Origin: Planctomycetaceae bacterium
Lineage (GTDB): Bacteria; Planctomycetota; Planctomycetia; Pirellulales; Pirellulaceae
Reading direction: 5' to 3'
DNA: 45,945 nt
NCBI GenBank assembly: GCA_002724245.1
Contig: PBOG01000255.1
Location: 1 to 45,945 of the forward strand
Positions 1-45,945 of this stretch are shown here, one piece after another. Numbering within the stretch: the first letter of the stretch is position 1; every line of letters begins with the position of its first letter. Made by a program: the position numbers and the translations under genes. The notes beneath the pieces are model-generated. The model was not told the DNA's origin. It did no database searches and was given only the letters and a program-made list of their open reading frames with translations.

Positions 1-768
1 CAGAAAACAGAACCGGCCACAGCCGCAGAAACAGAGAACGCCGACGAGGCCGGCGATTCGCTCCTCGACATGATTCTCGACAGCGGGATCACAGGCGTCG
101 CTTTCATGGGAATCTTAGGATTATTCTCGGTGGTGGCCGGCACCGTAGCAGTGGAACGCGCCGTCAATATGCGCCGTGAACAACTGATGCCCATCGCCTG
201 TGTTGAAGAACTGGAGAAGGTCGCACATGGATCAGCCCCGCGATACAGTGCGCTGGCTGACAGTTGTGACAACACACCTGCGCCGCTGGCGGTCATTGTC
301 CAATCCGGCCTGGCGCGACAGGGACAACCGTTTGCCGAAGTCGAAAAGTCGATGGAAGATGCCGCGTCGCGTGAAATGGCAGATTTGCGCGCCAGAATTC
401 GGCCTTTGAACACGGTCGGCAGCATTGCGCCATTGGTCGGGTTACTGGGAACCGTCGTTGGCATGATCATCGCGTTCCACACCGCCAGTCAATCAGGTCT
501 GGGTAAGGCCGAGCTGTTGGCAAAGGGTATCTACATGGCTCTCTTGACGACCGCAGGAGGCCTGTCTGTGGCCATCCCGTCTCTCCTGTTGGGATCGTTT
601 TTTAGCGGCCGTGTGGAGAGATATTTTCGTGACATGGACAAGTTACTGATACCACTCGTACCGCACCTGGTAAAGCGAACCCAGCCGGCCCAGGAACCGC
701 CCCAGCCTCCGAAAAGCACGCCGACCTCGACCAACCCCCTGATGTCCAACGCGATCAGGGCATCCTGA
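1..768 (+). CDS. MotA/TolQ/ExbB proton channel protein (5' end cut by window)
   Basis: The frame is open from base 1, so the ATG at 70 is probably internal and the true start lies upstream. The visible part has three hydrophobic segments: one soon after residue MILDSGITG, one in NTVGSIAPLVGLLGTVVGM, and one in LTTAGGLSVAIPSLLLG. The last two match the conserved core of the ExbB/TolQ/MotA family, whose helices form a proton-driven pentameric channel in the inner membrane. The Ala/Glu/Asp-rich stretch before position 70 looks like the end of an N-terminal periplasmic extension, common in planctomycete ExbB proteins. The C-terminus is Pro-rich. An ExbD-like gene follows after about 135 bp on the same strand, as expected for an energising pair. 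The family call is firm; which of ExbB or TolQ it resembles most cannot be decided. Confidence 0.9.
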   Translation, partial: QKTEPATAAETENADEAGDSLLDMILDSGITGVAFMGILGLFSVVAGTVAVERAVNMRREQLMPIACVEELEKVAHGSAPRYSALADSCDNTPAPLAVIVQSGLARQGQPFAEVEKSMEDAASREMADLRARIRPLNTVGSIAPLVGLLGTVVGMIIAFHTASQSGLGKAELLAKGIYMALLTTAGGLSVAIPSLLLGSFFSGRVERYFRDMDKLLIPLVPHLVKRTQPAQEPPQPPKSTPTSTNPLMSNAIRAS

Positions 769-903
769 ATCAGGGCCACACAAGGCGCAAACCATTTGTA
801 GGCAAACCAATCGGAGATTCGCTCGTTCCTCTCCTTGTGTTCACAGGATGATCCTCGACACGGCTACCTGGTTCGTCATACCACCTGCAAGATGATTGGA
901 AAT

Positions 904-1308
904 ATGAAACTACCACCGACTACGACCGATACCGAGGGACCCAACTTGACGCCCGTCATCGACGTGGTGTTTTTACTGCTGATCTTCTTCCTTGTCGCCA
1001 CCCAATTCAATCAGGAAGAACGTGAATTGGAAGTTGAGTTACCCGAAGTCGTACAAGCCCAGCCAGTGGCGATGACGCAAGGATTGATCATCAACATTAC
1101 CCAGGACGGGACCTACAAAGTCGTCCGTCGCGAATACAACGAAGACCAACTTTCCCTTGTCATTAACCAGGCAAAGAAAAACAACCCCCACCAAACCGCA
1201 TTGATACGTGGTGATGGCAACAGCGCATTGAAATACGCAGCCCGTGTCATGAGCCTCTGCAACCGGGCTGGCATGGACTATCGCATTGCCACCTTGGAGT
1301 CGCGTTAA
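904..1308 (+). CDS. ExbD/TolR-family biopolymer transport protein
   Basis: The protein (134 aa from the ATG at 904) has a short cytoplasmic N-terminus, one membrane helix and a periplasmic domain, the ExbD/TolR plan. The helix begins LTPVIDVVFLLLIFFLVATQ. Its Asp is the conserved proton-carrying residue of the family, and the LTP-I-DVVF motif is typical. It should sit in the pore of the ExbB-like channel just upstream and pass proton-motive force to a periplasm-spanning partner. I chose 904 because LPPTTTDTEGPNLTP is the usual length before the helix; an ATG at 892 and a TTG at 835 are in the same frame. The third gene of the operon starts about 90 bp downstream and is the natural candidate partner. 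Confidence 0.92.
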   Translation: MKLPPTTTDTEGPNLTPVIDVVFLLLIFFLVATQFNQEERELEVELPEVVQAQPVAMTQGLIINITQDGTYKVVRREYNEDQLSLVINQAKKNNPHQTALIRGDGNSALKYAARVMSLCNRAGMDYRIATLESR

Positions 1309-1398
1309 CATTGATTGGCCCGGCCCGCGGCCGATCCAACAATACAACACTATCTGTCCTGGAAAGCGTTGCGGCACGCACCGCAGCGATCAGAAGCA

Positions 1399-4300
1399 AT
1401 GCCAGACCCCAACATCCGGTGGCACCAACTCGCCACGCGCTGGTTCCACTCAACCAAAACCGTACTCCTCGTTGCCGCGGTAGCACTCGCGCTTCTGGCA
1501 CTTTGGGCTGCGCCGCGGCGCGTGCTGCGCGTCATTCCCATTGGTAAAGACATTCGCTGGGACGAGAACAACGCACCCCAAAGACGTCAAGTCGTGTGGC
1601 AACCCGCGGAGCCGCTGGAAGGGCTGCTCCAGGACGATCTGGCAAACGCCGACATCCTGTCACCGCGGCTTGCTGAGGGTGGTTCTTTATTACTCTGCAC
1701 CGTCCGCCACACCAACGGGCAAATGGACCTGTACAGTTCACGGTTTTCCGAAGGCCAGTGGCAGCCAGTCCAACCTCTGGATGCAATCAATTCACCTGCC
1801 CAGGACATCGGCGCTATCATCAGTCCAGATGGCCGCTGGCTCTGGTTCTACTCGAATCGCGCAGGTGGATTCGGTGGCTTCGATCTCTATGTATCCAAGC
1901 GCCAGTCCGGACAATGGCAACCGCCACAGAATCTCGGTGCCACGATCAACACCGCAGCCCATGAGTCGGAACCAGCGATTTCACCCGATGGAAACACCCT
2001 GTACTTTTCTTCGAATCGCACGGCGGCGATGCAGCGGGAGAGTACCGAACCCGGTAGTACGACCACGCAGCGTCCCTGGTCGGGTACTTTGCGCAGTGAA
2101 CTAGGCGCGTCGTATCGAGGTCTGTACCGGGCTACCCGGACAGCGCCCCAACAAACCTGGGAACACGTCGAACCGATCACCTCGCTGAATCGATCCGACA
2201 GCGATGAAGGTTCACCCTACCTGTCGCCCGACAATGGATTCTTGTACTTCTCCTCGAATCGCGCGCGATCTCCAGGCCAGACGCGTCACTTTGAACTCTA
2301 TCGGGCACGACAGACGTCGTCCGGTTTTCAAACGCCCGAGACATTAGGCACCTCGATCAATTCATTGAACGATGAGCTGGAACCAGCGCTCTCTCCCGAA
2401 GGATTTACGCTGGTCTTTTCCAGTGATCGCTCAGGGCGCAACCGTATTTATCGCAGTCGGGCAATCGAAGTTTTCACAGAGCCTGGCTGGGATACCGCCC
2501 ACCTCGGTATTCTGGCGAAGGTGTGGCTGCCAGCTCTGTTGCTCACACTGCTGGCCGCAGCATTGGTAGCAGTCTGGATGTGGCTGCGCGGCTGGTTCTG
2601 GGAAGCAGCGACCTCGATGCGGTTCTTTGGAGCCAGCCTCATCTTTCATGCGGTCGCGTTGTTCGTGCTGGCCTTCTGGTCTCTCCCGACAGTCGTCACT
2701 CTGATTGTCAGCAATCTGCAAGAATCCGAAGCCGCAGAACAACCATTCGCCGACAATCAACACCAATCGCATGAAGATGGCCAGCAGGCCTGGGAAAAAC
2801 TACACGATCTCAAAGCGGAACAAAAAACAATCGAGGTGACACGCAGCGAATCAACTCCACTCAACATGCCGCAACCGACTGACAATCTTGAGCCGACGAT
2901 TTCCATCGAGATGGCAAAACGCCTACCAACTGACCGGGTCCTCTACAGCCCACCTCCACAACCGGTTGATACACCCGAACCGGCCCCCTCGCCGGCCCGC
3001 GTAACGGCGCCTGCAAAAGCAACGGTCGAAGTGCGAGACGATATGGAGCTGATCGAACCCACCGAAACACCCGCAATCGCGCAAAACCAGGTGACCCCTG
3101 CTGATTTACCGCGGAGCACTCCCCCTTCCCGGGTACTCCCTGACCAGCCTACCGAGGTCGCCGAACTGACACCGATGCGCACGCTTGACACACCCGCCGC
3201 AGAATTACCGGACGCGCCAACGATTGTAGACGTCGAACAGGTACCACCCGCGAACCGGGATCGGTCGGAACTGGCTCGGCAGTTGATTGAACTCGTCGAG
3301 GACACCAGCGAGCCAGTGGTCCCGATCGATGACCGCAACGCGCAACGCCAGCCCACCAAACCAATCGATAGGCTCACCCGGACAGCGCCCAAACCGGCTG
3401 CAGCGCCCACCGTCCAGTCCTCTGCCGAATTACCGGTCCGCACGATGCGCCCCGCCACCACGGCTGCCACAGTCCCAACGGCGGGTGCCCGACCCCAACC
3501 CAGATCAATCCGTCTGCGTCGCGCGGGCGCCGTCGCACCGACCATTCCGGATCTGGAAGAATCCGCGCTCGCTGCCGATCTTCCTGATCCCGTCGCGGCA
3601 CCCACGGCACAAAACGCAACGGCCGTAAAAGTGGAATTAAATCGCAGCGTCGTCGTGCCGCCGCGCATCGAAGTCGTCACGCCGCGTATTATGGGAGGCC
3701 CCAGTCGCCGCAACCAGCGGATCTCGACTGGTCAAAATAGCGATGTGCGCAGAGAACTCCCTCCCACGTTCGGTCCGATTGTCAGTCAGTTGGAACGCCG
3801 CCATGCCAAAGCAACACAAGTCGTCTATGCCGCGGACAGTGTCGGTCTGCAAGAAATGTTTACACTCCGACAGGCAGATATCCGGCGCCAGCATATCAAG
3901 CTATTTGGTGGGACAGATGAATCTGAGGTCGCCGTCAACCAGGGTCTTGCCTGGCTGGCAGCGCATCAAAACAAAGACGGCAGCTGGAGCCTCGACACCT
4001 TTCACGCAAATTGCCAGGGCAAACATCCCAATTGCGGCGGCGCGGGCAAGGTCCGCTCAAACACAGCAGCCACCGGTTTAGCACTGCTGCCTTTCTTGGC
4101 CGCGGGCAACACCCATCAAGCGGGCGAGTATCAACAAAATATTTCCCGCGCGATCGGGTGGCTACAGAAACAACAAAAACCAAACGGTGATCTGCTCTCC
4201 GCGGGAGATAAGTCACATATCTACAGCCATTCGATTGCCTCCATCGCGGTGTGTGAGACCTTCGGCATGACACAAGATCCCGCACTCAAGCCACTGGCTG

Positions 4301-4917
4301 AAAAATCGCTGCAGTTCCTTATCAAGGCGCAGCACGGCCCGACAGGCGGATGGCGTTATAGTCCCAACCAGGCAGGTGATACCTCAGTCGTTGGCTGGGC
4401 CATGATGGCCCTCAAAAGTGGTGAAATGGCTGGGCTCACTATTCCACAAGCGACCCTCGACCTGGTCGCCAAATGGCTGTCGTCCGTAGAAGGTAACAAA
4501 CCCAACGGTGGGCACTTTGGTTATCAAAATGGTTCCGCAACTCCCGCCATGACGGCCGAAGGTCTACTCTGTCTCCAATTCATGGGAGTCGCACGCAATC
4601 AACTACGTATGCGATCGGGGGCGGACTACTTGCTACTGAATCTTCCGGACACGGACCAGCGCCGGACATCCTATTATTGGTACTACGGCACTCAAGTGAT
4701 GTATCACATGCAAGGGCGCTATTGGGAAGCCTGGAACAGCCGCCTGCGTGACCATTTGACAAAAACTCAAATCAGCGAGGGTCCATTGTCTGGCACCTGG
4801 AATCCGCGTGACAATTGGGAAGCCAGTGGTGGACGTATTTATGCAACGGCCATCAAGCTGCTGATGCTGGAAGTCTACTACCGTCATCTACCGCTCTACG
4901 AACAACTGGACGAATAA
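1399..4917 (+). CDS. PD40 propeller / membrane / TonB-like linker / prenyltransferase-type toroid fusion protein
   Basis: This 1172-aa protein has four parts. Residues about 21-38 form a membrane helix. Residues about 90-360 carry PD40 (WD40-like) propeller blades such as SPDGRWLWFYSNR, SPDGNTLYFSSNR and SPEGFTLVFSSDR. Two more helices follow at about 377-395 and 411-437. Next is a roughly 390-residue Pro/Ala/Thr/Glu-rich linker. From about 830 to the end lie repeats of the prenyltransferase/squalene-oxidase type (GLAWLAAHQNKDGSW, LQFLIKAQHGPTGGWRYSP) that fold as an alpha-alpha toroid. No DXDD-type cyclase acid motif is evident, so catalysis is doubtful. Propeller and toroid are predicted to lie outside the cytoplasmic membrane. 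The gene follows exbB and exbD, suggesting a force-transducing partner (inference). The ATG at 1399 is preferred; a TTG at 1315 would add 28 residues without signal character. Confidence 0.85.
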   Translation: MPDPNIRWHQLATRWFHSTKTVLLVAAVALALLALWAAPRRVLRVIPIGKDIRWDENNAPQRRQVVWQPAEPLEGLLQDDLANADILSPRLAEGGSLLLCTVRHTNGQMDLYSSRFSEGQWQPVQPLDAINSPAQDIGAIISPDGRWLWFYSNRAGGFGGFDLYVSKRQSGQWQPPQNLGATINTAAHESEPAISPDGNTLYFSSNRTAAMQRESTEPGSTTTQRPWSGTLRSELGASYRGLYRATRTAPQQTWEHVEPITSLNRSDSDEGSPYLSPDNGFLYFSSNRARSPGQTRHFELYRARQTSSGFQTPETLGTSINSLNDELEPALSPEGFTLVFSSDRSGRNRIYRSRAIEVFTEPGWDTAHLGILAKVWLPALLLTLLAAALVAVWMWLRGWFWEAATSMRFFGASLIFHAVALFVLAFWSLPTVVTLIVSNLQESEAAEQPFADNQHQSHEDGQQAWEKLHDLKAEQKTIEVTRSESTPLNMPQPTDNLEPTISIEMAKRLPTDRVLYSPPPQPVDTPEPAPSPARVTAPAKATVEVRDDMELIEPTETPAIAQNQVTPADLPRSTPPSRVLPDQPTEVAELTPMRTLDTPAAELPDAPTIVDVEQVPPANRDRSELARQLIELVEDTSEPVVPIDDRNAQRQPTKPIDRLTRTAPKPAAAPTVQSSAELPVRTMRPATTAATVPTAGARPQPRSIRLRRAGAVAPTIPDLEESALAADLPDPVAAPTAQNATAVKVELNRSVVVPPRIEVVTPRIMGGPSRRNQRISTGQNSDVRRELPPTFGPIVSQLERRHAKATQVVYAADSVGLQEMFTLRQADIRRQHIKLFGGTDESEVAVNQGLAWLAAHQNKDGSWSLDTFHANCQGKHPNCGGAGKVRSNTAATGLALLPFLAAGNTHQAGEYQQNISRAIGWLQKQQKPNGDLLSAGDKSHIYSHSIASIAVCETFGMTQDPALKPLAEKSLQFLIKAQHGPTGGWRYSPNQAGDTSVVGWAMMALKSGEMAGLTIPQATLDLVAKWLSSVEGNKPNGGHFGYQNGSATPAMTAEGLLCLQFMGVARNQLRMRSGADYLLLNLPDTDQRRTSYYWYYGTQVMYHMQGRYWEAWNSRLRDHLTKTQISEGPLSGTWNPRDNWEASGGRIYATAIKLLMLEVYYRHLPLYEQLDE

Positions 4918-4964
4918 GACCGCTCTCGGTCGGGCGAAGTCGCTGCATTCCTATGGCGCAAGTC

Positions 4965-6236
4965 TCAGGCCAGTTTCCATCCACCAGGAATCACTGCATC
5001 TTTGAGCACAATCGGAATGCTCTCTCGAATCAAGCAGTCTTCGCCATCACAATGTTCGACGCCGGTGTCATTGACGATGCGTGCCTGGGCGCCGATCTGA
5101 CAGTTCTTGTCTAGAATTGCCCCTTCAATCACGGCTCCCGATCCAATACCAATAGACCCAACACGATCTGGCGAATCCGTTGAGTAATCGTCAGACCCCA
5201 TCACGATGGAGTTTCGTACGACAGCACCTTCATCGATCTGGCAACGCAATCCGATAATACTGTTTTCAATGGTCACTCCATCGCTGATCCGACACCCATC
5301 CGCAATCAAGCTCCGGCGGATGTGCGCATCGCCAATCCGTGTCGGAGGAAGGAATCGGGGGCGCGAGTATACGGGTGATTCAGCCCACCCCATTTCAAAT
5401 AGGGGCTCCTCCTGAACCATGTTCAAGTTGGCATCATAGAACGCACGAATTGTGCCGATATCCTCCCAGTAGTCATCAAACAAGTGCGCCTGCACATGGC
5501 GTGCACGGACTGCAGCGGGAAACACTTCTTTTCCAAAATCCTGGTAATCGGTCTTGTCGAGTACATCGAGAAGAAATTCACGACGAAACAGATAGATCCC
5601 CATACTCGCCAGGCAATCGCGATCCCCTGGTTCGACACCACGCTCCGCAATCGACTGGGGATCCGTACGTACCAGGTCAATCTCCTCATCGGTCTGCGGC
5701 TTTTCCAGAAACCCAACCACACGTCCACTTTCATCCATCCGCATCACACCTAGTCCGCGTGCCGCCTCCCGTCTTACGGGTAACGCCGCAATTGTCACTT
5801 CGGCACCCGACTCGTTGTGCGTACGCACCATCTCTCTGAAATCCATCCGGTACAACTGATCGCCGGATAGAATCAGCACCAGATCGACATCCGGTTGGTC
5901 TAGATAGCGCCGATTCTTGCGTACGGCATCCGCCGTCCCCTGGTACCAATCGACTCCGGATTCCATCGTCTGCTGAGCCGCCAGCAATTCCACAAACCCG
6001 CCGCTGAAGGCGTCAAACCGATAAGTCTGGCGAATGTGACGATGAAGACTGACGGAAAGAAATTGCGTCAACACGTAAATCCGGTTCAAGCCACTGTGAA
6101 TGCAATTCGACAATGGAATATCGATCAGCCGGTATTTTCCCGCGAGCGGCACTGCTGGCTTCGCTCGAAACTGTGTCAACGGATACAAACGGGTACCACG
6201 ACCCCCTCCCAACACCAGGGAAATGACGTTGTTCAT
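4965..6236 (-). CDS. glgC: Glucose-1-phosphate adenylyltransferase
   Basis: GlgC makes ADP-glucose from glucose-1-phosphate and ATP, the committed step of bacterial glycogen synthesis in the cytoplasm. The protein (423 aa) opens with the nucleotide-binding motif LGGGRGTRLYPLT, followed by FRAKPAVPLAGKYRLIDIP with the regulatory/catalytic Arg and Lys residues. Further on are YQGTADAVRKN, LSGDQLYRMDF and the sugar-binding loop around VVGFLEKP and SMGIYLFRREFLL. The C-terminal third has the hexapeptide left-handed beta-helix pattern (NSIIGLRCQIDEGAVVRNSIV). Length matches cyanobacterial-type GlgC. I chose the ATG at 6236 because MNNVISLVLGGG aligns with family N-termini; an ATG at 6257 adds seven residues. 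It is convergent with the operon at 1-4917, and no other glycogen gene is adjacent. Confidence 0.96.
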   Translation of the reverse strand: MNNVISLVLGGGRGTRLYPLTQFRAKPAVPLAGKYRLIDIPLSNCIHSGLNRIYVLTQFLSVSLHRHIRQTYRFDAFSGGFVELLAAQQTMESGVDWYQGTADAVRKNRRYLDQPDVDLVLILSGDQLYRMDFREMVRTHNESGAEVTIAALPVRREAARGLGVMRMDESGRVVGFLEKPQTDEEIDLVRTDPQSIAERGVEPGDRDCLASMGIYLFRREFLLDVLDKTDYQDFGKEVFPAAVRARHVQAHLFDDYWEDIGTIRAFYDANLNMVQEEPLFEMGWAESPVYSRPRFLPPTRIGDAHIRRSLIADGCRISDGVTIENSIIGLRCQIDEGAVVRNSIVMGSDDYSTDSPDRVGSIGIGSGAVIEGAILDKNCQIGAQARIVNDTGVEHCDGEDCLIRESIPIVLKDAVIPGGWKLA

Positions 6237-6525
6237 CTTGTTCAAACTGATCCTCATACAAAATAAAAGAGAAGGCTGCAGGTCGTGCCATCTTCAAAAC
6301 TTATCTGAATTGACACTCACGAGATACAAGGGTCTGCTCCGAGCCAGGGGTTCCTCGCCACACAAGATATCGACAGCGGCACTAAAACAGCGCGCCATGT
6401 GCTGAGGTCTCAAACGGTGTATACTCGTGCGCTAGCCGCAGACAGGCGACTGCGAACTCTGTGGGCTCTCTCCTCTCACGCAGCGTGCTCGCTCACCAAC
6501 TTACGCGACGCAAGGAAAACACTGC

Positions 6526-7995
6526 ATGTCCGCTACCGAGAAATCTGATCCTCAGCCGCTATTGTCGCGGCGGCACATGCTGCAACGTGCCGGGTGTGGT
6601 GCCGGCACAATGGGTCTCCTCTCGCTACTGCATGAAGAAGGGCTACTGGCGCAGGATCCGGCAACGTCGGCGCGCTCGGCAAACCCACTGGCGCCAAAAA
6701 CGTCGCATACGCGGCCGGCAGCAAAATCGGTGATCTGGCTATTCATCAACGGTGGCCCGAGCCATGTTGACACCTGGGATTACAAGCCAGTATTGGCTCA
6801 AAAGTCTGGTCAGTCGGTAGCTGGGTTTGACCGCTTTACAGGATTTTTTGCCAATGCGGTAGGCGGATTGATGCCCTCACCGTTCCGGTTTCGTCAACAT
6901 GGGCAATCCGGGAAATGGGTCTCTGACCTGTTTCCACATCTAGCACACCACGTCGACGAAATGGCATTCGTACACTCCGGTTACACCCAGTCAAACAACC
7001 ACAGTCCCGCGTTGTTCATGATGAACACCGGTTTCACGCAAATGGGCTTTCCCTGCGTTGGCGCATGGTCCACCTATGGTCTGGGAAGCGAGAGCCGAGA
7101 TCTCCCGGCCTTTGTCGTCATGTCCGATCCCAAAGGACGTGGATTACCCAAAGGCTACTCGCAAAACTGGGGGGCAGGTTTTCTTCCCAGTATCTACCAG
7201 GGAAGCTGGCTGAAACCACAGGGAGAACCGATTGAAAACCTCCGTCCACCAGTTGAACTGACTCCTCCGCGACAGCGCGCCCAACTCGACCTCTTGGCAT
7301 ACCTGAATCAACAACACCAAACACAACGAGCTGCGCAACATGATCTTCTGACACGGATCGAGAGCTTCGAACTCGCCTACCGGATGCAATCCGCAGCTCC
7401 CGAAGCCCTGGACTTGGGAGGCGAGTCCAAATCAACCCAACGGCAATACGGGCTGGATGATCCCAACTGTCGTCATTTTGCCCAGCAGTGTCTGCTGGCA
7501 AGGCGGATGGTGGAACGGGGTGTTCGTTTCGTACAAATCTACTCCGGTGGAAACGAAAATCAGCGAAGTTGGGACGGACACAACGATATCCGTGGCAATC
7601 ACCGACAGTTTGCTGGTGAAACAGACAAACCGATCGCTGGATTGCTGGCAGACCTCAAGCAACGCGGTCTCTTGGAAACAACACTCGTCATGTGGTGTGG
7701 GGAGTTTGGCCGTCTTCCAATGGCGCAAAAAGCCCAAAAACCAGGTCGAGACCACAATCCTCACGCGTTTACCTGCTGGCTGGCGGGCGGCGGCATCAAA
7801 GGGGGAACCCGATATGGTGCAACCGACGAAATCGGGCACCGCGCCGTAGAAAATCGGGCGTCTGTACACGACCTGCACGCGACCCTGCTCCATTTACTGG
7901 GCCTCGAACACAAGCGTTTGACTTTCCGCCACAACGGTCGGGACTTTCGCCTTACCGATGTCGCGGGCCGGGTGATCCATGACATCGTCTCTTGA
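6526..7995 (+). CDS. DUF1501 Tat-exported protein (sulfatase-like fold)
   Basis: This 489-aa protein belongs to the large planctomycete DUF1501 family, related to the alkaline phosphatase/sulfatase superfamily. A twin-arginine signal lies at residues 15-35 (SRRHMLQRAGCGAGTMGLLS), so export in folded form is predicted. Conserved family stretches are WLFINGGPSHVDTWDYKP, FVHSGYTQSNNHSPALFMM, DDPNCRHFAQQCLLARRMVERGVRFVQIY, WCGEFGRLP, GRDHNPHAFTCWLAGGGIKGG and VHDLHATLLHLLGLEHKRLTF. DUF1501 genes usually sit behind a DUF1549/DUF1553 cytochrome-type gene; none is adjacent here, so this is an orphan copy. The start has a good ribosome site (AAGGAAAA about 10 bp upstream). A decayed fragment of a second DUF1501 gene lies at 36334-36600. 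The biochemical activity is not established. Confidence 0.93.
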   Translation: MSATEKSDPQPLLSRRHMLQRAGCGAGTMGLLSLLHEEGLLAQDPATSARSANPLAPKTSHTRPAAKSVIWLFINGGPSHVDTWDYKPVLAQKSGQSVAGFDRFTGFFANAVGGLMPSPFRFRQHGQSGKWVSDLFPHLAHHVDEMAFVHSGYTQSNNHSPALFMMNTGFTQMGFPCVGAWSTYGLGSESRDLPAFVVMSDPKGRGLPKGYSQNWGAGFLPSIYQGSWLKPQGEPIENLRPPVELTPPRQRAQLDLLAYLNQQHQTQRAAQHDLLTRIESFELAYRMQSAAPEALDLGGESKSTQRQYGLDDPNCRHFAQQCLLARRMVERGVRFVQIYSGGNENQRSWDGHNDIRGNHRQFAGETDKPIAGLLADLKQRGLLETTLVMWCGEFGRLPMAQKAQKPGRDHNPHAFTCWLAGGGIKGGTRYGATDEIGHRAVENRASVHDLHATLLHLLGLEHKRLTFRHNGRDFRLTDVAGRVIHDIVS

Positions 7996-8216
7996 CGAGG
8001 CCACGACACCCTCTCTCGGCCAGAACCGGAGCGAGTTCGGCAAGGATCTCGCTGTCATCAGCGCAACGATGCGGCCAACTTCCAAGTACACGAAGCTGTG
8101 CCCTGCGAGCTATTGGGCAGCCCGCCCGCAGGAGCAGCCAACCGGGGTTGCTGGACCGTTCTCTGGAATGTAGAAACACGCAGAAGGAACATGCACTAAT
8201 CCACTGAGGCCACACA

Positions 8217-8738
8217 ATGCAACGCCCGGCAACAATCCTCATCGTGCTCAGCACACTTCTTTGGCATGGTGGTTGCAATTCGCAACCGGCTCCCCAGCCA
8301 AAATCTTCCCAGGATGACGCCAAACCCGCAGCGCACACCGAGGCAGCACATAACCACCCGCAGGCAGGTCCAAATGGTGGCAAGCTCATCGAACTGGGAA
8401 AGAACGAAGCGTACCATGCCGAATGGATCGGTGATGATGAATCGGGACAGGTGCGCATCTTCATCCTGGATGGTAGTGCCAAGAAAGAATTGCCGATTCC
8501 AGCCGCTCCTCCAATCGTGATCTCAGCCAAGCTGGCTGACGACGAACTGGAATATCAGCTCGAAGCCGTCAAACCAACAGGCGACCCAGCCATGACGGCC
8601 GAATTTGAAATCGTCAACAAACAACTGGTCACCTTGCTGCGGCAGATCGGTCACGGTGTCACCGCACATTTGAATGCAGAGATCGAGGGCCAGGCGTATC
8701 GTGGTGAGTTTCCTCACGATCACGCCCATCATCATTGA
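8217..8738 (+). CDS. His-rich lipoprotein, possible metal-binding
   Basis: The 173-aa product has a lipoprotein signal ending in the lipobox LWHGGC (Cys about residue 20), so it should be lipid-anchored after export. After a Pro/Gln/His-rich linker (HTEAAHNHPQAGPNGGKLIEL) comes a small beta-rich domain (YHAEWIGDDESGQVRIFIL) of the kind found at the front of heavy-metal efflux adaptor (CusB/HlyD-like) proteins in this phylum. The C-terminus is HDHAHHH, a likely metal ligand cluster. A TGAGG ribosome site lies 7 bp before the ATG. The gene stands alone, with no efflux pump beside it. A copper, nickel or zinc role is inference from the histidines. Confidence 0.8.
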   Translation: MQRPATILIVLSTLLWHGGCNSQPAPQPKSSQDDAKPAAHTEAAHNHPQAGPNGGKLIELGKNEAYHAEWIGDDESGQVRIFILDGSAKKELPIPAAPPIVISAKLADDELEYQLEAVKPTGDPAMTAEFEIVNKQLVTLLRQIGHGVTAHLNAEIEGQAYRGEFPHDHAHHH

Positions 8739-8935
8739 TCAGCGGCTACATGCCCAGCGTTTCTCAAGCGGCCTGAGGCTGTAGCCTGGCACGGAAATCT
8801 GCGGGTCCGCCTGCCATTCGAGTGTCCCCCCAAGATATCGAGTGTGGCGCCCCGTCAACGCTCCGAGTTGTTGTCTCTGCGGGCAGCACGTATGATGAAT
8901 CTGGGGCCTATCTCGGTTTCATAGCGGGCAACGTC

Positions 8936-10801
8936 ATGGCCAAATTCAATCCCTACCACAAGTGGCTCAATCTGGACTCTCAGATTACCGCTCCCAACTA
9001 TTACCGTCTTCTGGGATTGGAAGACCTGGAAGAAGACCCCGAAGTCATTCAGGCAGCCGCAGCAGCGACGCTCGCGCGGGTTCAATCGTGTGATCCAGGA
9101 TCGCGTACAAAGCGTTGGTCACAACTCGTCGCCGAGGTCGAACAAGCTGGAAAATGTTTGACCGACGAATGGACAAAGGGCGACTATGACCGGCAACTCG
9201 ATCTGTCCGTGTTGGCGGCACCTCAACCGGTGACACCAGCTCCTAGTGTGGTAGAGAAAAACAAATCGCCCGTTGCCAAGAAACTGACCTCTCGATTTGA
9301 AATCGCACCTGAAACGGCAAACCTGGAAGCAAGTTTGCTCCCTCCGGGTATGGGTGGTGCCTCGATGGTCGCTCCGGAAAAACCCCAGCCCACCCCTGAG
9401 CCACCGTCAGATACGATTCAAGATGCCGTAGCGAATACCGGGGACAACGCTCCACTTGTATTCCGCTCAGTACCCGAGAACTCAGTCATCGATAAAGGCG
9501 TCGACGAAGCCGTGGGATTTCGAGGCGGCGATCTGGATGCCCAGGCACCAGACGACAAACCCGTTTCAGATCCAGTTCGTGCTCCAGTTACTTTCAATGA
9601 AATTTCTGCGCCACAATCGAGACCTGATGGCCCAGACGTCGGTGATGTAATCGCCGATCCCGTGCTACCCGACACAAATCCGATGTCGGCCTACCAGGCG
9701 CCCGACCAGGTCATTCAGGCTGCCCCACAGGAAGCTTCTGGAGAACTGTCTACTGGCGATATTCCGTTAGCTACCACACTTTCCTCGCACGAACTGCAAG
9801 ACGTACCGATCGCGCAACCAACCGCTGGCGCCGACGTGCCACGGGTCCCCGTCGAAGTGACATCCAGTACGCCACCACCACCGGCGCGAAAAAGAGCTTC
9901 GCAGCAGCGGGGCCGGCAACTAGGAATCGCCGCCGGACTAGCGGTTTGCATCGGTATTCTGGCATTCGCCTGGCTCAATACTGAAAGCCCGAAATCAGGT
10001 CCAGTTGCCCGACGTTCCCCGGCAGACGGAAGCCGCACGCCGGCTACGGACACCGAGTCCGATCCCCAGCCGTCCGATCCTCAGCCGTCCGATCCCCAGT
10101 CGTCCGATCCCCAGTCGTCCGATCCTCAGTCGTCCGATCCTCAGTCGTCCGATCCTCAGTCGTCCGATCCTCAGCCGTCCGATCCCCAGCCGTCCGATCC
10201 CCAGCCGTCCGATCCCCAGCCGTCCGACAAGCAACAGTTGGCCAACCTGGGTCAAGCCCTAGGACTGGCCCGCGCTGCACTGAGCAAGGGAGGTGTCAAG
10301 AGTTCGGAACGGGCAGCTGCCAGAAAACACCTGAAACAGGCAGCCGCGCTGGCTCAGCTACCACAACACAAAGACCTGGTACGCCGACTTGGCTTGTTAG
10401 CCAACTATGTTGATCAGTTTTGGGCAACACTCGACCGCGTGGTCCGAGGATTCCAGGGCGGTGAAGAACTCCAGTACAAAGGCTCAATCATACTCGTCCG
10501 GGAAAAGCCCCAAGACGAACTCAAGATCCGTTACAAGGGCCTTAATCTCAGCCACCGCCTCAACCAACTTCCACCAGGCATCGTAATGGCCATCGCCAAC
10601 CACGGATTTGACGAGACTCAACCCGTGAACCTGGTCCTCAAAGGTGCTTTTCTCGTCGTCCATCCGACAGCGAGCGAATCGATGATTGCAGATGCGCGAC
10701 GGTGGTGGGAAGAGGCGGCCAACAATGACGTGGAGATCGGAGATCTCGCCAAGGTCATTGACGATGACTATCTTCTGAAATTACCTGCCACCACCGAGTA
10801 A
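8936..10801 (+). CDS. J-domain-like membrane protein with SDPQ(P/S) tandem repeats
   Basis: The protein (621 aa from the ATG at 8936) begins MAKFNPYHKWLNLD and then shows a J-domain-like region (NYYRLLGLEDLEEDPEVIQ ... KGDYDRQLDL, about residues 20-85). No HPD tripeptide lies between the helices, so Hsp70 stimulation is unlikely. A long low-complexity acidic linker follows, then one membrane helix near residues 328-347 (GIAAGLAVCIGILAFAWL), then eleven SDPQ(P/S) repeats at about 375-429, then a C-terminal globular domain of about 190 residues that I do not recognise. The topology is probably N-terminus inside, repeats and C-domain outside. A GTG at 8822 would add 38 residues of poor character. 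I know similar J-like N-termini from planctomycete proteins but no function. Confidence 0.8.
   Translation: MAKFNPYHKWLNLDSQITAPNYYRLLGLEDLEEDPEVIQAAAAATLARVQSCDPGSRTKRWSQLVAEVEQAGKCLTDEWTKGDYDRQLDLSVLAAPQPVTPAPSVVEKNKSPVAKKLTSRFEIAPETANLEASLLPPGMGGASMVAPEKPQPTPEPPSDTIQDAVANTGDNAPLVFRSVPENSVIDKGVDEAVGFRGGDLDAQAPDDKPVSDPVRAPVTFNEISAPQSRPDGPDVGDVIADPVLPDTNPMSAYQAPDQVIQAAPQEASGELSTGDIPLATTLSSHELQDVPIAQPTAGADVPRVPVEVTSSTPPPPARKRASQQRGRQLGIAAGLAVCIGILAFAWLNTESPKSGPVARRSPADGSRTPATDTESDPQPSDPQPSDPQSSDPQSSDPQSSDPQSSDPQSSDPQPSDPQPSDPQPSDPQPSDKQQLANLGQALGLARAALSKGGVKSSERAAARKHLKQAAALAQLPQHKDLVRRLGLLANYVDQFWATLDRVVRGFQGGEELQYKGSIILVREKPQDELKIRYKGLNLSHRLNQLPPGIVMAIANHGFDETQPVNLVLKGAFLVVHPTASESMIADARRWWEEAANNDVEIGDLAKVIDDDYLLKLPATTE
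10058..10222 (+). repeat. 11-copy 15-bp in-frame tandem repeat
   Basis: Eleven adjoining 15-bp units of the form tccgatccYcagYcg encode SDPQP or SDPQS. They differ only at two wobble-like pyrimidine positions (tccgatccccagccg, tccgatcctcagtcg and similar). Units with the same variant are adjacent, which points to expansion by slippage. A twelfth, degenerate unit (SDKQQ) follows. The reading frame is kept by any change in copy number because the unit is a multiple of three. Confidence 0.97.
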
Positions 10802-10827
10802 ACGCTCAGACCGCGCACCAGCGAAGT

Positions 10828-10854
10828 CAACCCTACGCCGTCCGGTAAGGGTTG
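10828..10854 (+). terminator. Hairpin after the J-like gene
   Basis: A perfect 7-bp stem (caaccct / agggttg) with a 13-base loop lies 26 bp past the stop at 10801. There is no U-tract, so intrinsic termination is uncertain; it could equally be an mRNA 3' end stabiliser. Confidence 0.3.
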
Positions 10855-11032
10855 CTGCCATGCCTGGTCTGCTGCGTGGCAAGCTCATCTTTGCCTAATA
10901 CGCTGCGGCCTCAAATGGCCCCGATTTGGATCATCAAAAAGTCTCTGTTCCACCGGTAGGCAAACACGTCGCAAGTGGGGATGATACGTGCGCTGGCAGA
11001 TCATACCCCCATCGTTACGATTCGAGGAAAGC

Positions 11033-11767
11033 ATGACGGAGAATCGCGAAATTCTGGAACAACTGTGCAAGTTCGACACACCTTCGATTACGAATGTCGT
11101 GGCGACCTACCCGGAACATCCTCTGTGCCTCGGTCTCTATAATCCCTGGACAGAAAATTGGTATACCGATCAGTCCGTGCGCTGTATGTACCCCGAATTG
11201 GGCCCTATCGTTGGCCATGCTGTAACGTGTGTTTTTGGGTTACCCGATCCGAATTTTTCACGACTCACATTTATGGACGTTGTCGATGCACTGGATGCAT
11301 CCCCCAAACCAACGGTACTGGTATTGCAGCAGAAATTTCCGCCGGAAATTGCTGGTAAAGTCGGTTTAGCCGGAGGCAATATGGCGAGCGCCATGAAAGC
11401 GGTCGGCTGCCGTGGGTTGATCTCCAACGGACCTTCACGGGACGTTGATGAAATTCGTCCAATGCAATTCCAGTACATGCTCAGTGGCATTACGCCCGGC
11501 CACGGGGCGATGGCCGTCCATGCGGTGAATGTACCTGTGCATGTCGCTGGCATGGATGTCTCTCCGGGCGAAATGATCCATATGGATGAGAATGGCGCGT
11601 GCAAGTTCCCCGCGGATCAGGCCGCAAGTGTACTGACGAATGTCGAGGCCCTGCTTGATGAAGAAGGCGAGCGAATTGGCCGGCTTCAGAAGGCGCAATC
11701 GGCAGCGGAAATACGCGCTATTTTTGGCGGCCAAAGTTATGCGGCTGGGGATGATAAAGACACTTGA
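11033..11767 (+). CDS. RraA-family protein (aldolase/lyase-like)
   Basis: This 244-aa protein matches the RraA-like fold shared by 4-hydroxy-4-methyl-2-oxoglutarate/4-carboxy-4-hydroxy-2-oxoadipate aldolases and the RNase E regulator RraA. Visible family features are FDTPSITNV near the N-terminus, GLAGGNMASAMKAVGCRGLISNGPSRDVDEIR in the middle (the G-G-x3-A-x4-G-x-G-hydrophobic-x-DG-like metal/substrate site, here with NGPSRD) and the late segment VHVAGMDVSPGEMIHMDENGACKFP. GAGGAAA 4 bp before the ATG at 11033 decides the start over the upstream in-frame GTG at 10988. No partner overlaps it. In the context of the island downstream it may cleave a hydroxy-oxo acid, but this is inference. Confidence 0.85.
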   Translation: MTENREILEQLCKFDTPSITNVVATYPEHPLCLGLYNPWTENWYTDQSVRCMYPELGPIVGHAVTCVFGLPDPNFSRLTFMDVVDALDASPKPTVLVLQQKFPPEIAGKVGLAGGNMASAMKAVGCRGLISNGPSRDVDEIRPMQFQYMLSGITPGHGAMAVHAVNVPVHVAGMDVSPGEMIHMDENGACKFPADQAASVLTNVEALLDEEGERIGRLQKAQSAAEIRAIFGGQSYAAGDDKDT

Positions 11768-11855
11768 TCGGCGCGCGTAGCGGCCCCGGTCAAACCACAC
11801 TCCAGACGAGGGCCGGGTCTCTACCTGATCCAACCGCTGCCATGTGGCCCTCATG

Positions 11856-12419
11856 CTAGCTGAAGCGGCCCAGTAGCCGGCGCAACAAGAAACCGAGAAA
11901 TACACCCACAGCGTAAACGATCAATAACGTTTGACCGATCAGGATAGCCCCCAGCGCGCTGCAAACATCCAAACTTGACAGCATCACAGTCACCGCCACC
12001 AGACCCAACATAAATTCAATCGCGACGGGCATCAGCAACCATCGTTCATAAGACACTGCAAAGCCAATCAGCGCGCCAGATCCAATCAAGATTGCAGCCA
12101 ACACAAGTATCGAGATTTGCCCGGCACCGGCTGTGCTGGTTCTGGTCATGAAGGCGGCAGAGACTACGCTCAGGCTACAAACGAGCGCCAATAGCGCACC
12201 TGGCCACGATCGATCACGACGCACTGTTGCATTGGCAGGACGGACCCTGGTCCCGCAAAGAGGGCAGTAATGGCCACCAGAGGCAGACCGGGCGAACGGT
12301 TTCCCGCACTCCGGGCAATTGGGCTGCGGGGGATCTGGATCTACTGTCTCGTGCTTTCCCCACTCAGTACCAATATTGCGCAACGGCATGTCCGGCCGAC
12401 TGGAACGCGATACGTTCAT
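11856..12419 (-). CDS. Zinc-ribbon membrane protein
   Basis: The 187-aa protein carries a two-knuckle zinc ribbon near residues 34-58 (CPECGKPF ... YCPLCGTRV). It then has four hydrophobic segments (ALLALVCSLSVVSAAFM, ILVLAAILIGSGALIGFAV, LMPVAIEFMLGLVAVTVML, LLIVYAVGVFLGFLL) and a short basic tail. It is predicted to be an inner-membrane protein with the ribbon in the cytoplasm. This design is common among unnamed planctomycete proteins and I do not recognise a function. It is convergent with the RraA-like gene and divergent from the next. Confidence 0.7.
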   Translation of the reverse strand: MNVSRSSRPDMPLRNIGTEWGKHETVDPDPPQPNCPECGKPFARSASGGHYCPLCGTRVRPANATVRRDRSWPGALLALVCSLSVVSAAFMTRTSTAGAGQISILVLAAILIGSGALIGFAVSYERWLLMPVAIEFMLGLVAVTVMLSSLDVCSALGAILIGQTLLIVYAVGVFLGFLLRRLLGRFS

Positions 12420-12903
12420 TGGTCTTTTCCGTTACTCCAGAAACCGCATGATCCAAATGACCTGACGCTGGACAGCCACGAGACCAGCCTAACCCGCTAG
12501 CAGGGCGTGCTAGTCGCTTCGTGATCTTCAGACCACACCCAATCGTCCGACGGCAACCAAAGGAAAACGCGGCAAGTCCTTCCTGTATTGATCTTTACAG
12601 AACTATTCCCGAAATGGAACGGAGCCTGCTATTTTGGGCAATGTCCACTTTTGGATGGCGGTGACACCCGGTTTTCGTGTACCCTCTGCAGCATCCGTTC
12701 GTCTCCAGTGTACGTTAGATACCAAATTCCCAACCCTCAACAAATCGCACCCTCTACAACCTGAAAACGGCGGCGTTGTACTGGATCATGCATATCCACC
12801 ACGGTAGCTGCCAAAGCAGACCGAAAACCAATCAGGGGATGCGTCACCGGATCGATTTCAAGATTGATCAGGCTAGTGTGAACCGATGTACGAGATTTGC
12901 GCA
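12420..12903. other. Gene-free stretch between divergent genes
   Basis: About 480 bp separates two divergently read genes. I see no convincing coding frame, tRNA or riboswitch. A small perfect hairpin (ctagca / tgctag, 5-base loop) lies at 12497-12513. Promoters for both flanking genes must lie here but no clear -35/-10 pair stands out. Confidence 0.5.
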
Positions 12904-13959
12904 ATGCAACGCTTACGTATCATTTTCCTGCTACTCAGCTGGCACCTTCTGGCGGCCACGACCTTGGCAGCTCGCCCCCCTGTTCGCCTGGAACTGGCGG
13001 CCAGAAAAGGCGTTCCACTGACGGGACAGCAGCGTTGGTTGACGACACTCCGTGGCCTGGCCGACAGCCTTCGTATTCGCAAAGCACGTAATGGCGACAA
13101 ACCTGAAATCCGGGATACAGGGACCCGCTTTGCGCCAAGTTACCTGGTCATCGGAATTTTGTCCGACAGGAACAGCCTGCTCTTGCCCGGTGCGACTTTT
13201 CGAACCACCGACCGAACTGAAATCGTCCGCTGGATCAACCGTTTGCGCAGCGACGGTATCGATGCCGTAGCATCACCTAAAGGTCAATTCGGACTGACTG
13301 AAAAACAATGGGTGACCATTAACAAGGCACTACAACAGCCTGTCGATTTTTCGACACGTAATTTGCGTAGTTTCGATGTCGCCTCCCAAATTGTCAAACG
13401 GGTTTCTGTACCATTTGCACTTGATGCCGCGGGGCGCCGCATTCTGGAAAAAAACCAACGGCTGCTGGATGACTACCAGGGACTCAGTAGCGGGACTGCT
13501 ATGGCGGCGTTATTGCATTCTATTGGTCTCGTCATGGTCCCCGAACAACCACAAGGTGAAGACTTGCAGATCGGGGTCTTCAAAGCGAGTGATGCGGAAC
13601 ATTACTGGCCGATTGGAAGAGCACCGGCAAATGCACCCGGCCGCGCATTCCCAAAACTCTTTAACAAACTGACCGTCACCATCGATGATCAACCCCTGGC
13701 GACCGTTGTGAGTGCGGTGCAAAAACGCCTGGAAGTACCCATTTTGCAGGATTATCCTGCGCTGGCAAAACAAGGACTTGATCTGACTCGCGATCGAGTC
13801 ACACTTCCCGAACAGCGCAGCTACTACCACAGCATCCTCCGTGATTCGTTACGGCAGGCGGGAATGAAATACGAACTTCGTGTCGACGACCGCGGACAAC
13901 CGTTCTTGTGGATCACCACCCGCGCGGTCCCCAAACGCCCTGGGACTCGAAAACCCTGA
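12904..13959 (+). CDS. Secreted protein of unknown function
   Basis: The 351-aa product starts with a Sec signal peptide (MQRLRIIFLLLSWHLLAATTLAA, cleavage probably after LAA). The rest is soluble and basic. Two stretches (FSTRNLRSFDVASQIVKRVS and KLTVTIDDQPLATVVSAVQK) look like the short alpha/beta STN-type units found in secretin and TonB receptor N-termini, where a non-canonical product is held; this is a weak resemblance. The ORF ends in a basic tail (KRPGTRKP). An in-frame ATG at 12886 would add six residues ahead of the signal. The gene lies upstream of the ThDP enzyme pair by 150 bp, with no sign of coupling. Confidence 0.7.
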   Translation: MQRLRIIFLLLSWHLLAATTLAARPPVRLELAARKGVPLTGQQRWLTTLRGLADSLRIRKARNGDKPEIRDTGTRFAPSYLVIGILSDRNSLLLPGATFRTTDRTEIVRWINRLRSDGIDAVASPKGQFGLTEKQWVTINKALQQPVDFSTRNLRSFDVASQIVKRVSVPFALDAAGRRILEKNQRLLDDYQGLSSGTAMAALLHSIGLVMVPEQPQGEDLQIGVFKASDAEHYWPIGRAPANAPGRAFPKLFNKLTVTIDDQPLATVVSAVQKRLEVPILQDYPALAKQGLDLTRDRVTLPEQRSYYHSILRDSLRQAGMKYELRVDDRGQPFLWITTRAVPKRPGTRKP

Positions 13960-14109
13960 CAAAAAAGGCCCGCAACCAACCCGCCGCCACCCCAACAGCG
14001 GTTCATCTTGCAGGCATTCCCTTTTGACAACAACACTCTGACAATATTGACACGCACCTGGCGATCAACCGGCAGCATCCTGCGTTGAACGCGCCGCCTG
14101 GAACCCACG

Positions 14110-14583
14110 ATGTTCACCGCAACTCAAATTGTCGATGCACTGGTCGAACTAAAGGTGACGCATGTCATCTGGATACCAGACACGACGACGGGAAGCTGGG
14201 AACCTGCACTTGAGTCGTGTTCCCATTTCCAGCTGATACGCGTCTGTCGCGAAGGCGAAGCGTGGGCATTAGCTGGAGGCCTGTTGATCGGGGGCAGTCT
14301 GCCGATTGTCTTGATTCAAAATACTGGATTTTTTGAGTCCGGCGATTCGATGCGGAACATCGTATTCGACCTTGGGATACCTGTGTTTGCGATCATTGGC
14401 GCCCGCAACTGGCTGACGGAATCCTCCTCAGACACAGCTCGTCGATTCACACTGCCACTCGTTCAAGCGTGGGATATCGATTTTGAATTCATCACGGGCC
14501 CCGAAGAGCAAGAGAAGCTATTCCTTCATTTCCGCAAATGTCGGCGCACAAACCAGGCAGGGATTCTCCTGTTAGCAGAATAA
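14110..14583 (+). CDS. ThDP-dependent decarboxylase, PYR-domain subunit (ComD/Ppd-like)
   Basis: The 157-aa protein is a lone pyrimidine-binding (PYR) domain of a thiamine-diphosphate enzyme. It resembles the alpha subunit of sulfopyruvate decarboxylase (ComD) and the N-terminal half of phosphonopyruvate decarboxylase. It has the conserved Glu in CREGEAWALAGG (residue about 56), which activates the cofactor in this superfamily, followed by GGSLPIVLIQNTGFFESGD. The partner subunit begins 3 bp after its stop, so the two are almost certainly translated together and form one active site at their interface. Whether the substrate is sulfopyruvate, phosphonopyruvate or another 3-substituted pyruvate cannot be told from sequence. 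Confidence 0.85.
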   Translation: MFTATQIVDALVELKVTHVIWIPDTTTGSWEPALESCSHFQLIRVCREGEAWALAGGLLIGGSLPIVLIQNTGFFESGDSMRNIVFDLGIPVFAIIGARNWLTESSSDTARRFTLPLVQAWDIDFEFITGPEEQEKLFLHFRKCRRTNQAGILLLAE

Positions 14584-14586
14584 GTG

Positions 14587-15207
14587 ATGACCCAAACAAA
14601 CCCCGAAAACACCACACCACACAAACATGGCATAGGTGTACACGACGCCTTGGACACGCTCGTCCAGATGCGCGGCGAGCGGCATATTGTGGTCACGAAT
14701 CAGGTCTCCTCCCGGCTTTGGCCCACTTTGAGCGATCATCCATTGGACTTGAACTACAATCCTTCGGCGATGGGCGGCGCGATTCCACTCGGACTTGGCC
14801 TGGCATTAGCTCAACCGGACTACGAGATTATTGTCCTTTCAGGTGACGGTTCATTACTCATGAATCTAGGTTGCCTGGTCACTGTAGTGGATAGTGGTGT
14901 AACCAATCTCAGTATCGTGTTGCTGGACAATGGCCAGTACGAGGTGACCGGCGGTCAAAAAACTCCTGGGTACAACGGTGCTAATTACGCCGGGCTGGCG
15001 CGCGCTAGTGGCTTTCCGTGCGTACACCACTTCACCGAAGCGGCCACCTGGCAAAACGAGGCGGCAAACAGTTTGTCGGGAACAGGACCACGGTTTGTTT
15101 GGTTAACGATTCGCCCGCAGCCAGGTGATTATGGGAAATCCGTGGGCCGACCCATCCAGAAACAAATGGCGCGTCTCAGGCAGCAGTTTCGCGCTGATGC
15201 GCAGTGA
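14587..15207 (+). CDS. ThDP-dependent decarboxylase, PP-domain subunit (ComE/Ppd-like)
   Basis: The 206-aa protein is the diphosphate-binding (PP) half of the enzyme whose PYR subunit ends 3 bp upstream. The ThDP/Mg motif is GDGSLLMNLG followed by LLDNGQYEVTGGQKT; the DNG-Y-x-TGGQ signature is shared by ComE and phosphonopyruvate decarboxylases. NPSAMGGAIPLGLGLALAQP is the typical lead into that domain. The start is GTG-ATG; I take the ATG at 14587, as MTQTNPEN. The end is basic and Gln-rich. It converges on the PhyH gene. Confidence 0.87.
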   Translation: MTQTNPENTTPHKHGIGVHDALDTLVQMRGERHIVVTNQVSSRLWPTLSDHPLDLNYNPSAMGGAIPLGLGLALAQPDYEIIVLSGDGSLLMNLGCLVTVVDSGVTNLSIVLLDNGQYEVTGGQKTPGYNGANYAGLARASGFPCVHHFTEAATWQNEAANSLSGTGPRFVWLTIRPQPGDYGKSVGRPIQKQMARLRQQFRADAQ

Positions 15208-15329
15208 CATCGCGGGCTGATCTTCAGGATAGCACGAGAAGCACCCGGTCTTCAGAGCAGCCTCGGGAGGCATTTGCCTTCCCTGGATCAAAGCCAGATG
15301 GTCTTGATGCGCTCACGTCACGAAGGGGC

Positions 15330-16187
15330 TCACGAAAACAACCGACGCGCCCAATCATCTGGTCCCTGAACCACTTGCTGCGGAGTCTCCACGCTACGAG
15401 CCAGGTGTCCCTGCTCCTCGCGCAATGTCGGCTGCCGCGCATCCTGGTAGCGCCAATCCATACTCCAGCGGATGGAGTTGGTTTGATTCGGGAGTCCGCG
15501 GTGGCACAGCATATTGTGAAACACGACAACATCGCCGGGATCCAATTCAATGTCGACAACCATATCAAGATACGGTTCCAGTGCCTCGGCCGGGATCTCG
15601 AGATAGAATTCGCGCTGCACGTGGGGCAATAAACCGGCGAGATGGGTTCCAGGAAGAAATTGCATACAACCGTTTGCCACCCGCGCTGGAACCAATGGAG
15701 TCCAGACATTCACCATTCCCAATTGGCTGACGTCTCCTGCTTGCGACTTGTGCCAATGTTCGGTATAGCCACCATCCTGGTGCCAAAGGACAAGTGTCTG
15801 CGGATGGTCGGGCAGTTTAGGACGTACCGTATAGTTCGGGTACAAGCGAACCTCAGCTCCCAATAACGCGGAAACGTGATCCAGCAAGAAGGAGTGGAAA
15901 AAGATCGGGTAAAGCTCTGGTAAATGTAATTCCGGACGCCAATTGTCGGGTGCCTGGTCAAGACAGTTTCGATACAACTGGTACAACCGAGTCTCAAAGG
16001 GTTCCTGCTCCAGAGTACTTTCAACACGTCCCTCCACCATCAGTTCCTGAGCCTGGCAGTCCACCAGGCGATTGAGCGCGCTGCGCGCACCAGTCAGCAC
16101 AGCGGACGCGAACACATCGCGCAAGATGAAGTAACCTTGTTCGTGGAATTGATCCAACCGCATCGCCTGCTCAGTAAGCGAATCCAT
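15330..16187 (-). CDS. Phytanoyl-CoA dioxygenase (PhyH) family protein
   Basis: This 285-aa protein is an Fe(II)/2-oxoglutarate-type oxygenase of the PhyH family. The iron ligands are visible: H136 and D138 in LWHQDGG and H229 in LCHRGLPNQ, with R240 (NSIRWSMDWRY) placed to bind 2-oxoglutarate. FHEQGYFILRDVF near the N-terminus is the family opening. ATG at 16187 has AGAGG 6 bp upstream and is preferred to the far upstream in-frame start at 16274. It is read towards the ThDP genes and away from the TIM-barrel gene at 16340. PhyH members hydroxylate many small substrates, including phosphonates (PhnY); the substrate here is unknown. Confidence 0.9.
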   Translation of the reverse strand: MDSLTEQAMRLDQFHEQGYFILRDVFASAVLTGARSALNRLVDCQAQELMVEGRVESTLEQEPFETRLYQLYRNCLDQAPDNWRPELHLPELYPIFFHSFLLDHVSALLGAEVRLYPNYTVRPKLPDHPQTLVLWHQDGGYTEHWHKSQAGDVSQLGMVNVWTPLVPARVANGCMQFLPGTHLAGLLPHVQREFYLEIPAEALEPYLDMVVDIELDPGDVVVFHNMLCHRGLPNQTNSIRWSMDWRYQDARQPTLREEQGHLARSVETPQQVVQGPDDWARRLFS

Positions 16188-16339
16188 GCGTACCTCTCTG
16201 CTGCAAAGCAGCGGAAGTGTGCCTCCCAACACATGCCTCGTGTCAGGACGGTCACCAACCCCGGGAGAAGCCACCGCTACGACGAACTGATATCATAGTA
16301 ACTTGCTGGAATTAACTCGCTCGCCTCCGGGACAAACCC

Positions 16340-17206
16340 ATGCAGCGACAATGGAAAACGGCTTTCTTGACCATCCTTGATTACCAGACCATGCCCGCTT
16401 CCGAGGTGATCGAATCCCTCAAGCGGGTCGGCTACGAAGGTATCGAATGGACTGTCAAAGGCCATTTTGACCCTGACCGCGGTATCGCTCCTCTCAAGGA
16501 TCTGGTCGCCCGCACGCGCGATGCTGGAATGGGTGTTTCACAGGTCATGGACCACAAAGACCTGATTGGCCTCGACGAAGGGAAGCGTCGAGAGACTATT
16601 CAACGTACGGTCCGTGTTATCGAAGCTGCCGGTGAGTGCGGCATTGCCGCCGTCAGTGTGCTCACCGGACCTGCGATCTGGGAGCCGGGCCATGTGGTGA
16701 TCGGTCAAGATATGAGCGAAGGTGCCGCGTGGGAACAAGCGTGTGAGGCACTGGACATCTTCTGTAACGCAGCCGCGCAAGCAGGCACTACAATCACCTC
16801 GGAAGCTGTCTACGGTATGCTCGCGCACGATTTCTACACACATCGCTATCTACTGGAAAAAGTGCCGCATCCGACGCACCGCATCAATTTCGATCCCTCG
16901 CACCACGTCCTCTACGGCCTGGAAGACATGAAATGGATGATTCACGAATTCAAAGACCGTATCGCACATGTACACATAAAAGACGGGATCGGCGTTCCCG
17001 AATTGCGCAAATTCGTATTTCCCCTCCTCGGCGAAGGACGGGTTGACTGGAAAGCGTTCTTCACAGCACTCGAAGAAATCGACTACCGTGGGTACTGCAG
17101 CCTGGAATATGAATCCTTTCGGTTTTACCGTCAGGTTCTCAAGAACAATCCCGAAGCCGCCGCTCAACTCCTGCTGGACCAACTCAACGCATTGCTTGCT
17201 GACTGA
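16340..17206 (+). CDS. Sugar phosphate isomerase/epimerase-like TIM barrel
   Basis: The 288-aa protein has the AP-endonuclease-2/xylose isomerase-like TIM barrel fold. Landmarks are VGYEGIEWTVKGHFDP at the first strand-helix, ITSEAVYGML (Glu metal ligand), HRINFDPSHH (Asp and His ligands), IAHVHIKDG and YRGYCSLEYE (last Glu ligand). These metal ligands fit isomerases and epimerases of keto sugars or hydroxy acids. There is no signal peptide, so it is cytoplasmic. Its TGA overlaps an ATG (TGATG at 17204-17208) that opens the frame of the next gene, suggesting translational coupling. Confidence 0.85.
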   Translation: MQRQWKTAFLTILDYQTMPASEVIESLKRVGYEGIEWTVKGHFDPDRGIAPLKDLVARTRDAGMGVSQVMDHKDLIGLDEGKRRETIQRTVRVIEAAGECGIAAVSVLTGPAIWEPGHVVIGQDMSEGAAWEQACEALDIFCNAAAQAGTTITSEAVYGMLAHDFYTHRYLLEKVPHPTHRINFDPSHHVLYGLEDMKWMIHEFKDRIAHVHIKDGIGVPELRKFVFPLLGEGRVDWKAFFTALEEIDYRGYCSLEYESFRFYRQVLKNNPEAAAQLLLDQLNALLAD

Positions 17207-17299
17207 TGCCACCAATTGTTTTGATGGCCCAATCCCACCAACCCGTAAACTCGCCTTTGCGAATCGCATTACCGACAACACCTCTTGCCTCCGTTTCCC

Positions 17300-17304
17300 A
17301 GGAG
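17300..17304 (+). promoter_or_regulatory. Ribosome-binding site fixing the Tat-protein start
   Basis: AGGAG lies 6 bp before the ATG at 17311. This supports 17311 over the in-frame ATG at 17206. Confidence 0.6.
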
Positions 17305-17310
17305 TCTGCC

Positions 17311-18837
17311 ATGCCCACCCGTCGTCAATTACTCACTGGTCTTGCCGGCTACAGCATCGCCCCGGGACTCTGCCTCGGACCTGGCCGATCGCAATCTGCT
17401 CGAGCTACGACCCGAGAACAGGACCGGGTCACATTGCGCGAGGACATCCGGCCACTTGTGCAGCTGATCGAAAACACACCTCGCGATCGCTGTTTTGAGC
17501 GGATTGCCGAACAACTGCGACGTGGCCTTCCCTATCGGGACTTTCTCGCTGCCTTGTATCTGGCAGGCATCCGCAATGTCAATCCGCAACCGCCGGGATT
17601 CAAATTCCACTGCGTCTTTGTCATTCATGCGGCGCACCAGATGAGCCTCGATGCACCAGCAGCGGACCGCCTGATGCCGCTCTTCTGGGCCCTCGACAAT
17701 TTCAAGATTTCCCAACAACAGGATGCGAACCAGGGTGACTTCCAATTGCAACCCGTTACGGGAAAACTACCCTCCACGCAACTGGCATGGCAGGAATTCC
17801 GGGCTGCCATGGATGACTGGGATGCACCGCGCGCCGATCGTGCTATTGTGGCCCTGGTTCGCAACGCCAGCGCCCACGAAATTATTTCGGGGCTTTGGGA
17901 ATACGGTGCGCGCGATTACCGGAACATCGGACACAAGGCCATTTTTGTAACCAATACCTGGCGGACGCTGCAAACCATCGGCTGGCACCACGCTGAACCG
18001 GCCCTGCGATCCCTGGTTCTCGGACTCCTCGACTACGGCCAGGAAGAAAAGGTCAATGGGTTCGCATTTGAAGATCAGACGTACCGATCAAACCTCAGAC
18101 TGGCCAACACGCTGTCCTCCCAGATGCTCACGGACCGTACCGGCCACGCTACAGATCCGGGTCCCACAAAGAGCTTGCTGGCGCTATTACGCGATAGCGA
18201 TAATGCGGCAGACGTCTGCCAGCATCTGACCGACGAATTACAAACGCAACGCTGCACACCTCAGCAAGCCTGGGACGCAATTCACCTGGCAGCGGGCGAA
18301 CTGATGATGCGCCAACCTGGCATTTTTGGGATCCATACGGTCACCTCATCAAGCGCTCTACGATACGCCTACGATACTGCCAGAGAACGCAGAATACAGG
18401 GGCTGCTATTACTGCAAGCAGCTGGTTGGATGTGTCAATTCCGTCAATTTATGGCGGATCAAAAAGCCGGTTTGAACGATACCGTAATCGACCAGCTAAA
18501 ACCCGCCGAGATCGACCCAGCCGGCCCGGACTCTTGCCAGCAGATCTTTGCCCAGATCGGCCAGGATCCACCGCTGGCAGCAACCCAAGCGATGCGCTAC
18601 GCCACCCGGAATCCTCTGGCCAGTGATTTCAAACGGCTGGGTAGAAACCTCATTTTTCGCAAGGCAACCGACGCACACGACTACAAATATGCCGTCTCAA
18701 TCTTTGAAGACTACCACCGAGTCAGTCCGGGCTGGAGGCCCCAGATGCTAGCCACCGCAACCTACCATCTACGCGGCAGCACGGTGCCAGATTCCCCGCT
18801 CATGAACCGCGCCCGCAAGGTCATCGATTCCATCTAA
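17311..18837 (+). CDS. Tat-exported protein of unknown function
   Basis: The 508-aa protein starts with a twin-arginine signal (MPTRRQLLTGLAGYSIAPG), so it is predicted to fold in the cytoplasm and be exported. The mature part is largely helical with many Trp and His residues and stretches such as FKFHCVFVIHAAHQM, HKAIFVTNTWRTLQTIGWHHAEPALR and HAATDAHDYKYAV-like His clusters. I recall similar planctomycete hypotheticals but no named domain. The in-frame ATG at 17206 overlaps the stop of the upstream isomerase and would put 35 residues before the Tat motif; AGGAG at 17300 argues for 17311. It probably belongs to the same transcript as the isomerase. Confidence 0.75.
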   Translation: MPTRRQLLTGLAGYSIAPGLCLGPGRSQSARATTREQDRVTLREDIRPLVQLIENTPRDRCFERIAEQLRRGLPYRDFLAALYLAGIRNVNPQPPGFKFHCVFVIHAAHQMSLDAPAADRLMPLFWALDNFKISQQQDANQGDFQLQPVTGKLPSTQLAWQEFRAAMDDWDAPRADRAIVALVRNASAHEIISGLWEYGARDYRNIGHKAIFVTNTWRTLQTIGWHHAEPALRSLVLGLLDYGQEEKVNGFAFEDQTYRSNLRLANTLSSQMLTDRTGHATDPGPTKSLLALLRDSDNAADVCQHLTDELQTQRCTPQQAWDAIHLAAGELMMRQPGIFGIHTVTSSSALRYAYDTARERRIQGLLLLQAAGWMCQFRQFMADQKAGLNDTVIDQLKPAEIDPAGPDSCQQIFAQIGQDPPLAATQAMRYATRNPLASDFKRLGRNLIFRKATDAHDYKYAVSIFEDYHRVSPGWRPQMLATATYHLRGSTVPDSPLMNRARKVIDSI

Positions 18838-18848
18838 CAGTCAACAGA

Positions 18849-18910
18849 GACGCCGACTGCACTGCACCCCGGAACTGGATCCAACCCCTCGTCGGGGTGC
18901 ACAAGGCGTC
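18849..18910. terminator. Large inverted repeat between convergent genes
   Basis: A 9-bp perfect stem (tgcaccccg / cggggtgca, 18863-18871 and 18893-18901) is enclosed by a 6-bp stem (gacgcc / ggcgtc). It fills the 87-bp gap between two convergent genes, so a shared two-way terminator is likely, though neither side has a strong T-run. Confidence 0.5.
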
Positions 18911-18924
18911 GTGATCTTAGCAGC

Positions 18925-19887
18925 TTACGTGCTGACCACGTGCTGCAGAGGTTCGCCACGCAAACCAAGGCGGAGATTCTCAATCGAAATTTCCGCCATA
19001 CGTTGACGCGTCTGCTCCGTCGCACTTCCCAAATGCGGTGCGATCGTCAAATTATCCAGTGCCAGTAGTGGGTGGTCGCGGGGAAGTGGTTCTGGATCCG
19101 TCACATCCACCGCCGCCGCATAAATAGTCTTCTGCTGCAAAGCTGAAGTCAGCGCCTCGGTTTGGATGACCGATCCTCGGGCCACATTGATCAGGGTTGC
19201 CGTAGACTTCATCAGCGACAATTCTTCGGACCCAATCATGCCTTCTGTTTCCGCGGTCAAAGGAACGCTAAGTACTACAAAATCAGACTGGCGAAGAAGG
19301 TCATCACGATCGGAATAGCGCACACCAAGCGTTTCTTCGGCAGACTCATTCCGGTTGCGATTGTGATACAAAACGGTCATATCGAAACCACTTGCCCGAC
19401 GGGCAATTTGTTCGCCGATGCGACCCATACCGATGATACCTAACGTGGCACCGTGTACTTCTCGTCCTAACATGTACCCAGGATCATACACGGTAAATTC
19501 GGGGCTGCGGGCGTAACGATCTCCCTCCATCAAACGCCTCGCCCCAGCCATCAGCAGTGTAAACGCCATATCTGCTGTAGCGCCGTTGAGAATTCCCGGG
19601 GTGTTACCCACTGGGATTCCCCGAGCAACGGCGTCTGGCACATTGATGTGGTCAACACCCACACCATAATTGCTGATCACCTTGACGCCGGGAAGACGAT
19701 CAAGCATCTCCCCGTCCAGATGGGGGTGGCCGTAGGTATACACGCCATCCACGGGTCCAGCGGTCGTAGAAATGCCGTTTACGGCAACCTCCCAGGGCAA
19801 CCATTCGACAAGGTCTGCCAAAGTATCTGTAATAATTGGCGCCAGCGGGCCATCAGCAACAACACGAAATAAACGGTCGGTTGACAT
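18925..19887 (-). CDS. D-isomer specific 2-hydroxyacid dehydrogenase
   Basis: This 320-aa NAD(P)-dependent enzyme interconverts a D-2-hydroxy acid and its 2-oxo acid. The nucleotide-binding loop is LGIIGMGRIGEQIARR (residues 149-164). The catalytic triad of the family is present: R237 (NVARGSV), E266 (DVTDPEPLP) and H285 (IAPHLGSAT). The substrate loop SNYGVGVDHINV is typical of glyoxylate/hydroxypyruvate reductases, which is the best guess. A GAAAAGAG sequence precedes the ATG. Its position near a 3-substituted-pyruvate decarboxylase allows a role in making or using the same 2-oxo acid, as sulfolactate dehydrogenases do, but that is inference. Confidence 0.92.
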   Translation of the reverse strand: MSTDRLFRVVADGPLAPIITDTLADLVEWLPWEVAVNGISTTAGPVDGVYTYGHPHLDGEMLDRLPGVKVISNYGVGVDHINVPDAVARGIPVGNTPGILNGATADMAFTLLMAGARRLMEGDRYARSPEFTVYDPGYMLGREVHGATLGIIGMGRIGEQIARRASGFDMTVLYHNRNRNESAEETLGVRYSDRDDLLRQSDFVVLSVPLTAETEGMIGSEELSLMKSTATLINVARGSVIQTEALTSALQQKTIYAAAVDVTDPEPLPRDHPLLALDNLTIAPHLGSATEQTRQRMAEISIENLRLGLRGEPLQHVVST

Positions 19888-19990
19888 TTTGCTCTTTTCA
19901 ATGAGGAATGGCTTCAGGAAGTCATCACAACAAACGGATCAGAAACTGCTCCAGGCCAACCCCGGGTTCCTGGATATGGGCACCCGGTCT

Positions 19991-20848
19991 CTACCTGACA
20001 GGTGGCGACACACCGCGTCGGGGACACGGATGCTGGAACGGCGGTTGCGCAGCCGCCCATTTTCCTTTGGCTGGGTGTTTTGCGTGCACATAGCGTTTGA
20101 ACAAATCGACCACCGCGTCATCACTCTTATCGACGTAAAGCGAAAACCAATCTCCGGCGATCCCTTTCTTGGCCACGCGAATTCCGGCAGCCAATCTTCC
20201 GCGATGGTCTCCGCCCGCGCAATCCCCAGCGACTAACGCCGCCATCAAACGATCCGTCAAACTTCCCTTTGTAGTTTCATACGCTCGGGCCATTTCAGTA
20301 ATCACTCGGCGACCGCCCAGGGTGTTACCCTGACAGCAGTAATAGCGCCCCGTGATCGCCCCCCAATAGCGACTCCGAGCAGGTGCCTGGGTTGGATTAT
20401 GAACCGCGGCACGACCCTGCAGATCGATGATCGCCAACTGTCGCATTTCGGCGGCCGGGTCCTGTTCCAGCAACTCCAACAACACCGCTTCGGGCCGCTT
20501 GCCAGCCGCGAGCAAGTCAAGTGCCTGCTCTCCCCAACGCGGAACGTGATGATGCTGGGTGCAAAACGCCCCAACACCTGCACGCACATAAGGTACAACC
20601 TTTCCCACCGCTGGATATTTACTGGCAACTGCCGCGCCGCATACCCCGGTTTGCGGATCGACGGCAACAATTGAAAAAGTGGCAGTGATCGCGTCTTCGG
20701 TGGAACCCGTGGGCAACTCTGCATTCGAAAGGCAATGTGGCCCGATACCCTGATGACTCACCCGCCCCAGGCTTGGATCCTGCGTGACTTGCTGGCCAGA
20801 GGCTGACAGGTTGATCAGAAGAAGCAAGAAAAACATCGTCGCGCGCAT
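19991..20848 (-). CDS. Secreted DUF1028 family protein (Ntn-hydrolase-like)
   Basis: The 285-aa protein has a Sec signal peptide (MRATMFFLLLLINLSASG) and then a short lead before the DUF1028 domain, which starts ATFSIVAVDPQTGVCGAAVASKYPAVG and continues RAGVGAFCTQ, RQLAIIDLQGRAAVHNP and GRYYCCQGNTLGG. DUF1028 proteins have an Ntn-hydrolase fold. Many are cytoplasmic, so the exported form is notable. CCCGGGGGATCC-like purine-rich sequence precedes the ATG at 20848, which is preferred to the upstream frame opening at 20902. The C-terminus is Pro-rich and basic. Substrate unknown. Confidence 0.85.
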   Translation of the reverse strand: MRATMFFLLLLINLSASGQQVTQDPSLGRVSHQGIGPHCLSNAELPTGSTEDAITATFSIVAVDPQTGVCGAAVASKYPAVGKVVPYVRAGVGAFCTQHHHVPRWGEQALDLLAAGKRPEAVLLELLEQDPAAEMRQLAIIDLQGRAAVHNPTQAPARSRYWGAITGRYYCCQGNTLGGRRVITEMARAYETTKGSLTDRLMAALVAGDCAGGDHRGRLAAGIRVAKKGIAGDWFSLYVDKSDDAVVDLFKRYVHAKHPAKGKWAAAQPPFQHPCPRRGVSPPVR

Positions 20849-21093
20849 GCGGGATCCCCCTGGAAACTGCTTCTCCGTTGCGCCAAGTCGTACCCAACCC
20901 ATGCAGAAGCTATTCTCTTCTATCGATTCAGCGAGCGGCGAAGATGCTGAGCTAGTATAAACCGGTTGCCTGCCACGGAATCGACCTGGTGGGACTCCCC
21001 AAGTGGCCAGCTGCCTGCAAGCGGGACTGATCGTAAACTACGTGGAAGCCGTCGGCAACCTTTAGACATAACACCACTCAGGGAGACACCGGG

Positions 21094-22005
21094 ATGGCAC
21101 TCGACCGACGTAAACTCATAGCCGGTACCGCCGCCAGCACAGCAGCACTGTTGACAGCAAAACAAAACGGCGGTGCCGCAGCAAATCCGCCCGCATCCAA
21201 CTACATGTTTTGTGCTTTCGTGAAGTCCATTCAAAAGCTGTCGTATCGGCAGTTAGCCGAAACCGTGGCCGACCTGGGATTTGACGGCATCGAAGCAACC
21301 GTTCGGGAAGGCGGCCAGGTCTTACCTGAACGCGTTCAAGACGACCTTCCCAAACTGGTTGAAGCACTCCGCACACATAACCTTGAAATTGGCCTGATGG
21401 CTTCCAGCGTCCATCACCTGAATCAACCCGAGACAGAAAAGGTTCTGCGCACTGCCAGCCAACTGGGAATCAAACGGTATCGCATGAAATACTTCCGTTA
21501 CGATCTCGACCTCCCCGTGATTCCACAGATCAATCAGATTCGCGCTCAAATCACCGATTTGGTGGCGCTACATCGCGAATTGGGATTACAAGGTATTTAC
21601 CAGAACCATGCCGGTGCGAATCTTTTTGGTTGTGCCATCTGGGACCTCCACCAGGTCGTGAAAGACTTTGCCGTGAAAGATCTGGCAATTGCTTTTGACA
21701 TCCGCCACGCCACCGTGGAAGGAGGCCTGGCCTGGCCCCTTCACTTCAACCTCGCACGACCTCACCTGGGATCTGTTTTTTTGAAAGACTTTGCCTGGGA
21801 AAAACAGATTTCAAAGTGGCGCATCAAGAACGTCCCGTTCGGATCGGGCCAGGTTGATGCGGCGTTCGGCCGCCAACTGCGCCAAAGTGGATTCAAAGGC
21901 CCTGTTTCCATCCATGTTGAATATCTCCCTGAAGAGAGCCTTGCCGCCAATGTCGCCGCCTTGAAACGAGACCTGGCTACCGCTCGAAACTGGCTGACGA
22001 CCTAG
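21094..22005 (+). CDS. Tat-exported sugar isomerase/epimerase-like TIM barrel
   Basis: The 303-aa protein begins with a twin-arginine signal (MALDRRKLIAGTAASTAALL) followed by an AP-endonuclease-2-like TIM barrel: LGFDGIEATVREGGQVLP, GIYQNHAGANLFG, IAFDIRHATVEGG, LGSVFLKDFAWE, GPVSIHVEYLPEE. The expected Glu at the first ligand is replaced by NHAG, so metal binding may differ from the cytoplasmic relative at 16340. AGGGAGA lies about 8 bp before the ATG. Such exported barrels are common in planctomycete carbohydrate clusters; the substrate is not known. Confidence 0.85.
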   Translation: MALDRRKLIAGTAASTAALLTAKQNGGAAANPPASNYMFCAFVKSIQKLSYRQLAETVADLGFDGIEATVREGGQVLPERVQDDLPKLVEALRTHNLEIGLMASSVHHLNQPETEKVLRTASQLGIKRYRMKYFRYDLDLPVIPQINQIRAQITDLVALHRELGLQGIYQNHAGANLFGCAIWDLHQVVKDFAVKDLAIAFDIRHATVEGGLAWPLHFNLARPHLGSVFLKDFAWEKQISKWRIKNVPFGSGQVDAAFGRQLRQSGFKGPVSIHVEYLPEESLAANVAALKRDLATARNWLTT

Positions 22006-22123
22006 GCGTTTATGGCTGCCGGGGAATCTGGCAATGTGCGAAATTGGGCGGTTGCGGCGCCCCGGCAGCGTCGGATAGAATACGGGACTCCTAAGATATG
22101 TTTTCTGGATGCGGAGACCGCTG

Positions 22124-22213
22124 GTGGGAACCAAAAAATCGGGTAAAGGACGCCGCAAAGTAGGGCGCAAGAAACGTCGCATGCGGGCCAAGATTCGCCA
22201 CCGCAAGAAATAG
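22124..22213 (+). CDS. Tiny very basic protein, AURKAIP1/COX24-like
   Basis: A GTG-started frame of 29 codons encodes a protein that is mostly Lys and Arg, beginning MGTKKSGKGRRKVGRKKRR and ending KIRHRKK. GGAGA lies 6 bp before the GTG. An in-frame ATG at 22109 would add five residues. The pattern resembles bacterial AURKAIP1/COX24-domain proteins, small basic ribosome-associated proteins (bS22-like) often missed in annotation. It is read in the same direction as the upstream Tat TIM-barrel gene, about 118 bp away. The identification rests on composition and size only. Confidence 0.6.
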   Translation: MGTKKSGKGRRKVGRKKRRMRAKIRHRKK

Positions 22214-22410
22214 GTTCACACGGCTGCTACGCCAAAGTGCGAACGGGTGGTGAATGCGGTACGCATACCGCGATGTCTGGGTGCAATCCAATCGTCGTCG
22301 GGCCCTGTCATGTCAGCCGGGCTGCAGAGTGGCTTTTTCTCCACAACTCGTCCCCAGAGCAATGTGCGCCTGTCCCAGGTATACGTCGTACAGGGGAAGT
22401 GTGCGAAACC

Positions 22411-24018
22411 CTAAATCGAGGTGTTGCCAGTACGCGGCCGGAGCGCCAGGCCCAACATAAACAGGGCCACGAGTACCAGCAGCAAAGGAATCGCAATCCA
22501 GGCCATTCCCGTGCGGGTAATCAAGGTTGGCAAGAGCAACGTCAAAATGCCTCCGCCGATGAACGGTGCCGAAAGGGGTGCGGCTAGCGCATAGTCTTCG
22601 GCGGCACCGCTGTCCAAATTCTTGTCGACAATACGAGCGAGCACAAAACCGGTTGCAGTCGTTCCAGTAGACATTCCGTAATTGATGATGCCCAATTCAA
22701 ACCAATATTGAGAAGGCAGCAAGCGTCTGGCGACGACCAACAAACAAAAACCAGTCCACAAGAACGCCGCTACGATGAGCAAACCAAGTTCCTTCCACAC
22801 ATCAAAAACGGCGGTCAAATTGAGCGAAGCAATCGCAGCCACAACCAGAAGTTCCATCGCTGCGCCCGTCAGTCGTTGGACGCTCGCCCCATCGATCAAA
22901 TCCGCCAGGCGCAGTAGCTCTGCCGCTCTCCTGACAAGCAGCCCACCCAGCAAGGTATAAATGAACAGTGGTAGCGTTTTCAACTGCGACACCAACGCAA
23001 ACCCAATACCCGGGTCATTAAACTCCTCCCGATTGATGGCACCGTCTCGATCCAAATCGGACATAAGAACTTGCCGAGCCGCCTCATCGTCTCGTACAGC
23101 TGCTCCGATCTCCGCACTATCGAGCTTTCCATCGTGGTTTGTGTCAGCCTGTTCAAAGCTCCGTTGCGTCATCGCTGTCAGTACCGGGTTCACTGCTTCC
23201 GCAACAGTTGCGCGCAACGCCCAACCTATTCCAAACGCGATGGTCAAGATCAACACCTGAAAGAGAAATGGATCAATCACATCCCCGTGCACTCGACCGA
23301 GTGCGACCGGCTGGGGATGACGGCGGGCTTCCAAACCGGTGACGCGGTGGAATGTGACTTCACCTGCGCGAGTCCAACCGCGCCGCATGGCGATGTTCAC
23401 ATAGACAATGCCACTCAGCACGCTGAACACCAAACCAACCGTCGCCATAAAGGTCCCCAGATCCGTTCCACCGGTCAAGCCAACCGCCTCACTCTCGAAA
23501 ACCTGTCCCATCGCCGCCGCGGTCCCGTGCCCCCCCGCAAATCCAACTTCAATCAACATCCCAAATGCGTTCGGGACGTCTGTGAACTGCTGTATGATCA
23601 ACCAGGTGACTAGAAGTCCTACAGTCGTCTGACCCAGCACAACAATCCAGACAACGATTCCCTCCCGTGCAGCCAACCGCAGACTCTGCTGTACGGGGCG
23701 GGCTCGCCGGTCGAGAAGTAACCCCGCGAACACTACAGCGATCAGCCAACCAGGCCAGGTCTTCCATTCACCGGCACAATCATGGATCCCCTGTACCCAC
23801 CATACGAGCTCCCCGCTGGTTTCTGGCGGCGCTTCTCCAACGGTAGTGCCCTCTGTATTTGGCGTGGCGATCTGCAACGTGAGCTGGACCAACACCAGAC
23901 CAACCAGCCCACCCAGAATAGACGCAGGAATATAGAGTCCCTGTAGCCAGGCAAGTCGGGCCCTCAGAACAAAGCCCGTCATCAACAGTAAGGCGGCGAC
24001 CAGAAATGCAGTTTGCAT
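22411..24018 (-). CDS. GltS-type sodium/glutamate symporter homologue with inserted EF-hand pair
   Basis: This 535-aa inner-membrane protein resembles the sodium/glutamate symporter GltS. The family hallmark GFAGGHGTAAAMG is present in the first half, and the second half has the matching re-entrant segment NYGMSTGTTATGFVLARI. Between the two inverted halves, residues about 292-332 hold two complete EF-hand loops, DTNHDGKLDSAE and DLDRDGAINREE, each with acidic or Asn ligands at 1, 3, 5, 9 and 12 and Gly at 6. E. coli GltS, about 400 aa, has none. Calcium control of transport is a plausible inference. The ATG at 24018 is used; a TTG at 24033 is possible. Transported substrate uncertain. Confidence 0.85.
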   Translation of the reverse strand: MQTAFLVAALLLMTGFVLRARLAWLQGLYIPASILGGLVGLVLVQLTLQIATPNTEGTTVGEAPPETSGELVWWVQGIHDCAGEWKTWPGWLIAVVFAGLLLDRRARPVQQSLRLAAREGIVVWIVVLGQTTVGLLVTWLIIQQFTDVPNAFGMLIEVGFAGGHGTAAAMGQVFESEAVGLTGGTDLGTFMATVGLVFSVLSGIVYVNIAMRRGWTRAGEVTFHRVTGLEARRHPQPVALGRVHGDVIDPFLFQVLILTIAFGIGWALRATVAEAVNPVLTAMTQRSFEQADTNHDGKLDSAEIGAAVRDDEAARQVLMSDLDRDGAINREEFNDPGIGFALVSQLKTLPLFIYTLLGGLLVRRAAELLRLADLIDGASVQRLTGAAMELLVVAAIASLNLTAVFDVWKELGLLIVAAFLWTGFCLLVVARRLLPSQYWFELGIINYGMSTGTTATGFVLARIVDKNLDSGAAEDYALAAPLSAPFIGGGILTLLLPTLITRTGMAWIAIPLLLVLVALFMLGLALRPRTGNTSI

Positions 24019-24466
24019 TAGCGAATGACTCAAGTGACCAACGATAGTCCAGCCACAACATCAATCACCGCGCACACCCGCAGTAATTGCCATACCAGCT
24101 CCGCGCCACCAGACAGGTGATCCCTTGCTGGCACTGTCGGTGCCTCCACGGATGGACAGCCTCGCGTCATCGATCGTGCGCCTCTCCAACCGTGGCATGT
24201 CACCGCAAGTGGTTTCCTGGCTTCCAACCGGCCCTGACGGCGAGTACAACGGACAGCAGTCACATGCCTGGCCCATGGTAAGGTGCGGTCACCCGTGGAC
24301 TCAAATCGTACCTGCTTTTTCCATTCGATGCACGTTTACTTCGGCAAATTCAGGGTATGGGAATCGCCAACTTGCGACACGTCCAGAAAGGTCTCACTAT
24401 CCTCTTCGCGCGCCTCGTAAGGCGAAGCATATTCGCTCAAGAGCCAACGCAAGGGAGAACTCAACC
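24019..24466. other. Gene-free divergent promoter region
   Basis: About 450 bp separates the transporter gene from the divergent glycosyltransferase gene. I see no credible coding frame. A short match to a cobalamin-riboswitch box at 24211-24224 (reverse strand) lacks the rest of the motif and is rejected. Confidence 0.45.
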
Positions 24467-25135
24467 GTGAAATTGCTGGGCATGTTCGCCAAGTACTGGG
24501 AACCAGGACAGGTCAAAACCAGACTGGCGGCAACCCTCGGTGAGCAGCCATCCGCTCGGATGTATCAGGTTTTTGTCGAGACTTTGATCCATCGCCTTGC
24601 CGACGTCGCAGACCATCGCATCCTGGCTTTCGCACCACCCGACAGAGAGCACAATTTTCGGCGGGTACAAGAGACCTGGGATCTCCAGCGCCAGCTGGAC
24701 CCTGGAGACCTGGGTGACCGCATGCAGTATTTCTTTGAAACGGCTCTGCGCGACGGATTCGATCGTGTCGTGCTGATCGGATCTGATAGTCCCGACCTGC
24801 CGGTCGATGTTCTACACCAGGCTTTTGAACAACTACGCGATCATGACGTCGTGCTGGGACCCAGCCTCGATGGTGGCTACTATCTGATCGGGGTCGCAGG
24901 GCAAGTCCCCTCCGTCTTCGACGGTATGCCCTGGAGCTCTCCTGAGCTATGGGAAAGAACGGTCAGTCGATTAACCGAGCAGCAGTGTCGCTTCGCTGTG
25001 CTCCCAACGTGGTATGATGTGGACACTTTGGCGGACCTTACCTTATTGAACAAAAAGTTGGCGCGTCACACCGGGGATCCCTGGCTGGAAGATCTTCGCG
25101 CACTCGTCGATTCATTACTCCATGACAACGCCTGA
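24467..25135 (+). CDS. DUF2064/TIGR04282 glycosyltransferase-like protein
   Basis: The 222-aa protein belongs to the DUF2064 family (TIGR04282, linked in some bacteria to arsenosugar synthesis), a GT-A-like nucleotidyl/glycosyl transferase fold. Key parts are the N-terminal LLGMFAKYWEPGQVKTRLA, which resembles the nucleotide-binding loop of sugar nucleotidyltransferases, and LIGSDSPDLPVDVL and LGPSLDGGYYLIGV with likely metal-binding Asp residues, then PWSSPELW and YDVDTLADL. The start is a GTG with AAGGGAGA 8 bp upstream; the open frame further upstream has no family similarity. Its last 14 bases overlap the next gene, so the two are translationally coupled. No arsenic gene is seen nearby. 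Confidence 0.87.
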   Translation: MKLLGMFAKYWEPGQVKTRLAATLGEQPSARMYQVFVETLIHRLADVADHRILAFAPPDREHNFRRVQETWDLQRQLDPGDLGDRMQYFFETALRDGFDRVVLIGSDSPDLPVDVLHQAFEQLRDHDVVLGPSLDGGYYLIGVAGQVPSVFDGMPWSSPELWERTVSRLTEQQCRFAVLPTWYDVDTLADLTLLNKKLARHTGDPWLEDLRALVDSLLHDNA

Positions 25136-26246
25136 CTGCCTGATTATCGGTGGAGGGGTTATCGGCCTTTCCCTGGCTTACGATCTGGCCCAACATGGTC
25201 TGCGCGTGCGGATTGTGGACCGCCAAGAAGTGGGACGTGAAGCATCCTGGGCCGGTGCCGGAATACTGCCTGCAACGGGACCGGATGAAGCGCATCATCC
25301 GCTCGACCAACTGCGTGTATTAAGTCATCAGCTACACCCCCAATGGGCAGCCAGCCTGTTCGAGGCAACGGGAATCGATAATGGTTACCGCCAGTGTGGT
25401 GGGATTTATCTGGCACGCAGTCACGGAGAAGCGGCAGCACTGGGTGGTCTGGTTGGTTTAATGCGTGAGGAACGCATCGAAATCGATCGTCTCACACCGT
25501 CGATGCTGACCGACCTGGAACCCGCATTGCGCCCGTTGGCCGAATCAGGAAATTTGCGTGCCGCGTACCGGCTACCAACGGAATCGCAATTGCGCAACCC
25601 TGATCATCTGCAGGCACTACTCAAAGTAACTCGCGATCTGGGCGTCGAATTTGCCCTCGGTACGCGCATCGCAAGTTTCGAGATCGAACAGGGACAGGTC
25701 CGTGCAGCGATCTCGGAAAAGAACGAACGGTTGACGGCGTCACGTTTTTGTCTCACTGCCGGGGCCTGGACACGACAGCTACTGGAACCACTGGAATTGC
25801 CCAACGGAATCCTTCCTGTCAAAGGGCAAATGGTGATGTTTCGCTGCCAGAGGCCTCCGTTGCAACACATCCTCAACGAAGGACCACGCTACGTCGTCCC
25901 GCGCGAAGATGGACGAGTACTGGTCGGGTCAACTGAAGAAGAAGTAGGGTTCCAAAAACAAACGACGCCGGAAGCGCTCCAAGAACTAGCAGAACTAGGG
26001 CGCCAACTCGTGGACCCGCTGAATACCGCTGTTATCGAGAAAAGCTGGGCTGGATTGCGGCCCGGTTCTTTTGATGGGCTTCCCTACCTAGGACAGGTAC
26101 CCAACCTGGACAATGTTTACGTCGCTGCCGGCCATTTCCGCAACGGGCTGTTTTTGTCGCCCGCAACGGCAGTCGTAATGGGGCGCCTGATCCGCGGCGA
26201 AAACACAAGAATCGATCTGTCACCCTTTCATCCAGGGCGTGGGTAG
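25122..26246 (+). CDS. thiO: FAD-dependent glycine oxidase-like protein
   Basis: This 374-aa flavoprotein of the DAO family opens with the FAD-binding motif DCLIIGGGVIGLSLAYDLA and has FCLTAGAWTRQLLEPL, ILPVKGQMVMFRC and KSWAGLRPGSFDGLPYLG, in the order found in ThiO glycine oxidases. ThiO oxidises glycine to iminoglyoxylate for the thiazole of thiamine. No thiG or thiS is adjacent, so a different amine substrate is possible. The start overlaps the end of the DUF2064 gene by 14 bp. It converges with ilvB, leaving 17 bp between the stops. Confidence 0.85.
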   Translation: MTTPDCLIIGGGVIGLSLAYDLAQHGLRVRIVDRQEVGREASWAGAGILPATGPDEAHHPLDQLRVLSHQLHPQWAASLFEATGIDNGYRQCGGIYLARSHGEAAALGGLVGLMREERIEIDRLTPSMLTDLEPALRPLAESGNLRAAYRLPTESQLRNPDHLQALLKVTRDLGVEFALGTRIASFEIEQGQVRAAISEKNERLTASRFCLTAGAWTRQLLEPLELPNGILPVKGQMVMFRCQRPPLQHILNEGPRYVVPREDGRVLVGSTEEEVGFQKQTTPEALQELAELGRQLVDPLNTAVIEKSWAGLRPGSFDGLPYLGQVPNLDNVYVAAGHFRNGLFLSPATAVVMGRLIRGENTRIDLSPFHPGRG

Positions 26247-26263
26247 GCAGCGTTCGACGCGCC

Positions 26264-28027
26264 TCACTCGGTAATGATGTCGTCGACGGTTTGTCCCGAA
26301 GGAATCATCGGCAACACATGTTCCTGGTAGGGGACCTCAACATCCAACAAATAAGGACCCTTGTATTGGATCATCTCTTCCAAGGCACCAGCCAGATCTG
26401 ACTTCTTGCTGACGGTCGCGGCACCACATCCGTACCCTTTGGCAATCGCCACAAAATCCGGATACCTCTCACTGGCATATTGACCCGCACCCTGGCCCGA
26501 CGCTTCGGGATGATGAATCGGTCCCAGATACGTGTGGGCTCGATTTCCGGCCATAAAACGATCTTCCCACTGGACGACCATGCCCAAATGCTGGTTATTG
26601 AGCAGCATTACTTTGACCGGTAAATCTTCGCAAAAACAAGTCGCCAGTTCCTGCACGTTCATTTGAAAACTACCGTCACCGTCAATGTCCACCACCAGGG
26701 CATCAGGGTGGGCTGCCTGCGCACCCATTGCCGCGGGCAAACCAAAACCCATCGTCCCCAATCCCGAACTGCAAAGAAACCGGCGGGGGTGATTGAAAGC
26801 AAAAAACTGCGCCGTCCACATCTGATGTTGCCCGACACCAACACTGACAATCGTCTTGCGGTCATTCGTCAATTTGGAGAGTTCAGCAATCGCATGCTGC
26901 TGTAATATACCGTCGAACTGCTCGTCATAGCCAAAAGGATGTTCCGCCTTGGACTGCTGGCAGCACCGCACCCAATCCTCGATATCTGTTTTGGGCTCTA
27001 CCAGACGGGTCAGTTCGTTCAAGGCAAACTTGACATCGCTGACGATGGGGATGTGGGCCGGTTTGTTCTTGTTGAGCTCGGATGGATCGATATCGATGTG
27101 GATGATCTTGGCATGCCTGGCAAACTCCGCCAGCTTGCCCGTAACGCGATCGTCAAAGCGTACTCCCAAAGCGATCAACAAGTCAGAATCGCGGACCGCT
27201 CGGTTTGCATACACACTCCCATGCATGCCCAACATATCCAGCGAGAGCGGATGGTGATGAGGAAAAGCACCTAGTCCCATCACCGTCATCGTTACCGGTA
27301 TGCCTGTTTTATCCACCAGTTGCCGGAGCAGATCGCTGGCGCCAGAGGCAATAATCCCGCCACCACAGTAGAGCATTGGCCGCTTGGCCAGTTTGATCGC
27401 CGCCACCACCTGTTTGATTTGCTCGTCGGGAGCGCGGCGATCTTCGATCTGATAGCCGGGTAGATCCATGAGCCCGTCGTCTGCAGCATCCCAAGTCGCC
27501 TCTTGAACATCCTTGGGAACATCTACCAGTACCGGCCCAGGACGTCCCGTGGTCGCGATATGAAAAGCTTCGCGCATGACCCGAGACACATCCCCAACAT
27601 CAGTGATCAAATAATGATGCTTGGTAATCCCACGGCAGACCTCGATGATGGGAGTTTCTTGAAAAGCATCGGTTCCAATCACCGGTGTTTTTACCTGGCC
27701 GGTAATGGCAACCAGAGGAATGCTGTCAAGTTTGGCGTCCGCGATGGCAGTTACCAGATTCGTTGCCCCTGGTCCGCTGGTCGCCATGCAGACACCGGGG
27801 CGTCCCGTTGATCGGGCATAACCCTGGGCGGCGAAACCTCCACCCTGCTCGTGACGCGGCAACACCGTGCGCAGCTGATCGGCGTAGCGCGTCAACGCCT
27901 GGTGAAGGGGCATACTAGCCCCGCCTGGATACGCAAAGAGAATCTCAGTCCCATGGTCAATCAACGACTGCACCAAGAGATCAGCCCCGGTCAGCAATGG
28001 ACTCCCTTTGGTGGACTCGACAGACAT
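26264..28027 (-). CDS. ilvB: Acetolactate synthase, large (catalytic) subunit
   Basis: The 587-aa enzyme condenses two pyruvates, or pyruvate and 2-oxobutyrate, in the first step of branched-chain amino acid synthesis, using ThDP, Mg and FAD. The catalytic Glu is in [17 protein letters not shown]. The ThDP motif is [19 protein letters not shown] followed by [46 protein letters not shown] and [20 protein letters not shown] are typical of the anabolic AHAS. ATG at 28027 with GGAG about 7 bp upstream is preferred to the TTG at 28033. The regulatory subunit ilvN usually follows ilvB, but here ThiO on the other strand does. Confidence 0.95.
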
Positions 28028-28337
28028 ACCCAACTCCGATCGTCAAATCAGATGCAACAACAACGTACCGCCATGCCCCCTGCCACCCAGGCGATCCAAC
28101 CGCAAAGGCGGCCGGCGGGACAAGTTCGGAGGGCGACAGCCACCAACCGTCTGGCTCGAACCCGCCAGGGTGTTGAGACACAGCCTTGGTGGTATCATCA
28201 CCAGCGACCAGTTGTATCAACGACCCCGATCAGGCGGTTGACAGACGACTGGCCCAACAATTCCACTGTATGTCATCAATTACGGGCTTTCAACGCCAAA
28301 TAGGCACCTGGATCACCGATCTGGAGGGAACGGACAA
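28028..28337. other. Gene-free divergent region upstream of ilvB and crcB
   Basis: About 310 bp between ilvB and crcB has no credible gene. No leader-peptide attenuator with branched-chain codons is visible on the ilvB side, and no fluoride riboswitch is recognised on the crcB side. A tRNA-like GGTTCGAGCC string at 28151-28170 does not fold as a tRNA. Confidence 0.45.
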
Positions 28338-28706
28338 GTGCGCGAGTTGGTCTGGATCGCTTTGGGGGGAGCTGCGGGCGCAGTCAGCCGCTATCTGGTC
28401 ACACTGGGCTGCCAGCGCTGGACGGAAACCCTTCCCGTAGCAACCCTGATCGTCAATGTCACCGGTTGCTTCTGCCTGGGCGCCTTGCTGCAATCGGCAT
28501 GGCTACCCGCCACCCTCCGGTTGGCAGTAGGCACAGGCCTGCTGGGGGGACTTACCACGTTCTCGACCTTCGGCCATGAGACCTTTCGGGCTCTGGAAAA
28601 AGGTCAGTGGAGCCTGGCGATTGGGAACGCCACCGCCAACCTGATCTTCGGGATCCTGGCAGTCTGGGCTGGTGTGGCGCTGGTGCAGCGATGGGACCAC
28701 ACATGA
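28338..28706 (+). CDS. crcB: Fluoride channel CrcB/FluC
   Basis: This 122-aa four-helix membrane protein exports fluoride as a dual-topology dimer. It shows GGAAGAVSRYLV near the N-terminus, ATLIVNVTGCFCLG with the conserved Asn, and GLLGGLTTFSTFGHET, whose TTFSTF contains the fluoride-coordinating Phe residues and the central sodium-site Thr. The start is a GTG with GAGGGAA about 8 bp upstream. It stands alone here; many species have two copies in tandem. Confidence 0.93.
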   Translation: MRELVWIALGGAAGAVSRYLVTLGCQRWTETLPVATLIVNVTGCFCLGALLQSAWLPATLRLAVGTGLLGGLTTFSTFGHETFRALEKGQWSLAIGNATANLIFGILAVWAGVALVQRWDHT

Positions 28707-28782
28707 CCGCGGCAAATCGTCAAGCAACCGGTCACCATCAGGTACCAAGATTTCCTGACAGAAGGATTCCCCGGCAGGAACC

Positions 28783-28811
28783 CTGTTCTGCGTTTACGCC
28801 AAACAGAACAG
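28783..28811. terminator. Hairpin between convergent crcB and lipoprotein gene
   Basis: A perfect 8-bp stem (ctgttctg / cagaacag) with a 13-base loop sits in the convergent gap. A smaller hairpin (tcgac / gtcga) follows at 28823-28837. No strong U-tract, so the terminator call is tentative. Confidence 0.4.
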
Positions 28812-28854
28812 ACCCGCTGCCCTCGACAATTTGTCGACGGCAAAGCAACTCGAC

Positions 28855-29040
28855 CTAAGGAGGAGGAGCAGGAAGGGGAACACCAGATTTATCCTCAGCT
28901 CCTCCCGTATCCATCGACTTGACTTCACCCATCTTGGGGACTTCACCTGCGGGCATCTCAATCGACCGATCCGGCTCCGAGCATCCGAAAAACAGCAAGC
29001 AAGTTGCCAACAACATCAGGCCGCCAAACACACGTTTCAT
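28855..29040 (-). CDS. Small lipoprotein linked to a DUF1559 gene
   Basis: The 61-aa product is almost only a lipoprotein signal (MKRVFGGLMLLATCLLFFGC, lipid-modified Cys at 20) and a short acidic/Pro-rich tail ending PLPAPPP. CGGAGAG lies about 6 bp before the ATG. It follows the DUF1559 gene on the same strand by about 140 bp. Small lipoproteins behind DUF1559 genes are a repeated pattern in planctomycetes, so the two may act together, but no function is known. Confidence 0.8.
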   Translation of the reverse strand: MKRVFGGLMLLATCLLFFGCSEPDRSIEMPAGEVPKMGEVKSMDTGGAEDKSGVPLPAPPP

Positions 29041-29160
29041 AAAGCGACTCTCCGGTAGGCTGAAATCTGTCCGCAACGCAATTATCTTCACAATCGCAGC
29101 AACGAGAATTGGCCACGGTCTGCGATCACGCAGACGCAACAAACGATGGTGCGGGCAAAT

Positions 29161-29194
29161 CTATTGGGTAGGCGCGACTATTGGGTAGGCGCGA
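29161..29194. repeat. 17-bp tandem duplication over a stop codon
   Basis: The unit ctattgggtaggcgcga occurs twice back to back at 29161-29177 and 29178-29194. The right-hand copy holds the last codons and stop of the DUF1559 gene; the left-hand copy lies just downstream of that stop. Confidence 0.95.
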
Positions 29195-30308
29195 CACTGT
29201 CTACGTCAACCACTACCTTATCTTTGATTCCCGAGAGGGCAATCAAAACACTTCGATCGATGTTCTCATTCACCGCCCGCGTGGAATTATCAGCAAAACA
29301 GAACTGAACGATGCCCGAGTGATCACTGCTGAACTGAAAGAAAGCACCCGGCTCCATCAATTCACCGGTAGGCGGTCCACCGGGCCCGTCGGTCGCCGGC
29401 CACTGTTCCTTGATGCCAAAGCCAGTCGGCATCGGACCGGCTGCAATCCAACTGCAACTGCCACGAAAACGAGGGCTCCACATCGACGAGTCGCCATAGG
29501 GACTATAGGGAATATAAAGCTTGGTCGCCTCGCCAAACAGCAGCGTATTACTCGTGCCATCGCGAATATCAGCAAACCGAATCTTGGAGCGGTTTCCAAA
29601 CGCGCCCAAATACCGGTTCCAGGGATTCCGGACACCCTGATTAATGGGCGGACTATTCCCAAATCCTCCAGCGACCCCAAAATAATCGGTGGCCCCAAAC
29701 GGACTCATACTTCCAGCGCAAAACTGGAAACCACAACAGCGTCCATCCTCAAGCGGAAACATGTTCCACAGTGTGGCCCGTTCTTCAACCCGAGTCGGCT
29801 GGGAAGGACAAGCGAACAAGCCGATCTTGGTCGTCGCCATCGCATAGGTATCGAAGGTCGGATCCGGATTCCAGATATACTGCGGAGTTTCCGTCGTTTG
29901 CTGCATCCACCAGGTCCCAGGCGTGAATTGCGTCACTTTCAGGAAATCGGAAAAATTGGCACCCAGGCGATCGAAGACCACACCCGCTTCCACATAGGGC
30001 AGCAGGAAGGCCGGCGTACCCACATACTGACCCGGAATATTAGGATCAGCGCAATCGACTCGGCGATGGGGTTGCACTCCGAGGTAGCCCGGTGGCAGGC
30101 GACGAAACGTGTCATGAAACTGCGCCGCCGCCAAACCCATCTGACGGAGATTACTGGAACAGTTCATTCGCCGGGCCGACTCACGGGCAATCTGGACCGC
30201 CGGCAACAGCAGGGCAATCAGCAATCCGATGATGCTAATTACCACCAACAGTTCAACAAGTGTGAAAGCATTGCGGCGAGCGTGGCACCGCGATTTGGAA
30301 GCAGCCAC
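29178..30308 (-). CDS. DUF1559 pilin-like protein
   Basis: The 376-aa protein has a type IV pilin-like N-terminus ([20 protein letters not shown], with the Phe-Thr-x5-Glu pattern needed for prepilin processing) and the DUF1559 body: [34 protein letters not shown], and near the end [19 protein letters not shown] and [20 protein letters not shown]. These occur in very large numbers in planctomycete genomes and are thought to be pseudopilin-type surface or secretion-system proteins. I take the GTG at 30308, which has GAGG about 9 bp upstream; the frame is open to 30356. It is third in a reverse-strand run with the TPR and FG-GAP genes. Confidence 0.92.
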
Positions 30309-30428
30309 GGACAAGTACCTCAAGAGGAAACAGGAGGCCAATTTAGGGCCTCGCAAGGACTGGCTTCATTGTAACGGAACCAAAACGCAACACAACAATT
30401 GAGCAACGCATCAGGGATTGCACAGGTA

Positions 30429-30752
30429 TTACATCGACTCCGTGTCCAACCCAGCGAGAAACTCGCGCATCTCCCCTGCGGCATGCGAATCGCCCTGAAT
30501 CTCCGCCTGTTCAATCCCGGCACGCAACACCCCAACCGCCTCCAGTGACTGATTTTGGCGGGCCAGCTGCTGTGCCAACATAAAAAAGGCAGCGACCTGA
30601 GGCGGAGAATCGGCCATCAGGCCACGAAACAACGCGGCGCTCGGTTCCAGCTGACCCTCTTTGTCCAGTTCCATCGCCAGACTATAGCGCAAAAACGCGT
30701 CGTTTGGGTCATCTGCCAGGAGGGCTTCAATTTTCTCGCGACGCGACGCCAC
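30429..30752 (-). CDS. Small TPR-like protein
   Basis: The 107-aa protein is made of helix pairs of tetratricopeptide type (DPNDAFLRYSLAMELDKEG, ... FFMLAQQLARQNQSLEAVGVL). It has no signal peptide and is likely a cytoplasmic adaptor. The start is GTG with GAGGAG about 9 bp upstream. It lies between the FG-GAP gene (79 bp upstream) and the DUF1559 gene on the same strand, so may share their transcript. No partner can be named. Confidence 0.8.
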   Translation of the reverse strand: MASRREKIEALLADDPNDAFLRYSLAMELDKEGQLEPSAALFRGLMADSPPQVAAFFMLAQQLARQNQSLEAVGVLRAGIEQAEIQGDSHAAGEMREFLAGLDTESM

Positions 30753-30831
30753 TATCGTCTCTCCTCAATCAAAACGGGGTAGGCTGGGTAGACCCAGGAC
30801 GACCTTGATACGATTCGGTTTGCCGGGCGCC

Positions 30832-32064
30832 TTAATCCCTGACTTGCAGGAAAACGTAGACACCTTTCTTGTTCGCAGAAATCACGTCCAGATGTCCATC
30901 ACCGTCGACATCGTTCACTTCAAACTGCGTTCCCGGACCACTGTTATCATCAAATTGATGTGGTACCCAACGGGGCTTTCCTTTTTCACGTTTCAGTTCA
31001 TACCAGTAAAACACCGCCGGTTGGTCGCCCCCCGGGTCACCGCCGCCATGCGCCCACCAGCGTTTGCCAGTGACCAGGTCGGGTAAACCGTCGCCGTTGA
31101 TGTCAGCCAGACACATACCGTGCGATTGAGAAAATCGCTTGTCAATCTCGTGACGAGTCCAGCTGCCATCCGACTGTTGTTCATGCCACCAGATGCCAAA
31201 TGCATGGGGACTGCTGGAAAGCACATCACCATCGCCATCGCCATCCAGATCAACCACGAACATCTGGGCGGCACGATTTTCACCCTTGGCCTGTTCACCA
31301 AATTCGGCCGTGTGAAACTTCCACGCCGCGGCCGCAGACGCCGGCGCTTCCCACCATCCGTTGGCAGACAGTACATCCAACCGCGCATCGCCATTGACAT
31401 CGCCGACGCCGAGCCCATGCGAATAACGCCGGCAACCGGGTGCGCCGGGAACCGAAATCGGGTGTGTCGACCAGCGCGCCTGCGGATCACTACCCCTGGA
31501 AAAGTAAGCCATCTGACGCTGCGGTCCATCGGTGTTCGCTGGATCCGGAGCCAACGCCGCAACGAGCTCACGCTGTCCATCGCCATTCAGGTCGATCAAC
31601 AAGGGACTCTCATTATTGGTGACAGGTATCACCAGATGTTTTGTCCATAACTTGCCAGGCCGCTTCGGATTTTCATACCACCAGGTCGGCTTGCCAGGAA
31701 AATCGACCACAATCAAATCTGGCCAGCCATCACCGTTGACATCTTCTGCAAAATTAGCAAATGAATTGCTGTATCCCTTGGGTCGAAAGTGAGGTGGTGT
31801 GCCTGCCAGCGCACCACCATCAGAAGCCGGTTGCTCTGCGATCACATGCATTTCAAATTGCGGCGCCCGGTACCAAACAAACCCGGCCGCAACATCCTGC
31901 TTGCCGTCTCGATCAAAATCAGCGACCGCGACTCCTTCACTACGAAATTTCGCGTCGAGTTGAATCTTGCGAAACCGCAATTGGGGGGAGTCGTCCGCCG
32001 CAATTGCCAAACCGCCGAGCGCGACAGTGAGCATGCAGGCCAACATGGTCCGTCTGTTCCACAT
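30832..32064 (-). CDS. Secreted FG-GAP/VCBS repeat protein
   Basis: The 410-aa protein has a signal peptide (RRTMLACMLTVALGGLAIAA) and about seven FG-GAP-type blades with calcium-binding loops, for example DFDRDGKQDVAAG, DVNGDGWPDLIVVD, DLDGDGDGDVLSSS, DINGDGLPDLVTG and DVDGDGHLDVISAN. This gives an integrin-alpha-like beta-propeller that needs calcium. GAGGAG lies about 10 bp before the ATG. Such proteins are abundant in planctomycetes and thought to bind carbohydrates or proteins outside the cytoplasm; the ligand is unknown. Confidence 0.9.
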   Translation of the reverse strand: MWNRRTMLACMLTVALGGLAIAADDSPQLRFRKIQLDAKFRSEGVAVADFDRDGKQDVAAGFVWYRAPQFEMHVIAEQPASDGGALAGTPPHFRPKGYSNSFANFAEDVNGDGWPDLIVVDFPGKPTWWYENPKRPGKLWTKHLVIPVTNNESPLLIDLNGDGQRELVAALAPDPANTDGPQRQMAYFSRGSDPQARWSTHPISVPGAPGCRRYSHGLGVGDVNGDARLDVLSANGWWEAPASAAAAWKFHTAEFGEQAKGENRAAQMFVVDLDGDGDGDVLSSSPHAFGIWWHEQQSDGSWTRHEIDKRFSQSHGMCLADINGDGLPDLVTGKRWWAHGGGDPGGDQPAVFYWYELKREKGKPRWVPHQFDDNSGPGTQFEVNDVDGDGHLDVISANKKGVYVFLQVRD

Positions 32065-32284
32065 AGCAGCAATCTCCTCGTACGTTTATCTTCCAGCCCA
32101 GCAGGGTATCCTGTAGGGTACTCTCTGCCTTGCAGTCCCGTGCATTGTAGACAAGTTAACGCAGCCGGACACGCCATTACAGTGGGCAAGCGAGGCCCAG
32201 GGAAACCGTTTTGGACCCCGCAACGCGGGCTTCGTAACAACCATGTGTCTGGCAAAATGTGTGCCCGGCAGGAGCAGGAGATCG

Positions 32285-32776
32285 ATGACAGTCGGCTATC
32301 ACGTGCATCTGGAAAAAGAGCAGTCTGTTTTTAGTGCTGCACATTTCATCACTTATGCCGGGAATGTCTGTGAACGCCTGCACGGGCACAACTATCGCGT
32401 CTTCGCCGAAGTTCCCGGAGACCTGGATGAAAACCACTATGTCGTGGACTTTCTGGCACTCCGGGATGAGCTGCAACAAATCACCCAGGAACTTGATCAT
32501 CACATGCTGCTGCCGACCGACCACCCGCAAATCCACGTCGCCGAAAACGACGAGGAGGTGGAAGTTCGCTTTGAGACGCGACGCTGGGTATTCCCACGAG
32601 GCGACTGTCTGCTCTTACCGATCCCCAATACAACAGCAGAACTGCTAGCACGTTACATCGGTCACCAGTTGCTTGATGGGCTGGAAAAACGAACCGGAAT
32701 CCGACTGCGACAGATCAGGATCGGCGTCGACGAAAACCACGGACAGTGGGCGATCTGCAACTTGCAGGACGAGTGA
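32285..32776 (+). CDS. 6-pyruvoyl-tetrahydropterin/6-carboxytetrahydropterin synthase family protein
   Basis: The 163-aa protein has the PTPS/QueD T-fold. Zinc ligands are H20 (FSAAHF) and H33 and H35 (LHGHNY); the catalytic Cys is C29 (NVCERLHGH), with the C-x3-HGHN spacing of QueD-type enzymes. DFLALRDEL, LDHHMLLP and PNTTAELLARY supply the rest of the site, including the pterin-anchoring Glu region. AGGAG ends 4 bp before the ATG at 32285, which settles that start over the upstream TTG/ATG frame. QueD makes 6-carboxytetrahydropterin for queuosine; no other que gene is adjacent, so a biopterin role remains possible. Confidence 0.9.
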   Translation: MTVGYHVHLEKEQSVFSAAHFITYAGNVCERLHGHNYRVFAEVPGDLDENHYVVDFLALRDELQQITQELDHHMLLPTDHPQIHVAENDEEVEVRFETRRWVFPRGDCLLLPIPNTTAELLARYIGHQLLDGLEKRTGIRLRQIRIGVDENHGQWAICNLQDE

Positions 32777-33001
32777 CTTCGCAGCAAATCGCAACCGCTG
32801 TCAGTGCGAGACCCGGTCGATCCCAAAATCAGGGCGAAGTTCGCCACAGCGGGAACCGATACATCGGAAACAGATGGTTCCACCAGTGAATCAGACAAAC
32901 CCGATGTTCGGCCGCGGTCGCTATTTCCCCCAGTCTCTGTGCGGGAATCCCAGGATTGAAACGTGGCCCAGAACATCGATCACCCTGAATAGGTCACTCG
33001 C

Positions 33002-34015
33002 ATGATCGGTTCACCTGGCTACCCGACCTGTTGGAAGCTGACACTCACGTTGGCAATCCTTGTGGGTACTACCCTATCTGTCGCGCAGGAACTTGTACCC
33101 GGACAAGGAACGCAGTTGAAAGTCGTCGGTGACACCTTTGAAGATGTTTCCTGGAAGTATGTCTACAATCTTCCCAAGAGTACCCGCAACCTGGATGACG
33201 ACGTACGCGTCCCAACTGGAATCGCCGGGAACAATCGCTGGTACGAAGGTGTCAAACGCGGACAGCCGGATATTATCCGTCGCGTGCCCACACCCGCCGG
33301 CGGCCTGCCTGGCAGTTATGGCGCACTGTTGCTGCAATCCAGGCAAACGGGAATTCCCGGAAAACCCAGCTACGAAATGCAACAAGATGATTTCATCGCC
33401 GACGTCCATGAACGCGTCGATGGCTGGATTCCTGTTTCACGCGGGCCCAGCGCTGTCGTACGAGTCTTTCTACCTCGCACCGCGAAATGGGAAAACCGCA
33501 GTGGCCCGCATTTCGGTTTTCGTGTCGCCGTCACACACAGTATTCCGTCAACGGGACTGTTCTCCTTTGGTTCGCGCACCAAGTCACAAACATATTGGCC
33601 CGGATTTTTCATCGATTTTAAGAGCAAGACCGATGGAAATCGGCGCCACGACTACGCCCAGCTGCGGTTACGTGGCGATGCGGAAGGGGATGACTTTCTG
33701 GGACTCGACATCGCCACCACCGGCTGGTGGACTCTTGGTATTTCCTGTACGCGCGATGGTCAAATCCACTACTATGCGCATCCCGGAGTCGAACCCTTGA
33801 CCGCGCGCGATCACCTGGCCTCGACCTACCCTTATGGATTTCGAGCCGAGTACTTCAAGACGTTTTTCTTTAACATCTGCAGCGGCGACGACGGCCGCAC
33901 CTTGTCGACTCCATGGATCATCGATGACCCCGCGGTTTTTGTCTTTCCGCGACATGCGGCGCGCACCGCCCAGCGTGATCGGCGCGGCTCTGGTCGACAA
34001 ATCAGTGCCCCCTGA
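33002..34015 (+). CDS. Secreted protein of unknown function
   Basis: The 337-aa protein has a Sec signal (WKLTLTLAILVGTTLSVAQ) and a soluble, Trp/Tyr-rich mature part likely to be beta-sheet (FGFRVAVTHSIPSTGLF, YWPGFFIDFKSKTDG, LDIATTGWWTLGISC, GQIHYYAHPGVEP). The pattern recalls concanavalin-like lectin or laminin-G sandwiches but no signature motif confirms it. The C-terminus is Arg-rich. The gene stands alone, convergent with mscS by 34 bp. Confidence 0.75.
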   Translation: MIGSPGYPTCWKLTLTLAILVGTTLSVAQELVPGQGTQLKVVGDTFEDVSWKYVYNLPKSTRNLDDDVRVPTGIAGNNRWYEGVKRGQPDIIRRVPTPAGGLPGSYGALLLQSRQTGIPGKPSYEMQQDDFIADVHERVDGWIPVSRGPSAVVRVFLPRTAKWENRSGPHFGFRVAVTHSIPSTGLFSFGSRTKSQTYWPGFFIDFKSKTDGNRRHDYAQLRLRGDAEGDDFLGLDIATTGWWTLGISCTRDGQIHYYAHPGVEPLTARDHLASTYPYGFRAEYFKTFFFNICSGDDGRTLSTPWIIDDPAVFVFPRHAARTAQRDRRGSGRQISAP

Positions 34016-34049
34016 CACACCACTCCCAGAAAACCGTAACTCAGCGCGG

Positions 34050-34871
34050 TCACGCCACTTCCCGATCAGGCAAGTGGACTTCCATCTGGGGATAGGGAAT
34101 CCCAATACCCGCATCTTCCAGCGATTTCTTCACCGCGGCGATCGTCCCCTGCTTGACCTTACCCAAGTCTGCGGCATTGGCCCACACATAAACGGTCCAG
34201 TCGACCGATGAAGAAGCCAAACCGGTGACGACGACCGCAGGTGCCGGATCCTCCAGCCGATCGGGCACACTCTCCGCCGCCTGCTGGAGAACTTCCCGGC
34301 AGTGATCGATCGCAGCATCGTAAGACACACCCACCGGTATCTCCGCGCGGCGAATTGGATGGTGACTCATATTCTCAATAGTCGAACCAAAAATTGAGCT
34401 ATTGGGAATGATCAGACGGCGGCGATCAAACGTATCAATCGTTGTTGCAAAAATACCAATCGCATCCACTTTGCCACTCTGGCCAGCAGCTTTGATCGCA
34501 TCGTTGACCTCAAAAGGTCGAAAGACCAACAACATTACACCGGCAGCAAAGTTCGCCAAGGTCCCCTGGAAGGCAAGTCCCACGGCCAGACCGGCCGCTC
34601 CGATCACTGCCGCGAAACTGGTCGTTTCGACACCAAAAATACCCAGACAACCGAGGATCGCCAGTAAGAGAATCACCCAGCGTGCCAAACGCGCAACGAA
34701 CCGAGAGAGGGTCAGGTCGACGCGGGCACGCTCCAGACCACGACCGAGCATACGTGACACCCAGCCGGCTACGATCCAGGAAACAACCAATAAGAGAAGG
34801 GCACCGAGTGACTGGGCGCCATAGCCGACAATGACCCGACTGAATTCCTCGCGAATCTCTTTTCCATACAT
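34050..34871 (-). CDS. Small-conductance mechanosensitive channel MscS family
   Basis: The 273-aa protein is the size of E. coli MscS (286 aa). It has three membrane helices, the last being the pore-lining segment with the Gly/Ala pattern (FAAVIGAAGLAVGLAFQGTL, NFAAGVMLLVFRPF), then the beta domain (FEVNDAIK, TTIDTFDRRRLIIPNSSIF) and the alpha/beta C-domain ending YPQMEVHLPDREVA. It opens under membrane tension to release solutes on osmotic downshock. AGGGAGA 7 bp before the ATG at 34871 fixes the start over the earlier ATGs at 34910 and 34931. Confidence 0.93.
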   Translation of the reverse strand: MYGKEIREEFSRVIVGYGAQSLGALLLLVVSWIVAGWVSRMLGRGLERARVDLTLSRFVARLARWVILLLAILGCLGIFGVETTSFAAVIGAAGLAVGLAFQGTLANFAAGVMLLVFRPFEVNDAIKAAGQSGKVDAIGIFATTIDTFDRRRLIIPNSSIFGSTIENMSHHPIRRAEIPVGVSYDAAIDHCREVLQQAAESVPDRLEDPAPAVVVTGLASSSVDWTVYVWANAADLGKVKQGTIAAVKKSLEDAGIGIPYPQMEVHLPDREVA

Positions 34872-34878
34872 CGACCGG

Positions 34879-34885
34879 TCTCCCT
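34879..34885 (-). promoter_or_regulatory. Ribosome-binding site fixing the mscS start
   Basis: AGGGAGA on the reverse strand lies 7 bp before the ATG at 34871. Confidence 0.6.
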
Positions 34886-35142
34886 GGCGACCCCAGAATT
34901 CGTAGCGCATGACGAGAGCGCGGAGAATCATATCGAGACTGGCGAATCGTGAAAATGCGAACCTGACGCCCGCAAACTTATCTCAGCACACCCGAACCCC
35001 CTATCCCCCCCCAATCATAACGCCGTTGCAAATCCAGTTTTCCAATCGCTGGCGATGGCTTCAACCGTGACTTACAATCGTTGCCAAAATGACGCCATAA
35101 CCGACCCCGGTTTCTTTCAGGTCTTACAGGGAGTCCTATACG

Positions 35143-36237
35143 ATGCGCGCTGCTTTGACTGTCGGATTCTGTATGCTCTTCGCCGGCATTAGCCTGGCGG
35201 ATGAAACTTCACAAGACGATGCCAATACAACGGCCGTCGAGATTCCCAGCCCTGCGGAAAGTTCCATCGTATCGGCTGATGCCAAACTGGAACTGTTGTT
35301 CACGCGCACCGCTGACATCGAGGGAGGATTGACGGAAGGACCTGCCGTCGCCCCTGACGGCAGCATCTACTTTTCTGACATCCCCTTCGGTGCAGACCAC
35401 GGAATGATCTTACGGTTTGATCCCGCCACCAAAGCAACGACGGTATTTGCAAAGAATAGCCACAAGTCCAACGGCTTGATCTTCAACCGCGGTGGCCAGC
35501 TACTGGCCTGCGAAGGTTCCGATGAGGGAGGTCGCGCTGTGACCCGCTGGGACGTAGAGGCGGGAAAGCGGACCGTGGTGACCGACCAATTTGATGGCAA
35601 AAAGTACAACGCACCCAACGACCTGTGCCTCGATCGACGTGGACGCATCTACTTTACAGACCCACGTTACCTGGGCGAGGAGCCACGGGAACTGGAACAC
35701 CGAGCGGTCTATCGAATCAATCGGACCGGCCGGATCGTCGAAATAACGCGGGCCGTATCCAAACCGAATGGGATCGCGTTAAGCCCCGATGGCCGCACCT
35801 TGTACGTTGCAGACCACGACAACGGTACCGACAAAATCGATCCCACACAGCCACCGCCCAAGCAGGGTGCCATGAAAATCCATGCCTTCACAATGGGTCT
35901 CCTGGGCCGGGCCCGAAACCACCGCGTTCTCATCGATTTCAAAGAAAAAAAGGGCTGCGATGGAATGTGTGTTGACGCCAATGGCAACATCTATCTGACG
36001 ATCCGGGATGCGGGTCGCCCCGGCGTCATGGTCCTCAATCCTGCGGGCGAAGAAGTCGGGTTCATCCCCACCGGACCTGCGGGCCAGTCCGCGGAAGACC
36101 CCGACAATCCACCCGTTGGCTTGCCCAGTAACGTTGAGTTTGGCATCGGTGAAGAGCAGCAGACACTCTACATCACGGTTGACACCAGCCTCTATCGAAT
36201 TGCGCTGAAGGCGCGCGGATTCCACGTTCAGTATTAG
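35143..36237 (+). CDS. Secreted SMP-30/gluconolactonase-like protein
   Basis: The 364-aa protein has a signal peptide (LTVGFCMLFAGISLAD) followed by a six-bladed SMP-30/gluconolactonase propeller. The metal-ligand positions of the family are visible: Glu in GGLTEGPAVAPDG, Asn in YNAPNDLCLDRRG, Asn in SKPNGIALSPDG and Asp in TLYVADHDNG. SMP-30 proteins hydrolyse sugar lactones. An exported form is frequent in planctomycetes, sometimes fused or linked to sugar dehydrogenases; none is adjacent here. A hairpin lies 8 bp past the stop. Confidence 0.9.
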   Translation: MRAALTVGFCMLFAGISLADETSQDDANTTAVEIPSPAESSIVSADAKLELLFTRTADIEGGLTEGPAVAPDGSIYFSDIPFGADHGMILRFDPATKATTVFAKNSHKSNGLIFNRGGQLLACEGSDEGGRAVTRWDVEAGKRTVVTDQFDGKKYNAPNDLCLDRRGRIYFTDPRYLGEEPRELEHRAVYRINRTGRIVEITRAVSKPNGIALSPDGRTLYVADHDNGTDKIDPTQPPPKQGAMKIHAFTMGLLGRARNHRVLIDFKEKKGCDGMCVDANGNIYLTIRDAGRPGVMVLNPAGEEVGFIPTGPAGQSAEDPDNPPVGLPSNVEFGIGEEQQTLYITVDTSLYRIALKARGFHVQY

Positions 36238-36244
36238 GGGTGAC

Positions 36245-36272
36245 GTGTGGCCGGGGGGTGCCCAGGCCACGC
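36245..36272 (+). terminator. Hairpin after the SMP-30 gene
   Basis: An 8-bp GC-rich stem (gtgtggcc / ggccacgc, one G-U pair) with a 12-base loop lies just past the stop at 36237. It has no U-tract, so function is uncertain. Confidence 0.35.
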
Positions 36273-36333
36273 CGCAGACCGGACCTGGCAGTACGTAAAC
36301 AAGCCGTTGTCGGATTGTGCCGGCCAGAGATTT

Positions 36334-36600
36334 TCAGGCCAGCAAATCGAGGGCTGGCTTACCATCACTGGCGGCATGTGGCCGACCCAGGTTGTCGCGG
36401 ATCTGTGGTGCGCTGCAAATCCCGAACCGGTGCACGACCGTTGCTACCAGGTCATCTGGTGCAACGGGATCACCTGTGGGATGGGCGCCCAAGCGATCAC
36501 CGGCACCGTGGACATCACCAGCGCGAATACCGCCACGGACCAGGGCCTGCAACAGAGCACGTCGAGATGAATAATCCGAAAGTGTGCTGGACCCAGTCAT
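36334..36600 (-). pseudogene. C-terminal remnant of a DUF1501 gene
   Basis: The reverse-strand frame reads ALVRGGIRAGDVHGAGDRLG, AHPTGDPVAPDDLVATVVHR and then FGI ... QIRDNLGRPHAASDGKPALDLLA before a TGA. This is the order and spacing of the DUF1501 C-terminus (gene at 6526: GGGIKGGTRYGATDEIGHRA ... VHDLHATLLHLLGL). Only about the last 75 residues remain; the other 400 or so and the Tat signal are missing, and the first residues (MTGSSTLSDYSS) do not fit the family. The normal GID(P) after the His-x-x-G strand is GICSAP, suggesting drift. I read it as a decayed fragment, probably left by a deletion next to glpK. Recognition is by eye. Confidence 0.6.
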
Positions 36601-36642
36601 AATGCGTTATGGTGGAACTCGCCAGAATCACCGTCAACAAAA

Positions 36643-38139
36643 TTACAATTCCGTTTCCCAAGCCAGGCAGCGTTCCACTGCACGTTGCCAGCGTGCCAGA
36701 GCACGCTGGTTGACCGAACCGGTGCCGGCGGGCTGGAAGTCACGGTCAAGCACCCAGTTTTTCTCCACATCCGCCTGGTCCTGCCAGTAACCGACCGCCA
36801 ACCCGGCGAGGTAGGCGGCACCTAAGGCAGTGGTTTCGGCAACGACAGGTCGGCGAACCGTAGCGCCCAGTAAATCCGCCTGGAACTGCATGAGACCGTC
36901 ATTGACCGCGGCGCCTCCATCGACTTTCAGTTCCGTCAAGTCGATCCCCGCATCTTCACGCATGGCTTCCAGGAGATCGTGGGACTGGAACGCAATTGCC
37001 TCCAGCGCGGCCCGCGCTACGTGCCCCGCAGTCGTTCCGCGTGTAATACCGAGAATCCCACCGCGCGCCGCAGGATCCCAGTGCGGCGCACCCAATCCCA
37101 CGAAGGCCGGTACGACCACCACACCTTCTGAATCCTCAACCGAAGCAGCCAGTGCCTCGACCGCCCCCGAATGCTCAATGAGTCCCAGACCATCCCGCAA
37201 CCACTGTACAACAGCACCACCGATGAAGACCGAACCCTCCAGGCAGTAGACAATCTCGTCTCGCAATCCCCATCCGATCGTCGTCAGCAGTTGATTTTCA
37301 GACTGAACTGGTTGCGATCCCGTATTCAGCAACAAGAAACATCCAGTACCGTAGGTGTTCTTGGCACTACCCGCAGCAAAACAGGCCTGCCCAAAGGTGG
37401 CTGCCTGCTGGTCACCTGCACAACCGGCAATCGGAATTGCTTCACCTAACCACTGTGGATCGGTCCGGCCATAGACCTCACTGGAAGGCGCAACTTGAGG
37501 CAGCATCGCGCGGGGAATATCAAGGATTTTCAGCAGTTCGTCATCCCAATCCAGACTGTGGATGTTGTAGATCAGGGTTCGGCTGGCGTTGCTGTAATCA
37601 GTGACATGCAACTTCCCGCCGCTCAGCCGCCAGATCAAAAATGTATCAACCGTCCCGAACAAGATCTCACCACGTTCGGCGCGTTGTCTGAGCCCCGCGT
37701 GTTGATCGAGCAAATACTTGATCTTGGTTCCGGAAAAATACGCATCCAAGACAAGACCCGTTCTTTCACGAAACACAGAAGCCAGGCCATCTGCTTTAAG
37801 TTGCTCGCAAATGCCAGCCGTCACGCGACTCTGCCAGACAATCGCACGGCCTACAGGTTGGCCCGTGTCCCGATCCCACAGAAGTGTCGTTTCACGCTGA
37901 TTGGCGATTCCAATCGCCGCAATCTCTGCTGCGGATACAGACCCCTGGGCGAGCGCTTCTCGCGCAACCGCCAGCTGGGAAGACCAGATGTCATGGGGAT
38001 CGTGCTCGACATGTCCTGGCGCAGGCAGGTGCTGCTTGAATTCACGCTGGGCGGAACTCAGTACACTGCCGTCCCGGGTAAAGACGATAGCACGGCTGGA
38101 AGTCGTTCCCTGGTCAAGTGCGAGAATGTACTTTGTCAT
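36643..38139 (-). CDS. glpK: Glycerol kinase
   Basis: The 498-aa cytoplasmic enzyme phosphorylates glycerol with ATP to glycerol-3-phosphate. It has the FGGY-family ATPase fold, opening [18 protein letters not shown] (phosphate-1 loop). Further family parts are [79 protein letters not shown] and [22 protein letters not shown]. Length is typical (E. coli 502). No glpF transporter or glpD dehydrogenase is next to it. Confidence 0.96.
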
Positions 38140-38326
38140 GCCTTACCCATACAGAAGAAGTGAATGCTACAAAACATGCTCCTTGATTATCGGATCGGTC
38201 TGAACGAAAAAGCAACACGACTGGAGGCACTCGCAGAATGCCTGGCGGCGGACTGACCGCAGTTCGCCGCGCGAACGACACTGGTTTCCTGTATGATGAT
38301 GCCATTGGCCATAAAATAGCGAGAAA

Positions 38327-39094
38327 ATGACGCACTCCAAACTTGACGCCGGAGCGCAGAAGCCGCGACGTGGCGTGCTGCCTTACATTCTGTTGGCAGC
38401 CATACTGGCCGTCGGCGGGTATCTGGCCAGCGGAGACAAGACGTGGACACTGGAATCCTGGCTACAACGGGAAGAGCAGTTGCGTCAATTGCACGCGGAC
38501 CGGCCGCTGGCTGTCTACGGAACTGCTTTTTTGCTCTATGTTGCCGTCACGGCATGTTCCCTGCCATTCGCCACAGTGCTGTCCTGCAGTTACGCCTGGC
38601 TACTCGGATTTGTACCGGCACTAATCCTGGTCAGTTTCGCTTCAACGAGCGGGGCCACGATCGCTTTCCTGCTCTGTCGGTACCTGATCGGTGAACCGCT
38701 GCAGCGACGATTCTCCCACCGACTGGCAGGATTCAATCGTGCGCTGGCACGCGACGGCGCATGGTACCTGCTGACCCTGCGGCTGACGGCTGTGGTGCCC
38801 TTCTTCGTCGTCAACGCCGTTATGGGCCTGACGCGGATTCGCATCATGACATTCTGGTGGGTCAGCCAGCTGGGCATGCTTCCCGGAACCTGCCTCTATA
38901 TCTACGCCGGATCGTCCATGCCCCATCTGGATCAGCTCGCCCAACAGGGTGTCCGAGGTGTTATCACGCCACGAGTCTTCCTAGCCCTGGTTCTACTGGG
39001 CGTATTTCCGCTGGTCGTCAAGAAGTCACTCGATCTTGTCAACCGCCAGGCGCGGGCAAAGGGCAGGGCTGATGAAACGCGCGGTCCGCGCTGA
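38327..39094 (+). CDS. TVP38/TMEM64 (DedA-superfamily) membrane protein
   Basis: The 255-aa protein has about five to six hydrophobic segments and the SNARE-associated/DedA-like core: CSLPFATVLSCSYAWLLGFVPALILVSFASTSGATIAFLLCRYL, then LRLTAVVPFFVVNAVMGLTRIRIMTFWWVSQLGMLPGT with the conserved Arg/Pro-Phe stretch. The family is implicated in lipid scrambling or proton-linked transport at the inner membrane. The ATG at 38327 follows a weak purine stretch. It is divergent from glpK and convergent with ndk. Confidence 0.88.
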   Translation: MTHSKLDAGAQKPRRGVLPYILLAAILAVGGYLASGDKTWTLESWLQREEQLRQLHADRPLAVYGTAFLLYVAVTACSLPFATVLSCSYAWLLGFVPALILVSFASTSGATIAFLLCRYLIGEPLQRRFSHRLAGFNRALARDGAWYLLTLRLTAVVPFFVVNAVMGLTRIRIMTFWWVSQLGMLPGTCLYIYAGSSMPHLDQLAQQGVRGVITPRVFLALVLLGVFPLVVKKSLDLVNRQARAKGRADETRGPR

Positions 39095-39151
39095 GTCGCA
39101 CTTCAAAACGTGCCAACACAGGGACCGGCAAGAGTCCATCACCAATCCAGG

Positions 39152-39613
39152 CTAGGCTTCGTCGCCAGCTTTCAGCCAAGGTATCAGGGTCGGTTCATAG
39201 CTGCAGATTTCTTCCGGCCGAAAATAGAGTCCAATCTCCCGCTGGGCAGCTTCAGCCCCGTCGGAAGCATGCACCAGATTCATCTGTCGGCTACTGCTCA
39301 GATCACCCCGAATCGTGCCCGCAGCCGCCTTGAGTCCGCTCGTGGCACCGACCATTTCACGAATCACACCGATCACTTCAAGCCCCTCAACCACCATGGC
39401 GACCACCGGTGCACCGGTGATAAAAGCCTCCAAGCCGGGATAAAATGGCTTGTCAACATGTTCGGCGTAATGTTCCCTGGCCAGATCCGGCGTCACATGC
39501 ATCATTTTCATCGCCAGGATATTGAGACCTTTTTCTTCGAAGCGACGGATCACCGCTCCCATCAAGCGTCGTTGCACACAATCGGGTTTCAGTAAAACGA
39601 GCGTACGTTCCAT
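39152..39613 (-). CDS. ndk: Nucleoside diphosphate kinase
   Basis: The 153-aa enzyme moves the gamma-phosphate of ATP to nucleoside diphosphates. The N-terminus RTLVLLKPDCVQRRLMG is typical, and the phosphorylated His is H115 in NLVHASDG. The Gly-Thr-Ile-Arg-Gly-Asp segment (GTIRGDLSSSRQMNLVHAS) and EIGLYFRPEEI complete the fold. GGAGAG about 11 bp before the ATG at 39613 supports this start over the open frame to 39700. It follows bioB on the same strand by about 150 bp. Confidence 0.96.
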   Translation of the reverse strand: MERTLVLLKPDCVQRRLMGAVIRRFEEKGLNILAMKMMHVTPDLAREHYAEHVDKPFYPGLEAFITGAPVVAMVVEGLEVIGVIREMVGATSGLKAAAGTIRGDLSSSRQMNLVHASDGAEAAQREIGLYFRPEEICSYEPTLIPWLKAGDEA

Positions 39614-39767
39614 AACTTGCTGGCTCTCCAAGTGAAATACAATGCATTGCGTTTCCGCACCACGGCGAACTGAGTCACATAACCCGATCGCATCAAGCAC
39701 TCGTCCGTTTTGTAACGCAAGACAGAACCCAACAGAGCGTCCCCTGTATCATTCCGTCCATGCGGCG

Positions 39768-40871
39768 CTACTGTCCAGCAGACACTTCAGTCTCCTGCGT
39801 GTCCGTATTCTCGCAGCGACCGCTACCGTCCATCGATTGCGAGGCGATCGGCTGATCGACACGTGTTACTTCAAACCCCATCTCTTTAATCATCTTGTAA
39901 TCTGCCTCGGGGATCTGGCCACGCGTCGTCAAATAGTCGCCGACAAAAATCGAGTTCGCCGCGTACAGCCCCAAAGATTGCAAACTTCCCAGATGCAATT
40001 CCCGGCCACCAGCAATCCGCAATTCGCATGCTGGATTTGCATATCGAAACATGGCCAGTGTCTTCAGACAATAACGAGGATTCAGTCGCTGCTGACCCGC
40101 CAGCGGTGTACCCTCAATCGGAATCAAGAAGTTAAGGGGAATAGAATCAACCGACAGTTCCCGCAAATTCAGTGCCATGGCAACCACGTCCTGATCCGCT
40201 TCCCCCATGCCAATGATTCCACCGCTGCACACCTCCATACCCGCGTCGCGAACATGGCCTAGCGTTTCGAGCCGATCCTGATAGCCATGCGTCGTACAGA
40301 TTTCGTCGTAGTACTGTTCACTGGTGTTGAGATTATGGTTAACACGATCGACTCCACAGGCCTTCAAACGTTGCGCCTGTTCCCCCGTCAGCAGACCCAA
40401 ACACGCGCAAATATTCAGATCAAATTGCCGTTTGATCTCGGGCACAATCGACTCCACTGCTTCAATCTCGCGATCACTTGGACCACGCGCTGAAATCACA
40501 ATACAGTACGTTTTCGACTGCCGTTCATAAGCTTCGCGAGCACCTGCCAGTAACCGTTCACGGTCCAGCAGGTTGTATCGTGGAATTTCAGAGTTGGCGA
40601 TTTTTGACTGGGAACAATAGCTGCAATCTTCCGGGCACAAACCACTCTTGGCATTCATCAGAAAATAGAGCTGGACCGATTTGCCAAAGAAATGCCGACG
40701 GATCCGAAATGCCCCGGCCAAAACCTCCAGCAACTGGTCATCTGGAGACTGCAATATGGTCAGCGCTTGGTCCTCGGTCAGTCGCTCGCCGGCAAGTATC
40801 TGCCCGGCAAGCTCCTGGTAGTCGAGTAGACCAGAATCATTCAATGCGGACTGTTCGTGTATCAGTGACAT
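39768..40871 (-). CDS. bioB: Biotin synthase
   Basis: The 367-aa radical-SAM enzyme inserts sulfur into dethiobiotin in the last step of biotin synthesis. The [4Fe-4S]/SAM motif C79-x3-C83-x2-C86 is in SGLCPEDCSYCSQS. Other family parts are YCIVISARGPSDREIE, CACLGLLTGEQAQRLKACGV, NHNLNTSEQYYDEICTTH, GMEVCSGGIIGMGE, SIPLNFLIPIEGTPL and LRIAGGRELHLGSLQ, whose Arg and Cys residues bind the [2Fe-2S] cluster. The C-terminus extends past the usual end with a Ser/Thr/Glu-rich tail. No other bio gene is adjacent. Confidence 0.95.
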   Translation of the reverse strand: MSLIHEQSALNDSGLLDYQELAGQILAGERLTEDQALTILQSPDDQLLEVLAGAFRIRRHFFGKSVQLYFLMNAKSGLCPEDCSYCSQSKIANSEIPRYNLLDRERLLAGAREAYERQSKTYCIVISARGPSDREIEAVESIVPEIKRQFDLNICACLGLLTGEQAQRLKACGVDRVNHNLNTSEQYYDEICTTHGYQDRLETLGHVRDAGMEVCSGGIIGMGEADQDVVAMALNLRELSVDSIPLNFLIPIEGTPLAGQQRLNPRYCLKTLAMFRYANPACELRIAGGRELHLGSLQSLGLYAANSIFVGDYLTTRGQIPEADYKMIKEMGFEVTRVDQPIASQSMDGSGRCENTDTQETEVSAGQ

Positions 40872-41011
40872 GGGTTACCCGGGCACACCAAGGACGAAAA
40901 AAACAACGTTTCCATGACTGCTCTGTACGTTGCTACTGTTGGCAGACATGTCGCCAGGAGTCAGAATGATAACAGGGCGGTGTCCGACTCGTCGATGCCG
41001 CATGGAGCAGA

Positions 41012-41602
41012 TTGTGTAGGGAACTTCTTTCAGGCAGTTCACTCTTGGCACAACACCTCATTCTGGTCGGCGCACTGGGACATGTAGGTCGTTTCGCGTC
41101 CAGCGATGCGACACGCTATCCTCGCGGTACGCGCGTGGTCTGTCGTACTACACGTGGCCTGGAAATAGGCCGGGTGCTGTCCCCTGAAGAATCCGGATCC
41201 GTCTCGGTGGACGGTAGCATATTGCGACGAGTGGGAATCGAAGATGATCTGATCCTGGCGCGTCTGCAACAAAGTCAAACCGAGGCCTACGAGGCCTGCG
41301 TCGAATTACTCGCAGCGCGAGGCCAGGATGTTGTCCTGATGGATGTCGAACATCTGTTTGACGGTCAATCGCTCTATTTTTATTTCCTCGGTAAAGTGCC
41401 TCCCGAGGTCGAAGCGCTGACTGAAGAGCTGGCCCAAACTTATGCCGCCCAAGTGCGTTTTGAACAGTTTTCCGAATTACTCACCCACGGCTGTGGACCC
41501 GGCTGTGGAACGGAAGAGGCGAGTGGTGGCTGTCAAGAGAATGGTTGTTCCACATGCGCGATGCGGGGCGCCTGTCAAACAGCAACTCCTGCCCCGACCT
41601 GA
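41012..41602 (+). CDS. PSP1/RicT-like protein with Cys-rich tail
   Basis: The roughly 196-aa protein has the PSP1 C-terminal domain found in RicT (YaaT): GALGHVGRFASSDATRYPRGTRVVCRTTRGLEIG and, in the second half, DVVLMDVEHLFDGQSLYFYFLG. RicT partners RicA and RicF in a [4Fe-4S] complex that helps RNase Y-type mRNA processing in Bacillus. Here the tail holds six Cys in 30 residues (GCGPGCGT ... GCSTCAMRGACQ), fit to bind a cluster or zinc. The start is uncertain: TTG at 41012 has GGAG 5 bp upstream and another TTG lies at 41045. It leads a plus-strand run with the zinc-ribbon/GYF and nfo genes. Confidence 0.85.
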   Translation: MCRELLSGSSLLAQHLILVGALGHVGRFASSDATRYPRGTRVVCRTTRGLEIGRVLSPEESGSVSVDGSILRRVGIEDDLILARLQQSQTEAYEACVELLAARGQDVVLMDVEHLFDGQSLYFYFLGKVPPEVEALTEELAQTYAAQVRFEQFSELLTHGCGPGCGTEEASGGCQENGCSTCAMRGACQTATPAPT

Positions 41603-41718
41603 TGGCGCGGATTCCAAACCGCCGCCACTGCGGTTACAGCGACGACCCGGACTCTCCATTGCCACCCAGGTATTTCCAACAGCCAGATTGGTCCAGGTCG
41701 ACACGGGTGTGAATTCAC

Positions 41719-42408
41719 ATGGTCCTGAAAATCCGCTGCCCCGGTTGCGGCTACACGCTGCGTTTCGTCGACGAGCAGGCGGGGCAAGTGGTTCGTTGCT
41801 TCAACTGCGAAACTGAATCGAGACTCCCCACCCAGTCGACAGACGAGCGGAAAGACAATCGTATTGATGAAACGTCAATCCCGATAGCAATCGCAGACGC
41901 CTGGTACTTGCGGAATCCTGCGGGCGAACAGTACGGCCCGGTACCCAAGTCGCAAATCGTGGAGTGGGCCAACGAAAGACGGATCGATGACACCTTCGAA
42001 ATTCGCCAGGCGGAAGGCAAGTGGCAACCCGCCGGCCAGCTGTTTGACGCGTTATCCCAAAAGGAAACACGGGGCCGCAGCCGTCAACAGGCTCAACAGC
42101 ACCCAGAACGAGATGCTGAAAACACAACCGAGGACACGTTAACCGCGGCAGATGATTATCTGAAACCCCATCACGGTGAAGTCGTACTTGCCTTGGCAAT
42201 TCTGGGATTGCTTTGCTGTGGCTGCGGCCTGCCCTTGAGTCTCATCGCAATGATCTGGGGTGCCATCCAGCTGCGCAATATCCAGGATGGCTCAGTCGAC
42301 CCTGCTGGAAAGCGCATGCTCGTGGCAGGGACTCTGCTGGGGCTATTCTCCTGCATCGCGGTCGGACTGTGCCTGACCTACCTCCTGTTTCAACTCCTCG
42401 TCGGATAA
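41719..42408 (+). CDS. Zinc-ribbon, GYF-domain membrane protein
   Basis: The 229-aa protein begins with a zinc ribbon (KIRCPGCGYTLRFVDEQAG ... VRCFNCETES), then a GYF_2-like domain (AWYLRNPAGEQYGPVPKSQI ... GKWQPAGQLFDAL) at about residues 60-110. After a charged linker come two hydrophobic segments (VVLALAILGLLCCGCGLPL, MLVAGTLLGLFSCIAVGL) like the DUF4190 helices. Ribbon and GYF domain should face the cytoplasm. This combination recurs in planctomycete proteins of unknown role. The ribbon resembles those of the protein at 45548. Confidence 0.85.
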   Translation: MVLKIRCPGCGYTLRFVDEQAGQVVRCFNCETESRLPTQSTDERKDNRIDETSIPIAIADAWYLRNPAGEQYGPVPKSQIVEWANERRIDDTFEIRQAEGKWQPAGQLFDALSQKETRGRSRQQAQQHPERDAENTTEDTLTAADDYLKPHHGEVVLALAILGLLCCGCGLPLSLIAMIWGAIQLRNIQDGSVDPAGKRMLVAGTLLGLFSCIAVGLCLTYLLFQLLVG

Positions 42409-42503
42409 ACTCGACCCGTAACACAAGCGGCCTCTGGCGTTACTGACGTTCGGAATCCTCGTATTGCTGGTATTCCCTCTGTCCCCTCTTGCAGGACGTA
42501 TCC

Positions 42504-43376
42504 ATGAACAAACGCACCCCTTTGCTTGGAGCGCACATGTCCATCGCCGGCGGGCTAGACAAATCGGTCCAGCGCGCTCGCCAGGCAACGTGCGATTGTG
42601 TCCAGATATTTACCAAGAACAACAATCAATGGCGGGCAAAGAAGCTCGGCGAGGAAGAAGCAGCGCGGTTTCAGTCGGCGCTGGAAGAAGAGAACATCAC
42701 AGCCCCGATCGCTCACACGTCGTACCTTATCAATCTAGCGAGCCCCGACGATACCTTGTGGAAAAAGTCGATTGACGCGTTTGTGGAGGAATTACTGCGC
42801 ATCGAACAACTGAACGTACCTTTTCTGGTTCAGCACCCGGGTGCCTTTACCACTTCCTCCGAAGAAGCCGGACTCCAGCGTATCGTCGAAGCGCTCGACG
42901 AAGCGATCCGCCAGACTGCCGACCTGAAGGCTGGCTGCTTACTGGAAAACACAGCAGGACAGGGAAGCAATCTAGGCTGGAAGTTTGAACACCTGGCCTG
43001 GATTCTGGACCACGTGGAAAACCCGGATCGCTTTGGGATTTGTATCGATACCTGCCACGCCTATGCTGCCGGGTATCCGCTGGACACCCGAAAAGAATAT
43101 CTCGCCACAATCCGGCAGCTCAATCAAACGATCGGCACCAGTTCCATCAAGGCATTTCATCTAAACGATAGCAAACGTGAGTTTGGATCACGTGTGGACC
43201 GACACGATCACATCGGACAAGGACATCTCGGTCTGGAACCGTTTCGGCACCTGCTCAACGACCGTCGCTTCCGTAGCGTCCCGATGTACCTAGAGACACC
43301 TAAAGGCACCGATCCCGACACCGGAGCCGATTGGGACCAAATGAACCTCGACACCCTTCGCGCATTGGTAGAGTAA
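42504..43376 (+). CDS. nfo: Endonuclease IV (AP endonuclease)
   Basis: The 290-aa enzyme cuts DNA at abasic sites for base excision repair, using three zinc ions. All family motifs are present: LLGAHMSIAGGL, VQIFTKNNNQWRA, LLENTAGQGSNLGW, FGICIDTCHAYAAGYPL, KAFHLNDSKREFGSRVDRHD, HIGQGHLG and MYLETPKGTDPD. These include the nine metal ligands (His, Glu and Asp residues). ATG at 42504 follows AGGAC; an in-frame ATG at 42489 would add five residues. Downstream it converges with the cyclophilin gene. Confidence 0.96.
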   Translation: MNKRTPLLGAHMSIAGGLDKSVQRARQATCDCVQIFTKNNNQWRAKKLGEEEAARFQSALEEENITAPIAHTSYLINLASPDDTLWKKSIDAFVEELLRIEQLNVPFLVQHPGAFTTSSEEAGLQRIVEALDEAIRQTADLKAGCLLENTAGQGSNLGWKFEHLAWILDHVENPDRFGICIDTCHAYAAGYPLDTRKEYLATIRQLNQTIGTSSIKAFHLNDSKREFGSRVDRHDHIGQGHLGLEPFRHLLNDRRFRSVPMYLETPKGTDPDTGADWDQMNLDTLRALVE

Positions 43377-43413
43377 CGTTGTAGTCGCTGAGATAGAGCT
43401 CAACGTCCCCCGC

Positions 43414-43431
43414 GGCCCACTAACGTGGGCC
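43414..43431. terminator. Hairpin over the cyclophilin stop codon
   Basis: A perfect 7-bp stem (ggcccac / gtgggcc) with a 4-base loop (taac) lies in the convergent gap and covers the last codons and stop of the cyclophilin gene at 43420. No U-tract; tentative. Confidence 0.4.
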
Positions 43432-44178
43432 CACCTGCTCGATGGCGAGAATCACGACCGGTTCTGTCGGAATCCGGGCGCCACCTTCGACACCCGTCTG
43501 TGGCTTGGCTGGTAACGCTGCAATCTTGTCGGCAATCTCAAGCCCTTCGATAACTTTGCCAAACACGCAGTAACCATTCAATCTGCCATCCTCAGTCTGC
43601 GCGTAATCGAGGTGATCATTACTCGCCAGGTTGATGAAAAACTCCGATGTAGCACTGTGTTCATAATCCGCAAGACGGGCCATCGCCAGTGTGCCACGAC
43701 GATTCGACAAACCGTTGTTCGCTTCATTAAGAATGCCTCGCTCGGCAATCTCGGCACTGGTCAATTTCGGCTTCATGCCAGAGAGGTACGCACCTCCCAT
43801 GATCATGCTCTGAGGTTCTACGTGATGGATGATCGTATTGGCATACCAACCACGCTCGACATAGTTGACAAGAAAATTCTCTGTGGTTCGCGGCGCTTTT
43901 TCACGGTCAAGTCGAACGCGAATGTTCCCCAGAGAGGTACGAATCACAATTTCCGGATGAAGATTGAGGCTGGGTCGAGTGGGAGATTCAGTCGTTGCTT
44001 CTTCTGCTTTGAGATGCACCGGAGCGACAACGCCACTGCTAGCTGCTTCTGTAACCTCTGCTGGCGAGGTAGCTCGCAAGTTCGCTACGGGTGGGGAAAC
44101 CGATCCGGACCCATCTCCACACCCGCTGCAGAGAACAACCAGGCAACCCAGCATGGCGACGAATAGACCGCTGCGCAT
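43420..44178 (-). CDS. Lipoprotein cyclophilin-type peptidyl-prolyl isomerase
   Basis: The 252-aa protein has a lipoprotein signal (LVVLCSGC, Cys at about 20), an exported linker, and a cyclophilin domain from about residue 78: IVIRTSLGNIRVRLDREKAPRTTENFL, GTLAMARLADYEHSATSEFFINL and NGYCVFGKVIEGLEIADKIA. Cyclophilins carry a catalytic Arg in FHR; here the strand reads NTIIHHVEPQSMIMGG, with His in place of Arg and Ile in place of Phe. SATSEFFIN keeps Phe-Phe but has Glu for Gln. Isomerase activity may be low, so a chaperone or scaffold role is possible. Confidence 0.87.
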   Translation of the reverse strand: MRSGLFVAMLGCLVVLCSGCGDGSGSVSPPVANLRATSPAEVTEAASSGVVAPVHLKAEEATTESPTRPSLNLHPEIVIRTSLGNIRVRLDREKAPRTTENFLVNYVERGWYANTIIHHVEPQSMIMGGAYLSGMKPKLTSAEIAERGILNEANNGLSNRRGTLAMARLADYEHSATSEFFINLASNDHLDYAQTEDGRLNGYCVFGKVIEGLEIADKIAALPAKPQTGVEGGARIPTEPVVILAIEQVGPR

Positions 44179-44534
44179 TCCCTTGCCTCCTTGCCGAGGA
44201 CTGCTCTAACTCAGCCGCAACCACCCCGATCCCTGGAGGGCCCGACGGCCTGAACTTCTGTGCGCGGTCATCATGAGAATTTAGCCCAAACGACACAACC
44301 CCTGTTTTTCGGCAGCGCCATCCGGGGATCTCCGGTTTCTTCTATTCTGCCTGACCTGCCACGCTGCCCCAGGCGCAGGACCCTGGCAGCCCAGGTCATT
44401 CCGATTGGCTGACACTTTGCCTCTCAGTGCAGGGTCGCAGCGGCGCAAAAAAAACGAACCGCCTGGCTGGGCGGTTCGTCGGATCTTTCTGCTAGTGGCT
44501 GGAAAACGCACCCTTTGTGGTTTTCCCGCCAGGG
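44179..44534. other. Intergenic stretch between two reverse-strand genes
   Basis: About 355 bp holds no credible gene. It contains the intrinsic terminator of the Lys-rich CXXCH gene at 44447-44479 and the upstream region of the cyclophilin gene. Confidence 0.5.
44447..44479 (-). terminator. Intrinsic terminator of the CXXCH protein gene
   Basis: On the reverse strand a perfect 10-bp stem (acgaaccgcc / ggcggttcgt, 6-base loop) is followed at once by eight T residues. It lies about 56 bp past the stop at 44535. This is the clearest factor-independent terminator of the window. Confidence 0.85.
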
Positions 44535-44951
44535 TTACTTCTTGACAACCGATGGCAATTTGCCGGCCTTCAGAAGTTCACCAAAAGAGGGCAGTTTCTT
44601 TTTCTTGTCAGCGCCCATCTTCTCGACCTTGGTCAAGGCATCGTTGATTTTCTTGGTGTTCTTCTTGTCCTTCTTGGTGAGCAGCTTGCCCAGCGCTTTG
44701 CCGTAATCATTACGGTTCTTCTTGCTGATTTTCCCATCGATCTTGCGCGGATCATGGCAGACGTTGCACTTCTTGACTTTGGTAACGGCCGCGGCAAGTT
44801 TCTTTTGCACGTCAGTCTTTTTGTCACCCACATACTTCTTTTGCCAGGCCTTGGAATATTCACTGCGGCCGTCTACCCGTCCGGTCACACAAACAGTCAA
44901 AAAACCGAAGACCATCAATGCACTCAACGCACTTACGTACAATCGTTTCAT
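44535..44951 (-). CDS. Exported Lys-rich CXXCH (c-type heme) protein
   Basis: The 138-aa protein has a signal peptide (MKRLYVSALSALMVFGFLTV) and a mature part with very many Lys residues. One c-type heme motif CNVCH occupies residues 62-66, within VKKCNVCHDPRK. Around it is helical, charged sequence (DYGKALGKLLTKKDKKNTKK), so it is not a classical cytochrome c fold. GGAGAAA lies just before the ATG. A strong terminator follows the gene. The upstream region holds a near-copy of its own initiation region at 45085-45115. It may be a small periplasmic electron carrier or heme-binding protein. Confidence 0.82.
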   Translation of the reverse strand: MKRLYVSALSALMVFGFLTVCVTGRVDGRSEYSKAWQKKYVGDKKTDVQKKLAAAVTKVKKCNVCHDPRKIDGKISKKNRNDYGKALGKLLTKKDKKNTKKINDALTKVEKMGADKKKKLPSFGELLKAGKLPSVVKK

Positions 44952-45004
44952 TCAATTTCTCCAGATCAAAATAATGCCCACCAAAAATGGCTTCAGCAGC
45001 GGGT

Positions 45005-45094
45005 TCAAAACACCCGCTTGCAGCGCATCCCGGCAGGGGTGCCAAGTAAGGTTCCTTTGATACTAGATCCTACCGAACCGGCGGTTCGGTTCAT
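45005..45094 (-). CDS. Candidate 29-codon leader ORF upstream of the CXXCH gene
   Basis: A reverse-strand ATG at 45094 with GGGAGAAATTGG before it opens a 29-codon frame (MNRTAGSVGSSIKG ... CKRVF) ending at 45005, 54 bp before the start of the CXXCH gene. The 34 bases around its start match those around the downstream start at 26 positions (ATTAT..., GGAGAAATTG, ATGAA-CG). An 8-bp hairpin (accgaacc / ggttcggt) lies in codons 2-8 at 45072-45090. It may be a regulatory leader peptide, or the stub of a duplicated copy. Confidence 0.35.
   Translation of the reverse strand: MNRTAGSVGSSIKGTLLGTPAGMRCKRVF
45072..45090. promoter_or_regulatory. Near-palindromic hairpin in the CXXCH upstream region
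   Basis: accgaacc / ggttcggt forms an 8-bp stem with a 3-base loop. It lies about 120 bp upstream of the CXXCH gene, within the candidate leader frame. Confidence 0.35.
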
Positions 45095-45547
45095 CCAATT
45101 TCTCCCAATCGAGATAATCGCGCTACCACGATAGCGCCAGAAACAGGTGCCGGTCGGCCGCCAAGGCAATCCGGCTCACACCCCATAATTACTCCAGCGA
45201 GCGGAAAAAGACACCCCCCCCGTAGAGGTATTCAAAATAGAGTAAAGGCAGGGAACGGTGCTGACGTGGCCGCGACCAGCCGGCTTGGAACGAACAGAGG
45301 GGCTGGGAGATACCTGCCAATCAACCCGGTTTTGACCGAAAGCTGTCAGCTGCCGATACCCGTGATGATACGTTGCGCGGCATTATGAGTAGGCGCTTCA
45401 AGCCTGTCTGGTATGCTCGTAGTTGAGAGCGCATTGGTGGCATGGAACACCTGGTCGCGCTGGTCAAATCTTCAAACGGGTTCGCACGACAATCCTTCCC
45501 GCGACAATGTCTGCGGGCTACCCTGCCTGTCGATGGGATCATCTCCA
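45095..45547. other. Gene-free region upstream of two divergent genes
   Basis: About 450 bp without a credible coding frame. It contains a C8 tract at 45214-45221 and a small hairpin (gcgcta / tagcgc) near 45120. Promoters for both flanking genes are expected here, but I see no clear consensus. Confidence 0.45.
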
Positions 45548-45945
45548 ATGGCAATCGAATTTCCTTGTTGCCAATGTGGTGAGATGATGCGCACTCCCAG
45601 CAGTGCTGGGGGTAAAAAAGGGAAGTGTGCGCACTGTGCCACTGTCCAGCCCATCCCCCGTCAATCGCAGCCAGCAGCAAGTGGCAACGGAAAGATTGAA
45701 TTCGACTGCCAAAAGTGCCGGCAAACCGTCCGCGTGCCCGCGGCGGCGGCCGGCAAGAAAGGACGCTGCCCGCACTGCCAGCAGGTGGTCCAGATTCCAG
45801 ACAAATCACAACCACCCGTCCTGCCAGAACAAGCCACCACGCATAGCCCCACACCCGCAAGCGGCAACGGAAAGATTGAATTCGACTGCCAAAAGTGCCG
45901 GCAAACCGTCCGCGTGCCCGCGGCGGCGGCCGGCAAGAAAGGACG
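45548..45945 (+). CDS. Repeated zinc-ribbon protein (3' end cut by window)
   Basis: The frame is open from the ATG at 45548 to the window edge (132 codons). It encodes successive zinc ribbons: FPCCQCGEMMRTPSSAGGKK ... CAHCATVQPIP, then FDCQKCRQTVRVPAAAAGKK ... CPHCQQVVQIP, then a third ribbon whose visible part is identical to the second. Linkers are Pro/Gln/Ser-rich. Planctomycete proteins with such N-terminal ribbons usually continue into membrane or kinase-like parts, which would lie beyond the edge. No signal peptide is present, so the ribbons are cytoplasmic. Function unknown. Confidence 0.8.
   Translation, partial: MAIEFPCCQCGEMMRTPSSAGGKKGKCAHCATVQPIPRQSQPAASGNGKIEFDCQKCRQTVRVPAAAAGKKGRCPHCQQVVQIPDKSQPPVLPEQATTHSPTPASGNGKIEFDCQKCRQTVRVPAAAAGKKG
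45683..45945 (+). repeat. Identical 180-bp-spaced ribbon repeat
   Basis: Bases 45683-45765 recur without a mismatch at 45863-45945, where the window ends. The period is exactly 180 bp (60 codons). Bases between the copies encode the second half of the ribbon and the linker. Confidence 0.97.

Follow-up and report, generated by a model that had tools for sequence, protein, structure and literature searches.

The motor-binding helix of TonB and TolA carries the SHLS motif, Ser-X3-His-X6-Leu-X3-Ser, as it is defined in the available part of PMC12215075. In the accessible sections of PMC10907165 the D-box of TonB is described as a strand just past the membrane anchor which is captured by ExbD and shows an alternating hydrophobic/hydrophilic pattern with flanking prolines. 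Transducers with a C-terminal von Willebrand factor A (vWA) domain, Planctomycetes included, are described in the excerpted text of PMC12204202 as having an SHLS helix, a disordered linker and adjoining motor and TPR genes; the words 'toroid', 'squalene' and 'prenyl' do not occur in the main text of that paper. Toroid-ended transducers were found in no published description among the open papers searched, a set without preprints and most subscription papers.

The window, i.e. the whole stretch of DNA analysed (45,945 nucleotides), is a complete contig (G000:C224), and its first base lies already inside the exbB/tolQ-like gene (Table 1). The preliminary description, made from the DNA letters, had listed an exbB-like gene, an exbD-like gene and, on the same strand, a protein combining PD40 blades, three membrane helices, a Pro-rich stretch and a toroid, and this inventory was confirmed by a Pfam scan and AlphaFold models. 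The exbD-like reading frame is open from TTG 835 to 1308 (+), and the orthologues begin at the equivalent of ATG 904, giving a protein of 134 aa. The Pfam scan also placed SQHop_cyclase_C in the 1172-aa protein (E 7.9e-9). Judging by the gene order, the SHLS motif, the domains and predicted folds, the linkage kept in relatives and the grouping of the motors, the operon quite probably encodes a trans-envelope transducer driven by the proton-motive force, TonB/TolA-like in its working and ending in a toroid. The earlier idea of a TonB-like transducer, driven by ExbB/ExbD and with a toroid at the end of its linker, thus gained strength from the kept linkage and the exact SHLS match. Elsewhere in the window (8822-10801, +) lies a gene for a protein of 659 aa that contains a series of SDPQ repeats and gave no Pfam match at E 0.1; this protein is also encoded near the operon in loci L122 and L123.

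Table 1. Features of the operon at the start of the window (nucleotide positions; residues refer to the transducer)
Feature	Position	Strand	Details
exbB/tolQ-like proton channel gene	1..768	+	5' end missing (contig start); MotA_ExbB E 6.3e-29
exbD/tolR-like gene	904..1308	+	ExbD E 1.1e-25
Transducer gene	1399..4917	+	1172 aa from ATG; helix 1, propeller, helix 2, helix 3, linker, toroid
PD40/TolB-like beta-propeller	1651..2493	+	Residues ~85-365; PD40 E 4.5e-30
SHLS motor-binding motif in helix 3	2635..2682	+	Residues 413-428, SLIFHAVALFVLAFWS; exact Ser-X3-His-X6-Leu-X3-Ser
Conserved membrane-proximal periplasmic segment	2719..2958	+	Residues 441-520; conservation mean
Candidate D-box strand ISIEMAK	2899..2919	+	Residues 501-507; pattern scan of linker
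Pro-rich linker	2734..3873	+	Residues 446-825; 380 residues, 53 Pro
C-terminal alpha/alpha toroid	3874..4914	+	Residues 826-1172; AlphaFold and fold match

Helix 3 of the window's protein matches the SHLS motif exactly, with S413, H417, L424 and S428. The conservation of these residues was followed in 26 non-redundant propeller-toroid proteins, i.e. the window's own, those of 24 loci and that of L058. The propeller-type orthologues were chosen by similarity to the window's protein, duplicates among L042-L121 (e.g. L053, the same as L122) were taken out, and L131 and L140, in which the profile detected no propeller, stayed outside the set. Position 417 was occupied by His in 23 proteins and by Asn in 3, and position 413 by Ser in 20, Ala in 5 and Gly in 1; both Ser and His were kept in 18/26 and the full SHLS motif in 6/26. 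The canonical TonB of the same genome, encoded next to another exbB-exbD pair, has S-x3-H too (SLGFH in its helix).

The wider set comprised 84 toroid proteins from 60 relatives, taken from the top matches listed and not by a random draw. A helix was predicted before the toroid in 80 of these 84 listed proteins, and S-x3-H was present in the last helix of 59 of the 80, whereas 1000 shuffles gave 5.2 on average and never more than 13. The same pattern was met in 15/464 helix-like segments of other ORFs from these loci, among them spurious ORFs, and in 0/122 ExbB/ExbD segments. The full SHLS motif was found in 6/80 of the listed proteins against a shuffle mean of 0.05; the toroid sequences share descent, so these counts are not independent events. 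Among the matches listed, S-x3-H was rarer in the toroid proteins encoded next to exbB and exbD (11/21) than in those with neither (47/57 with a helix), because several of the motor-linked forms have Ala or Cys in place of Ser, or Asn or another residue in place of His.

Asn replaces the motif His in the propeller proteins of L136, L137 and L138 and in the long-linker proteins of L045, L104 and L115, the remaining architecture being kept. The ExbB Ser was unchanged in L136, L137, L104 and L115 despite Asn in the transducer, and no co-variation of this Ser with the His-to-Asn exchange was found, the Ser being present in all 22 propeller-type rows. It was also kept in other ExbB types. The ExbB Trp, a contact of the TonB Ser/His in E. 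coli, was not kept in the ExbB alignment.

The segment following the membrane helices was better conserved than the linker stretch beyond it: mean conservation in the 26 proteins was 0.50-0.60 at residues 441-520 and 0.21-0.35 at 521-760, these values being alignment-dependent. From residue 499 the window's protein reads PTISIEMAKRLP, the likeness of which to a D-box was first spotted by eye. When all 379 linker positions were scanned, with residue classes defined by the authors and the pattern spotted beforehand, the D-box pattern was present at residue 501 in 12/26 proteins and at the next best positions in 3/26. The AlphaFold model has no strand at residues 501-507, a region of low confidence, and the D-box is therefore given as a candidate only.

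A survey of the gene order in relatives had been set beforehand as one refuting check, and the linkage proved to be kept: exbB and exbD were located directly upstream of the transducer gene, on the same strand, at 22 of the 24 assessable propeller loci (window included). The assessable loci were the 26 without L143, cut inside the gene, and L138, in which an exbD fragment was detected by tblastn directly upstream at the contig end, with exbB beyond the end. For exbD alone, the count of propeller loci with the gene directly upstream was 23/25. In L129 both motor genes are found further upstream, about 4.8 kb away on the transducer's contig and strand and with other genes in between, and the propeller-toroid gene of L058 has no exbB or exbD within 15 kb. 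Given 12 ExbD matches in the 7.8 Mb genome, chance adjacency at the observed rate would, by a rough estimate, be negligible.

Clustering of the neighbours revealed a fourth recurrent gene, encoding a TPR_6 protein about 1080 residues long, whose hydrophobic N-terminus looks signal-like by eye. It was found directly upstream of exbB at 20/20 propeller, 18/21 long-linker and 6/8 short loci that could be assessed; nine of the L042-L121 loci repeating L122-L201 loci were left out of this count and of the ExbB tree. The kept linkage of exbB/exbD together with that of the TPR gene ruled out chance neighbours. In the window's own genome the TPR orthologue (88% identity to that of L122) ends 76 bases short of the end of contig C197, and when both are aligned on L122 the C197 end and the window start lie 88 bases apart inside one operon. 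Of the three-gene operon first proposed, the order exbB-exbD-transducer stood and the extent had to be revised, since the TPR gene precedes exbB, in the own genome on another contig. Just upstream of this TPR gene C197 carries a short toroid gene (43463-44611). Short toroid proteins of 382-417 aa with neither S-x3-H nor linker are encoded at five places in the genome (L047-L051, on C197, C182, C114, C14 and C95, respectively).

The ExbB motors group by transducer architecture. In a quick tree of 68 sequences one starred group comprised all 22 propeller-type motors and 2 of the short type, and another comprised all 30 long-linker motors, 3 of the short type and one motor of the own genome; the short-type ExbB were scattered across the tree. 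That own-genome motor belongs to a TPR-exbB-exbD set on C139 with no adjoining toroid gene, while a long-linker toroid gene on C54 has no adjoining motor genes. A motor without a toroid, a toroid without a motor and the place of this ExbB among the long-linker motors indicate that the two are probably partners. The gene after exbD on C139 (L206, 4964-6388, -) encodes a protein of 474 aa which by eye resembles signal peptidase I with an insert. Four further ExbB genes of the own genome (L203, L204, L205 and L207) are each followed by two ExbD genes, an arrangement resembling the paired tolR beside the vWA transducers in the excerpted text of PMC12204202.

In the AlphaFold model of the N-terminal part (534 aa, mean pLDDT 74.6) helices were placed at residues 19-37, 367-403 and 407-426/429-447, and the propeller was modelled with high confidence; pLDDT was low at 442-499 and 512-534, in the modelled part of the linker. 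TolB filled the first 16 Foldseek rows (E 8e-13 to 1e-9), with TM-scores of 0.31-0.34 by query and 0.39-0.55 by target. The propeller had initially been put on the other side of the membrane from the linker. This had to be reversed: it is located between helices 1 and 2 and, provided that the N-terminus lies in the cytoplasm, should by topology share the periplasmic side with the linker. TolB docks envelope proteins, and by analogy the propeller may be a docking site for such proteins as well.

These features raise the possibility of a divergent Tol-Pal system, in which the motor would be TolQ/TolR, the transducer TolA with the TolB propeller fused to it and the TPR protein CpoB, and which would maintain the outer membrane while the cell divides. 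The motor proteins speak for this, the channel scoring better in NCBIfam as tolQ (2.9e-20) than as exbB (1.9e-14) and the rotor better as tolR (1.1e-14) than as ExbD_1 (1e-8), all four under the curated cut-offs. TolB is the best fold match of the propeller, TPR_6 is one family used for CpoB in the available text of PMC12204202, and TolB_N (PF04052) was matched in 0/60 genomes, with matches in 3/14 controls. However, the C-terminal domain is a toroid, and no Pal/OmpA gene was recognised among the conserved operon neighbours as far as these were scanned, with OmpA-domain proteins encoded elsewhere in 59/60 genomes. The TPR gene also stands beside vWA transducers according to the same excerpts. 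Moreover, the propeller form was detected in just 9 of the 60 relatives (own genome included), which excludes it as the general Tol system. A Tol-Pal identity is for these reasons unlikely. Among the same 60 genomes TonB_C was matched in 34, the TonB-dependent plug in 40 and ExbD in 60; PF13103 gave no places beyond those of TonB_C, and with matches in 0/14 controls it says nothing on TolA elsewhere in the genome.

The C-terminal domain was modelled as all-helical (residues 826-1172; pLDDT 93, pTM 0.92). Among the re-examined Foldseek matches its best fold match was squalene-hopene cyclase (Z 26.3 over 294 residues, rmsd 3.7); drimenyl diphosphate synthases/cyclases and other cyclases came next, and then sugar epimerases and GH76 mannanases. 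At the level of sequence profiles the likeness to class II terpene cyclases had an E of 5e-19. The Pfam scan detected neither TonB_C nor a C-terminal vWA domain, the latter being absent from the toroid model too, and the C-terminus is the all-helical toroid with no TonB/TolA-type domain. Lacking the TonB/TolA C-terminal domain, the transducer was filed as neither TonB nor TolA.

These folds, together with the many invariant aromatic and polar residues in the toroid alignment, could also suit a membrane-tethered enzyme, terpene cyclase-like or glycan-active, with ExbB and ExbD as neighbours and no mechanical coupling. The DXDD catalytic motif is defining for class II terpene cyclases. It was present in 0/55 toroid rows, and because of this absence from all 55 the enzyme-only reading is rated as very unlikely; it also leaves the SHLS motif, the linker and the kept linkage unexplained. 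Invariant aromatic and polar residues without DXDD favour binding over terpene cyclisation. The toroid could conceivably catalyse a reaction on some other substrate alongside the coupling.

The toroid profile was matched in 177 of 199 Planctomycetota genomes (E up to 1e-30), and P0001 matches were found in all 60 relatives. Within this phylum-wide toroid family the propeller is the addition of a single subfamily, detected in records named Pirellulales, Fuerstiella, Rubripirellula, Blastopirellula and Gemmatales. The genomes are mostly metagenome bins, and the record names Kuenenia, Nealsonbacteria and Sumerlaeia may be mislabelled. Among the matches listed the commonest form has a single helix with PxW-x2-S-x3-H, a linker of about 110 residues and no adjoining motor genes (e.g. 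L042, L043, L063, L074, L084 and L092); the N-terminal part of L042 is Cys-rich and by eye zinc-ribbon-like. At the other extreme stand the long-linker proteins L077 (2330 aa), L090, L109, L115, L045 and L101, in which about 1070 to 1820 residues separate the last helix from the toroid.

The idea that S-x3-H and the linkage are inherited leftovers, the mostly unlinked toroid proteins being no longer coupled to ExbB/ExbD, is scarcely credible: it can point to the 61 of 84 toroid genes, among the matches listed, with neither exbB nor exbD directly upstream and to Asn in place of His in the three propeller forms, but S-x3-H is kept in most of the unlinked proteins with a helix and the unlinked C54 toroid has the C139 set, with its ExbB grouping with long-linker motors.

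The proton-driven, toroid-tipped transducer preferred here would work as follows. From an operon ordered as TPR protein, ExbB/TolQ-like channel, ExbD/TolR-like rotor and transducer, helix 3 would attach laterally to the ExbB pentamer via S413 and H417, like TonB and TolA, and ExbD would capture the near-membrane strand, for which residues 501-507 are the candidate. Proton flow through ExbB/ExbD would move or tension the transducer arm. The linker, whose Pro-rich, periplasm-spanning character is a trait of TonB and TolA transducers, would cross the periplasm and transmit the force; at its end, near the outer membrane, the toroid would grip some partner or ligand or exert a pull on it. A further docking module would be provided by the TolB-like propeller, which helices 1 and 2 would hold in the periplasm.

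In Gemmata obscuriglobus dextran was taken up by 23% of 1,065 cells and by none of 816 cells treated with the uncoupler CCCP, and the route of such macromolecules across the planctomycete outer membrane is presented as not settled in the available text of PMC5394234. Macromolecule uptake as the role of the arm is a suggestion drawn from that text by analogy, and no result of the present analysis. The R. baltica paper, in its accessible part, reports just the induction of one exbB and one exbD gene at high salinity. A broader proposal is that toroid-tipped transducers, with their dedicated TPR-channel-rotor sets, form a main class of force arms in Planctomycetota, a third one beside TonB and TolA, and power the uptake of whole macromolecules, or other work at the outer envelope, over the enlarged periplasm. 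We regard this as rather doubtful; if true, the wide planctomycete periplasm would be matched by linkers that reach about 1800 residues. With related arms in most of the planctomycete genomes examined, their envelope role is now open to testing, since the apparently proton-driven arms of the phylum offer named genes, a single histidine and a defined operon for this purpose. The occurrence of TonB/TolA, vWA and toroid end domains on one type of motor-docking helix suggests that the arms are modular.

The described systems each share a part of this design. Squalene-hopene and other class II terpene cyclases have the alpha/alpha toroid fold in common with the window's protein, which differs from them in being a single toroid on a membrane-anchored linker, with DXDD in none of the 55 toroid rows. 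Tol-Pal resembles the locus in the TolQ/TolR-like motor, the TolB-like propeller domain and the TPR_6 protein, whereas here the propeller is fused into a membrane-anchored transducer, TolB_N was matched in none of the 60 genomes and there is no TolA C-terminal domain. With TonB-ExbB-ExbD and TolA-TolQ-TolR the locus shares the motor genes beside the transducer gene, the SHLS helix, the Pro-rich linker, a C-terminal globular domain and, as a candidate, the D-box; unlike TonB and TolA, the window's protein has a toroid for the C-terminal domain, and two extra helices and the TolB-like propeller before the SHLS helix. The closest kin are the vWA transducers of PMC12204202: as far as the excerpted text describes them, they are alike in the SHLS helix, the disordered linker, the motor and TPR genes and the foreign C-terminal domain, and they differ from the protein of the window, another end-domain variant, in carrying vWA and not a toroid, in having a pair of exbD/tolR-like genes where this operon has one, and in the propeller added in one toroid subfamily.
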